Assembly: GCA_007692455.1 (NCBI GenBank)
Contig: RECC01000081.1
Location: 1 to 51,110, forward strand
From: Alkalibacterium sp.
Lineage (GTDB): Bacteria; Bacillota; Bacilli; Lactobacillales; Carnobacteriaceae_A
Direction of reading: 5' to 3'
Length of the DNA: 51,110 nucleotides
A program made the translations under genes and the position numbers. Below the pieces are notes generated by a model. The model worked only from the letters and a program-made list of their open reading frames with translations. It had not been told where the DNA came from and made no database searches. Of this stretch, positions 1-51,110 are shown piece by piece. Numbering within the stretch: the first letter of the stretch is position 1; each line of letters opens with the position of its first letter.

Positions 1-2
1 TT

Positions 3-209
3 CCTGTGAAGCCGCTGGACAGCAAGCCGCTATTTACTATGATGGTGAGGATGGTGCGCTGGTCAGAGCGATTGTCTCTGGCCATGGAGTCCAAAGGCTT
101 CAGTGAGAATCGCGTGATGCAGATGCAGATGACACTTAAAAAAAGAGATATGCTTTTTGCAGGGGGACTCCCGCTGCTTATTATCCTACTCAGCTTTGTG
201 ATGGCCTGA
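3..209 (+). CDS. C-terminal end of an ECF-transporter T component (CbiQ/EcfT family), cut by the window edge
   Basis: The reading frame is open to the window edge, so only the last 69 or so residues are visible. They carry the family's AMESKGF segment (the Ala-x-x-x-Gly-type coupling motif through which T components contact the ATPase) after a WSERLSLAM helix, and end in one hydrophobic helix (LPLLIILLSFVMA). T components are integral membrane scaffolds that link two ATPases to a vitamin- or metal-binding S component. It may be general EcfT or a dedicated YkoC/CbiQ relative; the visible part cannot decide. In many Firmicutes ecfT and truA precede rplM, but here there is no truA and an opposing gene lies between. 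Confidence 0.7.
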   Translation, partial: PVKPLDSKPLFTMMVRMVRWSERLSLAMESKGFSENRVMQMQMTLKKRDMLFAGGLPLLIILLSFVMA

Positions 210-230
210 AAAAAGTTCGTTATAACTATA

Positions 231-262
231 AAAATCCCTCAGGACAGGTCCTGGGGGATTTT
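231..262. terminator. Bidirectional rho-independent terminator
   Basis: Arms AAAATCCCTCAGGAC and GTCCTGGGGGATTTT form a 15-bp stem with a 2-nt apex and flanking A and T tracts. It lies between the convergent T-component and SHOCT genes and can serve both. Confidence 0.85.
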
Positions 263-280
263 ATAATTCATCAAACTGAA

Positions 281-520
281 TCAGCTTAACTTTTGTTTTT
301 TCCTTTCATACTCTTCTTCAGAAATATCTCCTCGGGCGTACTCTTCTTCGAGACTATCTCTTGAAGAATCACTGTGTTTGGGGTAGGTTCTGTTTTTCAG
401 TATTTTCTTTAGAACGACGAAAAGCAGGAGACCTAGTAGGATAAGAAATATAACGATTCCGAGTATAACGTATATTTCAACTGGGTCATTACCAAATAGG
501 GTGTAAATGAAAAAATGCAT
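281..520 (-). CDS. Small membrane protein with a C-terminal SHOCT domain
   Basis: A 79-residue protein with one membrane helix (about residues 15-38: long Ile/Leu/Val run) and a basic stop-transfer segment KKILKNR. The C-terminal 25-30 residues (LEEEYARGDISEEEYERKK) are a textbook SHOCT motif. SHOCT is a short helical module found at the C-terminus of many bacterial proteins, with a proposed oligomerisation role. A good ribosome site (GGAGGCG, 526-532 read on the minus strand) precedes the ATG. The gene stands alone and faces the T-component gene. Its specific function is unknown. Confidence 0.8.
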   Translation of the reverse strand: MHFFIYTLFGNDPVEIYVILGIVIFLILLGLLLFVVLKKILKNRTYPKHSDSSRDSLEEEYARGDISEEEYERKKQKLS

Positions 521-708
521 GGGAACGCCTCCTCACGATTCTTTCTTTAATTATATCACAGGCGGTACATAGGCATAAAGTATCACTGTATGCAGGGGCC
601 GTGCCGGTCAAATACAAGAAATAATAGGAGACTTGAGAGTTAACTTAGGAGCGGTTATTTGATAATCTGAAAAAACATAATTTATTTCAACTAAATCAGC
701 TTTTCATG

Positions 709-737
709 TTGACATTCCAACTCGTTCGAGGTAAGAT
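709..737 (+). promoter_or_regulatory. Strong sigma-A promoter of rplM-rpsI
   Basis: A perfect -35 TTGACA (709-714), a 17-bp spacer and a -10 TAAGAT (732-737). Transcription would start near 744, at the foot of the leader hairpin. Confidence 0.8.
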
Positions 738-740
738 ATA

Positions 741-886
741 AGACGGTATTGTTTGCCGCCACTGTAGGCCTCGGAAACTTATATTGGATCAAACAATGAG
801 AGTCTTTCCCCATTATATTAGCTCGGTACAGCTAAAACCCGGGAGAGCAACTATTGCAGAAAATTGAAATTTTGAATGAAAAATTT
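741..886 (+). ncRNA. Structured 5' leader of rplM (likely L13-type autoregulatory leader)
   Basis: About 140 nt separate the promoter from the rplM ribosome site. The leader starts with a long-range hairpin: TTGTTTG (749-755) pairs with CAAACAA (790-796), extended outward by AGAC (741-744) with GTCT (802-805). Firmicutes rplM mRNAs are known to carry an L13-binding leader (Rfam L13_leader). The pairing is read from the sequence; membership of that Rfam family is inference and needs a covariance-model scan. Confidence 0.55.
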
Positions 887-899
887 GGAGGTTAAGATC

Positions 900-1343
900 G
901 TGCGTACAACATTTATGGCAAATGAAAGCAACATTGAACGCAAATGGTATGTAGTCGACGCTACAGACATTCCTTTGGGACGTCTATCAACAGTCGTTGC
1001 ATCTATCCTACGCGGAAAAAACAAACCTACGTATACACCACACGTTGACACGGGTGACCATGTAATCGTATTAAATGCAGGTAAAGTAAAATTAACAGGG
1101 AAGAAAGCAAGTGACAAGATGTACTACCGTCACTCAGGACACCCAGGTGGAATTACTGAGCAATCTGCTGGAACAATCCGTGCTCAAAGACCGGAACGTT
1201 TAATTGAAATGTCAATTAAAGGCATGCTTCCTCATAACTCATTAGGACGCAAGCAAGTTAAAAAACTTCACGTATACGCTGGTGCAGAGCACAAGAACCA
1301 AGCTCAACAGCCAGAAACACTAGACATCACAAACTTGATTTAA
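900..1343 (+). CDS. rplM: 50S ribosomal protein L13
   Basis: A 147-residue L13, the usual length for Lactobacillales. It begins [21 protein letters not shown] and contains the conserved [24 protein letters not shown] and [11 protein letters not shown] blocks. L13 binds 23S rRNA early in large-subunit assembly. The start is GTG at 900, with GGAGG at 887-891 eight bases upstream. An in-frame ATG at 876 would add eight residues absent from the family and has no ribosome site. It is co-transcribed with rpsI 13 bp downstream. Its own leader suggests feedback by L13. Confidence 0.97.
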
Positions 1344-1356
1344 GGAGGGACATCCA

Positions 1357-1749
1357 TTGGCACAAGTACAATATAAAGCAACAGGTCGTCGTAAGAACTC
1401 TACAGCTCGTGTAATCATGACTCCGGGTTCTGGTAAAATTACTTTTAACGGTAAAGATATTTCTGAATATTTAAACTTTGATCACTTACACTTGATCGTA
1501 AAACAGCCATTAGCTGTAACTGATACAGTAGACAGCTATGATATCTCAATTAATGTTAACGGTGGTGGCTATTCTGGACAAGCAGGCGCTGCTCGTCACG
1601 GAATCGCTCGTGCACTATTACTTGTAGATCCTGATTTCCGTTCGTCACTAAAAGCAGCTGGACTGCTGACACGTGACCCACGTATGAAAGAACGTAAAAA
1701 ACCAGGTCTTAAAAAAGCGCGTAAATCTCCACAGTTCTCAAAACGTTAA
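1357..1749 (+). CDS. rpsI: 30S ribosomal protein S9
   Basis: 130 residues. The start [19 protein letters not shown], the central [20 protein letters not shown] block and the C-terminal tail [12 protein letters not shown] are hallmarks of S9; the tail reaches into the ribosomal P site toward tRNA. The start is TTG at 1357, preceded by AAGGAGGG (1343-1350), so the alternative start codon is well supported. It is the second gene of the rplM-rpsI operon. It is followed by a complex structured element and then a terminator. Confidence 0.97.
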
Positions 1750-1756
1750 TTGTTGG

Positions 1757-1889
1757 AGCCGTTGCGAATTTATTCGCTTACGGATACAATTGCTTAGGTT
1801 GTTCGAAGCAAAGCGAGTTACAAACTAAGTATGCGTTAGCTGAGGGACGGAGATTTCGAAAGAAATCGAGTACCATTCATTTTGCGGCT
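1757..1889 (+). ncRNA. Multi-hairpin structured element in the rpsI 3' region
   Basis: A closed multi-branch fold can be drawn by eye. AGCCG (1757-1761) pairs with CGGCT (1885-1889). GCTTACG (1776-1782) pairs with CGTTAGC (1834-1840) with one mismatch and encloses CTTAG (1793-1797) with CTAAG (1825-1829). GATTTC (1852-1857) pairs perfectly with GAAATC (1862-1867) across a four-base loop. There is no open frame of note. It could be a 3'UTR domain, a small RNA released from the operon, or a palindromic mobile repeat. I cannot name the family. Confidence 0.5.
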
Positions 1890-1910
1890 TAAATATAATA
1901 TCGCAATACA

Positions 1911-1943
1911 AAAAGGCATCAGCATTCTGCTGGTGCCTTTTTT
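1911..1943 (+). terminator. Terminator of the rplM-rpsI operon
   Basis: AAAGGCATCAGCA and TGCTGGTGCCTTT form a 13-bp stem with a 3-nt loop and a T tract. Close relatives of this stem recur near 3008-3037 and 23716-23747. Confidence 0.9.
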
Positions 1944-2020
1944 CATGTGTTACTCATGAGAAGAAAACATGATAAAGAATCACAATTATGAGACCAGCAA
2001 TTAAAGAGGTGGTGGAACGA

Positions 2021-2149
2021 ATGACTCCAAAAGAAAAAATGCAGAAGCTGATACAAAACAAGCAAGGCGGCGGAAAAGATATCCAAAGAGGTACGGCCAA
2101 AAACGATCAGAAATTTATGCGAAAAGCTCCGGTTATTTTTAACAAGTAA
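2021..2149 (+). CDS. Small basic protein, 42 residues, copy 1 of 2
   Basis: ATG at 2021 after GGTGGTGG encodes a 42-residue protein that begins MTPKEKMQKLIQNKQGGGK and ends KFMRKAPVIFNK. It is rich in Lys, Gln and Asn with a central GGGK turn, has no membrane segment and has no motif I recognise. A paralogue at 3113-3241 is about 90 percent identical and has the same length and the same terminator-to-start distance. Conservation of both copies at protein level while flanks diverged supports translation. Function unknown; the basic character and ribosomal neighbours make nucleic-acid binding possible, but that is speculation. Confidence 0.7.
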   Translation: MTPKEKMQKLIQNKQGGGKDIQRGTAKNDQKFMRKAPVIFNK

Positions 2150-2170
2150 TTGTTCACACTATAATATTCT

Positions 2171-2205
2171 AGACTCTCTCTGGTTTTCTAGAGAGAGTCT
2201 TATTT
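2171..2205. terminator. Terminator after small protein copy 1
   Basis: AGACTCTCTC and GAGAGAGTCT make a perfect 10-bp stem with a 10-nt loop, followed by TATTTAT. It lies between convergent genes. Confidence 0.8.
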
Positions 2206-2263
2206 ATAGACGTGTTAATGCTGAATCGATTATCCATACCCCATAATAAAAGGGAAGGAGTAA

Positions 2264-2764
2264 TTAAAAATGGTAAACAAAATAAGGTTCGACTTGTCCA
2301 CTACCCTGGTGGAAGGCAGTGCCTTCATATTGAAAGCCTAACTTTCGGAGAACTTTTTCAGAACCATGATTTGCAGGATCAATAAATGCAGCTAGTTTAT
2401 CAGTGATGCCCTGTTGCTGAGCATAGTCGATACAGGCTTTACCTGCTTCGGTAGCATAGCCTTTTCCCCAGTTTTCTTTAGCGAAATGGTACATCAGCTC
2501 AATTGCTCCTAAATCAGAAGGAGGGTTAAATCCACAAACACCAAAGAGTTCCTTGCTCTCTTTGTCAATAACTCCAAAAGGGGAGTATCCTTTTTCTGTT
2601 TGTAGCCTGATATAAAATGTTAATGCTTTCTTCTCCTGTTCACGGCTGCCGGCCCCGCCGGAGTAACGCATTACTTCTGGATTTCCCCAAATGTTCATTA
2701 GGTCATCAAGATCACTTTCATCCAAGGTCCTTAATATCAATCGTTGAGTACTGGCAATAATCAC
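2264..2764 (-). CDS. GNAT N-acetyltransferase, RimJ/RimL-like
   Basis: A 166-residue protein of the GNAT_3 type. It has the N-terminal TQRLILRTLDESDLDDL strand-helix, LFGVCGFNPPSD, then the acetyl-CoA loop region ENWGKGYATEAGKACIDYA and a C-terminal NHGSEKVLRKLGFQYEGT motif typical of RimJ/RimL family ribosomal-protein or small-molecule acetyltransferases. The start is GTG at 2764: AGAAGG (2773-2778) lies eight bases upstream, whereas the in-frame GTG at 2773 would overlap that site. It is a lone gene placed between the two copies of the 42-residue protein. Substrate unknown. Confidence 0.85.
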   Translation of the reverse strand: MIIASTQRLILRTLDESDLDDLMNIWGNPEVMRYSGGAGSREQEKKALTFYIRLQTEKGYSPFGVIDKESKELFGVCGFNPPSDLGAIELMYHFAKENWGKGYATEAGKACIDYAQQQGITDKLAAFIDPANHGSEKVLRKLGFQYEGTAFHQGSGQVEPYFVYHF

Positions 2765-3112
2765 TAAAGCCACCTTCTTTTATCTCGTTTTATTTTAGCA
2801 TAATAAGAGCATTTGGAACATATTGGAGATACTTCAATCTCATGTAAATTACTCGTAGAACTTTTTAGTTAAGAACATAGGGAGAAGAAAGATAAGAAAG
2901 AATTACTGGCATGTTGTTTATCTCAGTCTTAAGTAAGTTCGTAAGTCCCCGCTGTTAAAAAGTTGTGTCTGTGAATATGTTGCGTAAACATAATACTCAA
3001 ACTCAATAAAGCATCAGCATTCTGTTGTGTCTTTTTTTATTTGATCTAATAACTGCCTTACTGATTATGAAAAATAATCGCTAGAGTAGATTATTTAAAG
3101 GTGATGGAAATA
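2765..3112. other. Intergenic region with a degraded copy of the rpsI-type terminator
   Basis: No gene is seen. Near its end (3008-3037) lies AAAGCATCAGCATTCTG followed by TTGTGTC and a T tract. This is a decayed version of the stem at 1911-1943, placed 76-78 bp before small protein copy 2, exactly as the intact stem stands before copy 1. It is part of the same segmental duplication. Confidence 0.6.
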
Positions 3113-3241
3113 GTGAGTCCAAAAGAAAAAATGCAGAAACTAATTGAAAACAAGCAAGGCGGCGGAAAATATATTCAAAGAGGTACAGCAAGGAACGATC
3201 AGAAATTTATGCGTAAAGCTCCGGTTATTTTTAATAAATAA
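3113..3241 (+). CDS. Small basic protein, 42 residues, copy 2 of 2
   Basis: GTG at 3113 encodes a 42-residue paralogue of the protein at 2021: it differs at positions such as Gln to Glu (12), Asp to Tyr (20) and Lys to Arg (27), and keeps the C-terminal KFMRKAPVIFNK. The GTG start aligns with the ATG of copy 1, and AAAGGTGATGG (3098-3108) is its ribosome site. An in-frame ATG at 3104 lies inside that site and is less likely. The duplicated unit includes the upstream terminator core. Function unknown. Confidence 0.65.
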   Translation: MSPKEKMQKLIENKQGGGKYIQRGTARNDQKFMRKAPVIFNK

Positions 3242-3261
3242 ACTTCTAAACAGTATTTCAA

Positions 3262-3289
3262 GACACTTTCCTTTTGGAAGGTGTTTTTT
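3262..3289 (+). terminator. Terminator after small protein copy 2
   Basis: ACACTTTCC and GGAAGGTGT pair across a short T-rich loop and are followed by TTTTTT. The stem resembles those at 10322 and 14434. Confidence 0.8.
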
Positions 3290-3599
3290 AAATATGTCTA
3301 ACCTAAAACTGGCTGTTCAAACAAAAAACAACAGTTTCAAAACACTTAGTTACAGAATTTCTCAAGTTTTTCAGTCAAGTTTTATCGCGTTACTTCTGTA
3401 ATAGTGCCATTCCGGAAGCTATAGTGTGAGATAATTTTAAAAACCGAATAAGAATGATAGTATAAACTAAATGAAACCGATGACTAGAGAAGCCCTTTTT
3501 TGTCAAAGAATAGAGGGTTATATAACACTATCATCGTTCTGGAAATGAAATGGAAGGTTTTTATTTTTTTGCCAGAGATGTTGAGAGGTGGGAAGGTGT
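3290..3599. other. Intergenic region before the TMEM164-family gene
   Basis: A gap of about 300 bp with no gene, clear promoter pair or strong inverted repeat that I can support. Confidence 0.5.
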
Positions 3600-4358
3600 A
3601 TGCAAGCGCAGTTTGAAATGTGGAGCATGTTTCATTACTTTATGGTGGTTTTTCCTTTCGTGCTCGCGGTTATATTATATATATTCACTCGAGACAAGGC
3701 ATTTGCAGTAAAGCGACGTGTTGCCATAGCGATGGGGATAATTTTGGTAGGCATATTAGCTACCAGACAGATTTATGTTTTCGGTACCGACGGCTTGGGT
3801 CCTGAGGTTTTCCCCTTCCATATTTCACACTTTGCCAACATCCTGCTGCTTATTGTTGCAATCAATCCTAATCTGCGTGTGACAAGTGCGATCGCCTGGT
3901 GCTTGGCTGTCCCTGCAGGTCTGGCAGCCGTTGTATTTGCCGACGCACTGGAAACATACAGTAATGTACTCAGTATTCGAGGCCTTTCCTATATTTTAGG
4001 ACATATGCTGATTGTAGCGACGGGACTATATCTGCTGTTGACAGAGATGATTCGAATCGATCGGAGAGCGCTTTTAAAAGCTTATGCGATTGTAGTGCCA
4101 CTGTATGTATTGTCCGTTATCGTAAATAACTGGTTCACTGATATTTTTAATGAACAATCCAATTATTTATTTACCTATGCACCGGGATCGGCAGCGCCAT
4201 TAGTGTACTTGTACAGCCTGGGTTCTGATATTACAGTAGCTGGAGTGACATTCAATCCGGTCTACATTCTGTCACTTACCATTATAGGAGCGGTGGTCAT
4301 GTTCCTGATGTATCTGCTGGCGAAACTTTGGTATGTCAGACAAGATTCCAACCTTTAA
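3600..4358 (+). CDS. YwaF/TMEM164-family integral membrane protein (TIGR02206)
   Basis: A 252-residue protein with about seven membrane helices. It matches the YwaF family by length, by the PFHISHFANILLLIVAI segment after the second helix, and by the extramembrane stretch NNWFTDIFNEQSNYLFTYAPGS. The family is uncharacterised in bacteria; the human relative TMEM164 acts in ether-lipid acyl transfer, and the conserved His here fits that possibility only loosely. ATG at 3600 follows GAGAGGTG (3583-3590). An in-frame GTG at 3588 overlaps that site. It is followed by a YczI-like gene on the same strand. Confidence 0.75.
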   Translation: MQAQFEMWSMFHYFMVVFPFVLAVILYIFTRDKAFAVKRRVAIAMGIILVGILATRQIYVFGTDGLGPEVFPFHISHFANILLLIVAINPNLRVTSAIAWCLAVPAGLAAVVFADALETYSNVLSIRGLSYILGHMLIVATGLYLLLTEMIRIDRRALLKAYAIVVPLYVLSVIVNNWFTDIFNEQSNYLFTYAPGSAAPLVYLYSLGSDITVAGVTFNPVYILSLTIIGAVVMFLMYLLAKLWYVRQDSNL

Positions 4359-4503
4359 AGGAAATGGGCTAACTGAAAACAGAGGAATGTCGTACAAGAG
4401 TAATTGCAGTACAGAATTAGTCAGCAACTGGACGAATCGATACGGTTTCACAGGTCAAGTGATTGTCTACGGAAGGGATAGGAAGAGAGAGGAGGAAGTG
4501 GCG

Positions 4504-4737
4504 TTGTTGAAGGTTCTACATATTATATTTTCCATATTTGTACTTGCCATAGCAGCTTATAGCCTAATATATCAAAATTTTGAGTTTCAAAATTATATGA
4601 TAGTTTTCTTAGCTTTAATGATGTTAATAGTGGGTTTAAAAGAATTTAAAGAAGAGCGAAAATTAGCAGGATGGACCTATATAGGTGTCTTTATATTTGT
4701 ATTATTGGTATCAATTCAAGGTTTTTTATTAGGTTAA
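4504..4737 (+). CDS. YczI family small membrane protein (DUF3953)
   Basis: 77 residues with three membrane helices: one at the N-terminus, one at FQNYMIVFLALMMLIVG, and a C-terminal helix ending in VSIQGFLLG. The central loop LKEFKEERKLAGWTYIG is typical of the YczI/DUF3953 family of unknown function. I place the start at TTG 4504, eight bases after GGAGG (4491-4495); GTG 4498 is too close to it and TTG 4507 is possible. The open frame extends upstream to 4333, but that part overlaps the previous gene, is polar and has no family match. Confidence 0.75.
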   Translation: MLKVLHIIFSIFVLAIAAYSLIYQNFEFQNYMIVFLALMMLIVGLKEFKEERKLAGWTYIGVFIFVLLVSIQGFLLG

Positions 4738-4768
4738 AGGCAGTTTAAGACTTTGCCAGAATAAAAAA

Positions 4769-4911
4769 CCAGAAGATTCATTAACCATTTACGGTTATGC
4801 CATAGCCATGTACCGTTTTTTTGGAAATGAACCGAACATCAGCTTCCTTTAATTGGACAAGTGGGGCGAGCGTGTATCAGATGAAAGGCAAACGAACATC
4901 GTCTCCCTTCA
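4769..4911 (+). pseudogene. Decayed C-terminal fragment of an NAD-dependent epimerase
   Basis: Frame from 4772 reads EDSLTIYGYAIAMYRFFGNE then PNISFL, stop, LDKWGERVSDE. This aligns without gaps to the intact epimerase at 26464-27420 (EDSLTLYGYAMAMYRFFGQE, PNINFLSWDKW). The Ser codon TCC of the intact gene is replaced by TAA at 4850-4852, and a further stop follows in the same frame near 4912. No upstream two thirds of the gene remain. It is a relic of a second copy lost by deletion and point mutation. Confidence 0.85.
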
Positions 4912-4999
4912 TTAAAACACGAAGAGAACAATTCAACTTTGAAAGAAACGCCTCTGCTTGCTATACTTATCTAGACTAACCAACAGAAAGGTGTTTTTT

Positions 5000-5740
5000 A
5001 TGCGGATTATTATTTCACCGGCAAAAAAGATGACGGTAGACAATGACAGCTTTAGCCACAATCAGCTGCCAAAATTTATAAATAGAACTGAAGAATTATT
5101 GAGCCATCTAAAATCCTTAACTTATGATGAATTGAAAAAAATATGGAAAGCAAGCGACAAAATTGCAACATTAAATTATGAACGGATTCAGGAGATGGAT
5201 TTGCGGAAAAATCTAACGCCGGCTATTTTGGCTTATGAAGGCATTCAGTATCAGTATATGGCTTCCGGTGTCTTAGAGACAGAACAGTACACATACTTAG
5301 AGCAGCATTTAAGGATTCTCTCGGGCTTTTACGGTATCCTCAAACCTTTCGATGGTGTAACTCCCTACCGCCTGGAAATGCAGGCAAAACTAAAGCATGA
5401 AGCCTATCCTTCAGTATATGCCTTCTGGGGCGAACAACTGGCTCATACGCTTTTCAATGAAACAGATACCATCATTAATCTGGCATCAGAAGAGTACAGC
5501 AAGACCATCACAAAATATAATACTGACGCGAAAATTATCCGCTGCAAGTTCGGTGAACTTCAAGACGGTAAGGTAAAGGAAAAAGGGACACTTGTCAAAA
5601 TGGCCCGGGGAGAAATGGTCCGCTTTATGGCTGAAAACCAGGTCCAGACGCCAGAGAAACTCAAAGTCTTTAATCATTTGGACTTTGCATTCAGTGACGA
5701 GCATTCAACAGAGAATGAGTACGTCTTTATTAAAGGGTAA
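5000..5740 (+). CDS. yaaA: YaaA peroxide-stress protein (DUF328)
   Basis: 246 residues beginning MRIIISPAKKM, the diagnostic YaaA N-terminus. It also has GIQYQYM, LRILSGFYGILKPFDGVTPYRLEM and the C-terminal MARGEMVRFMAEN and HLDFAFSDEHSTENEYVF blocks. In E. coli YaaA lowers free iron under hydrogen peroxide stress, and its fold binds DNA. The cytoplasmic location is inferred. The start ATG 5000 follows GAAAGGTG; the in-frame codon at 4958 lies upstream of that site and adds residues not found in the family. It is probably transcribed alone, though the response regulator follows within 60 bp. Confidence 0.95.
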   Translation: MRIIISPAKKMTVDNDSFSHNQLPKFINRTEELLSHLKSLTYDELKKIWKASDKIATLNYERIQEMDLRKNLTPAILAYEGIQYQYMASGVLETEQYTYLEQHLRILSGFYGILKPFDGVTPYRLEMQAKLKHEAYPSVYAFWGEQLAHTLFNETDTIINLASEEYSKTITKYNTDAKIIRCKFGELQDGKVKEKGTLVKMARGEMVRFMAENQVQTPEKLKVFNHLDFAFSDEHSTENEYVFIKG

Positions 5741-5799
5741 AAAGATGGGTACCCTGCAGGCATCACTAGAAACCCCATTAAACATGAATGGTTGTGAAG

Positions 5800-6480
5800 A
5801 TGATGACGAACCTTTATATAATTGAAGATGATCAGCCACTTTTTAATGAGCTGAAAAAAAGGCTGGAAGACTGGGATTTTAATGTGCACGGTGTGACTGA
5901 CTTTTCCAGTGTTCTTGATGAGTTTAACGCTTTAAAACCGGACTTGGTCATTATTGATGTCACTCTACCTAAATATGACGGCTTTTACTGGTGCCGGCGT
6001 ATTCGTGAAGTATCCAATACGCCAATCATTTTTCTGTCATCCAAAAATCATCCATCGGATATAGTAATGAGTATGCAGATGGGCAGTGATGATTATATTC
6101 AAAAGCCCTTTGATTTTGATGTACTGGTGGCAAAGATACAGGCCTTATTAAGGCGGACTTATCAGTATCAGAATCAGTCAATGGACAGTGTCCACTTTAG
6201 AGAGGCTGTGTTTGATTTTAAAAAGCATAAAATCATTCATCTAAATGAGGAAATAGAGTTAACTAAAAACGAGTCACTGATTCTGTCAGTACTCAGTCAA
6301 AATCTCAATCAAGCGGTCAGCAGGGAAACACTGATTGAACAGCTGTGGGATGATTCACGCTTTATCAGCGATAATACCTTGACGGTAAACGTCAACCGGA
6401 TAAGAAAGAAACTGGAAAGTGCTCAGCTTAAAGATGCGATTATAACTAAAAGCGGCATAGGGTACATGCTTGAGGAGTGA
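5800..6480 (+). CDS. BceR-like response regulator (OmpR/PhoB type)
   Basis: 226 residues: a receiver domain (acidic pair in YIIEDD at 9-11, phosphoacceptor Asp53 in VIIDVTLP, Lys in YIQKPFDF) and a C-terminal winged helix (NTLTVNVNRIRKKL recognition helix, then ITKSGIGYMLEE). Its place directly before an intramembrane-sensing kinase and a Bce-type ABC transporter marks it as the regulator of a peptide-antibiotic detox module. The start is uncertain: ATG 5800 or 5803 after a weak GGTTGTGAAG, or ATG 5788. The likely target is the 30-bp palindrome at 7467-7496. The kinase start lies 5 bp past its stop. Confidence 0.9.
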   Translation: MMTNLYIIEDDQPLFNELKKRLEDWDFNVHGVTDFSSVLDEFNALKPDLVIIDVTLPKYDGFYWCRRIREVSNTPIIFLSSKNHPSDIVMSMQMGSDDYIQKPFDFDVLVAKIQALLRRTYQYQNQSMDSVHFREAVFDFKKHKIIHLNEEIELTKNESLILSVLSQNLNQAVSRETLIEQLWDDSRFISDNTLTVNVNRIRKKLESAQLKDAIITKSGIGYMLEE

Positions 6481-6484
6481 GAAA

Positions 6485-7477
6485 GTGTATTTAAAACAGA
6501 CATTACCATGGTTGCTTTTGTTTTTGTTTTTTAATGTACTGATTCTATCTATCGGATTACTGGATAGTGCTATTCCTAATCTATCCGTTGTATATATCTG
6601 CCTCATTAATTCAGTCGTCCTGTCCCTGTTTTTAATGTGGGACTACTTCAGAGGTAGAGAATATAGACGTGAGTTAATGGATATTGAGCATATCGACGAA
6701 ATAGACAGTCTACCCGTCCCGGTGACCCCTTATCAGAAAAAACTGCAGGCACAGCTATTGGAGATGAGAAACAGTCATTATGCTGCACTGGAAAAAGAGT
6801 CTCAAAAGACGGAAGCCAGCTTAAATGAACTGACAAGATGGATCCATGATTTGAAAATGCCGATGACCACAATGAAACTGATGATTGATGATCTGGATAA
6901 GAGAGATAGCGCAGGGATTGAGCAGGAATGGCTTAGACTGGATGCCATTTTAAATGACATGCTATACGAGAAAAGATTGACTAATATTCATAATGATCTC
7001 TACTTTGAACGCGTTGAAATCAAAAGCGTACTATCCACTATTATCAGAAAACTGCAGACCATTTGTATTGCTAAAGGGATTGGCTTTAACATAGATTTGC
7101 AGATTACGCATGTGGACGCTGATTTGAAGTGGCTGTCGTTTATACTCGATCAGTTAATCACTAATAGCATCAAGTATTCCAAGGATAATGAGGTTGTCAT
7201 TACCAGCTTTGAAAAAGAGGGCTGGGTAGAACTCGTTGTATCTGATGCAGGGAGAGGCATTAGAGCTGAAGATTTGCCTAGGATATTTGAAGCGGGCTTT
7301 ACGTCCACCAGTGACCATGGCAAGAGTGAAGCGACCGGTATGGGTTTATACCTTGCAAAAGAAGCGGCTGATGCTATGGACATTTCCCTGAAAGTAGAAT
7401 CTCAGTACGGAAAAGGCTCTTCTGTTATCTTGACTTTTCCTAAAAAAAACAGGATTCAGCAAGTTCAGACCATGTGA
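6485..7477 (+). CDS. BceS-like intramembrane-sensing histidine kinase
   Basis: 330 residues. There are two N-terminal membrane helices (about 7-26 and 32-52) with almost no extracellular loop, the mark of this kinase class, which senses flux through its partner transporter rather than ligand. The dimerisation and phosphotransfer box is RWIHDLKMPMTT (His121); the ATPase domain has NSIKYS, DAGRGI and TGMGLYL. GTG 6485 is chosen because GGAG (6474-6477) lies seven bases upstream; TTG 6470 overlaps the previous gene and has no site. The 3' end, including the stop codon, lies inside a perfect palindrome. Confidence 0.92.
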   Translation: MYLKQTLPWLLLFLFFNVLILSIGLLDSAIPNLSVVYICLINSVVLSLFLMWDYFRGREYRRELMDIEHIDEIDSLPVPVTPYQKKLQAQLLEMRNSHYAALEKESQKTEASLNELTRWIHDLKMPMTTMKLMIDDLDKRDSAGIEQEWLRLDAILNDMLYEKRLTNIHNDLYFERVEIKSVLSTIIRKLQTICIAKGIGFNIDLQITHVDADLKWLSFILDQLITNSIKYSKDNEVVITSFEKEGWVELVVSDAGRGIRAEDLPRIFEAGFTSTSDHGKSEATGMGLYLAKEAADAMDISLKVESQYGKGSSVILTFPKKNRIQQVQTM

Positions 7478-7496
7478 CAATATTGTCACATGGTCT
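7467..7496. promoter_or_regulatory. Perfect 30-bp palindrome, likely BceR-type operator
   Basis: The left half AGACCATGTGACAAT is exactly mirrored by ATTGTCACATGGTCT. Its core is TGACA-ATAT-TGTCA, which fits the inverted-repeat form (TnACA-N4-TGTnA) described for BceR-like regulators. It covers the last codons and stop of the kinase gene and lies about 40 bp upstream of a weak -10 (GATAAA, 7522-7527), as expected for an activator site before the transporter genes. A further half site, TGTCACATG, is at 7505-7513. It could also act as a hairpin in mRNA. Confidence 0.75.
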
Positions 7497-7577
7497 TCTT
7501 CATATGTCACATGAATCGAATGATAAAGTGAAGCGTGAAGAGTAGGATAAGGGTAGAACAATAACGGAGGGTTAAGA

Positions 7578-8336
7578 ATGATTATACAGGCTAAAGGAAT
7601 CAAAAAATCATACGGAAACAGACTGAACCGCACAGAAGTCTTAAAGGGCATCGACTTGACTATTGAAGAAGGAGAATTCGTTTCCATCATGGGGCCATCC
7701 GGCTCAGGTAAAACAACCTTACTGAATGTGCTGAGCTCCATTGATCAAGTGACCAGTGGCCATGTTTTTGTAGAAGAACAGGACATTACGACACTCAAAG
7801 AGAAAAAACTGGCAGATTTCAGAAAAGAAGACTTAGGCTTCATGTTTCAAGAATACAATCTACTTCATACACTGACAGTCAAAGAAAACATCCTGCTTCC
7901 GCTATCTATTAGAGATATAGATAAAAAAGAAGCTGAGAAGCAGTTTGAACTTGTCTCAAAAGAACTGGCTATTTACGATTTAAAAGGGAAATATCCAAGC
8001 GAAATCTCAGGAGGGCAAAAGCAGCGAACCAGTGCAGCTAGAGCTTTTATTCATCAGCCCAAAATTATCTTTGCAGATGAACCAACAGGTGCGCTGGATT
8101 CAAAAGCTGCCAGCAGTCTGCTCCATAAATTAAAGCAGTTAAACAGTAAAATCAGATCAACCATTGTCATGGTCACCCATGATGCGACTGCGGCAAGTTA
8201 CTCAAACCGTGTCATCTTTTTAAAGGATGGCCTGATATATTCAAGTTTACGAAAAGGAGAACGCTCGCAGGAAGAGTTTTACATGGAGATTATGAATAAT
8301 CAGAGCGTGATTGGTGGTGTCGGCGTTGAGTCTTAA
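7578..8336 (+). CDS. BceA-like ABC transporter ATPase
   Basis: 252 residues. Walker A GPSGSGKT (39-46), Q-loop FMFQEYNLL, signature SGGQKQR, Walker B with D-loop [12 protein letters not shown] and switch MVTHD are all intact. It is of the MacB/BceA subgroup (LolD-like). It energises the large permease that follows, which removes bacitracin-like or lantibiotic peptides from their lipid targets. ATG 7578 follows GGAGGG (7566-7571). It lies just downstream of the palindromic operator, and its stop overlaps the permease start region, indicating translational coupling. Confidence 0.93.
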
Positions 8337-10239
8337 CAGGATTATATTGAAAAACTTTTTTAAGAGCGTGAAGAACTACGCGTTGTATATATTTGCACTC
8401 ATATTCAGTGTGGTCTTGTATTTTTCATTTGTCTTGATGTCACAGGATGACACTATTGCGGCAGAACTGCAGTCAGAATCAGTCATGAGCACAGGCTTTA
8501 CTGTCGGTTCGGTCTTGCTGGTTGTCATCATTGTATTGTTTGTCATGTTTGCCAATTCTATTTTTCTGAAAAGAAGAAACAAGGAGCTGGCGCTTTTTCA
8601 GCTGATTGGACTTAGGCGAAAGAAACTGTTACGTATACTTGTACTGGAAAATGCAGTGATTTACTTTGGTAGTCTGGTGTCGGGTATTACACTTGGTTTT
8701 TTAATATCGCGGATGCTGCTGCTGCTTTTGCTTCGTATGCTGCAGATTGAATTGTCCATTGGAATGAGCTTTTCAGTTACAGCAGTGACACAGACGGCTA
8801 TTCTGTTCGTTTGTATCTTTGTCTTGCTGATGATTCAGAACTTTATATTTCTGAAAAGAACCCGTTTAGTCGACATGCTTAAACTGAACCAGTCGATTGA
8901 ATCCGACTACAGGGGGATTGGTTTTTGGACAATCGTTTCCGGTTTTTTGGGACTCGTTATGATACTTTCAGGTTACTGGCTGTCAATGAACATCATGGAT
9001 TTTGGTACCGTGCTGGTCCCACTGCTGCTGGGCATCTTATTTTTGACTATTGTCGGCACCTATCTATTATTCAAGGCATCGGTCGCCTTTGTGCTCAATG
9101 TGATTAGACAATCTAAAAATGGCCGTTTGAATGTTAAAGACGTGCTGTCACTCACCAGTATTATGTTTAAAATGAAGTCCAATGCCTTTTTGCTGACCCT
9201 GATTAGTATCATTAGTGCACTCAGCATGGGTTTAATGTCTTTTTCTTATATTTCTTATTACTCTGTGGAACAATCAGTAAATGCCTCCATCTCAAATGAT
9301 TATGTTTTTTACGAAGAAGAAGAGATGTTATTTTACAGTGAACTGCTGGATGAAAGTGGGATAAATCATGAGGTGAGAACAGTTCCTTTTTTGAACTATG
9401 AAGCAACAGGTGAAGGAATAACAATCAACACTCCACGAGGGGGTTCCGAGATTGATCTGGTTATTGTCAGCGCTGATCATATAGAATCTGCTACAGTAAA
9501 GGAGAATGAAATAATTATTAAGGGGTTAATATCGACCCTGGATGCCTTTATGAATTTTGAAATAAATAGTCCAATTACATTGTTTAATAGTGATTATGAA
9601 CAGACTCTGGAATTGATTGAGGTTGATGGAGAAGCCATCTTACCTTCTCATGTGGCCCGTGGAGCTCTTCAAGCAGTTGTCTCAAATGAGGTTTACCAGA
9701 AACTGGAGGAGCAGTATACCTACGATGAAGAACTAAGGGATAATCTGGTCAGTTATGCTATAGATATTTCTGAAGAAGACAGCCAGGAGATTTTTGAGCT
9801 GATGAATCAGGATGGTCATCATTCGTTTGAATCAAGAATCAATCAATATACCGTTCAGATGCAGGGAGCAGGAGTCATGATGTTTGTGATTGGTTTTGTC
9901 GGAATTGCCTTTTTAATGACCACGGGCTGCATTCTTTACTTCAAGCAAGTTGGGGAGGGTGAAGATGAAAAGGAGAGCTACAAAATTTTGAGAAAACTGG
10001 GCTTCACAGTAAATGAACTGGTCAAAGGATTGACGATTAAAGTGGTTCTCACATTCGGGATTCCTTTACTTATGGGACTGCTACACACCTATTTCGCTGT
10101 GAATGCTGGCTGGTTCATCTTCGGCAGTGAAATGTGGTTACCGATGTTGACTGTGATGATCGGCTATGTCTTCTTGTACTTGATTTTTGCCTTTTTCTCT
10201 CTTTTGTACTATAAAAAAATTGTCAGAGAAAGTATATAG
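8311..10239 (+). CDS. BceB-like ABC transporter permease
   Basis: Up to 642 residues with the BceB layout: an FtsX-like four-helix N-terminal bundle ([11 protein letters not shown], then [20 protein letters not shown]), further helices, one large extracellular domain (about 320-520, acidic) between helices 7 and 8, and three C-terminal helices with [21 protein letters not shown] in the cytoplasmic loop. The extracellular domain gives peptide specificity and signals to the kinase. The start is ambiguous: TTG 8311, GTG 8314, GTG 8317 and TTG 8326 are all in frame and overlap bceA; the last would give a start nearest to the family consensus. Confidence 0.9.
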
Positions 10240-10321
10240 GCCAGTTAATCAAATGTGGACCGTCTATCGAACGTTTGTCTAATTGTCTATCAGATTTCTG
10301 TACGACAGCTAAGCAGGCTAA

Positions 10322-10351
10322 AAGACACCTTCCATTCCGGAAGGTGTCTTC
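10322..10351 (+). terminator. Terminator of the Bce-like cassette
   Basis: AAGACACCTTCC and GGAAGGTGTCTT form a 12-bp perfect stem with a 5-nt loop. The T tract is short (TCTTCT), so termination may be partial. Confidence 0.75.
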
Positions 10352-10441
10352 TGCATTAGTGCATCAGAACGTAAAATGATTCGTCAGTAAGTAGAAGCTG
10401 CAAAACTTAAACCACAGGCATCCTGTAAGCATTCTCTATTC

Positions 10442-10460
10442 TTTCCTTGTATACTGGAAA
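10442..10460. promoter_or_regulatory. Inverted repeat around a -10 box upstream of adhC
   Basis: TTTCC (10442-10446) and GGAAA (10456-10460) flank TTGTATACT, which contains a good -10 (TATACT, 10450-10455) 45 bp before the adhC start. A regulator binding this repeat would sit on the promoter. No regulator gene is adjacent. Confidence 0.4.
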
Positions 10461-10472
10461 TGGTGACAATAA

Positions 10473-11609
<1,137 letters not shown>

Positions 11610-11639
11610 ACGACACAGATTAATGAAGGAGGAAACTGT

Positions 11640-12491
11640 GTGACTGAACTGGAAAAACTGGAAAAACTGGAAGAACATAAGGTGTTTGGTGGCATGCAAT
11701 ATAAGTACCGTCACCATTCCCAGCTACTGAAGAGTAAAATGACGTTCAGCTTATTTTTACCGGACAAAGAGGCCTTTCCTGATCCACCTGTTTTATGGTG
11801 GCTGTCGGGTCTGACGTGTAACGACGATAACTTTACGCATAAAGCAGGCGCCCAAAGAGCGGCTTCGCGACTGGGTGTAGCCATGGTGGTTCCGGATACG
11901 AGTCCCAGAGGCGAAGCTATAGCAGACTCAGACGACTATGATTTGGGTCAGGGGGCAGGCTTTTATCTGAATGCAACTGAAGAACCTTGGGCAGCTAACT
12001 ATCAGATGGCAGACTATGTTCTAAAGGAATTGACTGAAATAGTGAGAGACGAGTTTAACTTACAGGGGCCTGAATTTTTGTCGGGACACTCGATGGGAGG
12101 CCACGGTGCACTGGTTCTGGGACTAAAAAATCCAGAGCGTTTTCAGTCAATCACTGCCTTCGCACCAATTGTGAATCCCAGCCAGGTTCCGTGGGGCATC
12201 AAAGCCTTTACGCACTATCTGGGTGAAGACCAATCAGACTGGAAGCAGTGGGATGCTCTGGAGCTTATGAAAGAGCATACAGGCAAACAGATTCCGATAC
12301 TAATTGACCAAGGGGATGCGGATGGCTTTTATAACAAAGAGCTGCAGCCGGAAGTCTTCAAAAAAGCTGCGGAAGCTGCTGATTATCCAGTGGCTCTGCG
12401 CATGCAGGCAGGACACGACCACAGCTACTATACTATCGCGACCTTTATCGAAGAACATCTGGAATTCCATCTGGATCACTTAACTCAATAG
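11640..12491 (+). CDS. fghA: S-formylglutathione hydrolase
   Basis: 283 residues of the esterase D family. It has VLWWLSGLTCNDDNF, the charge-relay nucleophile Ser151 in SGHSMGGHGA, an Asp in LIDQGDADGF and the catalytic His in AGHDHSYY. It releases formate and glutathione from S-formylglutathione, completing the pathway started by adhC 30 bp upstream. GTG 11640 follows AAGGAGG. The first codons contain a short CTGGAAAAA tandem repeat encoding a LEK-LEK-LEE extension, so the N-terminus is slightly longer than in the enzymes I recall. Confidence 0.95.
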   Translation: MTELEKLEKLEEHKVFGGMQYKYRHHSQLLKSKMTFSLFLPDKEAFPDPPVLWWLSGLTCNDDNFTHKAGAQRAASRLGVAMVVPDTSPRGEAIADSDDYDLGQGAGFYLNATEEPWAANYQMADYVLKELTEIVRDEFNLQGPEFLSGHSMGGHGALVLGLKNPERFQSITAFAPIVNPSQVPWGIKAFTHYLGEDQSDWKQWDALELMKEHTGKQIPILIDQGDADGFYNKELQPEVFKKAAEAADYPVALRMQAGHDHSYYTIATFIEEHLEFHLDHLTQ

Positions 12492-12498
12492 TCAGAAG

Positions 12499-12561
12499 CT
12501 AGCCCTCTATTTAGAATCAGTGCTTGCGGAAGTGAGCTGGCTGTTTTATTTGGAGGGCTAG
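12499..12561. repeat. Nine-base-pair inverted repeat enclosing 45 nt
   Basis: CTAGCCCTC and GAGGGCTAG pair perfectly, with weaker pairing possible inside. It lies between fghA and the nitroreductase gene. Without a T tract it is not a standard terminator; it could be an mRNA stabiliser or a weak terminator. Confidence 0.45.
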
Positions 12562-12628
12562 TTGTATACTTAAGTAAAATATGGGCTAAAGGATTCACTA
12601 ACTCACTCAAAGGAAACGAGGCTATCTG

Positions 12629-13258
12629 ATGACAATAACCAACAATTTTGACTCTATACTACTCAATCGGCGCTCCGTCAGGGAATATGATCCCAACGTA
12701 AAGATTCCCCGAGACGAAATGCTTGAAATGATTCAAAAAGCGACACGGGCTCCGTCTTCGCTCAATCTGCAGCCCTGGCGCTTTGTGGTCGTAGACAGCG
12801 AGAAAGGGAAAGCAGCATTGAGGCCCTTGGTTCGCTGGAATACAATTCAAAATGACACGTCGGCAGCGATGGTCCTCATATTTGGGGATTTAAAGTGCTA
12901 TGAGTATGGTGAAGAGATATACGCTAAAGCAGTATCGGAAGGCAAGATGACAGAAGAAGAAAAGAACCAGCAGCTGGCAGACATTATTCCTGACTATAAA
13001 AGCTTTCCGAAAGAAAAAATGAAGAAAGTCGTCAAACTTGATTCGTGTATGGCAGCGATGCAGTTCATGCTGGTTGCCCGCAGTCACGGCTATGACTCCA
13101 ATCCAATCGCGGGCTTTGACCATGGTCCGCTGGCAGAAAGTGTCGGTCTGGATAAAGACCGCTACGCCCCCGTGTTAATGCTGGCAGTAGGGAAGGCGCT
13201 AAAGCCGGGAGAAGAGACCGTTCGGCTGGATGCAGAGAAGATTACGACGTTTAAGTAA
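12629..13258 (+). CDS. Nitroreductase family protein (FMN-dependent)
   Basis: 209 residues. The N-terminal LLNRRSVREYDPNVKIP and APSSLNLQPWRFVVVDS blocks are the FMN-binding signature of oxygen-insensitive nitroreductases. SCMAAMQFMLVARSHGYDSNPIAGFD and a C-terminal VLMLAVGKAL complete the fold. Such enzymes reduce quinones, nitro compounds or disulphide-like oxidants with NAD(P)H. It has its own ribosome site (AAAGGAAACGAGG) and is separated from fghA by 137 bp with an inverted repeat and a TATACT box near 12564, so it is probably a separate transcript. Substrate unknown. Confidence 0.9.
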   Translation: MTITNNFDSILLNRRSVREYDPNVKIPRDEMLEMIQKATRAPSSLNLQPWRFVVVDSEKGKAALRPLVRWNTIQNDTSAAMVLIFGDLKCYEYGEEIYAKAVSEGKMTEEEKNQQLADIIPDYKSFPKEKMKKVVKLDSCMAAMQFMLVARSHGYDSNPIAGFDHGPLAESVGLDKDRYAPVLMLAVGKALKPGEETVRLDAEKITTFK

Positions 13259-13280
13259 GCAATGACTTTTTAAAAGAAAG

Positions 13281-13306
13281 GCAATCACTCAGGTGGTTGC
13301 TTTTTT
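13281..13306 (+). terminator. Terminator after the nitroreductase gene
   Basis: GCAATCA and TGGTTGC pair across a 6-nt loop and are followed by TTTTTTA. Confidence 0.75.
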
Positions 13307-13347
13307 ATACACATTTAAGCTGACTCAGCTTATTCCTGAAATTGATG

Positions 13348-13378
13348 AAAAGAACGTCTTACCCGGACGTTCTTTTTT
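13348..13378 (+). terminator. Second hairpin with T tract, 45 bp after the first
   Basis: AAAGAACGTC and GACGTTCTTT form a 10-bp stem followed by TTT. With no gene between the two terminators this may be a back-up terminator or the 3' end of a very short transcript. Confidence 0.7.
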
Positions 13379-13395
13379 GTTATACTTAGAGCATA

Positions 13396-13410
13396 TAGAA
13401 AGCGTTTTAA
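13396..13410. promoter_or_regulatory. Putative CcpA cre site before the ROK gene
   Basis: AGAAAGCGTTTTAAT matches the core of the catabolite-responsive element (GAAAGCGTTT) with a mismatch at each outer edge. It lies 70 bp before a sugar-kinase-like gene, which fits carbon-catabolite control. Confidence 0.45.
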
Positions 13411-13477
13411 TATTTATTGAAAAGAGGATTCACAGACACAAATTTTATTAATAAACCACTTTAGAGGAGTAAGCAGA

Positions 13478-14374
13478 ATGAAAAAGTATATTGTACTGGA
13501 TATCGGCGGATCAGCCGTAAAATTTGCTTTGATGGATAAAGAGACCATACATACTAAAGGAAAAGTGAAGACCCCTCGTGATTCACTGGAATCTTTGTTA
13601 TTTGTGATTGAAAAGATTGTCCAGCCCTATACGGGAAGTATAGGCGGGGTGGCCATCAGCATGCCGGGTCGAATCGATTCAAATACTGGTTTTGCTGTGC
13701 ACGGAGGTTCGTTAAAGTACATTAAGAACGTTCATTTAGCGGAAATAATTCAGGAGCGGTTGAAGCTGCCTGTAAAGATTGAGAATGACGGGAAAAGTGC
13801 AGCTTTAGGTGAATTCTGGAAAGGTGGACTCAAAGGGGTTCAGCATGGCGTCGCCTTTGTCTTAGGTACGGGAGTTGGGGGAGGCATTATATCCAATGGT
13901 CAGCTGGTAAAAGGGCATCATTTCAGTGCGGGAGAATTTTCTTTTATGCGGATAGATGGAAAGAGACCTCTCGACCGGGATAATTTTTTTGGCAGCACCG
14001 GCAGTACAACGGATTTAGTCAGTAGGGTAGCAGAGCTAATCGGGGAAGACCAGGAATCGTTTGAAGGACAGGATATGTTCCGTCTTATTCGAGAAGGCAA
14101 TGAAGACGTCTACGCTGTATTTCAAGAGTACTGCAAGGGAATCGCGGCACAAATCATGAATCTGCAGGTCATACTTGATCCTGAAGTGTTTGTGATTGGC
14201 GGAGGGATGAGTGCGGAACCGATGCTGGTTGAAGGGATTCAGAATGCCTTGGACAAGCTGTACGAAAAAGATCTGATCTATGAAATGACCGGGTTCAAGG
14301 CCACCCTTAAAAAAAGTGAACTGGGGAATGATGCGAATCTGTATGGTGCCTTGTATCAGCTATTAAATTCTTAG
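13478..14374 (+). CDS. ROK family sugar kinase-like protein
   Basis: 298 residues. It has the N-terminal phosphate-binding loop DIGGSAVKFALMD (8-20), the sugar-binding and catalytic IENDGKSAALGE with Asp104, GTGVGGGI (130-137), the ROK motif GHHFSAGEF (146-154) and a C-terminal FVIGGGMSAEPML. The zinc-binding Cys cluster (CxCGxxGCxE) that follows in many ROK glucokinases and repressors is absent, as in the beta-glucoside or hexose kinases of this order. There is no HTH domain, so it is an enzyme, not a repressor. The substrate cannot be set. It is transcribed alone, with a possible cre site upstream. Confidence 0.88.
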   Translation: MKKYIVLDIGGSAVKFALMDKETIHTKGKVKTPRDSLESLLFVIEKIVQPYTGSIGGVAISMPGRIDSNTGFAVHGGSLKYIKNVHLAEIIQERLKLPVKIENDGKSAALGEFWKGGLKGVQHGVAFVLGTGVGGGIISNGQLVKGHHFSAGEFSFMRIDGKRPLDRDNFFGSTGSTTDLVSRVAELIGEDQESFEGQDMFRLIREGNEDVYAVFQEYCKGIAAQIMNLQVILDPEVFVIGGGMSAEPMLVEGIQNALDKLYEKDLIYEMTGFKATLKKSELGNDANLYGALYQLLNS

Positions 14375-14433
14375 AAACAATAAACGTATAAACTGTCTAG
14401 CTATGAAAAAGTATAGAAATGGCAGCTATAGGA

Positions 14434-14466
14434 AAAAGACACCTTCTCCAAAAAAGGTGTCTTTTT
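14434..14466. terminator. Bidirectional terminator between the ROK and efflux genes
   Basis: AAAAAGACACCTT and AAGGTGTCTTTTT form a 13-bp stem with an 8-nt loop, with T tracts on both strands. It serves the convergent genes. Confidence 0.9.
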
Positions 14467-14528
14467 TGCTGCTCACTGCCAGAAAAAGGTCATCAACTGT
14501 TTCACTGATTCGTAGGCCAATCATTCAG

Positions 14529-16556
14529 TTAATCATGACGAAGGGCTTCTATAGGATCCAGTCTGGCAGCCTTGTTGGCCGGGAAAACACCGGCAATCAT
14601 GCTGATAATAACGCTGGCCAGGACACCAAACAATGCATAGAGTGGAGTGATATGCAGTATGGTTGTGCCGAAAAGATTATTAACAGCGATATTTCCAATA
14701 AAGGCTAGTAATGAAGCAATGCCGATTCCTAATAAACCGCTGAACAGGCCGATAAGGAAAGACTCGGAAACGAATATGCGTCGAATATCTTTATTTCGTC
14801 CACCAATGGCCTTGATAACACCTATTTCCTGTGTTCGCTCAACCACGCTGATGTAAAGCACAGTCAGAATCATGATAGCTGATACGAATAGAGATATGGC
14901 GGCGACGCCTGACAAAATATAGGTGAAGATATCCAGCAGTTGCGTAAAGGTGGCTGCCAGTGTATCGGTCGAGGATCCTCCATAACCGAGGGCACTCAGT
15001 TCTTCTTTGATACTCTGTGAATGAGAGGGGTCTTCTGCATGAAGATAGGCTAGGTTAGGCTCAATAGTGACGTCGTTTTCTTCAGTCATCTCAATGAAAG
15101 TGTCCATAGTCATAAAGACAGAATCAAAAGCACTGGCGGGTCCTATAGCATTGCCAGCCGTATAGATTCCGCTGACTGTGTAAAAGCCGCTTAAAGCATC
15201 GCCATCCACCCTCAGTTTCACCTCTACTTCTTCCCCTATCATATCGCTTGCCTCATCCATCATGTTTTCGGCCATTTCTTCTGTAATCAGTACTTCATTG
15301 GACTCAGGAAAGGCTCCATGGAGAATATTGGACTGAGTCATGCTGGCAGAAATAGTACCGAAGTTCATAAATGGATGGGTGTCCTCCTCATAGACAACAG
15401 TATCGCTCCCAACTGAAAAAGACGTATACGCTAGCTCAATTTCTTCAACGTGCGGGATGTCTCTCAGTTCCTCTATATTATCCTGTTCAAAAGGAATCGT
15501 TTGAGACAGCTGGACAGCAGGATTATTAGCAGCAAACTGACCCGGACCTCTCTCAGTCGGTTCGTCTGCCGTTTCTGTTTCGCTTTCTGCACCAGAGTCC
15601 CTTTGAGTCTCTTCGGTCATGCGTGCCTCACTGATTAAAGGATTGACATTCTCATTCATCGTGTCCGTCAAGTAGTCATTGACACCTCTGCCTAGAGCAA
15701 GCATAAGAATAACACTCATGATTCCAATACTGCCGCCCAGTGCAATGAGAATGTTACGCCCCATTTTTTCTTTCATATTCAAAAGAGCCATTCGAATAGC
15801 TGCCACTAAACTCAGATTCTTATTTCTCTCTTGTTTTGTTAGCTTGAAGGTGTCCGTATCCTCCTCTTTTGTCCGGCGATCCTCGTCCTTGATGATAGCT
15901 CCATCATCAATCGTAACAATGCGTGAAGAGCGCGATGCCACACGATCGGAATGTGTCACCATAATCACCAGCTTGCCCGTTTTAGCAATGTCCTGAATAA
16001 TATCCAGAACCTGGTCAGATGTCTGTGAATCGAGAGCGCCAGTGGGTTCATCTGCAATAATAATGTCCGGATCATTGACTAGTGCTCTGGCGATGGCTAC
16101 GCGCTGTTTCTGGCCTCCAGATAGCTGGCTGGGTTTCTTTTTATAGTGATCTTTTAAGCCGAGATGCTCCAGTACCTCCATAGCCCGGTCATTTCGGGTC
16201 TGCTTATCGACATTGGATAACGTCATGGCCAAGGTGACATTGTCCAGTACGGACAGGTGGGAAACAAGATTAAAGCTCTGAAAAATAAATCCGATTTTCT
16301 CTTTATGGAAACGGACCAGTTCTTTTTCACTAAATTGTCCAAGGTTTTCCCCATCGACAAGGATGTCTCCGTCAAATGTCAAATCCAGCCCGCCAAGCAC
16401 ATTCATCAGGGTAGATTTTCCACTGCCGGATTCGCCTATAATGGAAACCAGTTCACCCTTGTCAAAAGATAGGTTGATATCTTTCAAAGCATGGAAGTGT
16501 TGACTTTCGGTAATGGGGTAGTATTTATTTAAATTCTGTATGCTCAAAAAGGGCAT
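14529..16556 (-). CDS. MacB-like ABC transporter, fused ATPase and permease
   Basis: 675 residues in one chain. The ATPase (1-225) has Walker A GESGSGKS, signature [26 protein letters not shown] and MVTHSD. A linker is followed by a first membrane helix ([19 protein letters not shown]), a large extracytoplasmic domain with an acidic Glu/Thr-rich insert, and three C-terminal helices including [19 protein letters not shown], the FtsX/MacB coupling motif. MacB-type exporters act as mechanotransducers on peptides or drugs outside the membrane. The start follows GGAGG at eight bases. It is downstream of a TetR gene and has its own TetR-type operator. Confidence 0.92.
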
Positions 16557-16579
16557 GGGATTTCCTCCTTAATATAAAT

Positions 16580-16599
16580 AAGTGAGTAATCACTCACTT
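16580..16599. promoter_or_regulatory. TetR-type operator before the MacB-like gene
   Basis: AAGTGAGT and ACTCACTT mirror each other across AATC, a 20-bp operator of the TGAGTnnnnACTCA form used by many TetR proteins. It starts about ten bases downstream of the -10 box at 16610-16615, so a bound repressor would block initiation. Confidence 0.8.
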
Positions 16600-16609
16600 A
16601 ACTGTTTAA

Positions 16610-16639
16610 AGTATAAACCTTGACGGGTCATACTGTCAA
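16610..16639 (-). promoter_or_regulatory. Promoter of the MacB-like gene within an inverted repeat
   Basis: On the minus strand TTGACA (16639-16634), an 18-bp spacer and TATACT (16615-16610) form a strong promoter. The -35 lies in one arm of an inverted repeat (CCTTGAC 16618-16624, GTCAAGG 16635-16641), so the same stretch may also end tetR transcripts. Confidence 0.7.
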
Positions 16640-16646
16640 GGTCAAT

Positions 16647-17291
16647 TTAAGGGTGAAGGCCTTTTTCAAGAAATTGGATAAGATGATCTATATCGGTATC
16701 AGACTGAGAAGAAGATGAAAAGCCCATGGATTGTGAGATGACATATCCTGCAACCGTACTGATGATAAAGCGGAGTATTTCTTCGTCGGGCCAGTCGACT
16801 AGTTCACCTTTTTCTTTGAAAAGAGTCACAATCTGTTTAAGTTCATCCACTGCAACCTTCGGAACAAGCGTAACTAAGTTATCCCGCATGGATTCCTGAT
16901 AAAGGTATTCGGTTAAATAAATTTTCCATATTTTAAGGTTCTTTCCAGCTAAATTAATGCGTTCCGGCAGTACCTGGCGAAGAAAATCTGAAAAGGAGAC
17001 AGTCTGCAAGTAGTCTTTATTACTCAACAAATTTGCTGGGATTAAATCCTCAAGAGACTGACTAAGAATGGGCAGGATGCTGGCATACAGCAAGTTTTCC
17101 TTTGAGCCGAAATGTTTGAAGATAGTTCCTTCAGCGACTTGGGCTGCACGGGAAATGTCTTTTGTGGACGTATTTGAATAGCCCTGTTCAGCAAACAACA
17201 GCAGACTGGCTTCCAGAATATCCTGCATTTTAGGGGTCAGTTTTTCATTGTTTTCAACCTTTTGTCTAAACAGTTCAAAAATAGAGTCCAC
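16647..17291 (-). CDS. TetR/AcrR family transcriptional regulator
   Basis: 214 residues. The N-terminal HTH (about 20-70: KMQDILEASLLLFAEQGYSNTSTKDISRAAQVAEGTIFKHFGSKENLL) is a canonical TetR domain, and the rest is an all-helical ligand domain. GTG 17291 follows AAAGGAG at eight bases. It lies upstream of the MacB-like exporter on the same strand, with a strong promoter and a palindromic operator between them, so it most likely represses the exporter and is relieved by an exported compound. No copy of that operator is obvious before its own gene, so autoregulation is not supported. Confidence 0.93.
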   Translation of the reverse strand: MDSIFELFRQKVENNEKLTPKMQDILEASLLLFAEQGYSNTSTKDISRAAQVAEGTIFKHFGSKENLLYASILPILSQSLEDLIPANLLSNKDYLQTVSFSDFLRQVLPERINLAGKNLKIWKIYLTEYLYQESMRDNLVTLVPKVAVDELKQIVTLFKEKGELVDWPDEEILRFIISTVAGYVISQSMGFSSSSQSDTDIDHLIQFLEKGLHP

Positions 17292-17544
17292 AGGTCATGC
17301 TCCTTTAATCATATTAATTACATTTTACGTTTAAAAGGGAGAACAAGCAAGGTCTTTCAAACGCTCAGTTTTCTCTACAGCTGACACGTTATCTGTTGTA
17401 TCTTATACAACAGATTGTTCTCGTTATGTTCTATAATAAATGGAGAATACTAGCACCATATAGGAATAACCTGTTCAAAATTGGCCTATTCACAAAAAAT
17501 ATTACAAATAAATGAGCAATTTTAAACGCAAGAAAGATAAAAAG

Positions 17545-17553
17545 TGTTATACT
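17545..17553 (+). promoter_or_regulatory. Extended -10 promoter for the DUF1295 gene
   Basis: TGTTATACT is an extended -10 (TGn plus TATACT) 76 bp before the start codon. The -35 is weak. The rest of the 337-bp gap behind tetR shows no gene. Confidence 0.5.
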
Positions 17554-17628
17554 AACTGAAGATACTTGTTCAGTTTCGCTTTACATGAATCTGAAATAAA
17601 ATTTACAAATAATTGGAAGAGGTGTGTT

Positions 17629-18507
17629 ATGGATAAGAAAAGACTCATTATTTACCCGCTATTGTTTTTAGCAACCTTTGCAATAGCGACACAAGGATTT
17701 ACCAATATTGGTTTTGACGGCCTGCTCGTTCCGCTGCTCTTTACCTTTATCTATTTTACAATTATATTTTTGATTGCAACCGCTATAAAAAACAACTCCA
17801 TCGTTGATATTGGATGGGGAATGGGCTTTGTAATCGGAAGCTGGTTGACTCTGTTTGTGACAGACGAACCTACGGTATTATCTTATATTATTGTTGGTTT
17901 CATCACTGTATGGGGATTGAGACTGTCACTTAGACTACTTAAACGGAACTGGGGCAAGCCTGAAGACTTCCGTTATGCCCAATGGCGAAAAGAATGGGGA
18001 GACAAAGTCGTCCTTATCGCTTTCTTCCGTGTATTTATGGTTCAAGGTATTATTAATTTTATTGTCGGATCAGCGAGTTACTCCATCATCCGCTTCAACA
18101 ATTTCAATTTTGAAGGATTCAGTCAGTTTGTGGTATACGCCGGTTTGCTCATTGCTTTAACAGGACTTTTGTTCGAAGTGATTGGTGATGAACAGCTGAG
18201 ACAGCACATCAATAAAAAGTCAGGAAAACTATTGCAGTCAGGATTATGGTCGGTCACTCGTCATCCAAACTATTTTGGAGAAATTCTCATCTGGGTAGGT
18301 CTCTACCTTAGTGGTATTCCGATGATGTTTACTGGCGCCATCAACCCGATTTACTACGGCTTGCTTGTCATTTCACCGCTTATCATGAGTGCGGTACTGA
18401 TTAAAATTTCAACGCCATTGCTGGAGAAAAACATGGAAAAATATGATGCATGGGAAGACTATAAGCAGCGCGTGCCGATGATTTTTCCTTGGGGAGAAAA
18501 AGGATAG
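17629..18507 (+). CDS. DUF1295 / steroid 5-alpha-reductase-like membrane protein
   Basis: 292 residues with about seven membrane helices. Motifs of DUF1295 are SIVDIGWGMGF after the second helix, RLLKRNWGKPEDFRYAQWRKEWG and the C-terminal GLWSVTRHPNYFGEILIWVG, in which the RHPNY element is shared with isoprenylcysteine methyltransferases and 3-oxo-5-alpha-steroid reductases and binds a nucleotide cofactor. The physiological lipid substrate is unknown. ATG 17629 follows AGAGGTG; the frame stays open upstream to 17566, but that part is polar and lacks a ribosome site. Confidence 0.88.
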   Translation: MDKKRLIIYPLLFLATFAIATQGFTNIGFDGLLVPLLFTFIYFTIIFLIATAIKNNSIVDIGWGMGFVIGSWLTLFVTDEPTVLSYIIVGFITVWGLRLSLRLLKRNWGKPEDFRYAQWRKEWGDKVVLIAFFRVFMVQGIINFIVGSASYSIIRFNNFNFEGFSQFVVYAGLLIALTGLLFEVIGDEQLRQHINKKSGKLLQSGLWSVTRHPNYFGEILIWVGLYLSGIPMMFTGAINPIYYGLLVISPLIMSAVLIKISTPLLEKNMEKYDAWEDYKQRVPMIFPWGEKG

Positions 18508-18634
18508 ACAGACAATAACTGGGTAGATACTACACAATCAAGCCAGCTTTTAAACAGGTTTCTGAAAACATCAGAAGTCAGTTTATATTGGCCACATGTC
18601 AATTGAGACGTTAAAAAAGATGGGAGAAAAAATT

Positions 18635-20404
18635 ATGGAGACTATTACTCACAATGAGCTATACAATGGTTTGATTAACGGGGCGAGAGAAGTAATGAAT
18701 AACCGGATTTTCTTGAATGACATCAATGTCTTTCCGGTGGCTGATGGGGATACCGGCAGCAACCTTTTCTCAACGATGCACAGCATTGTTCACCATTCAG
18801 AACTAAGAGACGATACGAAGACAACCGTAGAAACAATCGCGGATTCAGCTATAATCGGGGCCAGAGGTAATTCTGGACTTATTTTCGCCCAGTACTTCCA
18901 GGGGTTCAGTGAAGGAATTACATCTGAAAAAGTCATTACAATCGAAAATTTCGCAACTGCACTGAAGCAAGGTATGGAATATGCCTATCGTGCTGTTGAA
19001 CATCCCGTCGAAGGCACGATGTTGACGACGATGACTGTGTTCTACGAAGCGTTAAGTAAAGAATTAGGCAGTCATGAAGCATTCGACAAATTGCTTGAAT
19101 CGGCAAGCGAAAAAGTAGAAAGTGCAGTGGAACATACCACTGAGCAGCTGAAAGTCCTGAAAAAATCATCCGTTGTCGATTCAGGTGCAAAAGGCTTTGC
19201 TTATTTTGTTAAAGGATTCTTAGAGGGCATTCGAGGCCATGTGATTGCAGAAGATGATTCAGAGTCCTTTGAGAGTATCCCGGCTATCAGTGAAGACGAT
19301 CATCAGATTGGAGACTACCGCTACTGTACTGAAGCGCTGATTGAACACAATGAAAGTAGTGAAGATTTAAAATCACTCATTTCTGACATTGGGGATTCCG
19401 TCGTTGAAGTAAAAGGGAAATCAAAAACCAGACTGCATATCCATACCAATGATCCAGCAGAAATGTTTGACCGTTTGTCCAGTCATGGGAAAATAATCGA
19501 ACAGAAAGTCGACGATATGGTCAGACAGTATGACCGTATTCATCATAGAAAATATAAAACAGTTATTGTGACAGACTCTATTGCGGACCTGCCCGAAGAA
19601 ATTATCGACGATGCACAAGTTCATGTTGTTCATGTTTCCCTTCTGGTAGGCGATGAAACGTACATTGATAAACTTACGATTACAAATGAAAAATTATTTG
19701 ATGTCGCCAAGAATAAAGGCATTCACCCGACTTCTTCTCAACCAACAACGAGAAGTGTAGAAGATGCGTTCCGTTACTTGTTGACGTATTACGATAACGT
19801 TGTCGTCTTGTCTGTCGCAAAAGCATTAAGTGGAACGTACAATGTCTTTTCAAAAGCAGCTGAAAAGTTTGCTGATACCAATAAGAACATTCATGTTATT
19901 GATACGAAGCAGAATTCGGTAGCGGAAGGCCTTATCGTCTGGCAAGCTATTGAAAACTTGAAAGCAGGCAAGTCGGTTGATGAAATTCTGTCCGTTGCTG
20001 AACAGTCTATAAGTCAGTCTAAAATTCTTGTTAAAATCAACACCCTGGACAATATGATTGCGTCTGGCAGACTGAGTGTGCGTGCCGGTGGCATTGCCAA
20101 GAAAATCGGCTTGAAACCCATCGTTTCACTTGATGAAACTGGGGACGGTGAAGTCTTTAAAATAGCTTTCAACCCTAAAACAGCGTTGAAGAAAATTTTG
20201 AAGCACGTGAAGTCAGTCAATGAATCGAAAGGCATCAAACATTATGCAGTGACTTATGTTGACGATCCGAAGCTTGGTCAGGAATTTGCTGAACAACTGA
20301 CTGGTATTGTAGGTAAAGAGCCGGTTTATATTACTAAGACATCCGGAGTTATTGCCAACGGTGCCGGGGTAGGAGCAGTTGCTGTAGCGTACATTACTGA
20401 ATAG
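18635..20404 (+). CDS. Fused DhaL (FakA-like) and DegV (FakB-like) protein, putative one-chain fatty acid kinase
   Basis: 589 residues. Residues 1-200 are a DhaL/DAK2 ATP-binding domain with NVFPVADGDTGSN (31-43; Asp37 and Asp39 for magnesium), GARGNSGLI and SSVVDSGAKGF. A FakA middle-like domain follows (YRYCTEALIEHN, LHIHTNDPAEMF). The last 290 residues are a complete DegV domain with VIVTDSIADLP, the lipid-binding TSQPTTRSVEDAF, SGTYN and IASGRLSVRAG. In Gram-positives FakA phosphorylates fatty acids held by separate FakB (DegV) proteins; here both partners are one chain. ATG 18635 follows GGGAG at eight bases; ATG 18596 has no ribosome site. Confidence 0.9.
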   Translation: METITHNELYNGLINGAREVMNNRIFLNDINVFPVADGDTGSNLFSTMHSIVHHSELRDDTKTTVETIADSAIIGARGNSGLIFAQYFQGFSEGITSEKVITIENFATALKQGMEYAYRAVEHPVEGTMLTTMTVFYEALSKELGSHEAFDKLLESASEKVESAVEHTTEQLKVLKKSSVVDSGAKGFAYFVKGFLEGIRGHVIAEDDSESFESIPAISEDDHQIGDYRYCTEALIEHNESSEDLKSLISDIGDSVVEVKGKSKTRLHIHTNDPAEMFDRLSSHGKIIEQKVDDMVRQYDRIHHRKYKTVIVTDSIADLPEEIIDDAQVHVVHVSLLVGDETYIDKLTITNEKLFDVAKNKGIHPTSSQPTTRSVEDAFRYLLTYYDNVVVLSVAKALSGTYNVFSKAAEKFADTNKNIHVIDTKQNSVAEGLIVWQAIENLKAGKSVDEILSVAEQSISQSKILVKINTLDNMIASGRLSVRAGGIAKKIGLKPIVSLDETGDGEVFKIAFNPKTALKKILKHVKSVNESKGIKHYAVTYVDDPKLGQEFAEQLTGIVGKEPVYITKTSGVIANGAGVGAVAVAYITE

Positions 20405-20415
20405 GAGGCAAATAT

Positions 20416-20814
20416 ATGGATTTTCTGATTACCTATGTGATTACACTCGTTGTGTTTTTTGTAATTGATATCGTCTGGTTAGGCCTGGTTGCCAAAGATT
20501 TCTATCAGAAGCAAATCGGCTTCCTGATGAAGGAAAAAACAAATTGGGCAGCAGCCCTTATCTTTTATTTCATCTTTATCCTGGGATTGGTTTTCTTCGT
20601 TATCAATCCTGCCTTGGAAGCGGAGAGTATTCTTGAAGCCCTGCTCAGAGGAATGTTCTTTGGCTTTATCGCCTACGCAACCTATGATCTGACCAATTTA
20701 GCTACACTAGCTAAATGGCCGCTGAAAGTAACGATTGTCGATCTCATCTGGGGTACGACACTGGGGGGACTGGTATCAGCTATCAGTTATTTCCTTTCTG
20801 CCATGTTTATTTAA
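20416..20814 (+). CDS. DUF2177 family membrane protein
   Basis: 132 residues with four membrane helices. The family signature is clear: FFVIDIVWLGLVAKDFYQKQIGFLM near the N-terminus, then FFGFIAYATYDLTNLATLAKWPLKVTIVDLIWGTTLGG. No biochemical function is known. It starts 11 bp after the fatty-acid-kinase-like gene behind TAGGAGGC, so the two are probably co-transcribed. A strong terminator follows. Confidence 0.88.
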   Translation: MDFLITYVITLVVFFVIDIVWLGLVAKDFYQKQIGFLMKEKTNWAAALIFYFIFILGLVFFVINPALEAESILEALLRGMFFGFIAYATYDLTNLATLAKWPLKVTIVDLIWGTTLGGLVSAISYFLSAMFI

Positions 20815-20835
20815 AAGTGAATATGATTAAAGACA

Positions 20836-20869
20836 AAAAAGCACGTGTCCCAATGGACGCGTGCTTTTT
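20836..20869. terminator. Bidirectional terminator after the DUF2177 gene
   Basis: AAAAAGCACG and CGTGCTTTTT pair with additional partial pairing of the inner GTCC and GGAC. It lies between convergent genes. Confidence 0.88.
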
Positions 20870-20885
20870 CAGTCTGGATAGATCA

Positions 20886-21554
20886 TTAGAATCCTTTTTG
20901 CTGTCCTTTGTAGGGGGGCTCTTCATTATGGATGAACTCTTCCACACTTGGTCCCGATAATTTCCTCAGACCTTTGATACCTAGGACATAAGTAGTGATC
21001 AGCAAAACGATGTTCATCGGCCAGCCTAAAATATTGTTGACGATAAAGTAAATGTCGAATTCACCCATCAAAAATAAGGGGACTTGTATTGCCAGGCGAA
21101 CCGTAAAGTAAACAGCCCAGAGAATCGTTACATTTCGGTAAGCCGGGCGCACGTCATCCCTCCAGTACCACTCAATAGGCCATCCCCTGGTTATGTGGCT
21201 GGCCAGAGCTGCCAGTGGTTTTCGCAAGATGAGAGACACCACACAGGCAAGCACGATCAGTGTCGTAGAAATCAGACCCGGCAGGTAGTAATTAATGGCT
21301 TCGCCGGATAAATAGCTTAATCCGATGGAAAACAGAACCCCTCCGGTCCCAACCAGGACATATTTCTTAGTATGCCTTTTGAATACTCTATAAAGGATTA
21401 GACAAGCAAGATAAACCAGTGTCAGACCTGCGGCGATTTCAAGGGTGGATAAACGATTAGCCACGAAAAAAATAAGGGGTGGAAAAAGTGCATCGATAGT
21501 CTTATTTTTAAATACGAGTTGAAGCTGTTCCAGCCACTCTTTAAGTTTTTCCAT
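20886..21554 (-). CDS. DUF3159 family membrane protein
   Basis: 222 residues with about six membrane helices. It has FFVANRLSTLEIAAGLTLVY and, in the second half, RPAYRNVTILWAVYFTVRLAIQ and LGWPMNIVLLITTYVLGIKGL, the pattern of the DUF3159 family (some members are annotated as septation-like proteins; the role is unproven). It is the second gene of a two-gene minus-strand operon: its ATG lies 14 bp inside the upstream gene, which points to translational coupling. Function unknown. Confidence 0.75.
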   Translation of the reverse strand: MEKLKEWLEQLQLVFKNKTIDALFPPLIFFVANRLSTLEIAAGLTLVYLACLILYRVFKRHTKKYVLVGTGGVLFSIGLSYLSGEAINYYLPGLISTTLIVLACVVSLILRKPLAALASHITRGWPIEWYWRDDVRPAYRNVTILWAVYFTVRLAIQVPLFLMGEFDIYFIVNNILGWPMNIVLLITTYVLGIKGLRKLSGPSVEEFIHNEEPPYKGQQKGF

Positions 21555-21888
21555 CTAAGTCACCTCTGTGTATGCCGTGAAGTGCGACTGTCCAGTCTCC
21601 TTTGGATTCGTACAGCGCTTTGAGCACATAGATACTACCTGTTAGAAAACCAAAAATCATCATATTGATTACCCAGAAGATTATCTTCCAAGTTGTTTTC
21701 TCGCGGTAGACAATCCAGATAGAGAACAGGGAAAAGCCAACGTATAAGTCAATTAACGACATGACTCCCCAAGGGTTTTCAAGCAGAGCTCCACCATCTA
21801 TAAAAAAATCTCCGTTCGCAAAAGCGTTAATCAAGCCTGCTGTCATTGCCAGCAGACAGAGCCAGGCGACCAGTTTTGCAGCTTTCAT
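21541..21888 (-). CDS. DUF1475 family membrane protein
   Basis: 115 residues, three membrane helices. The segment GDFFIDGGALLENPWGVMSLIDLYVGFSLFSIWIVYRE is the DUF1475 core. The start follows AAGGAGGAAATATT. It overlaps the downstream DUF3159 gene by 14 bp, so the two membrane proteins are probably made together and may interact. No function is known for the family. Confidence 0.75.
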   Translation of the reverse strand: MKAAKLVAWLCLLAMTAGLINAFANGDFFIDGGALLENPWGVMSLIDLYVGFSLFSIWIVYREKTTWKIIFWVINMMIFGFLTGSIYVLKALYESKGDWTVALHGIHRGDLDGKT

Positions 21889-22134
21889 AATATTTCCTCC
21901 TTAATCATGTAGGTAGTAAAATAGCTGTAATCCCATTTATATAAAATGTTATTTTATATTAGGTTAAGTTTACCATAATTGTTTTAGAAAAAGTTGAGAT
22001 ACAGACTCTTGGTTTATAGAAAGTAAATAAGGGAAAGCAGTGTAAAGGAAAACTTACGAAAGAAATTCTTAAAAAAGTAATATAAGAAACTATGGATGTT
22101 TAAGGTTACTGTCAATTTTCAAAGAGATAGGCAA

Positions 22135-22163
22135 TTGACAAGCAGACTTGACTGTAATATTAA
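22135..22163 (+). promoter_or_regulatory. Probable promoter of the first DUF4015 gene
   Basis: A perfect -35 TTGACA (22135-22140), 17-bp spacer and TATTAA (22158-22163). It implies a 5' leader of nearly 200 nt, which contains an AGAGC-GTAT-GCTCT hairpin (22243-22256) and a TGATAA-TC-TTATCA palindrome (22194-22207). The remainder of the 470-bp gap (21889-22362) is AT-rich, with no gene. Confidence 0.5.
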
Positions 22164-22362
22164 AAAGCCCAGTATACTTTCAGTATAGTTTTGTGATAAT
22201 CTTATCATGAGTACCAGGGAACTTATGAGACGAGTTATAGGAAGAGCGTATGCTCTATAATTTTTACCTGTGTTCTTTATCGTTACTCAAGCTTGTTTAG
22301 TATTATAATAGGATATACAGATTACTTAGCAGAATGAATAAGTAAGGGAGGCTATTGACAAA

Positions 22363-23604
22363 ATGAACATAAGAAAACTTTTAATCACAGGGCTAGCCGG
22401 TTTATCAGCGACCGCACTCCTTTCAACCACTGTCTCAGCGGATGAAGAGGCAGATGAGGGCGCAGAAGAAGCGGTCAGAGAAACAACATACTTAACTGTC
22501 TCCGAAGAACCACTCTTATCTTTACCAGATGAATTTCCACGCCAGTTTATGTACGAGAGTCTGGTGGATATTGATTATCCGGAAGATGGGGTGAAAGGTA
22601 TTTTTCTTACTGGAGGAGCGGCAACGGGCGAAAGCTTGAATCATTTAACCAATTTACTTAATGCGACAGCTTTGAACTCCATGGTAATTGATGTCAAAGA
22701 TGATGATGGAACGATTGTCATGGACTTGGATTCTGATTATGACTATGTCGAACAATTCACACGCAGTTATGTCGATGCAGAAACACTGATGCAGCATCTG
22801 GAAGAAAATGATATTTATCCGATTGCCCGAATTGTTGTATTTAAAGATACACGACTGGCAAATGAGCGCCCGGACCTGTCCTTTACGGAAGAAAATGGGG
22901 AAGTATGGTCCAATCGGTCTGGGGCAAGCTTTGTCAATCCATACGAGCGTGAAGTCTGGGAATACAATGTTGAGGTTGCCAAACAGGCTGCAGCATTGGG
23001 ATTCAAGGATATTCAATTTGACTATGTCCGGTTCCCTGAAGGATTCGGCTATATGGATGAACAATTGGACTATTCTCGTGGTGAGTATGGTGAAAGTGAA
23101 TCAGATAATGTACAGCAGCGTGTCGATGCAGTAACGGATTTCGTTGCCTATGCACGTGAAGAATTGCAGCCTTTTGATGTTGAGGTTTCTGTAGACATCT
23201 TCGGCTATTCGGCACTTGTTCGGGAAGAGCCAAATATCGGGCAAAGTTTTACACGCATTTCTGAAAATGTTGATGTAATCTCTTCGATGATCTATCCGAG
23301 TCACTGGGGTCCAGGAAACTTGGGCATTGCCCTGCCTGATTTGGAACCATATAATCTCGTATATAATTATATGGAAGTTGAAAATGCAGTCCTGGAAGAA
23401 CTAGGTGAAGACGCCCCTAGAACGAGACCATGGATACAGGACTTTACTGCTTCTTATTTAGGAGCCGGAAACTTTATGCGCTACGGTGACCATGAAGTGT
23501 CAGAACAGATTCGTGCGTTGCACGAACATGGTGTTGAAGAATATTTATTGTGGAATGCAGCAAGCAACTATTCAGAGGGAGCAACATTTGATTTTAATGA
23601 ATAA
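22363..23604 (+). CDS. Secreted DUF4015 glycoside-hydrolase-like protein, copy 1
   Basis: 413 residues. A Sec signal peptide (KKL-type N-terminus, hydrophobic LLITGLAGLSATALLS, cleavage likely after TVSA at 26) is followed by an acidic stretch and a TIM-barrel-like domain of the putative glycoside hydrolase family PF13200 (DUF4015). Its hallmarks are VKGIFLTG, SMVIDVKDDDG, YPIARIVVFKD, FDYVRFPEGFG, VDIFGYSALV, SSMIYPSHWGPG and YLLWNAASNYS. Conserved acidic residues at strand ends suggest carbohydrate cleavage or binding at the cell surface. Substrate unknown. ATG 22363 follows AAGGGAGG. A close paralogue lies downstream. Confidence 0.9.
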   Translation: MNIRKLLITGLAGLSATALLSTTVSADEEADEGAEEAVRETTYLTVSEEPLLSLPDEFPRQFMYESLVDIDYPEDGVKGIFLTGGAATGESLNHLTNLLNATALNSMVIDVKDDDGTIVMDLDSDYDYVEQFTRSYVDAETLMQHLEENDIYPIARIVVFKDTRLANERPDLSFTEENGEVWSNRSGASFVNPYEREVWEYNVEVAKQAAALGFKDIQFDYVRFPEGFGYMDEQLDYSRGEYGESESDNVQQRVDAVTDFVAYAREELQPFDVEVSVDIFGYSALVREEPNIGQSFTRISENVDVISSMIYPSHWGPGNLGIALPDLEPYNLVYNYMEVENAVLEELGEDAPRTRPWIQDFTASYLGAGNFMRYGDHEVSEQIRALHEHGVEEYLLWNAASNYSEGATFDFNE

Positions 23605-23979
23605 TCTATAACCCTTTAACTTTGGAAACAGTGTGATGCTGTCTTCAAAAGCGACAAAACGGTTGCCTTCAGACAAACTAGGATTAAAGTAACCCTGTGT
23701 CAGTCAAAATTATTTAAAGCATCAGCCTCGTGCTGGTGCTTTTTTTGACATTAAATCTATATTGAAGTCTTGCATTAGATTAAGATGAGACCAAAACAGC
23801 TTTTATTACACAAACTGATTGTGATGATGTTATGATGATAAAAGAATCGACAAAAATGGGTATGGGAATGATCCTTTGACCTAAAGAAGGGATACAGGGC
23901 TAGAATATAAATGAGCTGATCCCGACATAGTCCGTTCGATTGAATTAGAATATGAACAAGAAGGAAAGGATATTGATGA
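23605..23979. other. Gap between the two DUF4015 genes
   Basis: It contains a terminator (see 23716) and then about 230 bp that must hold the promoter of copy 2. I see no clear -35/-10 pair and no gene. Confidence 0.5.
23716..23747 (+). terminator. Terminator of DUF4015 copy 1
   Basis: AAAGCATCAGC and GCTGGTGCTTT pair across CTCGT and run into seven Ts. The stem is almost the same as that behind rpsI. Confidence 0.9.
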
Positions 23980-25224
23980 ATGAAAATCAAAAAACATATG
24001 AGCGCGGGAGTAGTCGGTTTATCAGCTGTCGCACTTCTTTCAACAAGCGTATTAGCTGAAGATAATCCAGATACAGATACTGATGAAAAAACCAACAGGG
24101 AAACAACCTACTTAGAGTATTCACAAGAGCCTCTTTTGTCTATGCCGGAAAACCTGCCAGACCAGTTTGCTTATGATAGCCTGGTGGATATCGATTATCC
24201 GGAAGATGGCGTGAAAGGCGTTTATCTTACCGGAGATGCCGCAACGGGCGAAAGCATGAATGAATTGACCGATTTACTTAATACGACAGAATTGAATTCA
24301 ATGGTAATCGACGTCAAAGACGATGACGGAACAATGGTGATGGATCTTGATTCTGACCATGAATATGTCCAGCAGTTCACCCAGGAGTATGTTGATCCGG
24401 AAGAATTGATGCATCACTTGGAAGAGCATGACATTTATCCAATTGCCCGTATCGTGATTTTTAAAGATAAACAATTAGCAAACGAACGCCCGGACCTGTC
24501 CTTTACAGATGATGAGGGGGAAGTATGGTCCGATGCGTCTGGAGCAAGCTATGTCAATCCGTATGAGCGTGAAGTCTGGGAACACAATGTAGAAGTAGCC
24601 AAACAGGCAGCGAAGTTGGGATTTCGTGATATCCAACTTGACTATGTACGCTTTCCCGAAGGCTTTGGAAGTCTGGATGAACAGTTGAATTATTCCCGCG
24701 GGGATTATGATGAAAGTGATCTGGATAACGTGGAGCAGCGTGTCGATGCGGTGACTGAATTCGTTGCTTATGCCCGCCAGGAATTAGAACCTTACGACGT
24801 AGAGCTGTCGGCAGATATCTTCGGCTATGCGGCACTTGTCCAGGAAGAACCTAATATTGGCCAGAGCTTTACACGAATATCTGAGAATGTTGACGTCATT
24901 TCATCCATGATTTATCCGAGTCACTGGGGACCGGGGAATTTAGGCATTGAATTGCCTGATTTGGAGCCATACAATCTCGTTTATAATTACATGGATGTTG
25001 AAAATGCTGTTCTGGAAGAATTAGGTGAAGACAAGCCCAGAACGAGACCATGGCTGCAGGATTTTACTGCTTCATATCTAGGCGAAGGTAATTACATTGA
25101 GTATGGAGACCATGAAGTGTCTGAACAGATTCGTGCACTGCATGAACAGGGTGTTGAAGAATACCTGCTTTGGAATGCAGCAAGCAACTATTCAGAAGGC
25201 GCAACATTCGATTTTAATGATTAG
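23980..25224 (+). CDS. Secreted DUF4015 glycoside-hydrolase-like protein, copy 2
   Basis: 414 residues, collinear with copy 1 and identical at most positions of the catalytic-like domain (DIDYPEDGVKG, VIDVKDDDG, DYVRFPEGFG, YPSHWGPGNLGI). It diverges in the signal peptide (cleavage likely after VLA) and the acidic linker (DNPDTDTDEKTN). All putative active-site acids of copy 1 are kept. ATG 23980 follows AAGGAAAGGA. It has its own upstream gap and terminators on both sides, so the duplicates can be expressed independently. Confidence 0.9.
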   Translation: MKIKKHMSAGVVGLSAVALLSTSVLAEDNPDTDTDEKTNRETTYLEYSQEPLLSMPENLPDQFAYDSLVDIDYPEDGVKGVYLTGDAATGESMNELTDLLNTTELNSMVIDVKDDDGTMVMDLDSDHEYVQQFTQEYVDPEELMHHLEEHDIYPIARIVIFKDKQLANERPDLSFTDDEGEVWSDASGASYVNPYEREVWEHNVEVAKQAAKLGFRDIQLDYVRFPEGFGSLDEQLNYSRGDYDESDLDNVEQRVDAVTEFVAYARQELEPYDVELSADIFGYAALVQEEPNIGQSFTRISENVDVISSMIYPSHWGPGNLGIELPDLEPYNLVYNYMDVENAVLEELGEDKPRTRPWLQDFTASYLGEGNYIEYGDHEVSEQIRALHEQGVEEYLLWNAASNYSEGATFDFND

Positions 25225-25294
25225 GGTGAATGAATACCCCTGCTGAGACTGTTTTTCTGCCAGCAAAGGGTTACGCTATTTAAATAGAATAATT

Positions 25295-25331
25295 AAGACC
25301 TGTTTTGTCTATGATGACAACAGGTCTTTTT
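25295..25331. terminator. Terminator after DUF4015 copy 2
   Basis: AAGACCTGTT and AACAGGTCTT form a 10-bp stem with a 16-nt loop, followed by TTTTCT. It faces the convergent GNAT gene. Confidence 0.8.
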
Positions 25332-25358
25332 CTATAACAGTATGGACTGTAGGAAAGT

Positions 25359-25805
25359 TTAGTCAATTTTTTTGGCAAAGAAAACAGACTCCTTCTGTTC
25401 AGTAAAGCCGTTTTTCTGATAGAAAGGATAAGCCGGTACATCTTTGTCGGTCATTAAAGTGATGTGGGTGATATCCTCTTTCTTAAGTAAGACTGTCAAT
25501 TGTTCCAGAAACAGAGAACCTATACCCTTGTTCTGGCTGTCTGTCGAAATAAAAAACTCTTTTATAAAGTATTCTTTCCCCTGCCACCAGTTAAAGGTGT
25601 AACCCAGAGAGCCGCCAATCAGTTTGTTGTTCTCATCGAACAGGCCAAGCGAAAGGGAGTTATGGTTGCCCGTCAAGTCTTTTAAGTACAAGTCTAAATG
25701 CTTTTCGTCCGTCCATTCGTCAAACCAGGGTGAAGCAGTGAAGACATCAAGAAACAGTTGTCTCATTTCGCTGTAGTGATGCTTATGTAATGGACTAATG
25801 TTCAT
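25359..25805 (-). CDS. GNAT family N-acetyltransferase
   Basis: 148 residues. The acetyl-CoA loop is DSQNKGIGSLFLEQL and the C-terminal AYPFYQKNGFTEQ is typical. The N-terminal MRQLFLDVFTASPWFDEW resembles aminoglycoside 6'-acetyltransferase-like proteins, but the match is too slight to call resistance. The start follows GGAGGAATTTACGGT. Single gene; substrate unknown. Confidence 0.85.
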   Translation of the reverse strand: MNISPLHKHHYSEMRQLFLDVFTASPWFDEWTDEKHLDLYLKDLTGNHNSLSLGLFDENNKLIGGSLGYTFNWWQGKEYFIKEFFISTDSQNKGIGSLFLEQLTVLLKKEDITHITLMTDKDVPAYPFYQKNGFTEQKESVFFAKKID

Positions 25806-25991
25806 ACCGTAAATTCCTCCGTTGTCCGTTGTTTTTGTGTGCTAGTCGAGTACATCATATCATATTTCCAGTTAATCCTGTCTAATTCAATATAGTTGAA
25901 TAGCGGCATAAATTAACGTAGTCTGAAGAGTATATAAGCACTTGCCTGTTTTAGATTGATATGAACAAAAATACTATAAGAGGTGACTGAA

Positions 25992-26438
25992 GTGGCATTC
26001 GACTATGATCTTGATTTCGATAACATCGATTTTCGTGAGCAGCCTGAACTTTATAGAGTCGGCAGAGGAGAGCAAGGCGTGCTGATGGTGGAACCGTATA
26101 AGAGTGAGATACTAGAGCACTGGCGGTTCAAGACCCCTGAGATTGCCAAAGAATCATCGGAAAAAATATACGAGATGTACCTGGACTACAAAGAAGCCGG
26201 TGATTTTGTGGGCATGGATATGGCACGGAAATTCCTGCAGATGGGCTATACCCGTTCTCGGCGTTACGCCAATTACAAAGGTGGCCGAAAATACGATGAA
26301 GACGGCCAGGTGAAAGAGCGGGACATTGATGAGGAAAAGGCAGAATCCGCAGCTATTTTTGAAAAGAAGTGGATCATCGTAAGAGAAGACGAAGAGTACT
26401 TGAAGATGAAAAAAGAGCACCAGAAAAAATACGGCTAA
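25992..26438 (+). CDS. DUF4385 family protein
   Basis: 148 residues, soluble, rich in Asp/Glu/Lys/Tyr. It begins MAFDYDLDFDNIDFREQPELYRVGRGEQGVLMVEPYK and contains MARKFLQMGYTRSRRYANYKGGRKY, the DUF4385 signature. No function is known. GTG 25992 is chosen because AGAGGTG sits just upstream; GTG 25983 is part of that site. It ends 25 bp before the epimerase gene and is probably co-transcribed with it. Confidence 0.82.
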   Translation: MAFDYDLDFDNIDFREQPELYRVGRGEQGVLMVEPYKSEILEHWRFKTPEIAKESSEKIYEMYLDYKEAGDFVGMDMARKFLQMGYTRSRRYANYKGGRKYDEDGQVKERDIDEEKAESAAIFEKKWIIVREDEEYLKMKKEHQKKYG

Positions 26439-26463
26439 ACACAAATCATTAGGAGGCACAAAT

Positions 26464-27420
26464 ATGAAAGTAGTTGTTATTGGAGGAAGTGGGCATATCG
26501 GGTCTTATCTGATTCCTATGCTGGTTCGTGAAAATCATCAGGTTACTATGGTCAGTCGAGGAAAGAGCAAGCCGTATGTCAGGGACTGGGCCTGGGACAA
26601 GGCTGAACTGGTTTCGATGGACCGCAGCAAGGAACCGGATTTTGCTGAAAAAATTGCTGAGATGAATGCCGATGTGGTGATTGATTTGATTTGCTTCAAG
26701 CTGGAAGAAGTCAAAGAGATGGTCGCAGCACTCAAAGACACTGATTTGTCGCACTATCTCTACTGTTCAACAATCTGGACACACGGACGGGCAGAAACCA
26801 TTCCGGCAGACCCGAACGGCGTGAAGCAGCCGCTGGACGAATACGGGCGTCAGAAATACGAGAGTGAAAAATACCTGATGCACGAATACCGCGTTAACCA
26901 GTTCCCGGTATCGATAGTGAGTCCAGGTCAAATCTGCGGTCCGGGCTGGTCAATCATCAATCCGCTGGGCTATGGTGGGGACGATGTATTCCAGACAATC
27001 GCTGACGGAAAAGAAATCAGCCTGCCTAATCACGGCATGGAAACCCTCCATCCTGTTCACGGAGAAGATGTGGCCCAAGTATTTATGGCTGCGATGACTC
27101 ACCGGACTCAGGCTTTGGGTCAAAATTTCCATGCGGTATCTGAAGACTCTCTGACACTTTACGGCTACGCTATGGCGATGTACCGCTTCTTTGGACAGGA
27201 ACCGAATATTAACTTCCTTTCCTGGGACAAGTGGGTCGATTATGTTGAGAGTGATAAGAAAGCCAGCATTTCCTACCATCATATTGCCCGCAGCGGTTAC
27301 TACAGTATTGAGAATGCTAAAGAGCTGATCGGTTACCGACCAAGATATACGTCAACTCAAGTCGTGGAAGCCAGTATTCAAAGTTATGTCGACCGTAGCG
27401 TCATTAATGTGAAGAAGTAG
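26464..27420 (+). CDS. NAD-dependent epimerase/dehydratase-like protein (extended SDR)
   Basis: 318 residues. It has the N-terminal Rossmann motif GGSGHIG (7-13), active-site Tyr127 and Lys131 (YGRQK), and the substrate domain with HPVHGEDVAQVF. The family acts on nucleotide sugars or related carbonyls; no closer substrate can be set. ATG 26464 follows AGGAGG. A relic of a second copy lies at 4769-4911. Directly behind the stop codon a 51-bp-period hairpin array begins, so the array would be in its 3' untranslated region, before the terminator at 27774. Confidence 0.88.
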   Translation: MKVVVIGGSGHIGSYLIPMLVRENHQVTMVSRGKSKPYVRDWAWDKAELVSMDRSKEPDFAEKIAEMNADVVIDLICFKLEEVKEMVAALKDTDLSHYLYCSTIWTHGRAETIPADPNGVKQPLDEYGRQKYESEKYLMHEYRVNQFPVSIVSPGQICGPGWSIINPLGYGGDDVFQTIADGKEISLPNHGMETLHPVHGEDVAQVFMAAMTHRTQALGQNFHAVSEDSLTLYGYAMAMYRFFGQEPNINFLSWDKWVDYVESDKKASISYHHIARSGYYSIENAKELIGYRPRYTSTQVVEASIQSYVDRSVINVKK

Positions 27421-27703
27421 CGTTTCTGATAGGCATTGAGACTAGTTGGGAGCGTAGAGGCTTCATTAAGTTGTCTCAAAAACAGTTTAGTGACCAGTTG
27501 ATACGCCTTTTTAAGTTGAACTTGACGCAATAACGGTATTGAGACAAGTTGCTTTTGAAATGCTGAAAGAAGTTGTCACAAAAGCCTCTTTGAGACTACT
27601 TTATATGCAGAAATCAAATAAAATAGTGCCAAAACGCGTATTGAGACAACTTCACTGCTGAGAGATTAAAGAACTTGCTTCAAAACAGTTTTAGTGACCA
27701 GTT
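27415..27703. repeat. Tandem hairpin array, period 51 bp, about six units
   Basis: Left arms (12 bp, type AAGTTGTCTCAA) start at 27468, 27519, 27570, 27621 and 27672, exactly 51 bp apart. Right arms (type TTGAGACAAGTT) end at 27447, 27499, 27550, 27601, 27652 and 27703. Each left arm is the inverse complement of the right arm 8 nt later (AAGTTGTCTCAA against TTGAGACAACTT), so each unit is an arm-loop-arm hairpin followed by a 19-nt spacer of unrelated sequence. Units are diverged. There is no coding frame: TGA and TAG lie in the arms. Confidence 0.85.
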
Positions 27704-27720
27704 ATGGTTTTGATTAGACA

Positions 27721-27745
27721 GGAAATGGTCTCGATGACCATTTCC
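27721..27745. repeat. Perfect 10-bp hairpin after the array
   Basis: GGAAATGGTC and GACCATTTCC pair perfectly around TCGAT. There is no T tract, and it is not a copy of the array unit. Confidence 0.7.
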
Positions 27746-27773
27746 ATCAATTTAAAAACAAATAAAATAAGGA

Positions 27774-27800
27774 AAAGTCCTGCCGAGTCAGGACTTTTTT
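27774..27800 (+). terminator. Terminator downstream of the epimerase gene and array
   Basis: AAAGTCCTG and CAGGACTTT pair across CCGAGT and are followed by TTT. About 250 bp remain before the ABC gene; no gene is seen there. Confidence 0.88.
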
Positions 27801-28074
27801 GATTGTGTTTTAAAAGATTCAGAATTAAAAAAAATTCTCGAATTGGAAAAGAAATTTTTTCACAGAATAATCTCTAAGGTATTGAGTCATCGAGTCAAAA
27901 GATTTATGCTATAAGATGGAATATCAAAAGCTGTCTATGTATCATTAAAACTGAAGTTCAGGAGTAGGTTAAAGCCAGCAGGAAATTCACTAACAAAAAA
28001 TAAGTTAATCCATGCTATAATAAATAGCGGACAGTATCACCTAAATGAATAACCAAAAAGGAGATTCACACGAA

Positions 28075-29007
28075 ATGACTTACGCACTTGAGATAAATGA
28101 TTTAAAAAAGGTTTATACCGGTGGGGTTGAAGCCCTGCGCGGTATTGATTTAAAAGTAGAAGAAGGCGACTTCTATGCGCTGCTGGGACCCAATGGCGCC
28201 GGGAAATCAACAACAATTGGGATCATCACGTCTCTGGTCAACAAAACTTCCGGAAAAGTGAAGGTGTTCGACTATGATATCGATGGTGAACTGATGCAGG
28301 CCAAACGACAAATCGGTCTGGTTCCTCAGGAGTTCAATTTCAACCCGTTTGAAACAGTCCAGCAAATTGTTGTGAATCAGGCGGGCTACTATGGTGTACC
28401 GCGTAAAGAAGCAATGGAGCGCAGTGAAAAATACTTGAAGCAGTCCGACTTGTGGGGAAAGCGCGACACCCGTGCCCGCATGCTTTCCGGTGGGATGAAG
28501 CGCCGGCTGATGATTGCCCGTGCACTGATGCACGAACCGCGCCTGCTGATTCTGGACGAACCGACAGCCGGTGTTGACATCGAACTGCGCCGGGATATGT
28601 GGCGTTTCCTCAAGGAACTGAATGAGAGCGGCACAACCATCATCCTGACCACGCACTACCTTGAAGAAGCTGAAATGCTCTGCCGGAACATCGGTATCAT
28701 TCAAAAAGGTGAACTGATTGAAGACACCAGCATGAAAACCCTGCTGGCAAAACTGCAGTTCGAAACCTTTATTCTGGATATTGAACCGACGGGCGCTAAG
28801 CCAATCATTACAGGCTTTGACAGTGAGCTGGTTGATCAATCCACACTGACTGTTGAAGTTGCCCGCAATCAGGGAATCAATGAAGTCTTCGAACAGCTCT
28901 CTGAACAGGGCATTAAAGTCCTGTCTATGCGAAACAAGTCTAACAGGCTGGAAGAACTGTTTTTGAAACTGACAGAAAATACCGATTTGGAGGATACTCA
29001 TGTTTAA
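28075..29007 (+). CDS. yadG: YadG-type ABC transporter ATPase
   Basis: 310 residues. Walker A GPNGAGKS (38-45), signature MLSGGMKRRLMIARAL, Walker B LLILDEPTAGVD and LTTHYLEEAE are present. The wording of long blocks (VPQEFNFNPFETVQQIVVNQ, then AGYYGV) agrees almost letter for letter with E. coli YadG as I remember it, far closer than other Firmicutes DrrA-like ATPases. GC content and codon choice (CGC, CTG, GCC) are higher than in neighbours, which suggests transfer from Gammaproteobacteria. ATG 28075 matches the YadG start (MTxALE); ATG 28045 precedes the ribosome site AAAGGAG. The exported substrate is unknown. Confidence 0.9.
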   Translation: MTYALEINDLKKVYTGGVEALRGIDLKVEEGDFYALLGPNGAGKSTTIGIITSLVNKTSGKVKVFDYDIDGELMQAKRQIGLVPQEFNFNPFETVQQIVVNQAGYYGVPRKEAMERSEKYLKQSDLWGKRDTRARMLSGGMKRRLMIARALMHEPRLLILDEPTAGVDIELRRDMWRFLKELNESGTTIILTTHYLEEAEMLCRNIGIIQKGELIEDTSMKTLLAKLQFETFILDIEPTGAKPIITGFDSELVDQSTLTVEVARNQGINEVFEQLSEQGIKVLSMRNKSNRLEELFLKLTENTDLEDTHV

Positions 29008-29770
29008 GCTTTATTTTACAGCGTTAAAAAGTCTGGCGGTCAAGGAGACCAACCGTTATCTGCGCATCTGGGTTCAGACTCTGGTGCCGCCGGTCATTAC
29101 CACATCCCTTTACTTTATCATCTTCGGGAATCTGATAGGGGGGAGAATTGGTGAAATGGGCGGCTTTTCCTACATGGAATTTATCGTACCCGGACTGATT
29201 ATGATGTCGGTCATCACCAGTTCTTATTCGAATGTGTCGTCATCTTTTTTCTCGCAGAAATTCCAGAAAAATATTGAAGAACTATTGATAGCGCCGGTGC
29301 CGACGCACATTATAATGTGGGGCTTTGTTGTCGGAGGTCTCGGGAGAAGTATTCTGGTGGGGACGCTGGTGTCCATAATTTCTCTGTTCTTTGTTCCGCT
29401 TCAAGTCTATTCCTGGGGCATTGTCGTTCTCACACTATTAATGACCTCGATTTTGTTTTCACTAGCAGGTTTACTCAACGGAATTTTTGCCCAGTCCTTT
29501 GATGATGTATCTATTGTACCGACATTTGTTTTGCAGCCTTTGACTTATTTAGGTGGTGTATTTTACGCCATTTCAATGTTGCCGCCGTTCTGGCAGGCCG
29601 TTTCCAGGGTTAATCCAATTGTCTATATGATCTCTGGTTTCCGCTACGGCTTTTTAGGCGTCATTGATGTGCCGATTGTATTTTCGGTGGCAATTTTGAT
29701 TCTATTTATCGTTGTGCTCTACAGCATTAACTGGTATCTAATCGAAAAAGGCCGCGGCCTGAGAAGTTAA
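29000..29770 (+). CDS. yadH: YadH-type ABC transporter permease
   Basis: 256 residues with six membrane helices of the ABC-2 family. The blocks RIWVQTLVPPVITTSLYFII, GFSYMEFIVPGLIMMSVITS, SLAGLLNGIFAQSFDDVSIV and the terminus KGRGLRS are those of E. coli YadH from memory. Its ATG overlaps the end of the ATPase gene by 8 bp, so translation is coupled and the pair moved as a unit. The substrate is unknown. A terminator follows. Confidence 0.9.
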   Translation: MFKLYFTALKSLAVKETNRYLRIWVQTLVPPVITTSLYFIIFGNLIGGRIGEMGGFSYMEFIVPGLIMMSVITSSYSNVSSSFFSQKFQKNIEELLIAPVPTHIIMWGFVVGGLGRSILVGTLVSIISLFFVPLQVYSWGIVVLTLLMTSILFSLAGLLNGIFAQSFDDVSIVPTFVLQPLTYLGGVFYAISMLPPFWQAVSRVNPIVYMISGFRYGFLGVIDVPIVFSVAILILFIVVLYSINWYLIEKGRGLRS

Positions 29771-29821
29771 GTTTTTTCTCTTAAGCCATACCCTACATCA
29801 TTTTTTAAAATTGAATAACAG

Positions 29822-29868
29822 GACCTGAAAACCGCAGTTGATCTATCTGTAGTTCTCAGGTTCTTTTT
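29822..29868 (+). terminator. Terminator of the yadGH pair
   Basis: GACCTGAAAAC and GTTCTCAGGTTC, together with inner CAG and CTG, form a long imperfect stem that ends in TTTTTAG. Confidence 0.8.
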
Positions 29869-29927
29869 AGAGTAAGTCGATTTTTTACTACTAATTTGAA
29901 ATACTTTAAAAAAATAAGTAAAAAAAC

Positions 29928-29964
29928 TTGCTTTCTTATCAGTTAACATGTAAAGTGATAACTG
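29928..29964 (+). promoter_or_regulatory. Promoter and probable operator of the MarR gene
   Basis: TTGCTT (29928-29933), 17-bp spacer, TAAAGT (29951-29956). Overlapping inverted repeats TTATCA/TGATAA (29936-29941 and 29956-29961) and CAGTTA/TAACTG (29940-29945 and 29959-29964) cover the -10, consistent with autorepression. Confidence 0.55.
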
Positions 29965-29979
29965 TAGAAAGGAATGGTA

Positions 29980-30420
29980 ATGGTGAAACGGAATACGTTA
30001 GCGTCACTTATCTGGGTGCGTATCTCTCGGTTCACCCATCAGAGTGCACAGTTGTCCAATGATTTTCTGAAACAATTTGACATTACTGCCGCGCAGTTTG
30101 ATGTCCTGAATCAGATTGGCACGTATCAGCCTTTGTCTCAGAGTGAACTGGCAGATAAAATTACGATTTCAGCCGGTGGGATTTCGAGAATGCTGAGCAG
30201 GCTGGAGCGAGAAGGCTACATTCAGCGGACCAGTGAATGGAAAACGAAATGGATCAGTCTGACCGATAAAGGGGAAAGCAAGCTGGAAAGTGTATTTGAC
30301 CATCAGCTGGCCTTCCAGACCTCTCTCATGGATGATTGTTTGACCAGAGAAGAACAGCAGACACTATATAAACTTATGACTAAAGTGCAGAAGCACGCGG
30401 AAAAAAAGTTGGGCAAGTAA
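29980..30420 (+). CDS. MarR family transcriptional regulator (MhqR-like by context)
   Basis: 146 residues. The winged helix is clear: [52 protein letters not shown] and the wing [22 protein letters not shown] 29980 is six bases after AAAGGA; ATG 29974 is too close. The next two genes encode a ring-cleaving dioxygenase-like glyoxalase protein and a flavin reductase, the same set controlled by MhqR in B. subtilis under quinone stress. A similar role is inferred. There is no conserved sensing Cys. Confidence 0.88.
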
Positions 30421-30443
30421 GCTCGATTTTTTTAGCGAATCAC

Positions 30444-30455
30444 TTGACTAGTCAA
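30444..30455. promoter_or_regulatory. Perfect 12-bp palindrome before the dioxygenase gene
   Basis: TTGACTAGTCAA lies between the MarR gene and the dioxygenase gene. It may be an operator or contain a -35 for an internal promoter. Confidence 0.5.
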
Positions 30456-30474
30456 ATTAAAAGGGGCGTAAGCT

Positions 30475-31413
30475 ATGTCTACATTATTAGGACACCACCA
30501 TATTTCAATGCTGGTGAAGGATGCCAAGGAAACAGATCAGTTTTATAAAAATGTACTGGGACTGCGGCGGGTAAAGGTGACGGTCAATCAGGATGACCCG
30601 TCCATGTACCATTTGTTTTATGGTGACAAGACTGGGAGCCCGGGTACTGGGTTGACATTTTTCGAAATGCCCTCTATCGGTCGCACGCACCGTGGAACCA
30701 ATGCCATTAGTCGTATCGGCTTGATGGTTCCGTCAGAAGAAAGTCTGCAGTACTGGAAAGAACGCTTTGAGCAGCTTAATGTCTATCACGGCAGTATCAC
30801 AACCTATGCCAGACGTCAGGCGCTCAAGTTTGAAGATCCGGACGGTCTGCAGCTGGTACTCATGGTAGCGGACGGAGAAGAAATGACTCATTGGGAAAGT
30901 GTTGAAGCGTCACCTGTGCCCGAAGCGCATCAGATTAGAGGAATGGGCACCATAGAAATCACTGTTCGCAACAGTGAAAAGTTCAAGCGAACCCTTACTG
31001 AAATCATGGGCTACCAGGAAGTCTACAGTGAATATCCAGACACGCTGTTCGAAACTAATAAAGCGGACAGTTACGGCCAGATACTGGTGAAACATCTTGA
31101 CGGTCCCGATGAACGACCCGGAAGAGGAAGCGTTCATCATCTGGCTTTGAGGGTCAGTGAAGAAAGTGAACTCACCTACTGGGATGAACAGGCCAATGCC
31201 AATCATTTCGCCTCCTCCGGCTTGGTCGACCGATATTATTTCAAGAGCCTCTATTTCCGTGAATCTAATGGTATCCTGTTTGAAATCGCGACAGATAAGC
31301 CGGGCTTCACCGTCGATCAAAGCAGTGAACATTTAGGCGAAGAACTCGTTCTGCCACCATTTCTTGAAGACAGAAGAGATGAAATAGAAAGCAATCTTGC
31401 ACCACTGGATTAA
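30475..31413 (+). CDS. Ring-cleaving dioxygenase, VOC/glyoxalase superfamily (MhqO-like)
   Basis: 312 residues made of two VOC modules. Metal ligands are likely a His of GHHHISMLV near the N-terminus, a His of GSVHHLALRV in the second half and the Glu in ILFEIATD. RTHRGTNAISRIGL and LYFRESNGILFE are typical of MhqO/LinE-type dioxygenases. They open hydroquinone or catechol rings and are induced by quinones and diamide. It is downstream of a MarR regulator and 39 bp upstream of a flavin reductase, so a quinone-detoxification operon is likely. Confidence 0.9.
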   Translation: MSTLLGHHHISMLVKDAKETDQFYKNVLGLRRVKVTVNQDDPSMYHLFYGDKTGSPGTGLTFFEMPSIGRTHRGTNAISRIGLMVPSEESLQYWKERFEQLNVYHGSITTYARRQALKFEDPDGLQLVLMVADGEEMTHWESVEASPVPEAHQIRGMGTIEITVRNSEKFKRTLTEIMGYQEVYSEYPDTLFETNKADSYGQILVKHLDGPDERPGRGSVHHLALRVSEESELTYWDEQANANHFASSGLVDRYYFKSLYFRESNGILFEIATDKPGFTVDQSSEHLGEELVLPPFLEDRRDEIESNLAPLD

Positions 31414-31452
31414 TAAAAATAAAAAACACAATTAGAAAAGGAGATTTTCATT

Positions 31453-32019
31453 ATGACAGACAAATTAAACATTGGGATTATTTTAGGAAGTACACGAGAC
31501 GGACGCGTTAGTCCACAGGTAGGAGATTGGGTCAAGGAACTGGCTAATCAGAGGGGCGATGCCAACTATGAAATCGTCGACCTATTAGATTATCAGCTGC
31601 CCTTTTTAGGTACAACTGATGGAAATGAACCAGGTATTACAGAGTGGCGAGATAAAATCAGTGAACTGGACGGCTTCGTTTTTATCGTTCAGGAATATAA
31701 CCACAGCTTCTCTGGCGTTTTGAAAAATGCTATTGATCACTTAAGAGAAGAATGGCATGACAAATCTGCCGGAATCGTGAGTTACGGGTCTACCGGAGGC
31801 GCCCGTGCTGCCGAGCATCTACGTGGTGTTCTAGCTGAACTGAAAATTGCAGATGTGCGCGTTCATGCAACACTGTCGCTCTTTACTGACTTTGAAAACT
31901 TCACTACCTTCAAGCCAGCAGACTTGCATCTCGACAACATTCACGCCATGCTCGATCAGGTAAATGAATGGAGCGGTGCGCTGAAACCGTTAAGAATCAA
32001 AGAAGAAGCTAACGTATAA
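31453..32019 (+). CDS. NAD(P)H-dependent FMN reductase
   Basis: 188 residues with a flavodoxin-like fold. The phosphate loop is LGSTRDGRVS (11-20), followed by VQEYNHSFSGVLKNAIDHL, which binds the flavin ring, and SYGSTGGARAAEHLRGVL. The family reduces quinones, azo dyes or flavins. ATG 31453 follows AAAAGGAG. It is the last gene of the MarR-dioxygenase cassette, ended by a strong terminator; two-electron quinone reduction before ring cleavage would fit. Confidence 0.9.
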   Translation: MTDKLNIGIILGSTRDGRVSPQVGDWVKELANQRGDANYEIVDLLDYQLPFLGTTDGNEPGITEWRDKISELDGFVFIVQEYNHSFSGVLKNAIDHLREEWHDKSAGIVSYGSTGGARAAEHLRGVLAELKIADVRVHATLSLFTDFENFTTFKPADLHLDNIHAMLDQVNEWSGALKPLRIKEEANV

Positions 32020-32033
32020 AAACTATTTAAAAC

Positions 32034-32075
32034 TAGCAGATTACCCATTTAAGATTGGGAATCTGCTGGTTTTTT
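32034..32075 (+). terminator. Terminator of the quinone-stress cassette
   Basis: AGCAGATTACCCA and TGGGAATCTGCT form a near-perfect stem followed by GGTTTTTT. The rest of the gap to 32284 is AT-rich with TATAAT-like boxes and no gene. Confidence 0.88.
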
Positions 32076-32284
32076 AAAATAAGATTAATTAAATTAGGAA
32101 AAATCAATTTGTAAAATGAGTCTGTAAAAATAAAAGAATATTAAGTATATTCATTCGATATATTTGTCATTAACTGTGGTATGATAACGATATAATAAGA
32201 ATCAAGTAACGATAGTCGTCTCATAAGACATGTGAATAGTTAGTTTGAATTAAGTCAGCTCAAGTTAAGACAGGAGGTGCCCCC

Positions 32285-32800
32285 ATGAAAGGTCAACTAT
32301 TTTTGGCTCCGTTGGTAATAGGGCTTTCTTTGGTTTTGTCAGGATGTACTGATCAGGGTGAAGACACAGTGGGAGAGGGTTTAGATTCTACTGAAGCTCA
32401 GGCGGGTACGTCAAAGGGTTCTTCCGCGGAAGAAATACCAGAGCCACCAGGACTGGTAGTCATGGCCGGAGAAGAGACAATTGAGGCAATACTCGGCACG
32501 TACAGTTGGAGCGTCGACAATGAGGACGGCACAATAACGGCTATAGAAGCAGATACAGCAGCACCGCCGGATTTAGTACAAGGCATGACTCCAGTTAATG
32601 TTACTAGTGACACAAAAATTGCACTGGAATTTGGTGTCGAACCCGACAAGTATACAGTCAGAACGTGGGAAGAGGACTACACTGTCAGTAGTGCTCGAGA
32701 AGAGGTTCTGCTTACACGCGAAGGCCCAGTCATTTATGAAGTGCAGGCAAGCTGGGCGCAGGGAACCGCACGCTACGCATTTATATTGAACATTGAATAA
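32285..32800 (+). CDS. Small lipoprotein of unknown function
   Basis: 171 residues. A type II signal peptide with lipobox LVLSGC (Cys21) is followed by an acidic Ser/Thr/Gly linker (22-50) and a compact domain of about 120 residues (LGTYSWSVDNEDGTITAIEADT, PDKYTVRTWEEDY, YEVQASWAQGTARYAFIL). The pattern Tyr-Ser-Trp plus a C-terminal strand resembles small uncharacterised surface lipoproteins of Bacillales. ATG 32285 follows GGAGGTG. It should be anchored on the outer face of the membrane. Confidence 0.8.
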   Translation: MKGQLFLAPLVIGLSLVLSGCTDQGEDTVGEGLDSTEAQAGTSKGSSAEEIPEPPGLVVMAGEETIEAILGTYSWSVDNEDGTITAIEADTAAPPDLVQGMTPVNVTSDTKIALEFGVEPDKYTVRTWEEDYTVSSAREEVLLTREGPVIYEVQASWAQGTARYAFILNIE

Positions 32801-32831
32801 TCAGTCACTGAAAACGAATAGTACGAGCAGC

Positions 32832-32867
32832 AAAGACCTTCCATTTGTTTATGGAAGGTCTTTTTTA
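32832..32867. terminator. Bidirectional terminator
   Basis: AAAGACCTTCCAT and ATGGAAGGTCTTT form a 13-bp perfect stem with a 7-nt loop and a T tract. It separates convergent genes. Confidence 0.92.
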
Positions 32868-32868
32868 C

Positions 32869-33618
32869 TTATTTATCAAGCCAGCGGAAGGCACGCTTCA
32901 GTTCAGCTGTTCCGTTCTCTTCGTACCATTTGCCGTGAGCCAGAATGATTTTTTCTGGCTGCCAATCAAGCATTCGCTCATAGCATTGCCGGGCTTCTTC
33001 TTTGTTTCCAGCAAAGGTCATGCGCATATCAATCGGAGTCTGCCCATCGGGATGAGCAATACCGGCAGCTTTTTGAACTATACGCCAGAGAGGGTTAGAA
33101 GTCTGTTCGGGCTCGAAATTTTCAATCAGGTCGGTCAGAATCAGTGTCCGACTTTTTTTATGGAAAAAAACGACTTCCTCAAGTACCCGACTGCCTTTGA
33201 ATATAAGCTGATCAATCTCTTCCGACCAATAAGGCGGCGCCTCGTCTTCCAGTGAAACGTCGAAATCAACCGGTATATTCTGGGACGCTGCCCGTTCGTT
33301 CACACCAGGACTTGACCAGGCTAGTGCTTCAGGGTAGCGCTTTTTCCATTCAGAAATAAAGGCATAGTGAATTTTATTTGGAGAGACCAGATGTTTTACT
33401 TTACCCAAGGCATCAATAGCTTCAAATAACTGTTCATCCGGTTCTATTGGCGAGTGAATCCACAAGGAAGCGTCTGTCAGCCTGACAACAGTCATCCGTG
33501 TCGAAAAGGGAATGCCAAAAGCGAGAACGTTCATTTTTATCAGTCCGCCGTCTACAATCCAGATATTTTTATCTACATTTTTGAGTACATTTAGCGGTTC
33601 ATATAATGGGATGGACAT
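32869..33618 (-). CDS. DUF4336 family protein (metallo-beta-lactamase-like fold)
   Basis: 249 residues. The first strands (WIVDGGLIKMNVLAFGIPFSTRMTVVRL, then LWIHSPIEPDEQL) and VKHLVSPNKIHYAFISEWKKRYP fit DUF4336, which has a metallo-hydrolase-like fold. It contains FFHKKSRTLILTDLIENF and a C-terminal KIILAHGKW, where Asp and His may bind metal. The full HxHxDH motif of active beta-lactamases is missing, so activity is uncertain. It is the last of several minus-strand genes; the 37-bp gap behind the membrane protein suggests shared transcription. Confidence 0.82.
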   Translation of the reverse strand: MSIPLYEPLNVLKNVDKNIWIVDGGLIKMNVLAFGIPFSTRMTVVRLTDASLWIHSPIEPDEQLFEAIDALGKVKHLVSPNKIHYAFISEWKKRYPEALAWSSPGVNERAASQNIPVDFDVSLEDEAPPYWSEEIDQLIFKGSRVLEEVVFFHKKSRTLILTDLIENFEPEQTSNPLWRIVQKAAGIAHPDGQTPIDMRMTFAGNKEEARQCYERMLDWQPEKIILAHGKWYEENGTAELKRAFRWLDK

Positions 33619-33655
33619 CTCTAGGCCCTCGTTTCGTAAGTTTAAGAGTTAGCGT

Positions 33656-34510
33656 TCAGTCGATTTTTAATAAGTTAACTTGAACAAAATGTATGAGAAT
33701 TCCTGAAACAACAGCGAGATAGATAAGCTGATCGTTAAATGTCAGACTGCCCGTCAATGTGAGCAGAATTATCGCTGCAGAGTATAGGAGTTGACCGGAA
33801 AAAACACGGATAGAATCGACCGTCTCACCTTTATCATCCTCTATAGCTGTTTGAGAGAGCTGTCTGAAAAATGGCACAGACAATAGTGTGAGTGCCAGAA
33901 GGCTTCCCATTAGAAAGTCTATTTCATTTAAAGAAACAAAATTTAGGCTGTCCATGATTACTATCTGTCCGGCAAGTAGAAGTAAAGCTAGGCCACCCAC
34001 GATAAGGACAGATTTTGACCGCTCACCGATTGTAACGAGACTGACCGTGGTCAGCACAAATATCAGTAAATAAAGGCTGTTTTCACGAGTGAATGAGAGA
34101 AAGCCGGTAAAAGCCAAGGTAGATAACAGATCAATTAAAGTCAGCTTCTTTCCAGTAATACCATTGATGAGCCTCATCAGTAGGAGCAGCCAGAAAACCA
34201 GTACGGGCTGAAAGGAGTCAGGAGAAAAAATGGTAAAAAATACCAGGCCGGCTGCTTTAAAGGCTGATAGTGTGTGAGCAGGATCAAGTTCTCTTGAGAG
34301 TGCCCAGCTTAAAAAGACACCGCCACCAAGATAAAGCCCAACAACACCGTCGTCTGTAAAAAGCCAGCCCAAAGCAGTCGCGGATAAGGTAAGGAGTATG
34401 ATAATAAGATTGCTTTTATATCGTAAATCGATTGACCGTCCTAGTGTAAAAATAAGATCACTCTCCTGTTTGAAAATCAGTTTTAAGTCGTCTCGTATGT
34501 ATGCCTGCAA
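33656..34510 (-). CDS. Polytopic membrane protein of unknown function
   Basis: 284 residues with about eight or nine membrane helices (for example LIIILLTLSATALGWLF, VVGLYLGGGVFLSWAL, LYLLIFVLTTVSLVTIG, VLIVGGLALLLLAGQIVI and ILLTLTGSL). I see no transporter motif and do not recognise the family. The start is uncertain: TTG 34510 has no convincing ribosome site. It sits between mnmH (56 bp upstream) and the DUF4336 gene and may be in one transcript with them. Confidence 0.65.
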   Translation of the reverse strand: MQAYIRDDLKLIFKQESDLIFTLGRSIDLRYKSNLIIILLTLSATALGWLFTDDGVVGLYLGGGVFLSWALSRELDPAHTLSAFKAAGLVFFTIFSPDSFQPVLVFWLLLLMRLINGITGKKLTLIDLLSTLAFTGFLSFTRENSLYLLIFVLTTVSLVTIGERSKSVLIVGGLALLLLAGQIVIMDSLNFVSLNEIDFLMGSLLALTLLSVPFFRQLSQTAIEDDKGETVDSIRVFSGQLLYSAAIILLTLTGSLTFNDQLIYLAVVSGILIHFVQVNLLKID

Positions 34511-34566
34511 GCAGAGCGAGACTGAATCAGCCTACTTAGACAGGTGTGTAAACTCAGTTGAGCTTT

Positions 34567-35592
34567 TTAGCCGAGTGTGCTGAGCTGTTCTTTAATTCGT
34601 GCTGTGGCTTTTTCTAATGAAGATTCATCAATGGTAGTGACGGCTTTGTCGGTCGTTGTAATGGAATTCGAATAGTGCGGATCATAGTAGTGAGTCAGAA
34701 GATTTCTAACTGCTTCCGGATAGTCTCTTTCCTCAAGAGCCTGAGCCGTGGCTTTTGAGACCGGCGTGTGAATACGGCGACTGATTCTTCCGAACGCTTC
34801 GATAAACTCCTCATGATGGTCATCCGGAGAATAGTCAGACAATATAATTCGGACTCGTTCTTCTATCGGCAGGTCCACAACTAGCTGAGGGCTTTCTTCT
34901 TTATGCTGAAAAATACGGTCAGGAATAATGACTTTTCCTATGCGGGCACTTTCTCCTTCAACAAGGATATAAGGAGACTGCTGATAACGCATCAGTTCCT
35001 CACCCAGAAGAAGATTGAACATGCGCTGATTACTCGGTTCCAGACCAATCTGTCCAAAAATAGACCCGCGGTGACGGGCCATACCTTCCAAGTCAATCAC
35101 AGGATAGCCTTCCGCTTTAAGCTGACGAAGAATGTGTGTTTTACCGTTTCCGGTATGCCCGTTCACTACGTAAAAAGGAGGCAGCGGGAGGACCTCCAGC
35201 TGCTCTTTCATCCAGTTCCGGTACGCTCTGATGCCGCCAGTCAGTCGGTTGACTTTGACATTCATCAAATCCGTCACTGTTGCGACTGTCCGGCTGCGCA
35301 TACCGCCACGCCAACAGAAGACAGTAATAGGAGCATTCAGCTCTTTAAACTGCTTGATGTATGAAGGCAGTTTTTTAGAGAAAATTTCCAGTCCAAGTTC
35401 TTTCGCCGCATCCTGGCCTTTTTGCTTATAGGTGGTGCCGACCTGAGCGCGTTCATCGTCAGTAAAGAGCGGAATATTAATGGCACCGGGAATCGTCGCT
35501 TCTTTGAACTCCTTTGGTGCGCGTACATCCACAACGACGTGGCCTGCTTCTTTCAGTTCAAACAAGTCAGCTGGTGAAATATCTTTAAACAT
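34567..35592 (-). CDS. mnmH: tRNA 2-selenouridine synthase
   Basis: 341 residues. The N-terminal rhodanese domain has VVVDVRAPKEF and active-site Cys93 in VFCWRGGMRSR; the C-terminal P-loop domain has GHTGNGKT (145-152). MnmH (SelU, YbbB) replaces sulfur at the wobble 2-thiouridine of tRNAs for Lys, Glu and Gln with selenium, by way of geranylation, using selenophosphate. It starts 7 bases after AAAGGA and follows selD by 66 bp, so supplier and user of selenophosphate are paired. Confidence 0.95.
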   Translation of the reverse strand: MFKDISPADLFELKEAGHVVVDVRAPKEFKEATIPGAINIPLFTDDERAQVGTTYKQKGQDAAKELGLEIFSKKLPSYIKQFKELNAPITVFCWRGGMRSRTVATVTDLMNVKVNRLTGGIRAYRNWMKEQLEVLPLPPFYVVNGHTGNGKTHILRQLKAEGYPVIDLEGMARHRGSIFGQIGLEPSNQRMFNLLLGEELMRYQQSPYILVEGESARIGKVIIPDRIFQHKEESPQLVVDLPIEERVRIILSDYSPDDHHEEFIEAFGRISRRIHTPVSKATAQALEERDYPEAVRNLLTHYYDPHYSNSITTTDKAVTTIDESSLEKATARIKEQLSTLG

Positions 35593-35658
35593 AGGTGTAT
35601 CCTTTCTTATTGTGAAGTAGACATTTTGAGTCGATTCAAAGCGACTTGTTCCGCTTTG

Positions 35659-36699
35659 TTATTTAACGTAAATGTGGCCGGCCTCACCGTCGGAAACGTC
35701 TCCGATGATGTGGGCATCGATGCCTTTAGCTTCAAGTGCTTCTATCATACGGTCAGCTTCTTCTTCGGGAACTGACATGAGCAGACCTCCGGAAGTTACT
35801 GCGTCAGCCAGAATAATCTGGTCGATATCATCGAGTCGGTCCGCAAAATGGACGACATCTTGAACATGCTTCAGGTTGTTTTTTGATCCGCCTGGCACGA
35901 CGCCTTCTTCAGCCAGTTCGCGGACGCGGGAAAGGACAGGCACATCGTCTCGGTAAATGGTCAGTGCCTGATGACTTTCGGCAGCCATTTCAGATAAGTG
36001 ACCAAGCAGTCCAAAGCCGGTCACATCTGTACAGGCATGGACCTCATAGTCGTTCATTACTTCAGCGGCTTCTTTGTTGAGGGTAGCCATGACGCGTGTC
36101 ACTCGTTCGATTTCCTTTTTGGATAACAGACCTCGCTTGAGTGCAGTTGTTGAGATGCCGACACCGATTGGTTTCGTCAAAATGAGTTTGTCACCCGGTT
36201 TCGCGCCCGCATTTGTACGGATACGGTCAGGGTGAATCGTGCCGGTGACGGAAAGGCCGAATTTAGGTTCCTGATCATCGATGGAGTGTCCGCCCACAAG
36301 ATTACAACCGGCTTCCTGAACTTTATCGCTGGCACCTTTGAGAATCTCTGTCAAAATGTCCTTATCAAGATTGAAAATCGGGAAGGCCACAATGTTCAGT
36401 GCCGTGATGGGAGTACCGCCCATTGCATAGACATCACTTAAAGCATTTGCCGCCGCGACTTGACCAAAGTCATAAGGGTCATCTACGATAGGTGTGAAAA
36501 AATCAAGCGTCTGAACAATTGCCAGGTCATCCGTCAGCTTGTAGACTCCTGCGTCATCTCCTGTGTCCAGTCCCACCAGAAGGTTCGGGTCTTTTTTTCT
36601 TTCAGGAAGGTTGTGCAGCACCTCGCGCAGATCGCTCGGTCCAATTTTGCAGCCGCAGCCGCCTTTAGTTGTCAAAGTGGTTAGTTTTACTTGAGTCAT
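35659..36699 (-). CDS. selD: Selenide, water dikinase (selenophosphate synthase)
   Basis: 346 residues. The N-terminal GGCGCKIGP gives catalytic Cys15 (Cys17 in E. coli) and Lys18; LDTGDDAGVYKL and the AIR-synthase-like domains follow (ALSDVYAMGGTPITALNI, LVGGHSIDDQEPKFGLSVTG, CTDVTGFGLLGHL). It makes selenophosphate from selenide and ATP. The active position is an ordinary Cys codon, not UGA. Only mnmH lies beside it; no selA, selB or selC is in the window, so the use seen here is tRNA selenation. The start follows GAAGG. Confidence 0.96.
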   Translation of the reverse strand: MTQVKLTTLTTKGGCGCKIGPSDLREVLHNLPERKKDPNLLVGLDTGDDAGVYKLTDDLAIVQTLDFFTPIVDDPYDFGQVAAANALSDVYAMGGTPITALNIVAFPIFNLDKDILTEILKGASDKVQEAGCNLVGGHSIDDQEPKFGLSVTGTIHPDRIRTNAGAKPGDKLILTKPIGVGISTTALKRGLLSKKEIERVTRVMATLNKEAAEVMNDYEVHACTDVTGFGLLGHLSEMAAESHQALTIYRDDVPVLSRVRELAEEGVVPGGSKNNLKHVQDVVHFADRLDDIDQIILADAVTSGGLLMSVPEEEADRMIEALEAKGIDAHIIGDVSDGEAGHIYVK

Positions 36700-36734
36700 T
36701 TAAATTTTGCCTTCTTTCATATGGGTTACTATCT

Positions 36735-36768
36735 CAGTATACAGTTTAACATTCTTAAACGTATACTG
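36735..36768. promoter_or_regulatory. Long inverted repeat upstream of selD
   Basis: CAGTATACAGTTTAA and TTAAACGTATACTG mirror each other, with one bulged base and a 5-nt centre. On the minus strand the TATACT nearest selD could be its -10, so a protein bound here would control selD-mnmH. A smaller palindrome, CAGATTAATCTG, lies at 36811-36822. Confidence 0.55.
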
Positions 36769-36887
36769 TTATCCTTGTACGAATTTATTTCCAAATTAAA
36801 AGTGTAAAATCAGATTAATCTGGGCTTTTTTCTCCCATGAAGCCTTATATTGAGTACTTTACTGACTTTGAGTATAAAAATCTAGAG

Positions 36888-37283
36888 AAAGTTGCGAGCA
36901 GAGTCCTAACTTCGGCATGCTCAAGAGGAAGACGCTTTTGAGTAATGCCAAGCTGGACTATCTTAGGTAAGCTCAGGCTATAGATTCAAGTGAGTAATGC
37001 TAAGTAGGACCACCTTAGGTAAACTCAGATGGAAGAATACATTGAGTGGTGCTAAGTCAGTAAAACTTCGGTTAAGTCAGTAGAAATTTCCAACGAGTAG
37101 TGCTAACTAAACACACCTTCGGCAAACTGAAAAGAAAAATACAAATGAGTATTCCAAAGGTGACCCTTCTTCGGCAAGCTCAGAAGAAAAGTCCAGGCGA
37201 GTAATGCCAAGGACCACCACCTTAGGTAAACTCAAATGATTACGCAGAGCGAGTGATGCTAAGGCCCTAAACTTAGTAAGTTT
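36888..37283. repeat. Tandem hairpin array, period 52 bp, seven clear units plus one degenerate
   Basis: Left arms of 13 bp (consensus GAGTAATGCYAAG) start at 36940, 36992, 37044, 37095, 37147, 37199 and 37251; spacings are 52, 52, 51, 52, 52, 52. Right arms (CTTAGGTAAACTC or CTTCGGCAAGCTC) start at 36910, 36962, 37014, 37066, 37117, 37169 and 37221, with a degenerate last one at 37272. GAGT pairs with RCTC and CTAAG with CTTAG around a symmetric internal loop (AATG opposite GTAA). Loops of 9 nt and spacers of 17 nt are not conserved. The period is not a multiple of three, so it is not coding. Confidence 0.88.
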
Positions 37284-37358
37284 GGATAGAAAAAAAGTCA
37301 GTCCAGCTGAATTAATTGATTCCATAGGTTAATCCGAGACTGAAGGAGCGTCATAAGA

Positions 37359-37388
37359 TATAATTAGCCTATAGAGAAAGCGCTTTTC
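37359..37388 (+). promoter_or_regulatory. -10 box and putative cre site before the GNAT operon
   Basis: TATAAT (37359-37364) is a perfect -10 with a weak -35. GAGAAAGCGCTTTTC (37374-37388) is a good catabolite-responsive element core (GAAAGCGCTTT) near the expected +1, a typical roadblock position for CcpA. Confidence 0.6.
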
Positions 37389-37448
37389 GTCATTTACCTA
37401 TTAAGTCACTTAAATGGATAAAAGAATCTGGAAAAGGGAGGTTAAGAA

Positions 37449-38066
37449 ATGGTTGAAATCGAATGCAATCCGATTAGAAAAGAGGAACTGGAAAAAGGAA
37501 TGGAGCTGCTTATGCACTCGTTTAAGGAAGAAGCCATTACCAGTCGGGCCTTTGACTTCACTAAAGAAAATACAGAACAGATATTGGTGAAGCTTTCAAT
37601 ATTAAAAGCAGAGGCCTACTTACAGAGTGGCAGTCCGATACTGGTTGCCAAGGTGAATGGAGAAATAGCCGGTATCGCGATTGTGAAGGAAAAGTCAACT
37701 TTAACGAAGAGGCAGATGCTGGATATTATCTGGCCGACCGGTATCCGAGCATTACCCCTTATCACAAAACTGAACTGGAGAAAGGCAGCCAAGCTTGGTC
37801 GTGCGATAAAGGAAGCGGAAAACATTCCCGAGCCTTTTATTACTTTGGAGGCTATTGCTGTTCACCCGGATTACCGTGGATTCGGTGTCGGAAAAGCGTT
37901 AATGAAAGAAGTGCAGGCGATAGCAGCAGAAGAAGGACAAACAATCTATTTATATACAGGGGACAAAAAGAACGAGGAAATATACAGACATTTGGGATAC
38001 GGTACGCTGGAACAACGGGCGGTAGAGGATATTGTCGTTTATCATATGATAAAAAAAGCAGTGTAA
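37449..38066 (+). CDS. GNAT family N-acetyltransferase
   Basis: 205 residues. The core is in the second half: ITLEAIAVHPDYRGFGVGKALMKEVQAIA (acetyl-CoA loop RGFGVGKA), then IYLYTGDKKNEEIYRHLGYGTLEQ. The first 120 residues are helical and longer than in minimal GNATs, like the family that acts on small amines or peptides. ATG 37449 follows GGGAGG. It is first in a run of four closely spaced genes and lies behind the 52-bp array and a possible cre site. Confidence 0.85.
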   Translation: MVEIECNPIRKEELEKGMELLMHSFKEEAITSRAFDFTKENTEQILVKLSILKAEAYLQSGSPILVAKVNGEIAGIAIVKEKSTLTKRQMLDIIWPTGIRALPLITKLNWRKAAKLGRAIKEAENIPEPFITLEAIAVHPDYRGFGVGKALMKEVQAIAAEEGQTIYLYTGDKKNEEIYRHLGYGTLEQRAVEDIVVYHMIKKAV

Positions 38067-38103
38067 GATCTTGTCAGAGGAAGAAAAGTAAAGGAGTGGT
38101 CAT

Positions 38104-38955
38104 ATGTCAAAAGCCGTTAAATTCTTGAGAGGAATCACTGTGTTTTTTTCTGGAGCAACAGTTGTAACTCTTGCAGGGGATCTTTTTTTCAGAAAACAGG
38201 TCAAAAAGGAAGTAGAAAGTCTGTTTGATGGTATTGAAGATAAGCACGCGAGAATATCCAGCGAGGAGCTGGAAGGTCTGCCCCCATGCGTTCAGAAATG
38301 GCTGACGTATTCTGAAATCATAGGAAAAGAGAAAATCACTAGTGTTCGCTCGAAACAGAAAGCGGAAATGAGACTGTCGAATGATAAGCCGTGGCTCCCG
38401 CTAGAAGCAGAACAGTATTTTACAACTGAAGAACCGGGATATATATGGAGGGCAAAAGTTAAAGCAGGACCCTTCATTCATATCGCAGGTAAAGACCGAT
38501 ATGTTAACGGAAAGGGGAGCATGCTCATCCAGGTGCAGTCAGCGTTTCCGGTTGCAGATTCAGAAGGGAAAGAGATTGATCAGGGTTCGCTAGTCAGGTA
38601 CCTTGCTGAAACAGTCTGGTTTCCTTCTGCAGTACTGAATGAGTATGTGGTGTGGAAAGAAATAGGTGACAATACAGCCCAGGCAACCATGACATACGGT
38701 GGGGTAGAAGCAACGGGTACATTTACCTTTAACGAAAAAGGTGAAGTTATCCAGTTTGAAGCAGAAAGATACGGTGAATTCGAAGGTGAATACAGTATGG
38801 AAATATGGTCGATTTCAATGGGGAACTACCAGTTTTTTGAAGGGATAAAGGTGCCGACTGAAGGACAGATAGCCTGGAAATTAAAAGAGGGAGATTATTT
38901 ATGGTACAAGTTTGTAGTCGATGATATTCAGTTCAATCGTCCTAAAGTGTATTAA
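38104..38955 (+). CDS. DUF6544/DUF6920-like protein of unknown function
   Basis: 283 residues. It has an N-terminal hydrophobic helix (about 9-27), probably a membrane anchor, then LEGLPPCVQKWLTYSEIIG, which opens the conserved part of this family. Later landmarks are LPLEAEQYFTTEEPGYIWRAKV, YLAETVWFPSAVL and a terminal WYKFVVDDIQFN. The rest is predicted beta-rich, lipocalin-like. ATG 38104 follows AAGGAG. It is 37 bp after the GNAT gene. Function unknown. Confidence 0.75.
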   Translation: MSKAVKFLRGITVFFSGATVVTLAGDLFFRKQVKKEVESLFDGIEDKHARISSEELEGLPPCVQKWLTYSEIIGKEKITSVRSKQKAEMRLSNDKPWLPLEAEQYFTTEEPGYIWRAKVKAGPFIHIAGKDRYVNGKGSMLIQVQSAFPVADSEGKEIDQGSLVRYLAETVWFPSAVLNEYVVWKEIGDNTAQATMTYGGVEATGTFTFNEKGEVIQFEAERYGEFEGEYSMEIWSISMGNYQFFEGIKVPTEGQIAWKLKEGDYLWYKFVVDDIQFNRPKVY

Positions 38956-39024
38956 CTGTTGAACAGTAGGTCTTTACAGTAAGTTTGAATCTGGAAAAGT
39001 AGACCTTTATAAGGAGGCAGTAAA

Positions 39025-40089
39025 ATGAGGGTACTGATTTACGGTGCAGGTCCGTTTGGGAGTCTGTTTGCGGAGCGTCTGAAAGAAGCCCATCACGACG
39101 TTACGCTTTTGGCAAGGGGTGATCGGTTAAGGCAGCTGAGAGAACACGGGGTGGTCATTAAAGACCATGAAACAGAAGAAATAACAGTCACTCGAGTACC
39201 GGTTGTCGAAACACTCGAGGAAGAGGATGAGTATGACCTGATTATTGTACCGATGCGGAAGAATCAGGCGCTGGAGATTCTACCTGTACTCAAGAAAAAT
39301 AAACATGTACCTACAGTATTATTTATGATGAATAACGCAGCAGGCTCCCAGGAACTAGTCAAAGCGCTTGGAAAAGACAGAGTCATGATTGGTTTTCCAC
39401 TTCCGGGAGGGAAGCGTGAAGGTCATATCATGAGGATGCTGCCTGTTAACGATAAAAATAAATGGACACTGCCAATTGGAGAAGTGAACGGAGAAAAATA
39501 CCCACGAACGCAAACCGTTGCGGCTGTCCTGGATTCAATGAGAGGCTATTCGGTGGATATCCGAAAAGATATGGATGACTGGCTAATTTGTCATGTGGCC
39601 ATTTTGATTGTGTCCTTTGTGCCGGCTGTTTATGCTACCGGTCAGGATTTAGAACGTTTTGCCCGAACCCGGGATGCGATTATACTGGCAATTCGCGGTC
39701 AAAAGGAAGCGTTCAAAGCACTGAGAAGTGCAGGTGTTAAAATGAGTCCAGCAGCAGTGGTCAGATTTCTTGATTGGACACCGGAACCGCTTATGATTCA
39801 ATTTTGGCGAAAAGCCCTCGAGATGGATGTGTATAAAGTAGCGGTAGCGCATCTGGATGAAGCTCAGGATGAAATGTACCATTTGTATAAGGAATTCAGA
39901 GAAACGATAAAGTCTTCCGATGTTCCTACGCCTAATTTAGATGAATTGGAGGCATACTTCGATTCCCAGACCCCACCTTTACCCGATGGGAGCAAAACTC
40001 TTTCACCAAACTGGACCGGAGTGAAGCGAGGACTCATTGGGGCTTCGGCAGCGGTGGCACTGGGACTATTGTTAAAGAGGAAAAAGTGA
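39025..40089 (+). CDS. Ketopantoate reductase (PanE/ApbA) family protein
   Basis: 354 residues. The dinucleotide-binding loop IYGAGPFGS (5-13) and LARGDRLRQLREHGVVI match the ApbA/PanE N-terminal domain, and a helical C-terminal domain follows. PanE makes pantoate for CoA, but this protein is longer (about 50 residues extra), ends in a hydrophobic ALGLLLKRKK tail and has a helical hydrophobic segment in the middle, so it may be a divergent family member rather than the vitamin enzyme. ATG 39025 follows AAGGAGGC. It is the third gene of the run. Confidence 0.8.
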   Translation: MRVLIYGAGPFGSLFAERLKEAHHDVTLLARGDRLRQLREHGVVIKDHETEEITVTRVPVVETLEEEDEYDLIIVPMRKNQALEILPVLKKNKHVPTVLFMMNNAAGSQELVKALGKDRVMIGFPLPGGKREGHIMRMLPVNDKNKWTLPIGEVNGEKYPRTQTVAAVLDSMRGYSVDIRKDMDDWLICHVAILIVSFVPAVYATGQDLERFARTRDAIILAIRGQKEAFKALRSAGVKMSPAAVVRFLDWTPEPLMIQFWRKALEMDVYKVAVAHLDEAQDEMYHLYKEFRETIKSSDVPTPNLDELEAYFDSQTPPLPDGSKTLSPNWTGVKRGLIGASAAVALGLLLKRKK

Positions 40090-40120
40090 ACGATGATCTC
40101 TATAAAGGAGAGTAAAGCGG

Positions 40121-40909
40121 ATGATATACACGCACAAGGGTCATTCTATTTATTATGAAGTGAAAGGGGAAGGCAATACGCCTACATTGTTGTTTCTCCA
40201 CGGTGTGACGATGAATCACAAAACCTTTGATTCCCAGGTGTCAGAATTAGAGAAGGTCTACAGAGTCATTCTTGTGGACCTGCCCAGTCACGGGCACTCG
40301 TCTTACCTGAGGAATCATCGAGACTATTCTAAAACGTGTGCACAGCTTGCAGCAGGTCTGTTAAATCATTTGAATATAGAGCAGGCTGTATTTGTCGGCC
40401 AGTCACTAGGCAGCTTGATTGTGTCTCATATTGCTTATCTTTATCCGGAAAAAGTCTTGGCCACGGTCCACATAGGCGGAGCCGGCTTGTATCCCAAAGC
40501 CAGCAGATTGTATAAAGTTATGCTTCCCTTTGTCAGTCCCCTTATTTTCGCGATTCCTAAAAGGAAACTGTTTCAAGTATTCGCGCGTCATAAGGCACTG
40601 ACTGAAGAAACCCGTTCATATATGGAGCAGGCATCTTCTGAAACTGGCAGACGTGTAATGATTGATGTGACGAAAAGCATGATCAGGGAGATGGCTGAAG
40701 GGCTCCCAACACCAGTCAAACAGCCATCGTTAATAGTGTATGGGGATCATGAAGCTGGATTCGTCAAGAGGATGAGCAGAAAAATGAACGAGACTCTACC
40801 GGACAGCAGACTGAGGGTCATCAGCCAGGCCCACCATATAGCTAACCAGGATAATCCAGAAGCGTTCAACCATGAACTTATAGAGTTTGTAGAAACATTG
40901 AAAGAGTAA
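40121..40909 (+). CDS. Alpha/beta hydrolase
   Basis: 262 residues. The oxyanion segment is LLFLHGVTMNHKTF, the nucleophile Ser95 sits in VGQSLGSLI, an Asp in IVYGDHEAGF and the catalytic His in ISQAHHIANQDNPEAFN. Typical of esterases or C-C hydrolases of unknown substrate. ATG 40121 follows AAAGGAGAG. It is last in the four-gene run; the 208-bp gap behind it shows only weak dyads and no strong terminator. Confidence 0.85.
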   Translation: MIYTHKGHSIYYEVKGEGNTPTLLFLHGVTMNHKTFDSQVSELEKVYRVILVDLPSHGHSSYLRNHRDYSKTCAQLAAGLLNHLNIEQAVFVGQSLGSLIVSHIAYLYPEKVLATVHIGGAGLYPKASRLYKVMLPFVSPLIFAIPKRKLFQVFARHKALTEETRSYMEQASSETGRRVMIDVTKSMIREMAEGLPTPVKQPSLIVYGDHEAGFVKRMSRKMNETLPDSRLRVISQAHHIANQDNPEAFNHELIEFVETLKE

Positions 40910-41117
40910 TAAAAGAGAAAATAGGTCATCAGTACTTTGGTGATTTGACTCCCCCAAAATCCACTTTTCCGTCTTTGTCTGATAGAACTTCAGGCATAGG
41001 CGGTTTTATTATATGATTTAATACAAAATATTTCCCCACTTGTATTCGATGTTTGTTAAACTGGTTAAGTAGTCATTAGTATTAAATCGAGATGCGTTTT
41101 ATGAAAGGAGTACCTTT

Positions 41118-42008
41118 ATGAAAAGTAATGACAGACTCTACAAAATAAGTCTAAGTGTTACAGGCATCCTAATAGCTGTCGGCTTTGCCTTCCTAACTCA
41201 CGTCAGGCTGGACAGTCCGGTTTTCCTGGAGCATTACATCGATATGAATGTAACGGGAGACAGTTGGCATTCCAACTTCAATATGCCGACCAGTTTACAA
41301 TACATAACCAATGCAGATGATGAGCGCGTGGTCATCTGGGTCGAATTTGCAGACTATCCCGGCCTTCAGCTTCAGGCTTCGGAAAATGCGTTTGACGTGT
41401 TCGCACGAACAGGTGTGGAGCAGTCTTTTGATGAACAGAGAGGAAGACACTTTGGCCAGTACAGTGTCAGAGAAGTCTATCTTGAAATCCGCGACTTACC
41501 GGATTTGGATGAAGGGGAGGAGTTGCATTTAACAGAAGCGACGGTGACCTTCAGTGACTCTAGTACTGAAACGGTTGATATAGGTGAACTGACTATAAGT
41601 ACAGAGGAAGCAACTGATTCTCCTCTTCAGTTTGTGTACAGCAGTTCAACAGGCAGCGGTCAAAATGAAGTCATATACAGTGCTGAAGAAAATCTCTCGC
41701 TCCTCGCTGTGGATAGTACAAATTTTGAGGCTTTCAGTGATGCCGTTCACATAGATATAAATGGAATGGACTATCAGGAGGATTCAGAACACAATATTCA
41801 GGCGGGAGAGCAGTTGAGTATAGTGACGAAGAGAGAATTCAGTGAAGGTGATTCCCAGTTCGCTTATTTCAGCATACTGCCTCAACTGACAGTAAGCACG
41901 GAAAATGGTGACGAACATACGGTGAGACTCGCACAAGCTATCGAGATGGAGCCTGACTACAGTTTCACGAATATATACAGATACTTGAGATCAAGGGAGG
42001 ACATGTAG
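41118..42008 (+). CDS. Membrane-anchored extracytoplasmic protein of unknown function
   Basis: 296 residues. One N-terminal helix (about 10-27) is followed by an acidic Ser/Thr-rich beta-type region without cysteines, so it is probably an anchored surface protein. It belongs to no family I recognise. ATG 41118 follows GAAAGGAG. The next gene starts directly after its stop codon, with the ribosome site inside this gene, so the two are translationally coupled and may work together. Confidence 0.7.
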   Translation: MKSNDRLYKISLSVTGILIAVGFAFLTHVRLDSPVFLEHYIDMNVTGDSWHSNFNMPTSLQYITNADDERVVIWVEFADYPGLQLQASENAFDVFARTGVEQSFDEQRGRHFGQYSVREVYLEIRDLPDLDEGEELHLTEATVTFSDSSTETVDIGELTISTEEATDSPLQFVYSSSTGSGQNEVIYSAEENLSLLAVDSTNFEAFSDAVHIDINGMDYQEDSEHNIQAGEQLSIVTKREFSEGDSQFAYFSILPQLTVSTENGDEHTVRLAQAIEMEPDYSFTNIYRYLRSREDM

Positions 42009-42578
42009 ATGACGCGAGGATTTAAAAAGCTGTTCTGGGGCTTTCTCATTGTCAATGTCAGTCTGACTGCAGGCCTTATACCGATACTTCCTTCCTTTGT
42101 GGGCTGGCTTATTGTGCTGGATGCCTTGGCAGACTTGGAGGAACAAATTCCAAGACAAAACTTGCAGTTTGTTGTCAGGAGTGTGATTGTTCTGCTTGTC
42201 TTCTCTTTCGGTGAACTTTTCCAATTATTTGGAAGAGACTGGACTTTAGTAAGCCATTTGTTTCAGTTTCTTTCCATCTTTGTACTATTGCTTGAACTGT
42301 CAGCCTTTCATAAACTCCTGGAAGCAGTTGCCCGACAGTACGACAGAATGAATAGAGGGGCTAAGAGAGACGAAATGGTCACGAAAGATAAATGGTATCT
42401 TTTACTAATGGGAACTTCCGCAGCTACTCTGACAGTTTCTATGACGTTTAATTACCTGCCTGTCTTTGTAATCGGTGTGGGTTTATCACTAGCTGCGAGA
42501 GTGTACCTGCTGACGATACTCTACGCTCTCAGCAAGGAAGATCTCGAGTTAAACCTAGCTGAAAGCGGAACTGTATAA
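42009..42578 (+). CDS. Small polytopic membrane protein of unknown function
   Basis: 189 residues with about five membrane helices, starting with GLIPILPSFVGWLIVLDALADLEEQI. No family is recognised. Its ATG abuts the TAG of the previous gene, and AGGGAGG lies in the last codons of that gene. Coupled expression with the anchored extracytoplasmic protein suggests a two-component membrane assembly, which is inference only. Confidence 0.7.
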   Translation: MTRGFKKLFWGFLIVNVSLTAGLIPILPSFVGWLIVLDALADLEEQIPRQNLQFVVRSVIVLLVFSFGELFQLFGRDWTLVSHLFQFLSIFVLLLELSAFHKLLEAVARQYDRMNRGAKRDEMVTKDKWYLLLMGTSAATLTVSMTFNYLPVFVIGVGLSLAARVYLLTILYALSKEDLELNLAESGTV

Positions 42579-42671
42579 AAGAAGGTTTTAATTTTTTAAC
42601 GGGCACATGTTTTACTTTCTACTTTCCGCTAATCCTTATATAATGGGGGATAGGAAAAAGGAGGAAATTAA

Positions 42672-43031
42672 ATGAGTAAATTACCAAAAGCTATTGGACC
42701 CTATAGTCCTTACCGCATTTCAGGGAATCAATTGTATACGTCTGGTCAATTGCCGGTTGATCCGGAAACCAACGAATTGGTTGAAGGATTTGAAGCACAG
42801 GCGAAACAGTCTTTCAGGAATATCCAGACCATCATGGAGATGGAAGGGAAGAGCTTGGCGGACGTCACGAAATTGACCGTGCTGGTATCGGACTTAGCCA
42901 ATTTCTCTACAGTCAATACAGTCATGGAAGAACTCTTTTCAGAACCGTATCCGGCACGTACCGCTTATCAGGTAGCGCGTTTGCCAAAAGATGCCCTGAT
43001 TGAAATTGAAGCGATAGCTGATCTAAACTAA
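42672..43031 (+). CDS. ridA: RidA family reactive-intermediate deaminase
   Basis: 119 residues. It begins LPKAIGPYSPYRISGNQLYTSGQLPVDPET and ends YPARTAYQVARLPKDALIEIEAIA, with the conserved active-site Arg (PARTA) and Glu (IEIEA). RidA hydrolyses reactive enamines and imines formed by PLP enzymes to ketoacids. It is a trimeric cytosolic enzyme. ATG 42672 follows AAAGGAGG. It stands alone, with a strong terminator. Confidence 0.93.
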   Translation: MSKLPKAIGPYSPYRISGNQLYTSGQLPVDPETNELVEGFEAQAKQSFRNIQTIMEMEGKSLADVTKLTVLVSDLANFSTVNTVMEELFSEPYPARTAYQVARLPKDALIEIEAIADLN

Positions 43032-43042
43032 ATAGTCAGTAT

Positions 43043-43075
43043 AAAGCAGTAGGATAGAGTCCTGCTGCTTTTTTT
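43043..43075 (+). terminator. Terminator of ridA
   Basis: AAAGCAGTAGGA and TCCTGCTGCTTT pair across TAGAG with a T tract. Confidence 0.9.
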
Positions 43076-43277
43076 AGATATAACTGACTGGTACATACAA
43101 AATTGTTCTTGAATAAACGTCTTTTCAGCTTACAAGCAGTACATATTACTGAGTACGATTACTATAGATGGTCTACTTTTCTAATAATGGTATAGTTAGG
43201 CACCGTTTTGTGGTAATATAAATATTAAATATTAGTTACAATTACATATTATTTATTACAGTTGGGGGAAAGTCGCT

Positions 43278-44183
43278 ATGAAAGTCCAGGATCTTTACTA
43301 CTTTAGAAAATTAGCTCAAACACGGAGTTTTACTGAAACAGCCGATTCGTTTTATGTTTCCCAGCCTTCTATATCAACAGCCTTGAAACGTCTTGAAGAA
43401 GAATTCGGCACACGTCTGATCAGTCGGGACCGGTCTTCAAGAAGTGTCAGATTGACTGAAGCGGGTGACATATTATATAAAAATGCGCAAGCAATCATTC
43501 TCTTACTCGAACAGACAAAAAAGGAAATAAGGAACAGAGAATTGAAAGAAGTGAAACTTGGATTTCTTCCTACCATTGGCAGTCATTTTTTACCTAAACT
43601 TCTTCCTGAAGTAAGTGAATATGTCAGTGCATTGAACCTGATTGAAGAAGAGAGTTCCGACGTCATGTATGACATGATTCAATCGGGTGAAATTTCCGTC
43701 GCTATAACTGCTCTAGATCAGCCATACAGCAGTGATGATAAATTAACATACATACCGCTCGCCGAAAAAGAACTCTTTTTATGGGTGTCACCTGAGCATC
43801 CACTCGCCAGTCAAACTCACATTAAACCTCACATGCTGGATAATGTGCATTTTGTGACACTTGCCAAAGGATATGCTCATGAACGGCTGTTCTGTCAGTG
43901 GGCCAAAACTCATCAGGTTGATGTGTCTAATACTCATTATGCCCAGGAAGTGCAGACAGTCAATTCGATGATTGCCTCAGGAATGAGTGCGGGTGTAATG
44001 ATTGATTTGCTTGTCAGAGACCGGTGTGATTTGGTGAAAATCCCTCTGGATAATGCACCGAGACTCTACATCAGTCTAGTTATTAACCATGATGCGGATA
44101 TAACTGATATCCAAAAAGAGTTTAATAAAGCTATGGTGGAAGCAGCCAGAAAAGAAGCTGAAGTTAGACAAAAAGTAGAATAA
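43278..44183 (+). CDS. LysR family transcriptional regulator
   Basis: 301 residues. The N-terminal HTH (LYYFRKLAQTRSFTETADSFYVSQPSISTALKRLEEEFGTRLISR) is canonical and a two-lobed periplasmic-binding-like effector domain follows. The pattern somewhat resembles MleR-type regulators, but no malolactic genes are near. No divergent partner is adjacent: the next gene on the same strand is a kinase 86 bp away, so the target is unclear. ATG 43278 follows GGGGGAAAG. The upstream 80 bp are extremely AT-rich. Confidence 0.92.
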   Translation: MKVQDLYYFRKLAQTRSFTETADSFYVSQPSISTALKRLEEEFGTRLISRDRSSRSVRLTEAGDILYKNAQAIILLLEQTKKEIRNRELKEVKLGFLPTIGSHFLPKLLPEVSEYVSALNLIEEESSDVMYDMIQSGEISVAITALDQPYSSDDKLTYIPLAEKELFLWVSPEHPLASQTHIKPHMLDNVHFVTLAKGYAHERLFCQWAKTHQVDVSNTHYAQEVQTVNSMIASGMSAGVMIDLLVRDRCDLVKIPLDNAPRLYISLVINHDADITDIQKEFNKAMVEAARKEAEVRQKVE

Positions 44184-44268
44184 GAAAATAATGACAATAA
44201 CCGACATAATGTGTATTTAATCACAAGTTAATGGTATAGTTACCTTATAAATTTAATAGGTGGTTACT

Positions 44269-45663
44269 ATGGAAAACTCTGCTGGCTTTTTTTTGTTGTA
44301 CTTCTTTTACGGACTGGCTTTCTATACGTTAGGCATAAGTGCAATGCTGCAGAATACGCAAGCTGAGGGCCGGAATGAGTCAATATTTTCGAATAATATA
44401 TACTTAGGCTTATTTGGCCTTCTTCACGGCACGACAGAATGGTTAATAATGATACGACCAATGAATTTTTTTAATGACTATACATTTCACATCTATGCGC
44501 TGCAACTGCTGTTGAATTCAGCATCTTTTGCTTCTCTTCTTTACTACGGCCTTAATTTTAAATTTTTAAAGCTGAACACATCGTTTAAAAAAGTTATACC
44601 GTACGCCCTCTTCTTTGTATGGCTGGCAGGTTTATTAATCAGTTTTGAGGCCGGTTCCTATAGGGAGATATTTGATTTATATAGTGCGTTCAGTCGTTAT
44701 TTCATAGGAATACCGGCAACCTTCCTAACTGCATACCGGTTTATCTATTTATCTGAGAAAGTAAAAGTTAATTACAATGTAGCGCTGGCCAGACAGTTGA
44801 AACGGTTAAGTATCAGCTTCATACTGTATGGACTTTATGCAGGGATTTTTATTTCAAATAAAGGTTTCTTTCCCAATACTGTTATCAACAGTGCACTACT
44901 CCAGGCGAGCATTGGACTTCCTACTGAGTTTTTAAGAATGAGTATGGCCGTCATTATTACCATTATTTATCTGAAGAGTATTAAACTATTCAGAGTAGAA
45001 GAAGATAAGAAAATGCGGCATTTATTGGAAATGAAATTACAGTACAATGAAAGAAAAAGAATTGCTCAAAAGCTGCATGATGAAATAATTCAGGAGTTAT
45101 TTGCCAGTGGGATGATAATCGAATCCCTGATTAATTATTCCGACACCCTTTCGAACAATGACGATTTGATTCAAGTAAAAGAAAATCTGAATGAATCAAT
45201 CGATTCCATACGAACGTTGATGAATAACTTGCTGCCTAAACGATTCAGTCTGGAGCTGTTTCAGGAAGAAATAGAAGAACTTGCTTATAAGTATAACGAA
45301 TTATCGAATGTCAGTATAAATACGAATTTCAATTTTACGGGGCAGGGCGACAACTGGCTACCCGATCAGAGTACGACGCATTTGTACTATATTATTCAGG
45401 AAGCTGTATTAAACAGTATCAAACATGCACAGTCTACTAAAATTTTAATCAGGGTAAAGTCTAATCTGAATTTTCTGACTGTAACTATTTCTGACAACGG
45501 CAGAGGATTTAAAAAGAATGTGCCGGAACAGTCCGGTCATTTAGGCTTGCAGATAATGCAGGATCGGGCACGATTGTTGAGTGCAGAGTTTGAACTGAAG
45601 TCCGATCAGAGTGGAACTGCTATCGAGGTAAACTTACCATGGGGGACTAATCCAGATGAATAA
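44269..45663 (+). CDS. NarL-type sensor histidine kinase with multi-helix membrane sensor
   Basis: 464 residues. About seven membrane helices fill the first 240 residues, with no large extracellular domain. A short linker leads to the HisKA_3 dimerisation box RKRIAQKLHDEIIQEL (His270) and the ATPase domain (QEAVLNSIKHAQS, DNGRGFK, GHLGLQIMQDRA). ATG 44269 follows AGGTGG. It overlaps the response regulator by 8 bp. The signal probably comes from within the membrane (lipid, quinone or small hydrophobic ligand); that is inference from the topology. Confidence 0.92.
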   Translation: MENSAGFFLLYFFYGLAFYTLGISAMLQNTQAEGRNESIFSNNIYLGLFGLLHGTTEWLIMIRPMNFFNDYTFHIYALQLLLNSASFASLLYYGLNFKFLKLNTSFKKVIPYALFFVWLAGLLISFEAGSYREIFDLYSAFSRYFIGIPATFLTAYRFIYLSEKVKVNYNVALARQLKRLSISFILYGLYAGIFISNKGFFPNTVINSALLQASIGLPTEFLRMSMAVIITIIYLKSIKLFRVEEDKKMRHLLEMKLQYNERKRIAQKLHDEIIQELFASGMIIESLINYSDTLSNNDDLIQVKENLNESIDSIRTLMNNLLPKRFSLELFQEEIEELAYKYNELSNVSINTNFNFTGQGDNWLPDQSTTHLYYIIQEAVLNSIKHAQSTKILIRVKSNLNFLTVTISDNGRGFKKNVPEQSGHLGLQIMQDRARLLSAEFELKSDQSGTAIEVNLPWGTNPDE

Positions 45664-46297
45664 TATCAGAGTGGTATTAATTGATGATCATACGATTGTT
45701 CGTACAGGAATAAAGTCACTTCTTGAAAAGGATTCGAGATTTTCTGTAGTAGGGGAAGGAAGCTTGCTGTGCGACGGATTAGAAATTGTTCGTTCAGTCA
45801 AGCCAGATGTAGTCTTGCTGGATTTCAGACTTCCGGATGGGGACGGAGTAATCGGGACGAAGCGGATAAAGGCAATGGACCCAGCTATTAAGGTGCTCAT
45901 ATTAACGGCCTACCAGAGTGACAAGATTTTAAACGAACTGCTGCAAGTGGGTGCGGATGGTTTTCTACTGAAAACTATAGAAATTTCACGCATTATTGAC
46001 GGCATTATAAAAGTGAGCAGAGGGGAAAGCTGCCTGGATGAGAGCGCAGGGGACATGTTGTACAGTAAGATGCGAGGTAAACACACCAAACACTCCCGCA
46101 ACCCATTTAATTTAACCTTGCGGGAAAAAGAAATTATGGAGTACCTGGTTAATGGCAGCTCAAATAAAGAAATTGCCTATGAGTTAGCAATCGCCGAAAA
46201 AACGGTACGCAATAACTTAACTAAGATAATGGAAAAAATGAACGCGACTAATCGCACGGAAGCTGCACTGATATGGGAAAGGCAGTTGAAACTATAA
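45656..46297 (+). CDS. NarL/LuxR-type response regulator
   Basis: 213 residues. Receiver: Asp10 and Asp11 (VVLIDDHTIVRTG), phosphoacceptor Asp56 (VVLLDFRLPDGDG) and Lys in DGFLLKT. C-terminal LuxR helix-turn-helix: LTLREKEIMEYLVNGSSNKEIAYELAIAEKTVRNNLTKIMEKM. It is the partner of the overlapping kinase gene. The facing lipoprotein gene has a TGTCCC-type inverted repeat about 50 bp before its likely start of transcription, a reasonable target for this regulator. Confidence 0.93.
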   Translation: MNNIRVVLIDDHTIVRTGIKSLLEKDSRFSVVGEGSLLCDGLEIVRSVKPDVVLLDFRLPDGDGVIGTKRIKAMDPAIKVLILTAYQSDKILNELLQVGADGFLLKTIEISRIIDGIIKVSRGESCLDESAGDMLYSKMRGKHTKHSRNPFNLTLREKEIMEYLVNGSSNKEIAYELAIAEKTVRNNLTKIMEKMNATNRTEAALIWERQLKL

Positions 46298-46353
46298 AAA
46301 AGCACAGGCAGTTAAGGACTCGAATTGAGCTCTTTAACCGCCTGTGTTTTTTT
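46298..46353. terminator. Bidirectional terminator
   Basis: A long stem: GCACAGGCAGTTAAGGACTC pairs with GAGCTCTTTAACCGCCTGTG with few mismatches around GAATT, flanked by A and T tracts. It separates the response regulator and lipoprotein genes. Confidence 0.92.
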
Positions 46354-46388
46354 GTAATGGGTATTCTGAACACCTGAATTAGTTCAGC

Positions 46389-47516
46389 TTAGAAACGACC
46401 GATAATAATGTCTTCTTCGCTTAAGATTCCAGCATTTACTAATGCGCGCTGGTAAGATGTAGACTCACGAGACATTCTAACTGTTGCGCCTGTAATGGTA
46501 TCATATGAATTTTGAGCTGTTCGAGTCGCAGCTGTTTCGACATCTGCTCCGAATTGGTTATCTTCATCAATGGAGTCTTCATAATTTGACCAGTCAACCA
46601 GAGATGTATACTCGGTAGCATTTTTACCTATTAGTTCGTCTTCGATAGCTCGATAATTTCCATGCCAACCGCCAAGACTATGGTAGCCGTAAACTTCTTC
46701 CATTGGCTGAGGAGTATCTCCGTCAAACTCGACGCCTAAAGCTTCCATGTATTCTCTGACAGTAGACTCGTTATCCAGACCTTCTAATGGACCACGATCG
46801 TTAACAACGTGTGACCACGGATCTTCCATGTTGAAAATAGTTCTGCCTTCTAATCTGTCCCAGCTGTCTGGACCAGAACCTGATGTACGAACGGTGGGCT
46901 TGTTAAATTCTGAATTGACAGTCAAGTCACTCATAGGTCTGTCGTAATCAAAATCAGCAGGCAACTTGCTTTCGAATTGATAGCGGGTAATGGGGTCAAC
47001 TATTGCATGTGCAAGAATGTTATCTTCATTTACACCCACTGCGTAAAAACTCATCATATCAGCTGTGTGGATTCTAAACATCGATTCACCGGCTTCATAG
47101 TCTTCACCAGGAATGGCTGTTTCGGGATCTACCGAATAATCAATTTCTACATAAGCATTTCCGCTTTGACGCATAGTCCAGTATCCATCGACTTCTTTAA
47201 AGAAATTCATTTTGGCATCTACAATAGTTCCATCAGCATCCAATTCTAGTATAGTTTCAATATAATCGGTTGCTTCTTCGAAAGGAACGCCTTCGTCTTC
47301 ACCTTTCCAGAACCGTCCGACAAAGGTACCTTCAAAATCATTATCCTCTGCAGCGGTGTCCTCACTGTCTTCTGCTGAGCCGTTTTCATCAGAAGGCTGT
47401 TCTGAAGTTGCTGCTTCATCCTCTGTTTCTGTCGTATCAGCATCGCAACCTGTAGCCAGTAACGATAATGTTAATAATTGAGCAATAGATAACAAAAATA
47501 ATTTCTTATTCTTCAT
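46389..47516 (-). CDS. Surface lipoprotein with a flavinylation-type FMN-binding motif
   Basis: 375 residues. Signal peptide type II with lipobox LLATGC (Cys24), then a disordered Asp/Glu/Ser/Thr linker (25-65). The C-terminus carries DTITGATVRMSRESTSY, the Dxx(S/T)GAT form at which ApbE links FMN to Thr, as in extracellular electron-transfer lipoproteins and pheromone cAD1-precursor-like proteins. The N-terminal half (FVGRFWKGEDEGVPFEEATDY) may be a second, non-flavinylated repeat. ATG 47516 follows AAAGGAGAA; the open frame further upstream has no site. It is likely part of a surface redox chain. Confidence 0.85.
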   Translation of the reverse strand: MKNKKLFLLSIAQLLTLSLLATGCDADTTETEDEAATSEQPSDENGSAEDSEDTAAEDNDFEGTFVGRFWKGEDEGVPFEEATDYIETILELDADGTIVDAKMNFFKEVDGYWTMRQSGNAYVEIDYSVDPETAIPGEDYEAGESMFRIHTADMMSFYAVGVNEDNILAHAIVDPITRYQFESKLPADFDYDRPMSDLTVNSEFNKPTVRTSGSGPDSWDRLEGRTIFNMEDPWSHVVNDRGPLEGLDNESTVREYMEALGVEFDGDTPQPMEEVYGYHSLGGWHGNYRAIEDELIGKNATEYTSLVDWSNYEDSIDEDNQFGADVETAATRTAQNSYDTITGATVRMSRESTSYQRALVNAGILSEEDIIIGRF

Positions 47517-47596
47517 AATTATATTCTCCTTTTTAGTTTTATTATTGTTATATAAAGAATAACCACGTTTTAATAACAACTTTTCCTTATATGAAT

Positions 47597-47660
47597 AGTA
47601 TATTCAATAATTCACAATATAAACAGCATACAAATGTCCCTATCAAGGGACATCTGTCCC
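47597..47660 (-). promoter_or_regulatory. Lipoprotein-gene promoter region with TGTCCC inverted repeat
   Basis: ATGTCCCT (47634-47641) mirrors AGGGACAT (47646-47653) across ATCA, and a third TGTCCC is at 47655-47660. On the minus strand a -10-like TATACT lies at 47602-47597, so the repeat is about 50 bp upstream of the start, an activator position. The rest of the 420-bp gap (47517-47936) is AT-rich, with no gene. Confidence 0.55.
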
Positions 47661-47936
47661 GTTTTGTGAATATTTTCTTCATGTATTTTGTTACAAAGAA
47701 AATGAGGGGTTTTTCTGATTATAAGAATAACAGTATATTAAAATAAAATTAAAAATTAGAGTGAATTTCACATGGGTGGAAATAGAGTCAGGTGATAAAA
47801 AACTTCAAGTTAGTCTGTTTTATCAAATGACTATTGGTATATTAGTATATATTGTGAAAATAGATATACTTTTTTCTCATAATTAGGTATATTAAATTCA
47901 AGCATTAAATACTTGAAAGCAGAGGGAGCGAAAAGT

Positions 47937-49316
47937 ATGGATCAATTTATGGAATGGTTTCTTGAAGTCAACTCGTTTATCAATAACTTGGTGTGGGGTT
48001 GGCCATTTCTACTTTTAATTGTCGGAACGGGTATGTTCCTGACAGTACGAACAGGATTTGTATCTTTTGTCAAATTTGGCTACGCCATGAAGCAGACTTT
48101 CATGAAGATTTTTGCCAAAGAACAAGTCGGTGAAGGAGAAGTGACAGCATTCCAGGCGGTATCAACAGCACTTGCCGCTACAGTCGGTACAGGAAACATT
48201 GCCGGTGTGGGTACAGCTATTGCCATTGGGGGACCGGGAGCTGTTTTCTGGATGTGGCTGGCTGCGCTGGTTGGTATGGCTACAAAATACGGCGAAGTTG
48301 TCTTGTCCATTCATTACCGTGAGAAAACAGAAGACGGACGCTACATAGGGGGCCCCATGTACTACCTGGAAAAAGGTGCCAACATGAGATGGCTTGCCAT
48401 TTTATTTGCGGCTTTTGGAGCTATTGCTACATTTGGTATTGGAAACATGGTTCAGTCCAATTCAGTTGCGGATTCATTAAATACGACTTTTAACATCAAC
48501 CCACTCATTACTGGTGTGGTTCTTGCTGTTCTTGTGGCCTTGGTTATTATTGGCGGAATCAAGAAGATTGGTCGGGTTACAGAGGTTATTGTACCTTTCA
48601 TGGCTGTTATTTATATAGTCGGCGGCCTCCTTATTATCTTCCTTAATATCCAGCTTGTGCCGGCAGCCTTTGGACTTATTTTCCGAAGTGCATTTACAGG
48701 AACAGCTGCAGTCGGCGGTTTCGTCGGTTCTACTCTGACGATGGCGATTCGATTCGGTATCGCTCGAGGAGTCTTCACTAACGAAGCGGGCTTAGGTAGC
48801 GCCCCGATTGCCCACGCAGCAGCAACAACGGATCACCCGGTCAGACAGGGAATGTGGGGGATTTTTGAAGTGTTTGCGGATACCATCGTATTGTGTACGA
48901 TTACTGCACTGGTCATCGTTATGACAGGTGCTTGGGACTCCGGCATTGATGGAGCTGCACTGACAACAGTGGCTTTTGACGAAGGAATGCCTTTTGGAGG
49001 CTACATTGTCACGTTCGGACTCGTGTTTTTCGCATTTTCAACCCTACTCGGCTGGTCTTACTATGGTGAAAAATGTATCGAATTCTTATTCGGACCTAAG
49101 TCCATTTTACCTTATCGATTGGTCTTTATCCCGCTTATTGTTGTTGGCGCTATCGGTGGTCTTCGTGCAATATGGGATCTAGCGGATACTCTGAACGGGT
49201 TAATGGCTCTGCCTAACTTGATTGGTCTTCTTCTATTGAGTCCAGTCATTGTCAAGCTGACGAAAGAGTACTTCGGCAAAGGCGGTATTTATCAGCGAGA
49301 GCTGAAACGTAAGTAA
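47937..49316 (+). CDS. Sodium:alanine/glycine symporter (AgcS/AlsT family), copy 1
   Basis: 459 residues with about eleven membrane helices. The family hallmarks are present: VWGWPFLLLIVGTGMFLTVRTGF at the N-terminus, GEGEVTAFQAVSTALAATVGTGNIAGVGTAIAIGGPGAVFWMW, GGPMYYLEKG and FTNEAGLGSAPIAHAAATTDHPVRQG. Members take up alanine, glycine or glutamine with sodium or protons. ATG 47937 follows GAGGGAG; the in-frame TTG 47913 lies before that site. A close paralogue follows 324 bp later with its own promoter. Confidence 0.95.
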   Translation: MDQFMEWFLEVNSFINNLVWGWPFLLLIVGTGMFLTVRTGFVSFVKFGYAMKQTFMKIFAKEQVGEGEVTAFQAVSTALAATVGTGNIAGVGTAIAIGGPGAVFWMWLAALVGMATKYGEVVLSIHYREKTEDGRYIGGPMYYLEKGANMRWLAILFAAFGAIATFGIGNMVQSNSVADSLNTTFNINPLITGVVLAVLVALVIIGGIKKIGRVTEVIVPFMAVIYIVGGLLIIFLNIQLVPAAFGLIFRSAFTGTAAVGGFVGSTLTMAIRFGIARGVFTNEAGLGSAPIAHAAATTDHPVRQGMWGIFEVFADTIVLCTITALVIVMTGAWDSGIDGAALTTVAFDEGMPFGGYIVTFGLVFFAFSTLLGWSYYGEKCIEFLFGPKSILPYRLVFIPLIVVGAIGGLRAIWDLADTLNGLMALPNLIGLLLLSPVIVKLTKEYFGKGGIYQRELKRK

Positions 49317-49335
49317 TTATTATTAGATTGAGTGA

Positions 49336-49367
49336 AGAATCCCTTTTTACTGGGGGTTCTTTTTTTA
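49336..49367 (+). terminator. Terminator after symporter copy 1
   Basis: AGAATCCC and GGGGTTCT pair around a T-rich loop and run into seven Ts. Confidence 0.85.
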
Positions 49368-49434
49368 TCGATAAAAAACATGCAGATACTTCGAATTGAA
49401 CTGTTTGATGATTGTCTGTGTTGCTGAAAGTGCT

Positions 49435-49448
49435 TTCGCCCTAGTGTT
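49435..49448. promoter_or_regulatory. Weak cre-like palindrome before symporter copy 2
   Basis: TGAAAGTGCTTTCG resembles a catabolite-responsive element, but the central CG is TG. It lies 120 bp upstream of the promoter, so its role is doubtful. Confidence 0.3.
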
Positions 49449-49568
49449 ATGAAAAAAGAGAAATAAATCTTGGGGATATTGCGTTTTTTTATCTTGAACT
49501 GCTCAGGAACTCAAAATGGTAAAATAATTATAAAATCAAAATATTTATAATGAATATCTCAAATAACC

Positions 49569-49598
49569 TTGAATTATCAGTGTTTCTCACGGTATAGT
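49569..49598 (+). promoter_or_regulatory. Promoter of symporter copy 2
   Basis: TTGAAT (49569-49574), 18-bp spacer, TATAGT (49593-49598), 42 bp before the start codon. Confidence 0.6.
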
Positions 49599-49640
49599 AT
49601 TATTAGAATATAATGAGATAAGAATTAAGGGGAGAAATTG

Positions 49641-51002
49641 ATGGATTTATTTATGGATATTAATGACGTGATAAACGACTTGGTATGGGGGTGGCCACTA
49701 CTGTTCCTGATAATCGGAACGGGACTCTTTTTAACCATACGGACGAGCTTTATACCTTTTACTAAATTTGGTTACGCAATGAAACAGACTTTTTTCAAGA
49801 TGTTTGCGAAAGATCAGGTGGGGGAAGGAGAAGTAACGGCTTTCCAGGCTGTTTCTACTGCCTTGGCCGCTGCGGTTGGTACCGGAAATATTGCCGGAGT
49901 CGGTACGGCTATCGCTATAGGAGGTCCCGGAGCTGTTTTCTGGATGTGGCTGGCCGCTGTAGTGGGGATGGCGACCAAATACGGAGAAGTTGTCCTTTCT
50001 ATCGAATATAGAGAGAAAACGGATGACGGGCGCTATGTAGGAGGCCCGATGTACTACCTGGATAAGGGAATAAATAAAAAATGGCTGGCCGTGCTGTTTG
50101 CGGTATTCGGAACAGTAGCGACCTTTGGAATCGGGAATATGGTACAATCCAACTCTGTAGCGGACTCTCTGGAAACAACGTTCAATATCGATCCACTGAT
50201 TACCGGTATCGTTTTAGCGGTAGCTGTTGCACTGGTAACGGTTGGGGGGATCAAGAAAATCGGTAAAGTAACAGAAGTGCTGGTTCCTTTCATGGCTGCA
50301 GTCTACATAGTGGGTGGTTTGCTCATAATACTGCTGAACATCACTGAAGTACCCGCTGCATTCGCACTTATTTTCCGTGACGCCTTCACAGGAACAGCAG
50401 CAGTCGGCGGCTTTGTCGGTTCGACCTTCACAATGGCAATCCGCTTCGGTATTGCGCGAGGAGTCTTCACGAACGAAGCAGGTCTGGGTAGTGCACCGAT
50501 TGCCCATGCTGCAGCAACAACCGATCACCCAGTTCGTCAGGGACTGTGGGGAATCTTTGAAGTATTCGCAGACACACTTGTGTTATGTACGATAACGGCT
50601 TTAGTAATTGTCATGACGGGTGCCTGGGACACTGGCTTTGATGGCGCCGCACTGACAACTGTGGCTTTTGATGAAGGTATGGCCTTTGGAGGCTACATTG
50701 TAACCTTCGGACTGGTATTCTTCGCTTTCTCTACACTGTTAGGCTGGTCTTATTATGGTGAGCGTTGTATGGAATACCTCTTCGGACCAAAATCCATCAT
50801 CCTTTACCGTTTCCTGTTTATTCCATTAATTGTCGTCGGGGCAGTCGGAGGCCTGCGTGCCATCTGGGCGTTAGCTGATACACTGAATGGACTGATGGCC
50901 ATACCAAACTTGATTGGACTGTTGCTGCTGAGCCCGGTAGTCGTCAGACTCACAAAGAATTACTTTGGCAAAGGCGGTATCTATCAGCGGGAAGAAAGCT
51001 GA
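49641..51002 (+). CDS. Sodium:alanine/glycine symporter (AgcS/AlsT family), copy 2
   Basis: 453 residues, collinear with copy 1 from end to end and identical over long stretches (GEGEVTAFQAVSTALAA, then VGTGNIAGVGTAIAIGGPG; NEAGLGSAPIAHAAATTDHP). Differences cluster in the first 30 residues, the loop after helix 4 and the C-terminal tail (GIYQREES against GIYQRELKRK). ATG 49641 is six bases after AAGGGGAG. Separate promoters and terminators suggest that the duplicates respond to different conditions or differ in substrate preference. Confidence 0.95.
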   Translation: MDLFMDINDVINDLVWGWPLLFLIIGTGLFLTIRTSFIPFTKFGYAMKQTFFKMFAKDQVGEGEVTAFQAVSTALAAAVGTGNIAGVGTAIAIGGPGAVFWMWLAAVVGMATKYGEVVLSIEYREKTDDGRYVGGPMYYLDKGINKKWLAVLFAVFGTVATFGIGNMVQSNSVADSLETTFNIDPLITGIVLAVAVALVTVGGIKKIGKVTEVLVPFMAAVYIVGGLLIILLNITEVPAAFALIFRDAFTGTAAVGGFVGSTFTMAIRFGIARGVFTNEAGLGSAPIAHAAATTDHPVRQGLWGIFEVFADTLVLCTITALVIVMTGAWDTGFDGAALTTVAFDEGMAFGGYIVTFGLVFFAFSTLLGWSYYGERCMEYLFGPKSIILYRFLFIPLIVVGAVGGLRAIWALADTLNGLMAIPNLIGLLLLSPVVVRLTKNYFGKGGIYQREES

Positions 51003-51023
51003 CAATTGAATAGTAATGTTGGG

Positions 51024-51053
51024 AGAATCTCTGAAAAGGGGTTCTCTTTTTTG
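51024..51053 (+). terminator. Terminator after symporter copy 2
   Basis: GAGAATCTCT and AGGGGTTCTC pair across GAAA and run into six Ts. Confidence 0.85.
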
Positions 51054-51110
51054 TATTAAATGTTTGTGAAATGTGAATAATCCAGTATTAAGATTCTTTA
51101 GAAATTACCG

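Follow-up and report, generated by a model that had tools for sequence, protein, structure and literature searches.

A 51-bp array of half-sites downstream of a putative epimerase gene

The window, a DNA stretch of 51,110 nucleotides from Alkalibacterium sp., contains a tandem array between two genes of the same strand. The upstream gene, a putative epimerase by the name given in the initial annotation, has its closest named relatives in Alkalibacterium. At 4769-4984 the window also has a degraded remnant of this gene, a partial copy with 43% identity and in-frame stops. The features of the locus are listed in Table 1.

Table 1. Features of the epimerase locus and of the second array in the window
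Feature	Position	Strand	Remark
Upstream gene, putative epimerase	26464..27420	+	15 bp between gene and array
Whole A-type array	27436..27734	.	lone right half-site, five left-8-right units at 51 bp, lone left half-site
Lone right half-site R0 (TTGAGACTAGTT)	27436..27447	.	array start; one bp out of register
Unit 1 (12-8-12)	27468..27499	.	
Unit 2	27519..27550	.	
Unit 3	27570..27601	.	
Unit 4	27621..27652	.	
Unit 5	27672..27703	.	
Lone left half-site L6 (AAATGGTCTCGA)	27723..27734	.	within short palindrome 27721-27745 (by eye)
Terminator-like hairpin and T-run	27773..27800	+	3' of array; by eye, no tool score
Next downstream gene	28045..29007	+	same strand; window copy lies between tandem, not convergent, genes
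Second array, B-type	36888..37310	.	like design, different sequence, mostly 52-bp steps, between divergent genes

Analysis of the array in 27421-28044 confirmed its 51-bp periodicity, with a lag-51 self-similarity of z 6.6 that was reached by none of 1000 dinucleotide-preserving shuffles (best 5.4). The exact 51-bp steps of the left arms, the 12 + 8 + 12 units and the 19-bp spacers described in the initial annotation were all recovered. That annotation had also given the array as 27415-27703 and its arms as 12-bp pairs. The array and the arm length are correct; the limits extend to a lone half-site at each end (Table 1), and the arms are not fully paired, with 7-10 Watson-Crick pairs of 12 in the window units. 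Among related arrays, here called A-type, a right half-site precedes the first unit in 33 of 39 and a left half-site follows the last unit in 34 of 40. Because both end half-sites are present in 29 of 39 scorable arrays (lenient threshold), the natural module runs from a right half-site across 19 bp to a left half-site; consecutive modules are separated by 8 bp, and their register is shifted by half a period from the unit first described.

The second array, noted earlier as having the same design with an unrelated sequence, is real. Five of its six steps are 52 bp, and B-type relatives were found in genome G008 (mostly 51-bp steps) and, as a weak one, in G011. A third array type of the window's own genome (GATACAACT...AGTTGTATC; 52 bp; G000:C25, locus L170, about 2690-2870) lies upstream of another gene of the NERD type described below. 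A further array (L138; G009:C21; lag 51, z 8.5) was observed near a Y1 transposase gene.

Distribution and genomic placement of A-type arrays

The window array matches five other contigs of its own genome, so that the search for further 51-bp arrays proposed in the initial annotation was positive; compared side by side by eye, these copies are alike unit by unit. A sequence-only model built from 60 two-unit windows detected A-type arrays (E <= 0.001) in 11 of the 12 genomes of the genus and in 13 of the 27 of the family. At E <= 1e-6 they occur in 12 of 395 order genomes, all from the genus Alkalibacterium and one sister genus. Reading the sequence 3' of the epimerase gene in eight related genomes revealed arrays in G004, G011 and G006 (short and recognised by A-type unit score only) and none in G005, G007, G008, G009 and G010. 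Periodic arms at this locus, whose absence from a second genome had been named as part of a refutation, are thus present elsewhere.

In G011 (L040), two extra 3' fragments (1415-1753 and 6735-7244) of a gene that we take to be sufB accompany the full gene at 10548-11963, with arrays nearby; insertion or duplication may have recurred at this gene end, which bears an array. The arrays of L083, L084, L090 and L091 have common flanks on both sides and terminator-like hairpins left and right (by eye). Since the flanks are shared on both sides, an element longer than the array may have been copied there.

A-type arrays lie preferentially between convergent genes. Their neighbours are convergent in 27 of 36 cases, tandem in nine and divergent in none; the other 4 of the 40 arrays were left out, as their locus shows a gene on just one side. 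With orthologous-neighbour loci merged, 20 of 25 independent loci are convergent compared with 41 of 244 array-free gaps. These background gaps come from a set of loci selected in part for an array or a NERD gene, less the gaps that bear an array. In this set, which includes many NERD loci, arrays of any type occupy 20 tandem, 18 convergent and five divergent gaps, and the six B-type arrays have two convergent, three tandem and one divergent neighbour pairs. The convergent-gene bias holds for the A-type and is not shown for all array types.

A coding repeat was considered, 51 being a multiple of three and an ORF of at least 70 aa overlapping 8 of the 40 A-type arrays. It was rejected as a general reading because the window array has stops in all six frames (4 to 10 in each) and periods of 52 or 41 bp are common among the arrays.

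The arms do not covary

Unit steps in the 40 A-type arrays are exactly 51 bp in 128 of 132 cases (two of 50, two of 52). These arrays, all of the A-type, provided 172 units with 140 distinct arm pairs for a covariation test. On average 9.19 of 12 positions were paired, the same as when right arms were dealt at random (9.19; z -0.1); a control pairing gave z -0.1, and pairing across the 19-bp spacer was below random (z -2.6). The covariation check on units from several genomes, proposed in the initial annotation, therefore gives no support for pairing. The C-G/G-C change at the third arm position of units 2, 3 and 5, taken there as a hint of compensation, proved selective, as units 1 and 4 are mismatched at it; over the 140 distinct arm pairs this position is paired in 44% compared with 50% in shuffles. 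Because pairing equals random dealing and spacer pairing falls below it, the arms resemble a degenerate half-site present twice rather than a stem. Given arms that do not covary, the near-invariant 51-bp step and the placement between convergent genes, the array is best read as a series of sites in double-stranded DNA rather than as RNA hairpins, which were rejected on the covariation and spacer results.

The array could still be transcribed, as a multi-hairpin 3' UTR or a noncoding RNA that is possibly bound by the NERD protein. Both in the window and at many NERD genes, a stop codon lies no more than tens of bp from the start of the array, which may thus be part of the mRNA. We nevertheless regard this as improbable: besides the missing covariation, a period near whole DNA helix turns (see below) speaks against it, several copies lie beyond terminator-like hairpins (by eye), and with 27 of 36 A-type arrays between convergent genes, a transcribed 3' structure does not stand as a general rule. 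Comparison with Rfam 15 revealed no match above the gathering score in the array, the only match in the window being a ribosomal protein L13 leader (RF00555) at 745-799.

Arrays adjoin genes for NERD-domain proteins

Comparing the genes that flank the arrays revealed one protein type, of about 305 aa with a NERD domain, beside five arrays including a B-type one. All three partner proteins scanned match Pfam PF08378 with 54.5-68.7 bits (curated cut-off 22.1), and each of the 12 genus genomes contains 4-11 NERD matches. A subset of the PF08378 matches, 101 distinct ORFs, was reduced to 95 by removing three shorter than 200 aa and duplicate or near-identical ones (L112, L143, L225). Arrays were called at z >= 6 within 700 bp of the gene with Ns masked, runs of N having mimicked lag 65 at L215, L220 and L239.

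Within 700 bp, 51 of 80 group-1 NERD genes have an array (47 of 80 when calls are restricted to lags 40, 41 and 51-53), and the other 29 have none at this threshold. Arrays are found equally upstream and downstream (28 and 28). Of these 56 flank calls, 50 have a lag of 51 or 52 and six have lags of 39, 42, 57 and 66. In group 2, which is more distant, 12 of 15 genes have an array within 700 bp, all at lag 40 or 41. Among other genes 4 of 53 have an array, each of these genes being a neighbour of the window arrays or of the array at the L037 epimerase. Of 38 pieces of 3.3 kb, 4 gave a signal: the two with the window arrays, L037 and one close to a Y1 gene.

The association extends across Bacilli. 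A protein search (E <= 1e-10) detected NERD relatives in 55 of 398 Bacilli genomes, and the best match in each of 30 of these genomes, including contig C29 of the window's own genome, was examined. A downstream array was present within 700 bp at 29 of these 30 class loci (28 of 29 without the own-genome locus), and in 24 of the 29 the repeat starts no more than 60 bp from the stop of the NERD ORF. Three of the 29 also have an upstream repeat signal, one of them at the unlike lag of 34. Random 4-kb stretches of the class genomes gave a signal in 5 of 38. Since three of these signals are strong and share the period of the NERD array of that genome, arrays appear to be dispersed in the class genomes as well. 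One NERD-side Bacilli array has 30 matches in G627 (some overlapping, one being the query) and 13 in G484.

In the window's own genome, a NERD gene (G000:C29:2602-3561) has an A-type array just downstream. The ORF list of the window contains no NERD gene adjoining the window array, which is a dispersed NERD-less copy of the A-type array. Array similarity follows NERD similarity (Spearman 0.173 over 84 genes; maximum of 500 permutations 0.102). The trend is modest, close pairs are often orthologues, and below 45% NERD identity array similarity is no greater than background. Adjacency of NERD gene and array does not in itself amount to binding.

Array periods are close to whole helix turns

The periods of 84 NERD-adjacent arrays are 39-42 (19 arrays), 51-53 (61), 57 (1) and 62-63 bp (3). 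With a helix turn of about 10.4 bp, these values are near 4, 5 or 6 turns, largely by clade: among the class loci the period is 42 in family f11, 41 in f48, 62-63 in four of six members of f17 (one has 51, one none) and 51-53 elsewhere. Two f11 loci (L276, L277) have NERD-linked 42-bp arrays with a further 63-bp signal and little inverted symmetry; a 21-bp, two-turn sub-period would give both values.

AT content is phased with the helix. Of 25 harmonics tested, the fifth (10.2 bp) is the strongest in both types (124 A-type and 24 B-type units). When 15 AT harmonics were ranked in each of 60 non-redundant arrays, the one matching the number of turns came first in 18, compared with 9.8% of noncoding and 6.3% of random stretches, where arrays are averaged over their copies and the controls are single stretches. 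A palindromic unit consensus (at least 10 of 12) was found in 23 of 48 well-kept arrays compared with 3.8% in shuffles, and the other 25 of 48 have an inverted symmetry below 10 of 12. Neither the NERD link nor the near-whole-turn period was visible in the initial annotation, of which the regular array, its like-designed second array and the periodic arms in other genomes stand, and compensatory pairing and transcription as a rule do not.

These properties would also suit a chromosome-topology site of the host, that is, phased bendable DNA at transcript ends for gyrase or another wrapping protein, as in E. coli BIME-2, with NERD incidental or acting only as the spreader. Both the placement of the A-type between convergent genes (20 of 25 independent loci) and the AT phasing of the arrays agree with this. 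Most NERD lineages, however, have array sequences unrelated to one another, whereas gyrase is a single conserved enzyme, and the NERD gene at 29 of 30 class loci would need another reason. According to PMC6379681, BIME-2 is cut by gyrase and the arms of the gyrase motif have a GC content with a period of about 10.75 bp, but blocking transcription did not lower gyrase cutting in BIME-2. We consider a host topology site unlikely, though the likeliest of the alternatives weighed here.

Conserved residues of the NERD proteins

An alignment of 43 diverse NERD proteins, chosen among array-bearing ones, showed R22, G39, G42, E43, D63, Q74, D76, K91 and three of the four zinc-ribbon cysteines to be invariant, and E89, the fourth cysteine and W274 to be conserved in at least 90%. 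In group 2 (16 sequences), D85, E98 and K100 are invariant, and the pattern G, G, D, E-x-K-N and three of four cysteines are invariably kept. From this pattern and the residues typical of the fold, the conserved positions are putatively an active PD-(D/E)XK site. Solved-structure relatives gave weak matches, mostly to the zinc-ribbon part.

Conserved putative nuclease residues and several diverged NERD copies per genome could also suggest a defence device, in which the array would keep the NERD nuclease inactive until an invader frees it. Searches with PADLOC and NCBIfam profiles gave weak matches to the defence proteins PglW (28 of 43), MkoA (22 of 43) and MAD6 (35 of 43), with a few others in one member each, but no match to a dedicated defence family among the 43 proteins. 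As a defence device would moreover leave the dispersed NERD-less arrays unexplained, we assign it a low probability, similar to that of a transcribed array.

A weak match to one PHROGs family of unknown function was found in 35 of the 43 proteins. At the sensitivities used, no NERD relatives were detected in viral contigs (one protein and the alignment as queries), in a phage collection (one protein) or in a plasmid collection (two proteins). Because these collections yielded no relatives, mobility of the proposed NERD element is a hypothesis, despite the PHROGs match.

A proposed two-part element of NERD protein and array

The window array is, on balance, probably a dispersed copy of the repeat partner in a two-part element that consists of a NERD protein and its cognate tandem array, in which NERD dimers would bind, cut and spread the array. 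The best reading of this element is a REPtron-like but non-homologous combination of nuclease and array. The inverted 12-bp half-sites, with centres about 20 and 31 bp apart in a 51-bp unit of about five turns, would lie roughly on one helix face. The partner would be the NERD-domain protein with its PD-(D/E)XK-like core, zinc ribbon and C-terminal tail, dimers of which may bind the half-sites and align on a bent or wrapped array. Its putative nuclease core could then nick or cut at or near the array. Repair might subsequently homogenise and lengthen the array and copy it to other sites, mostly gene 3' ends, where the copies would persist as nucleoprotein sites. Whether this represents a new element class of Bacilli is, in our estimate, evenly balanced: such a class would comprise a PD-(D/E)XK-like NERD protein and its own array, with a unit of about 4, 5 or 6 turns depending on the protein clade, and would copy and homogenise this array around the chromosome at gene ends.

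Comparison with known systems

Regular repeats beside a nuclease-like gene recall CRISPR; here, however, the 19-bp spacers repeat between units in homogenised arrays (L074), and the arms vary in diverged arrays. By their 12-8-12 anatomy, the units could also be considered candidate loxP-like sites of a tyrosine recombinase. The partner proteins share the name of their domain with S. aureus SmdA. SmdA is, according to PMC9040797, a membrane cell-division factor without several of the most conserved NERD residues, whereas the partners described here keep E, D, E-x-K and four cysteines. The same paper (2022) states that the importance of the NERD domain had previously been unstudied in any bacterial protein. 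Among the papers listed from the open literature, a body that mostly excludes subscription papers, no title or beginning of an abstract concerned NERD proteins with repeats.

With E. coli BIME-2 the arrays have in common that they are intergenic arrays of palindromes, and gyrase is described as preferring phased DNA (PMC6379681). They differ in that their sequence varies between NERD lineages, and as gyrase sites they would be candidates.

The closest likeness in layout is to REPtrons (REP/BIME with RAYT), in which, as described in PMC8266576, the repeat type differs between protein lineages and cognate palindromic repeats occur both near the gene and dispersed. The proposed NERD-array element likewise has repeats near and away from its cognate gene and an array type that varies by NERD lineage. 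It fails two of the defining REPtron features tested, the Y1 transposase and the arm pairing expected of a repeat that is recognised as a single-stranded hairpin. The partner is a NERD-domain protein, whereas RAYT (TnpA-REP) is an HUH Y1 transposase, and the arrays are tandem with a period near whole helix turns and arms that do not covary (A-type). The Y1 HUH transposase domain (PF01797) is present in 5 of 12 genus genomes and in 4 of 11 that bear A-type arrays. It was not found in the other 7 of 11, namely G000 (89.5% complete), G001, G003, G005, G007, G008 and G010, and a RAYT/REP reading was rejected on this absence.

Many Bacilli have several copies of such NERD proteins, for which no role was found in the literature examined. 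Their link to cognate arrays with helix-phased units points to a testable function and would account for a group of intergenic repeats scattered through these genomes. Natural DNA scaffolds with a regular 41-, 52- or 62-bp phasing may in addition be of use in studies of protein wrapping. The NERD-array element would parallel the REPtron while consisting of unrelated parts, providing the first role for such a stand-alone NERD protein and a second, independent case of the problem posed by REP and RAYT, that of keeping and spreading a nuclease and its repeats in a chromosome.
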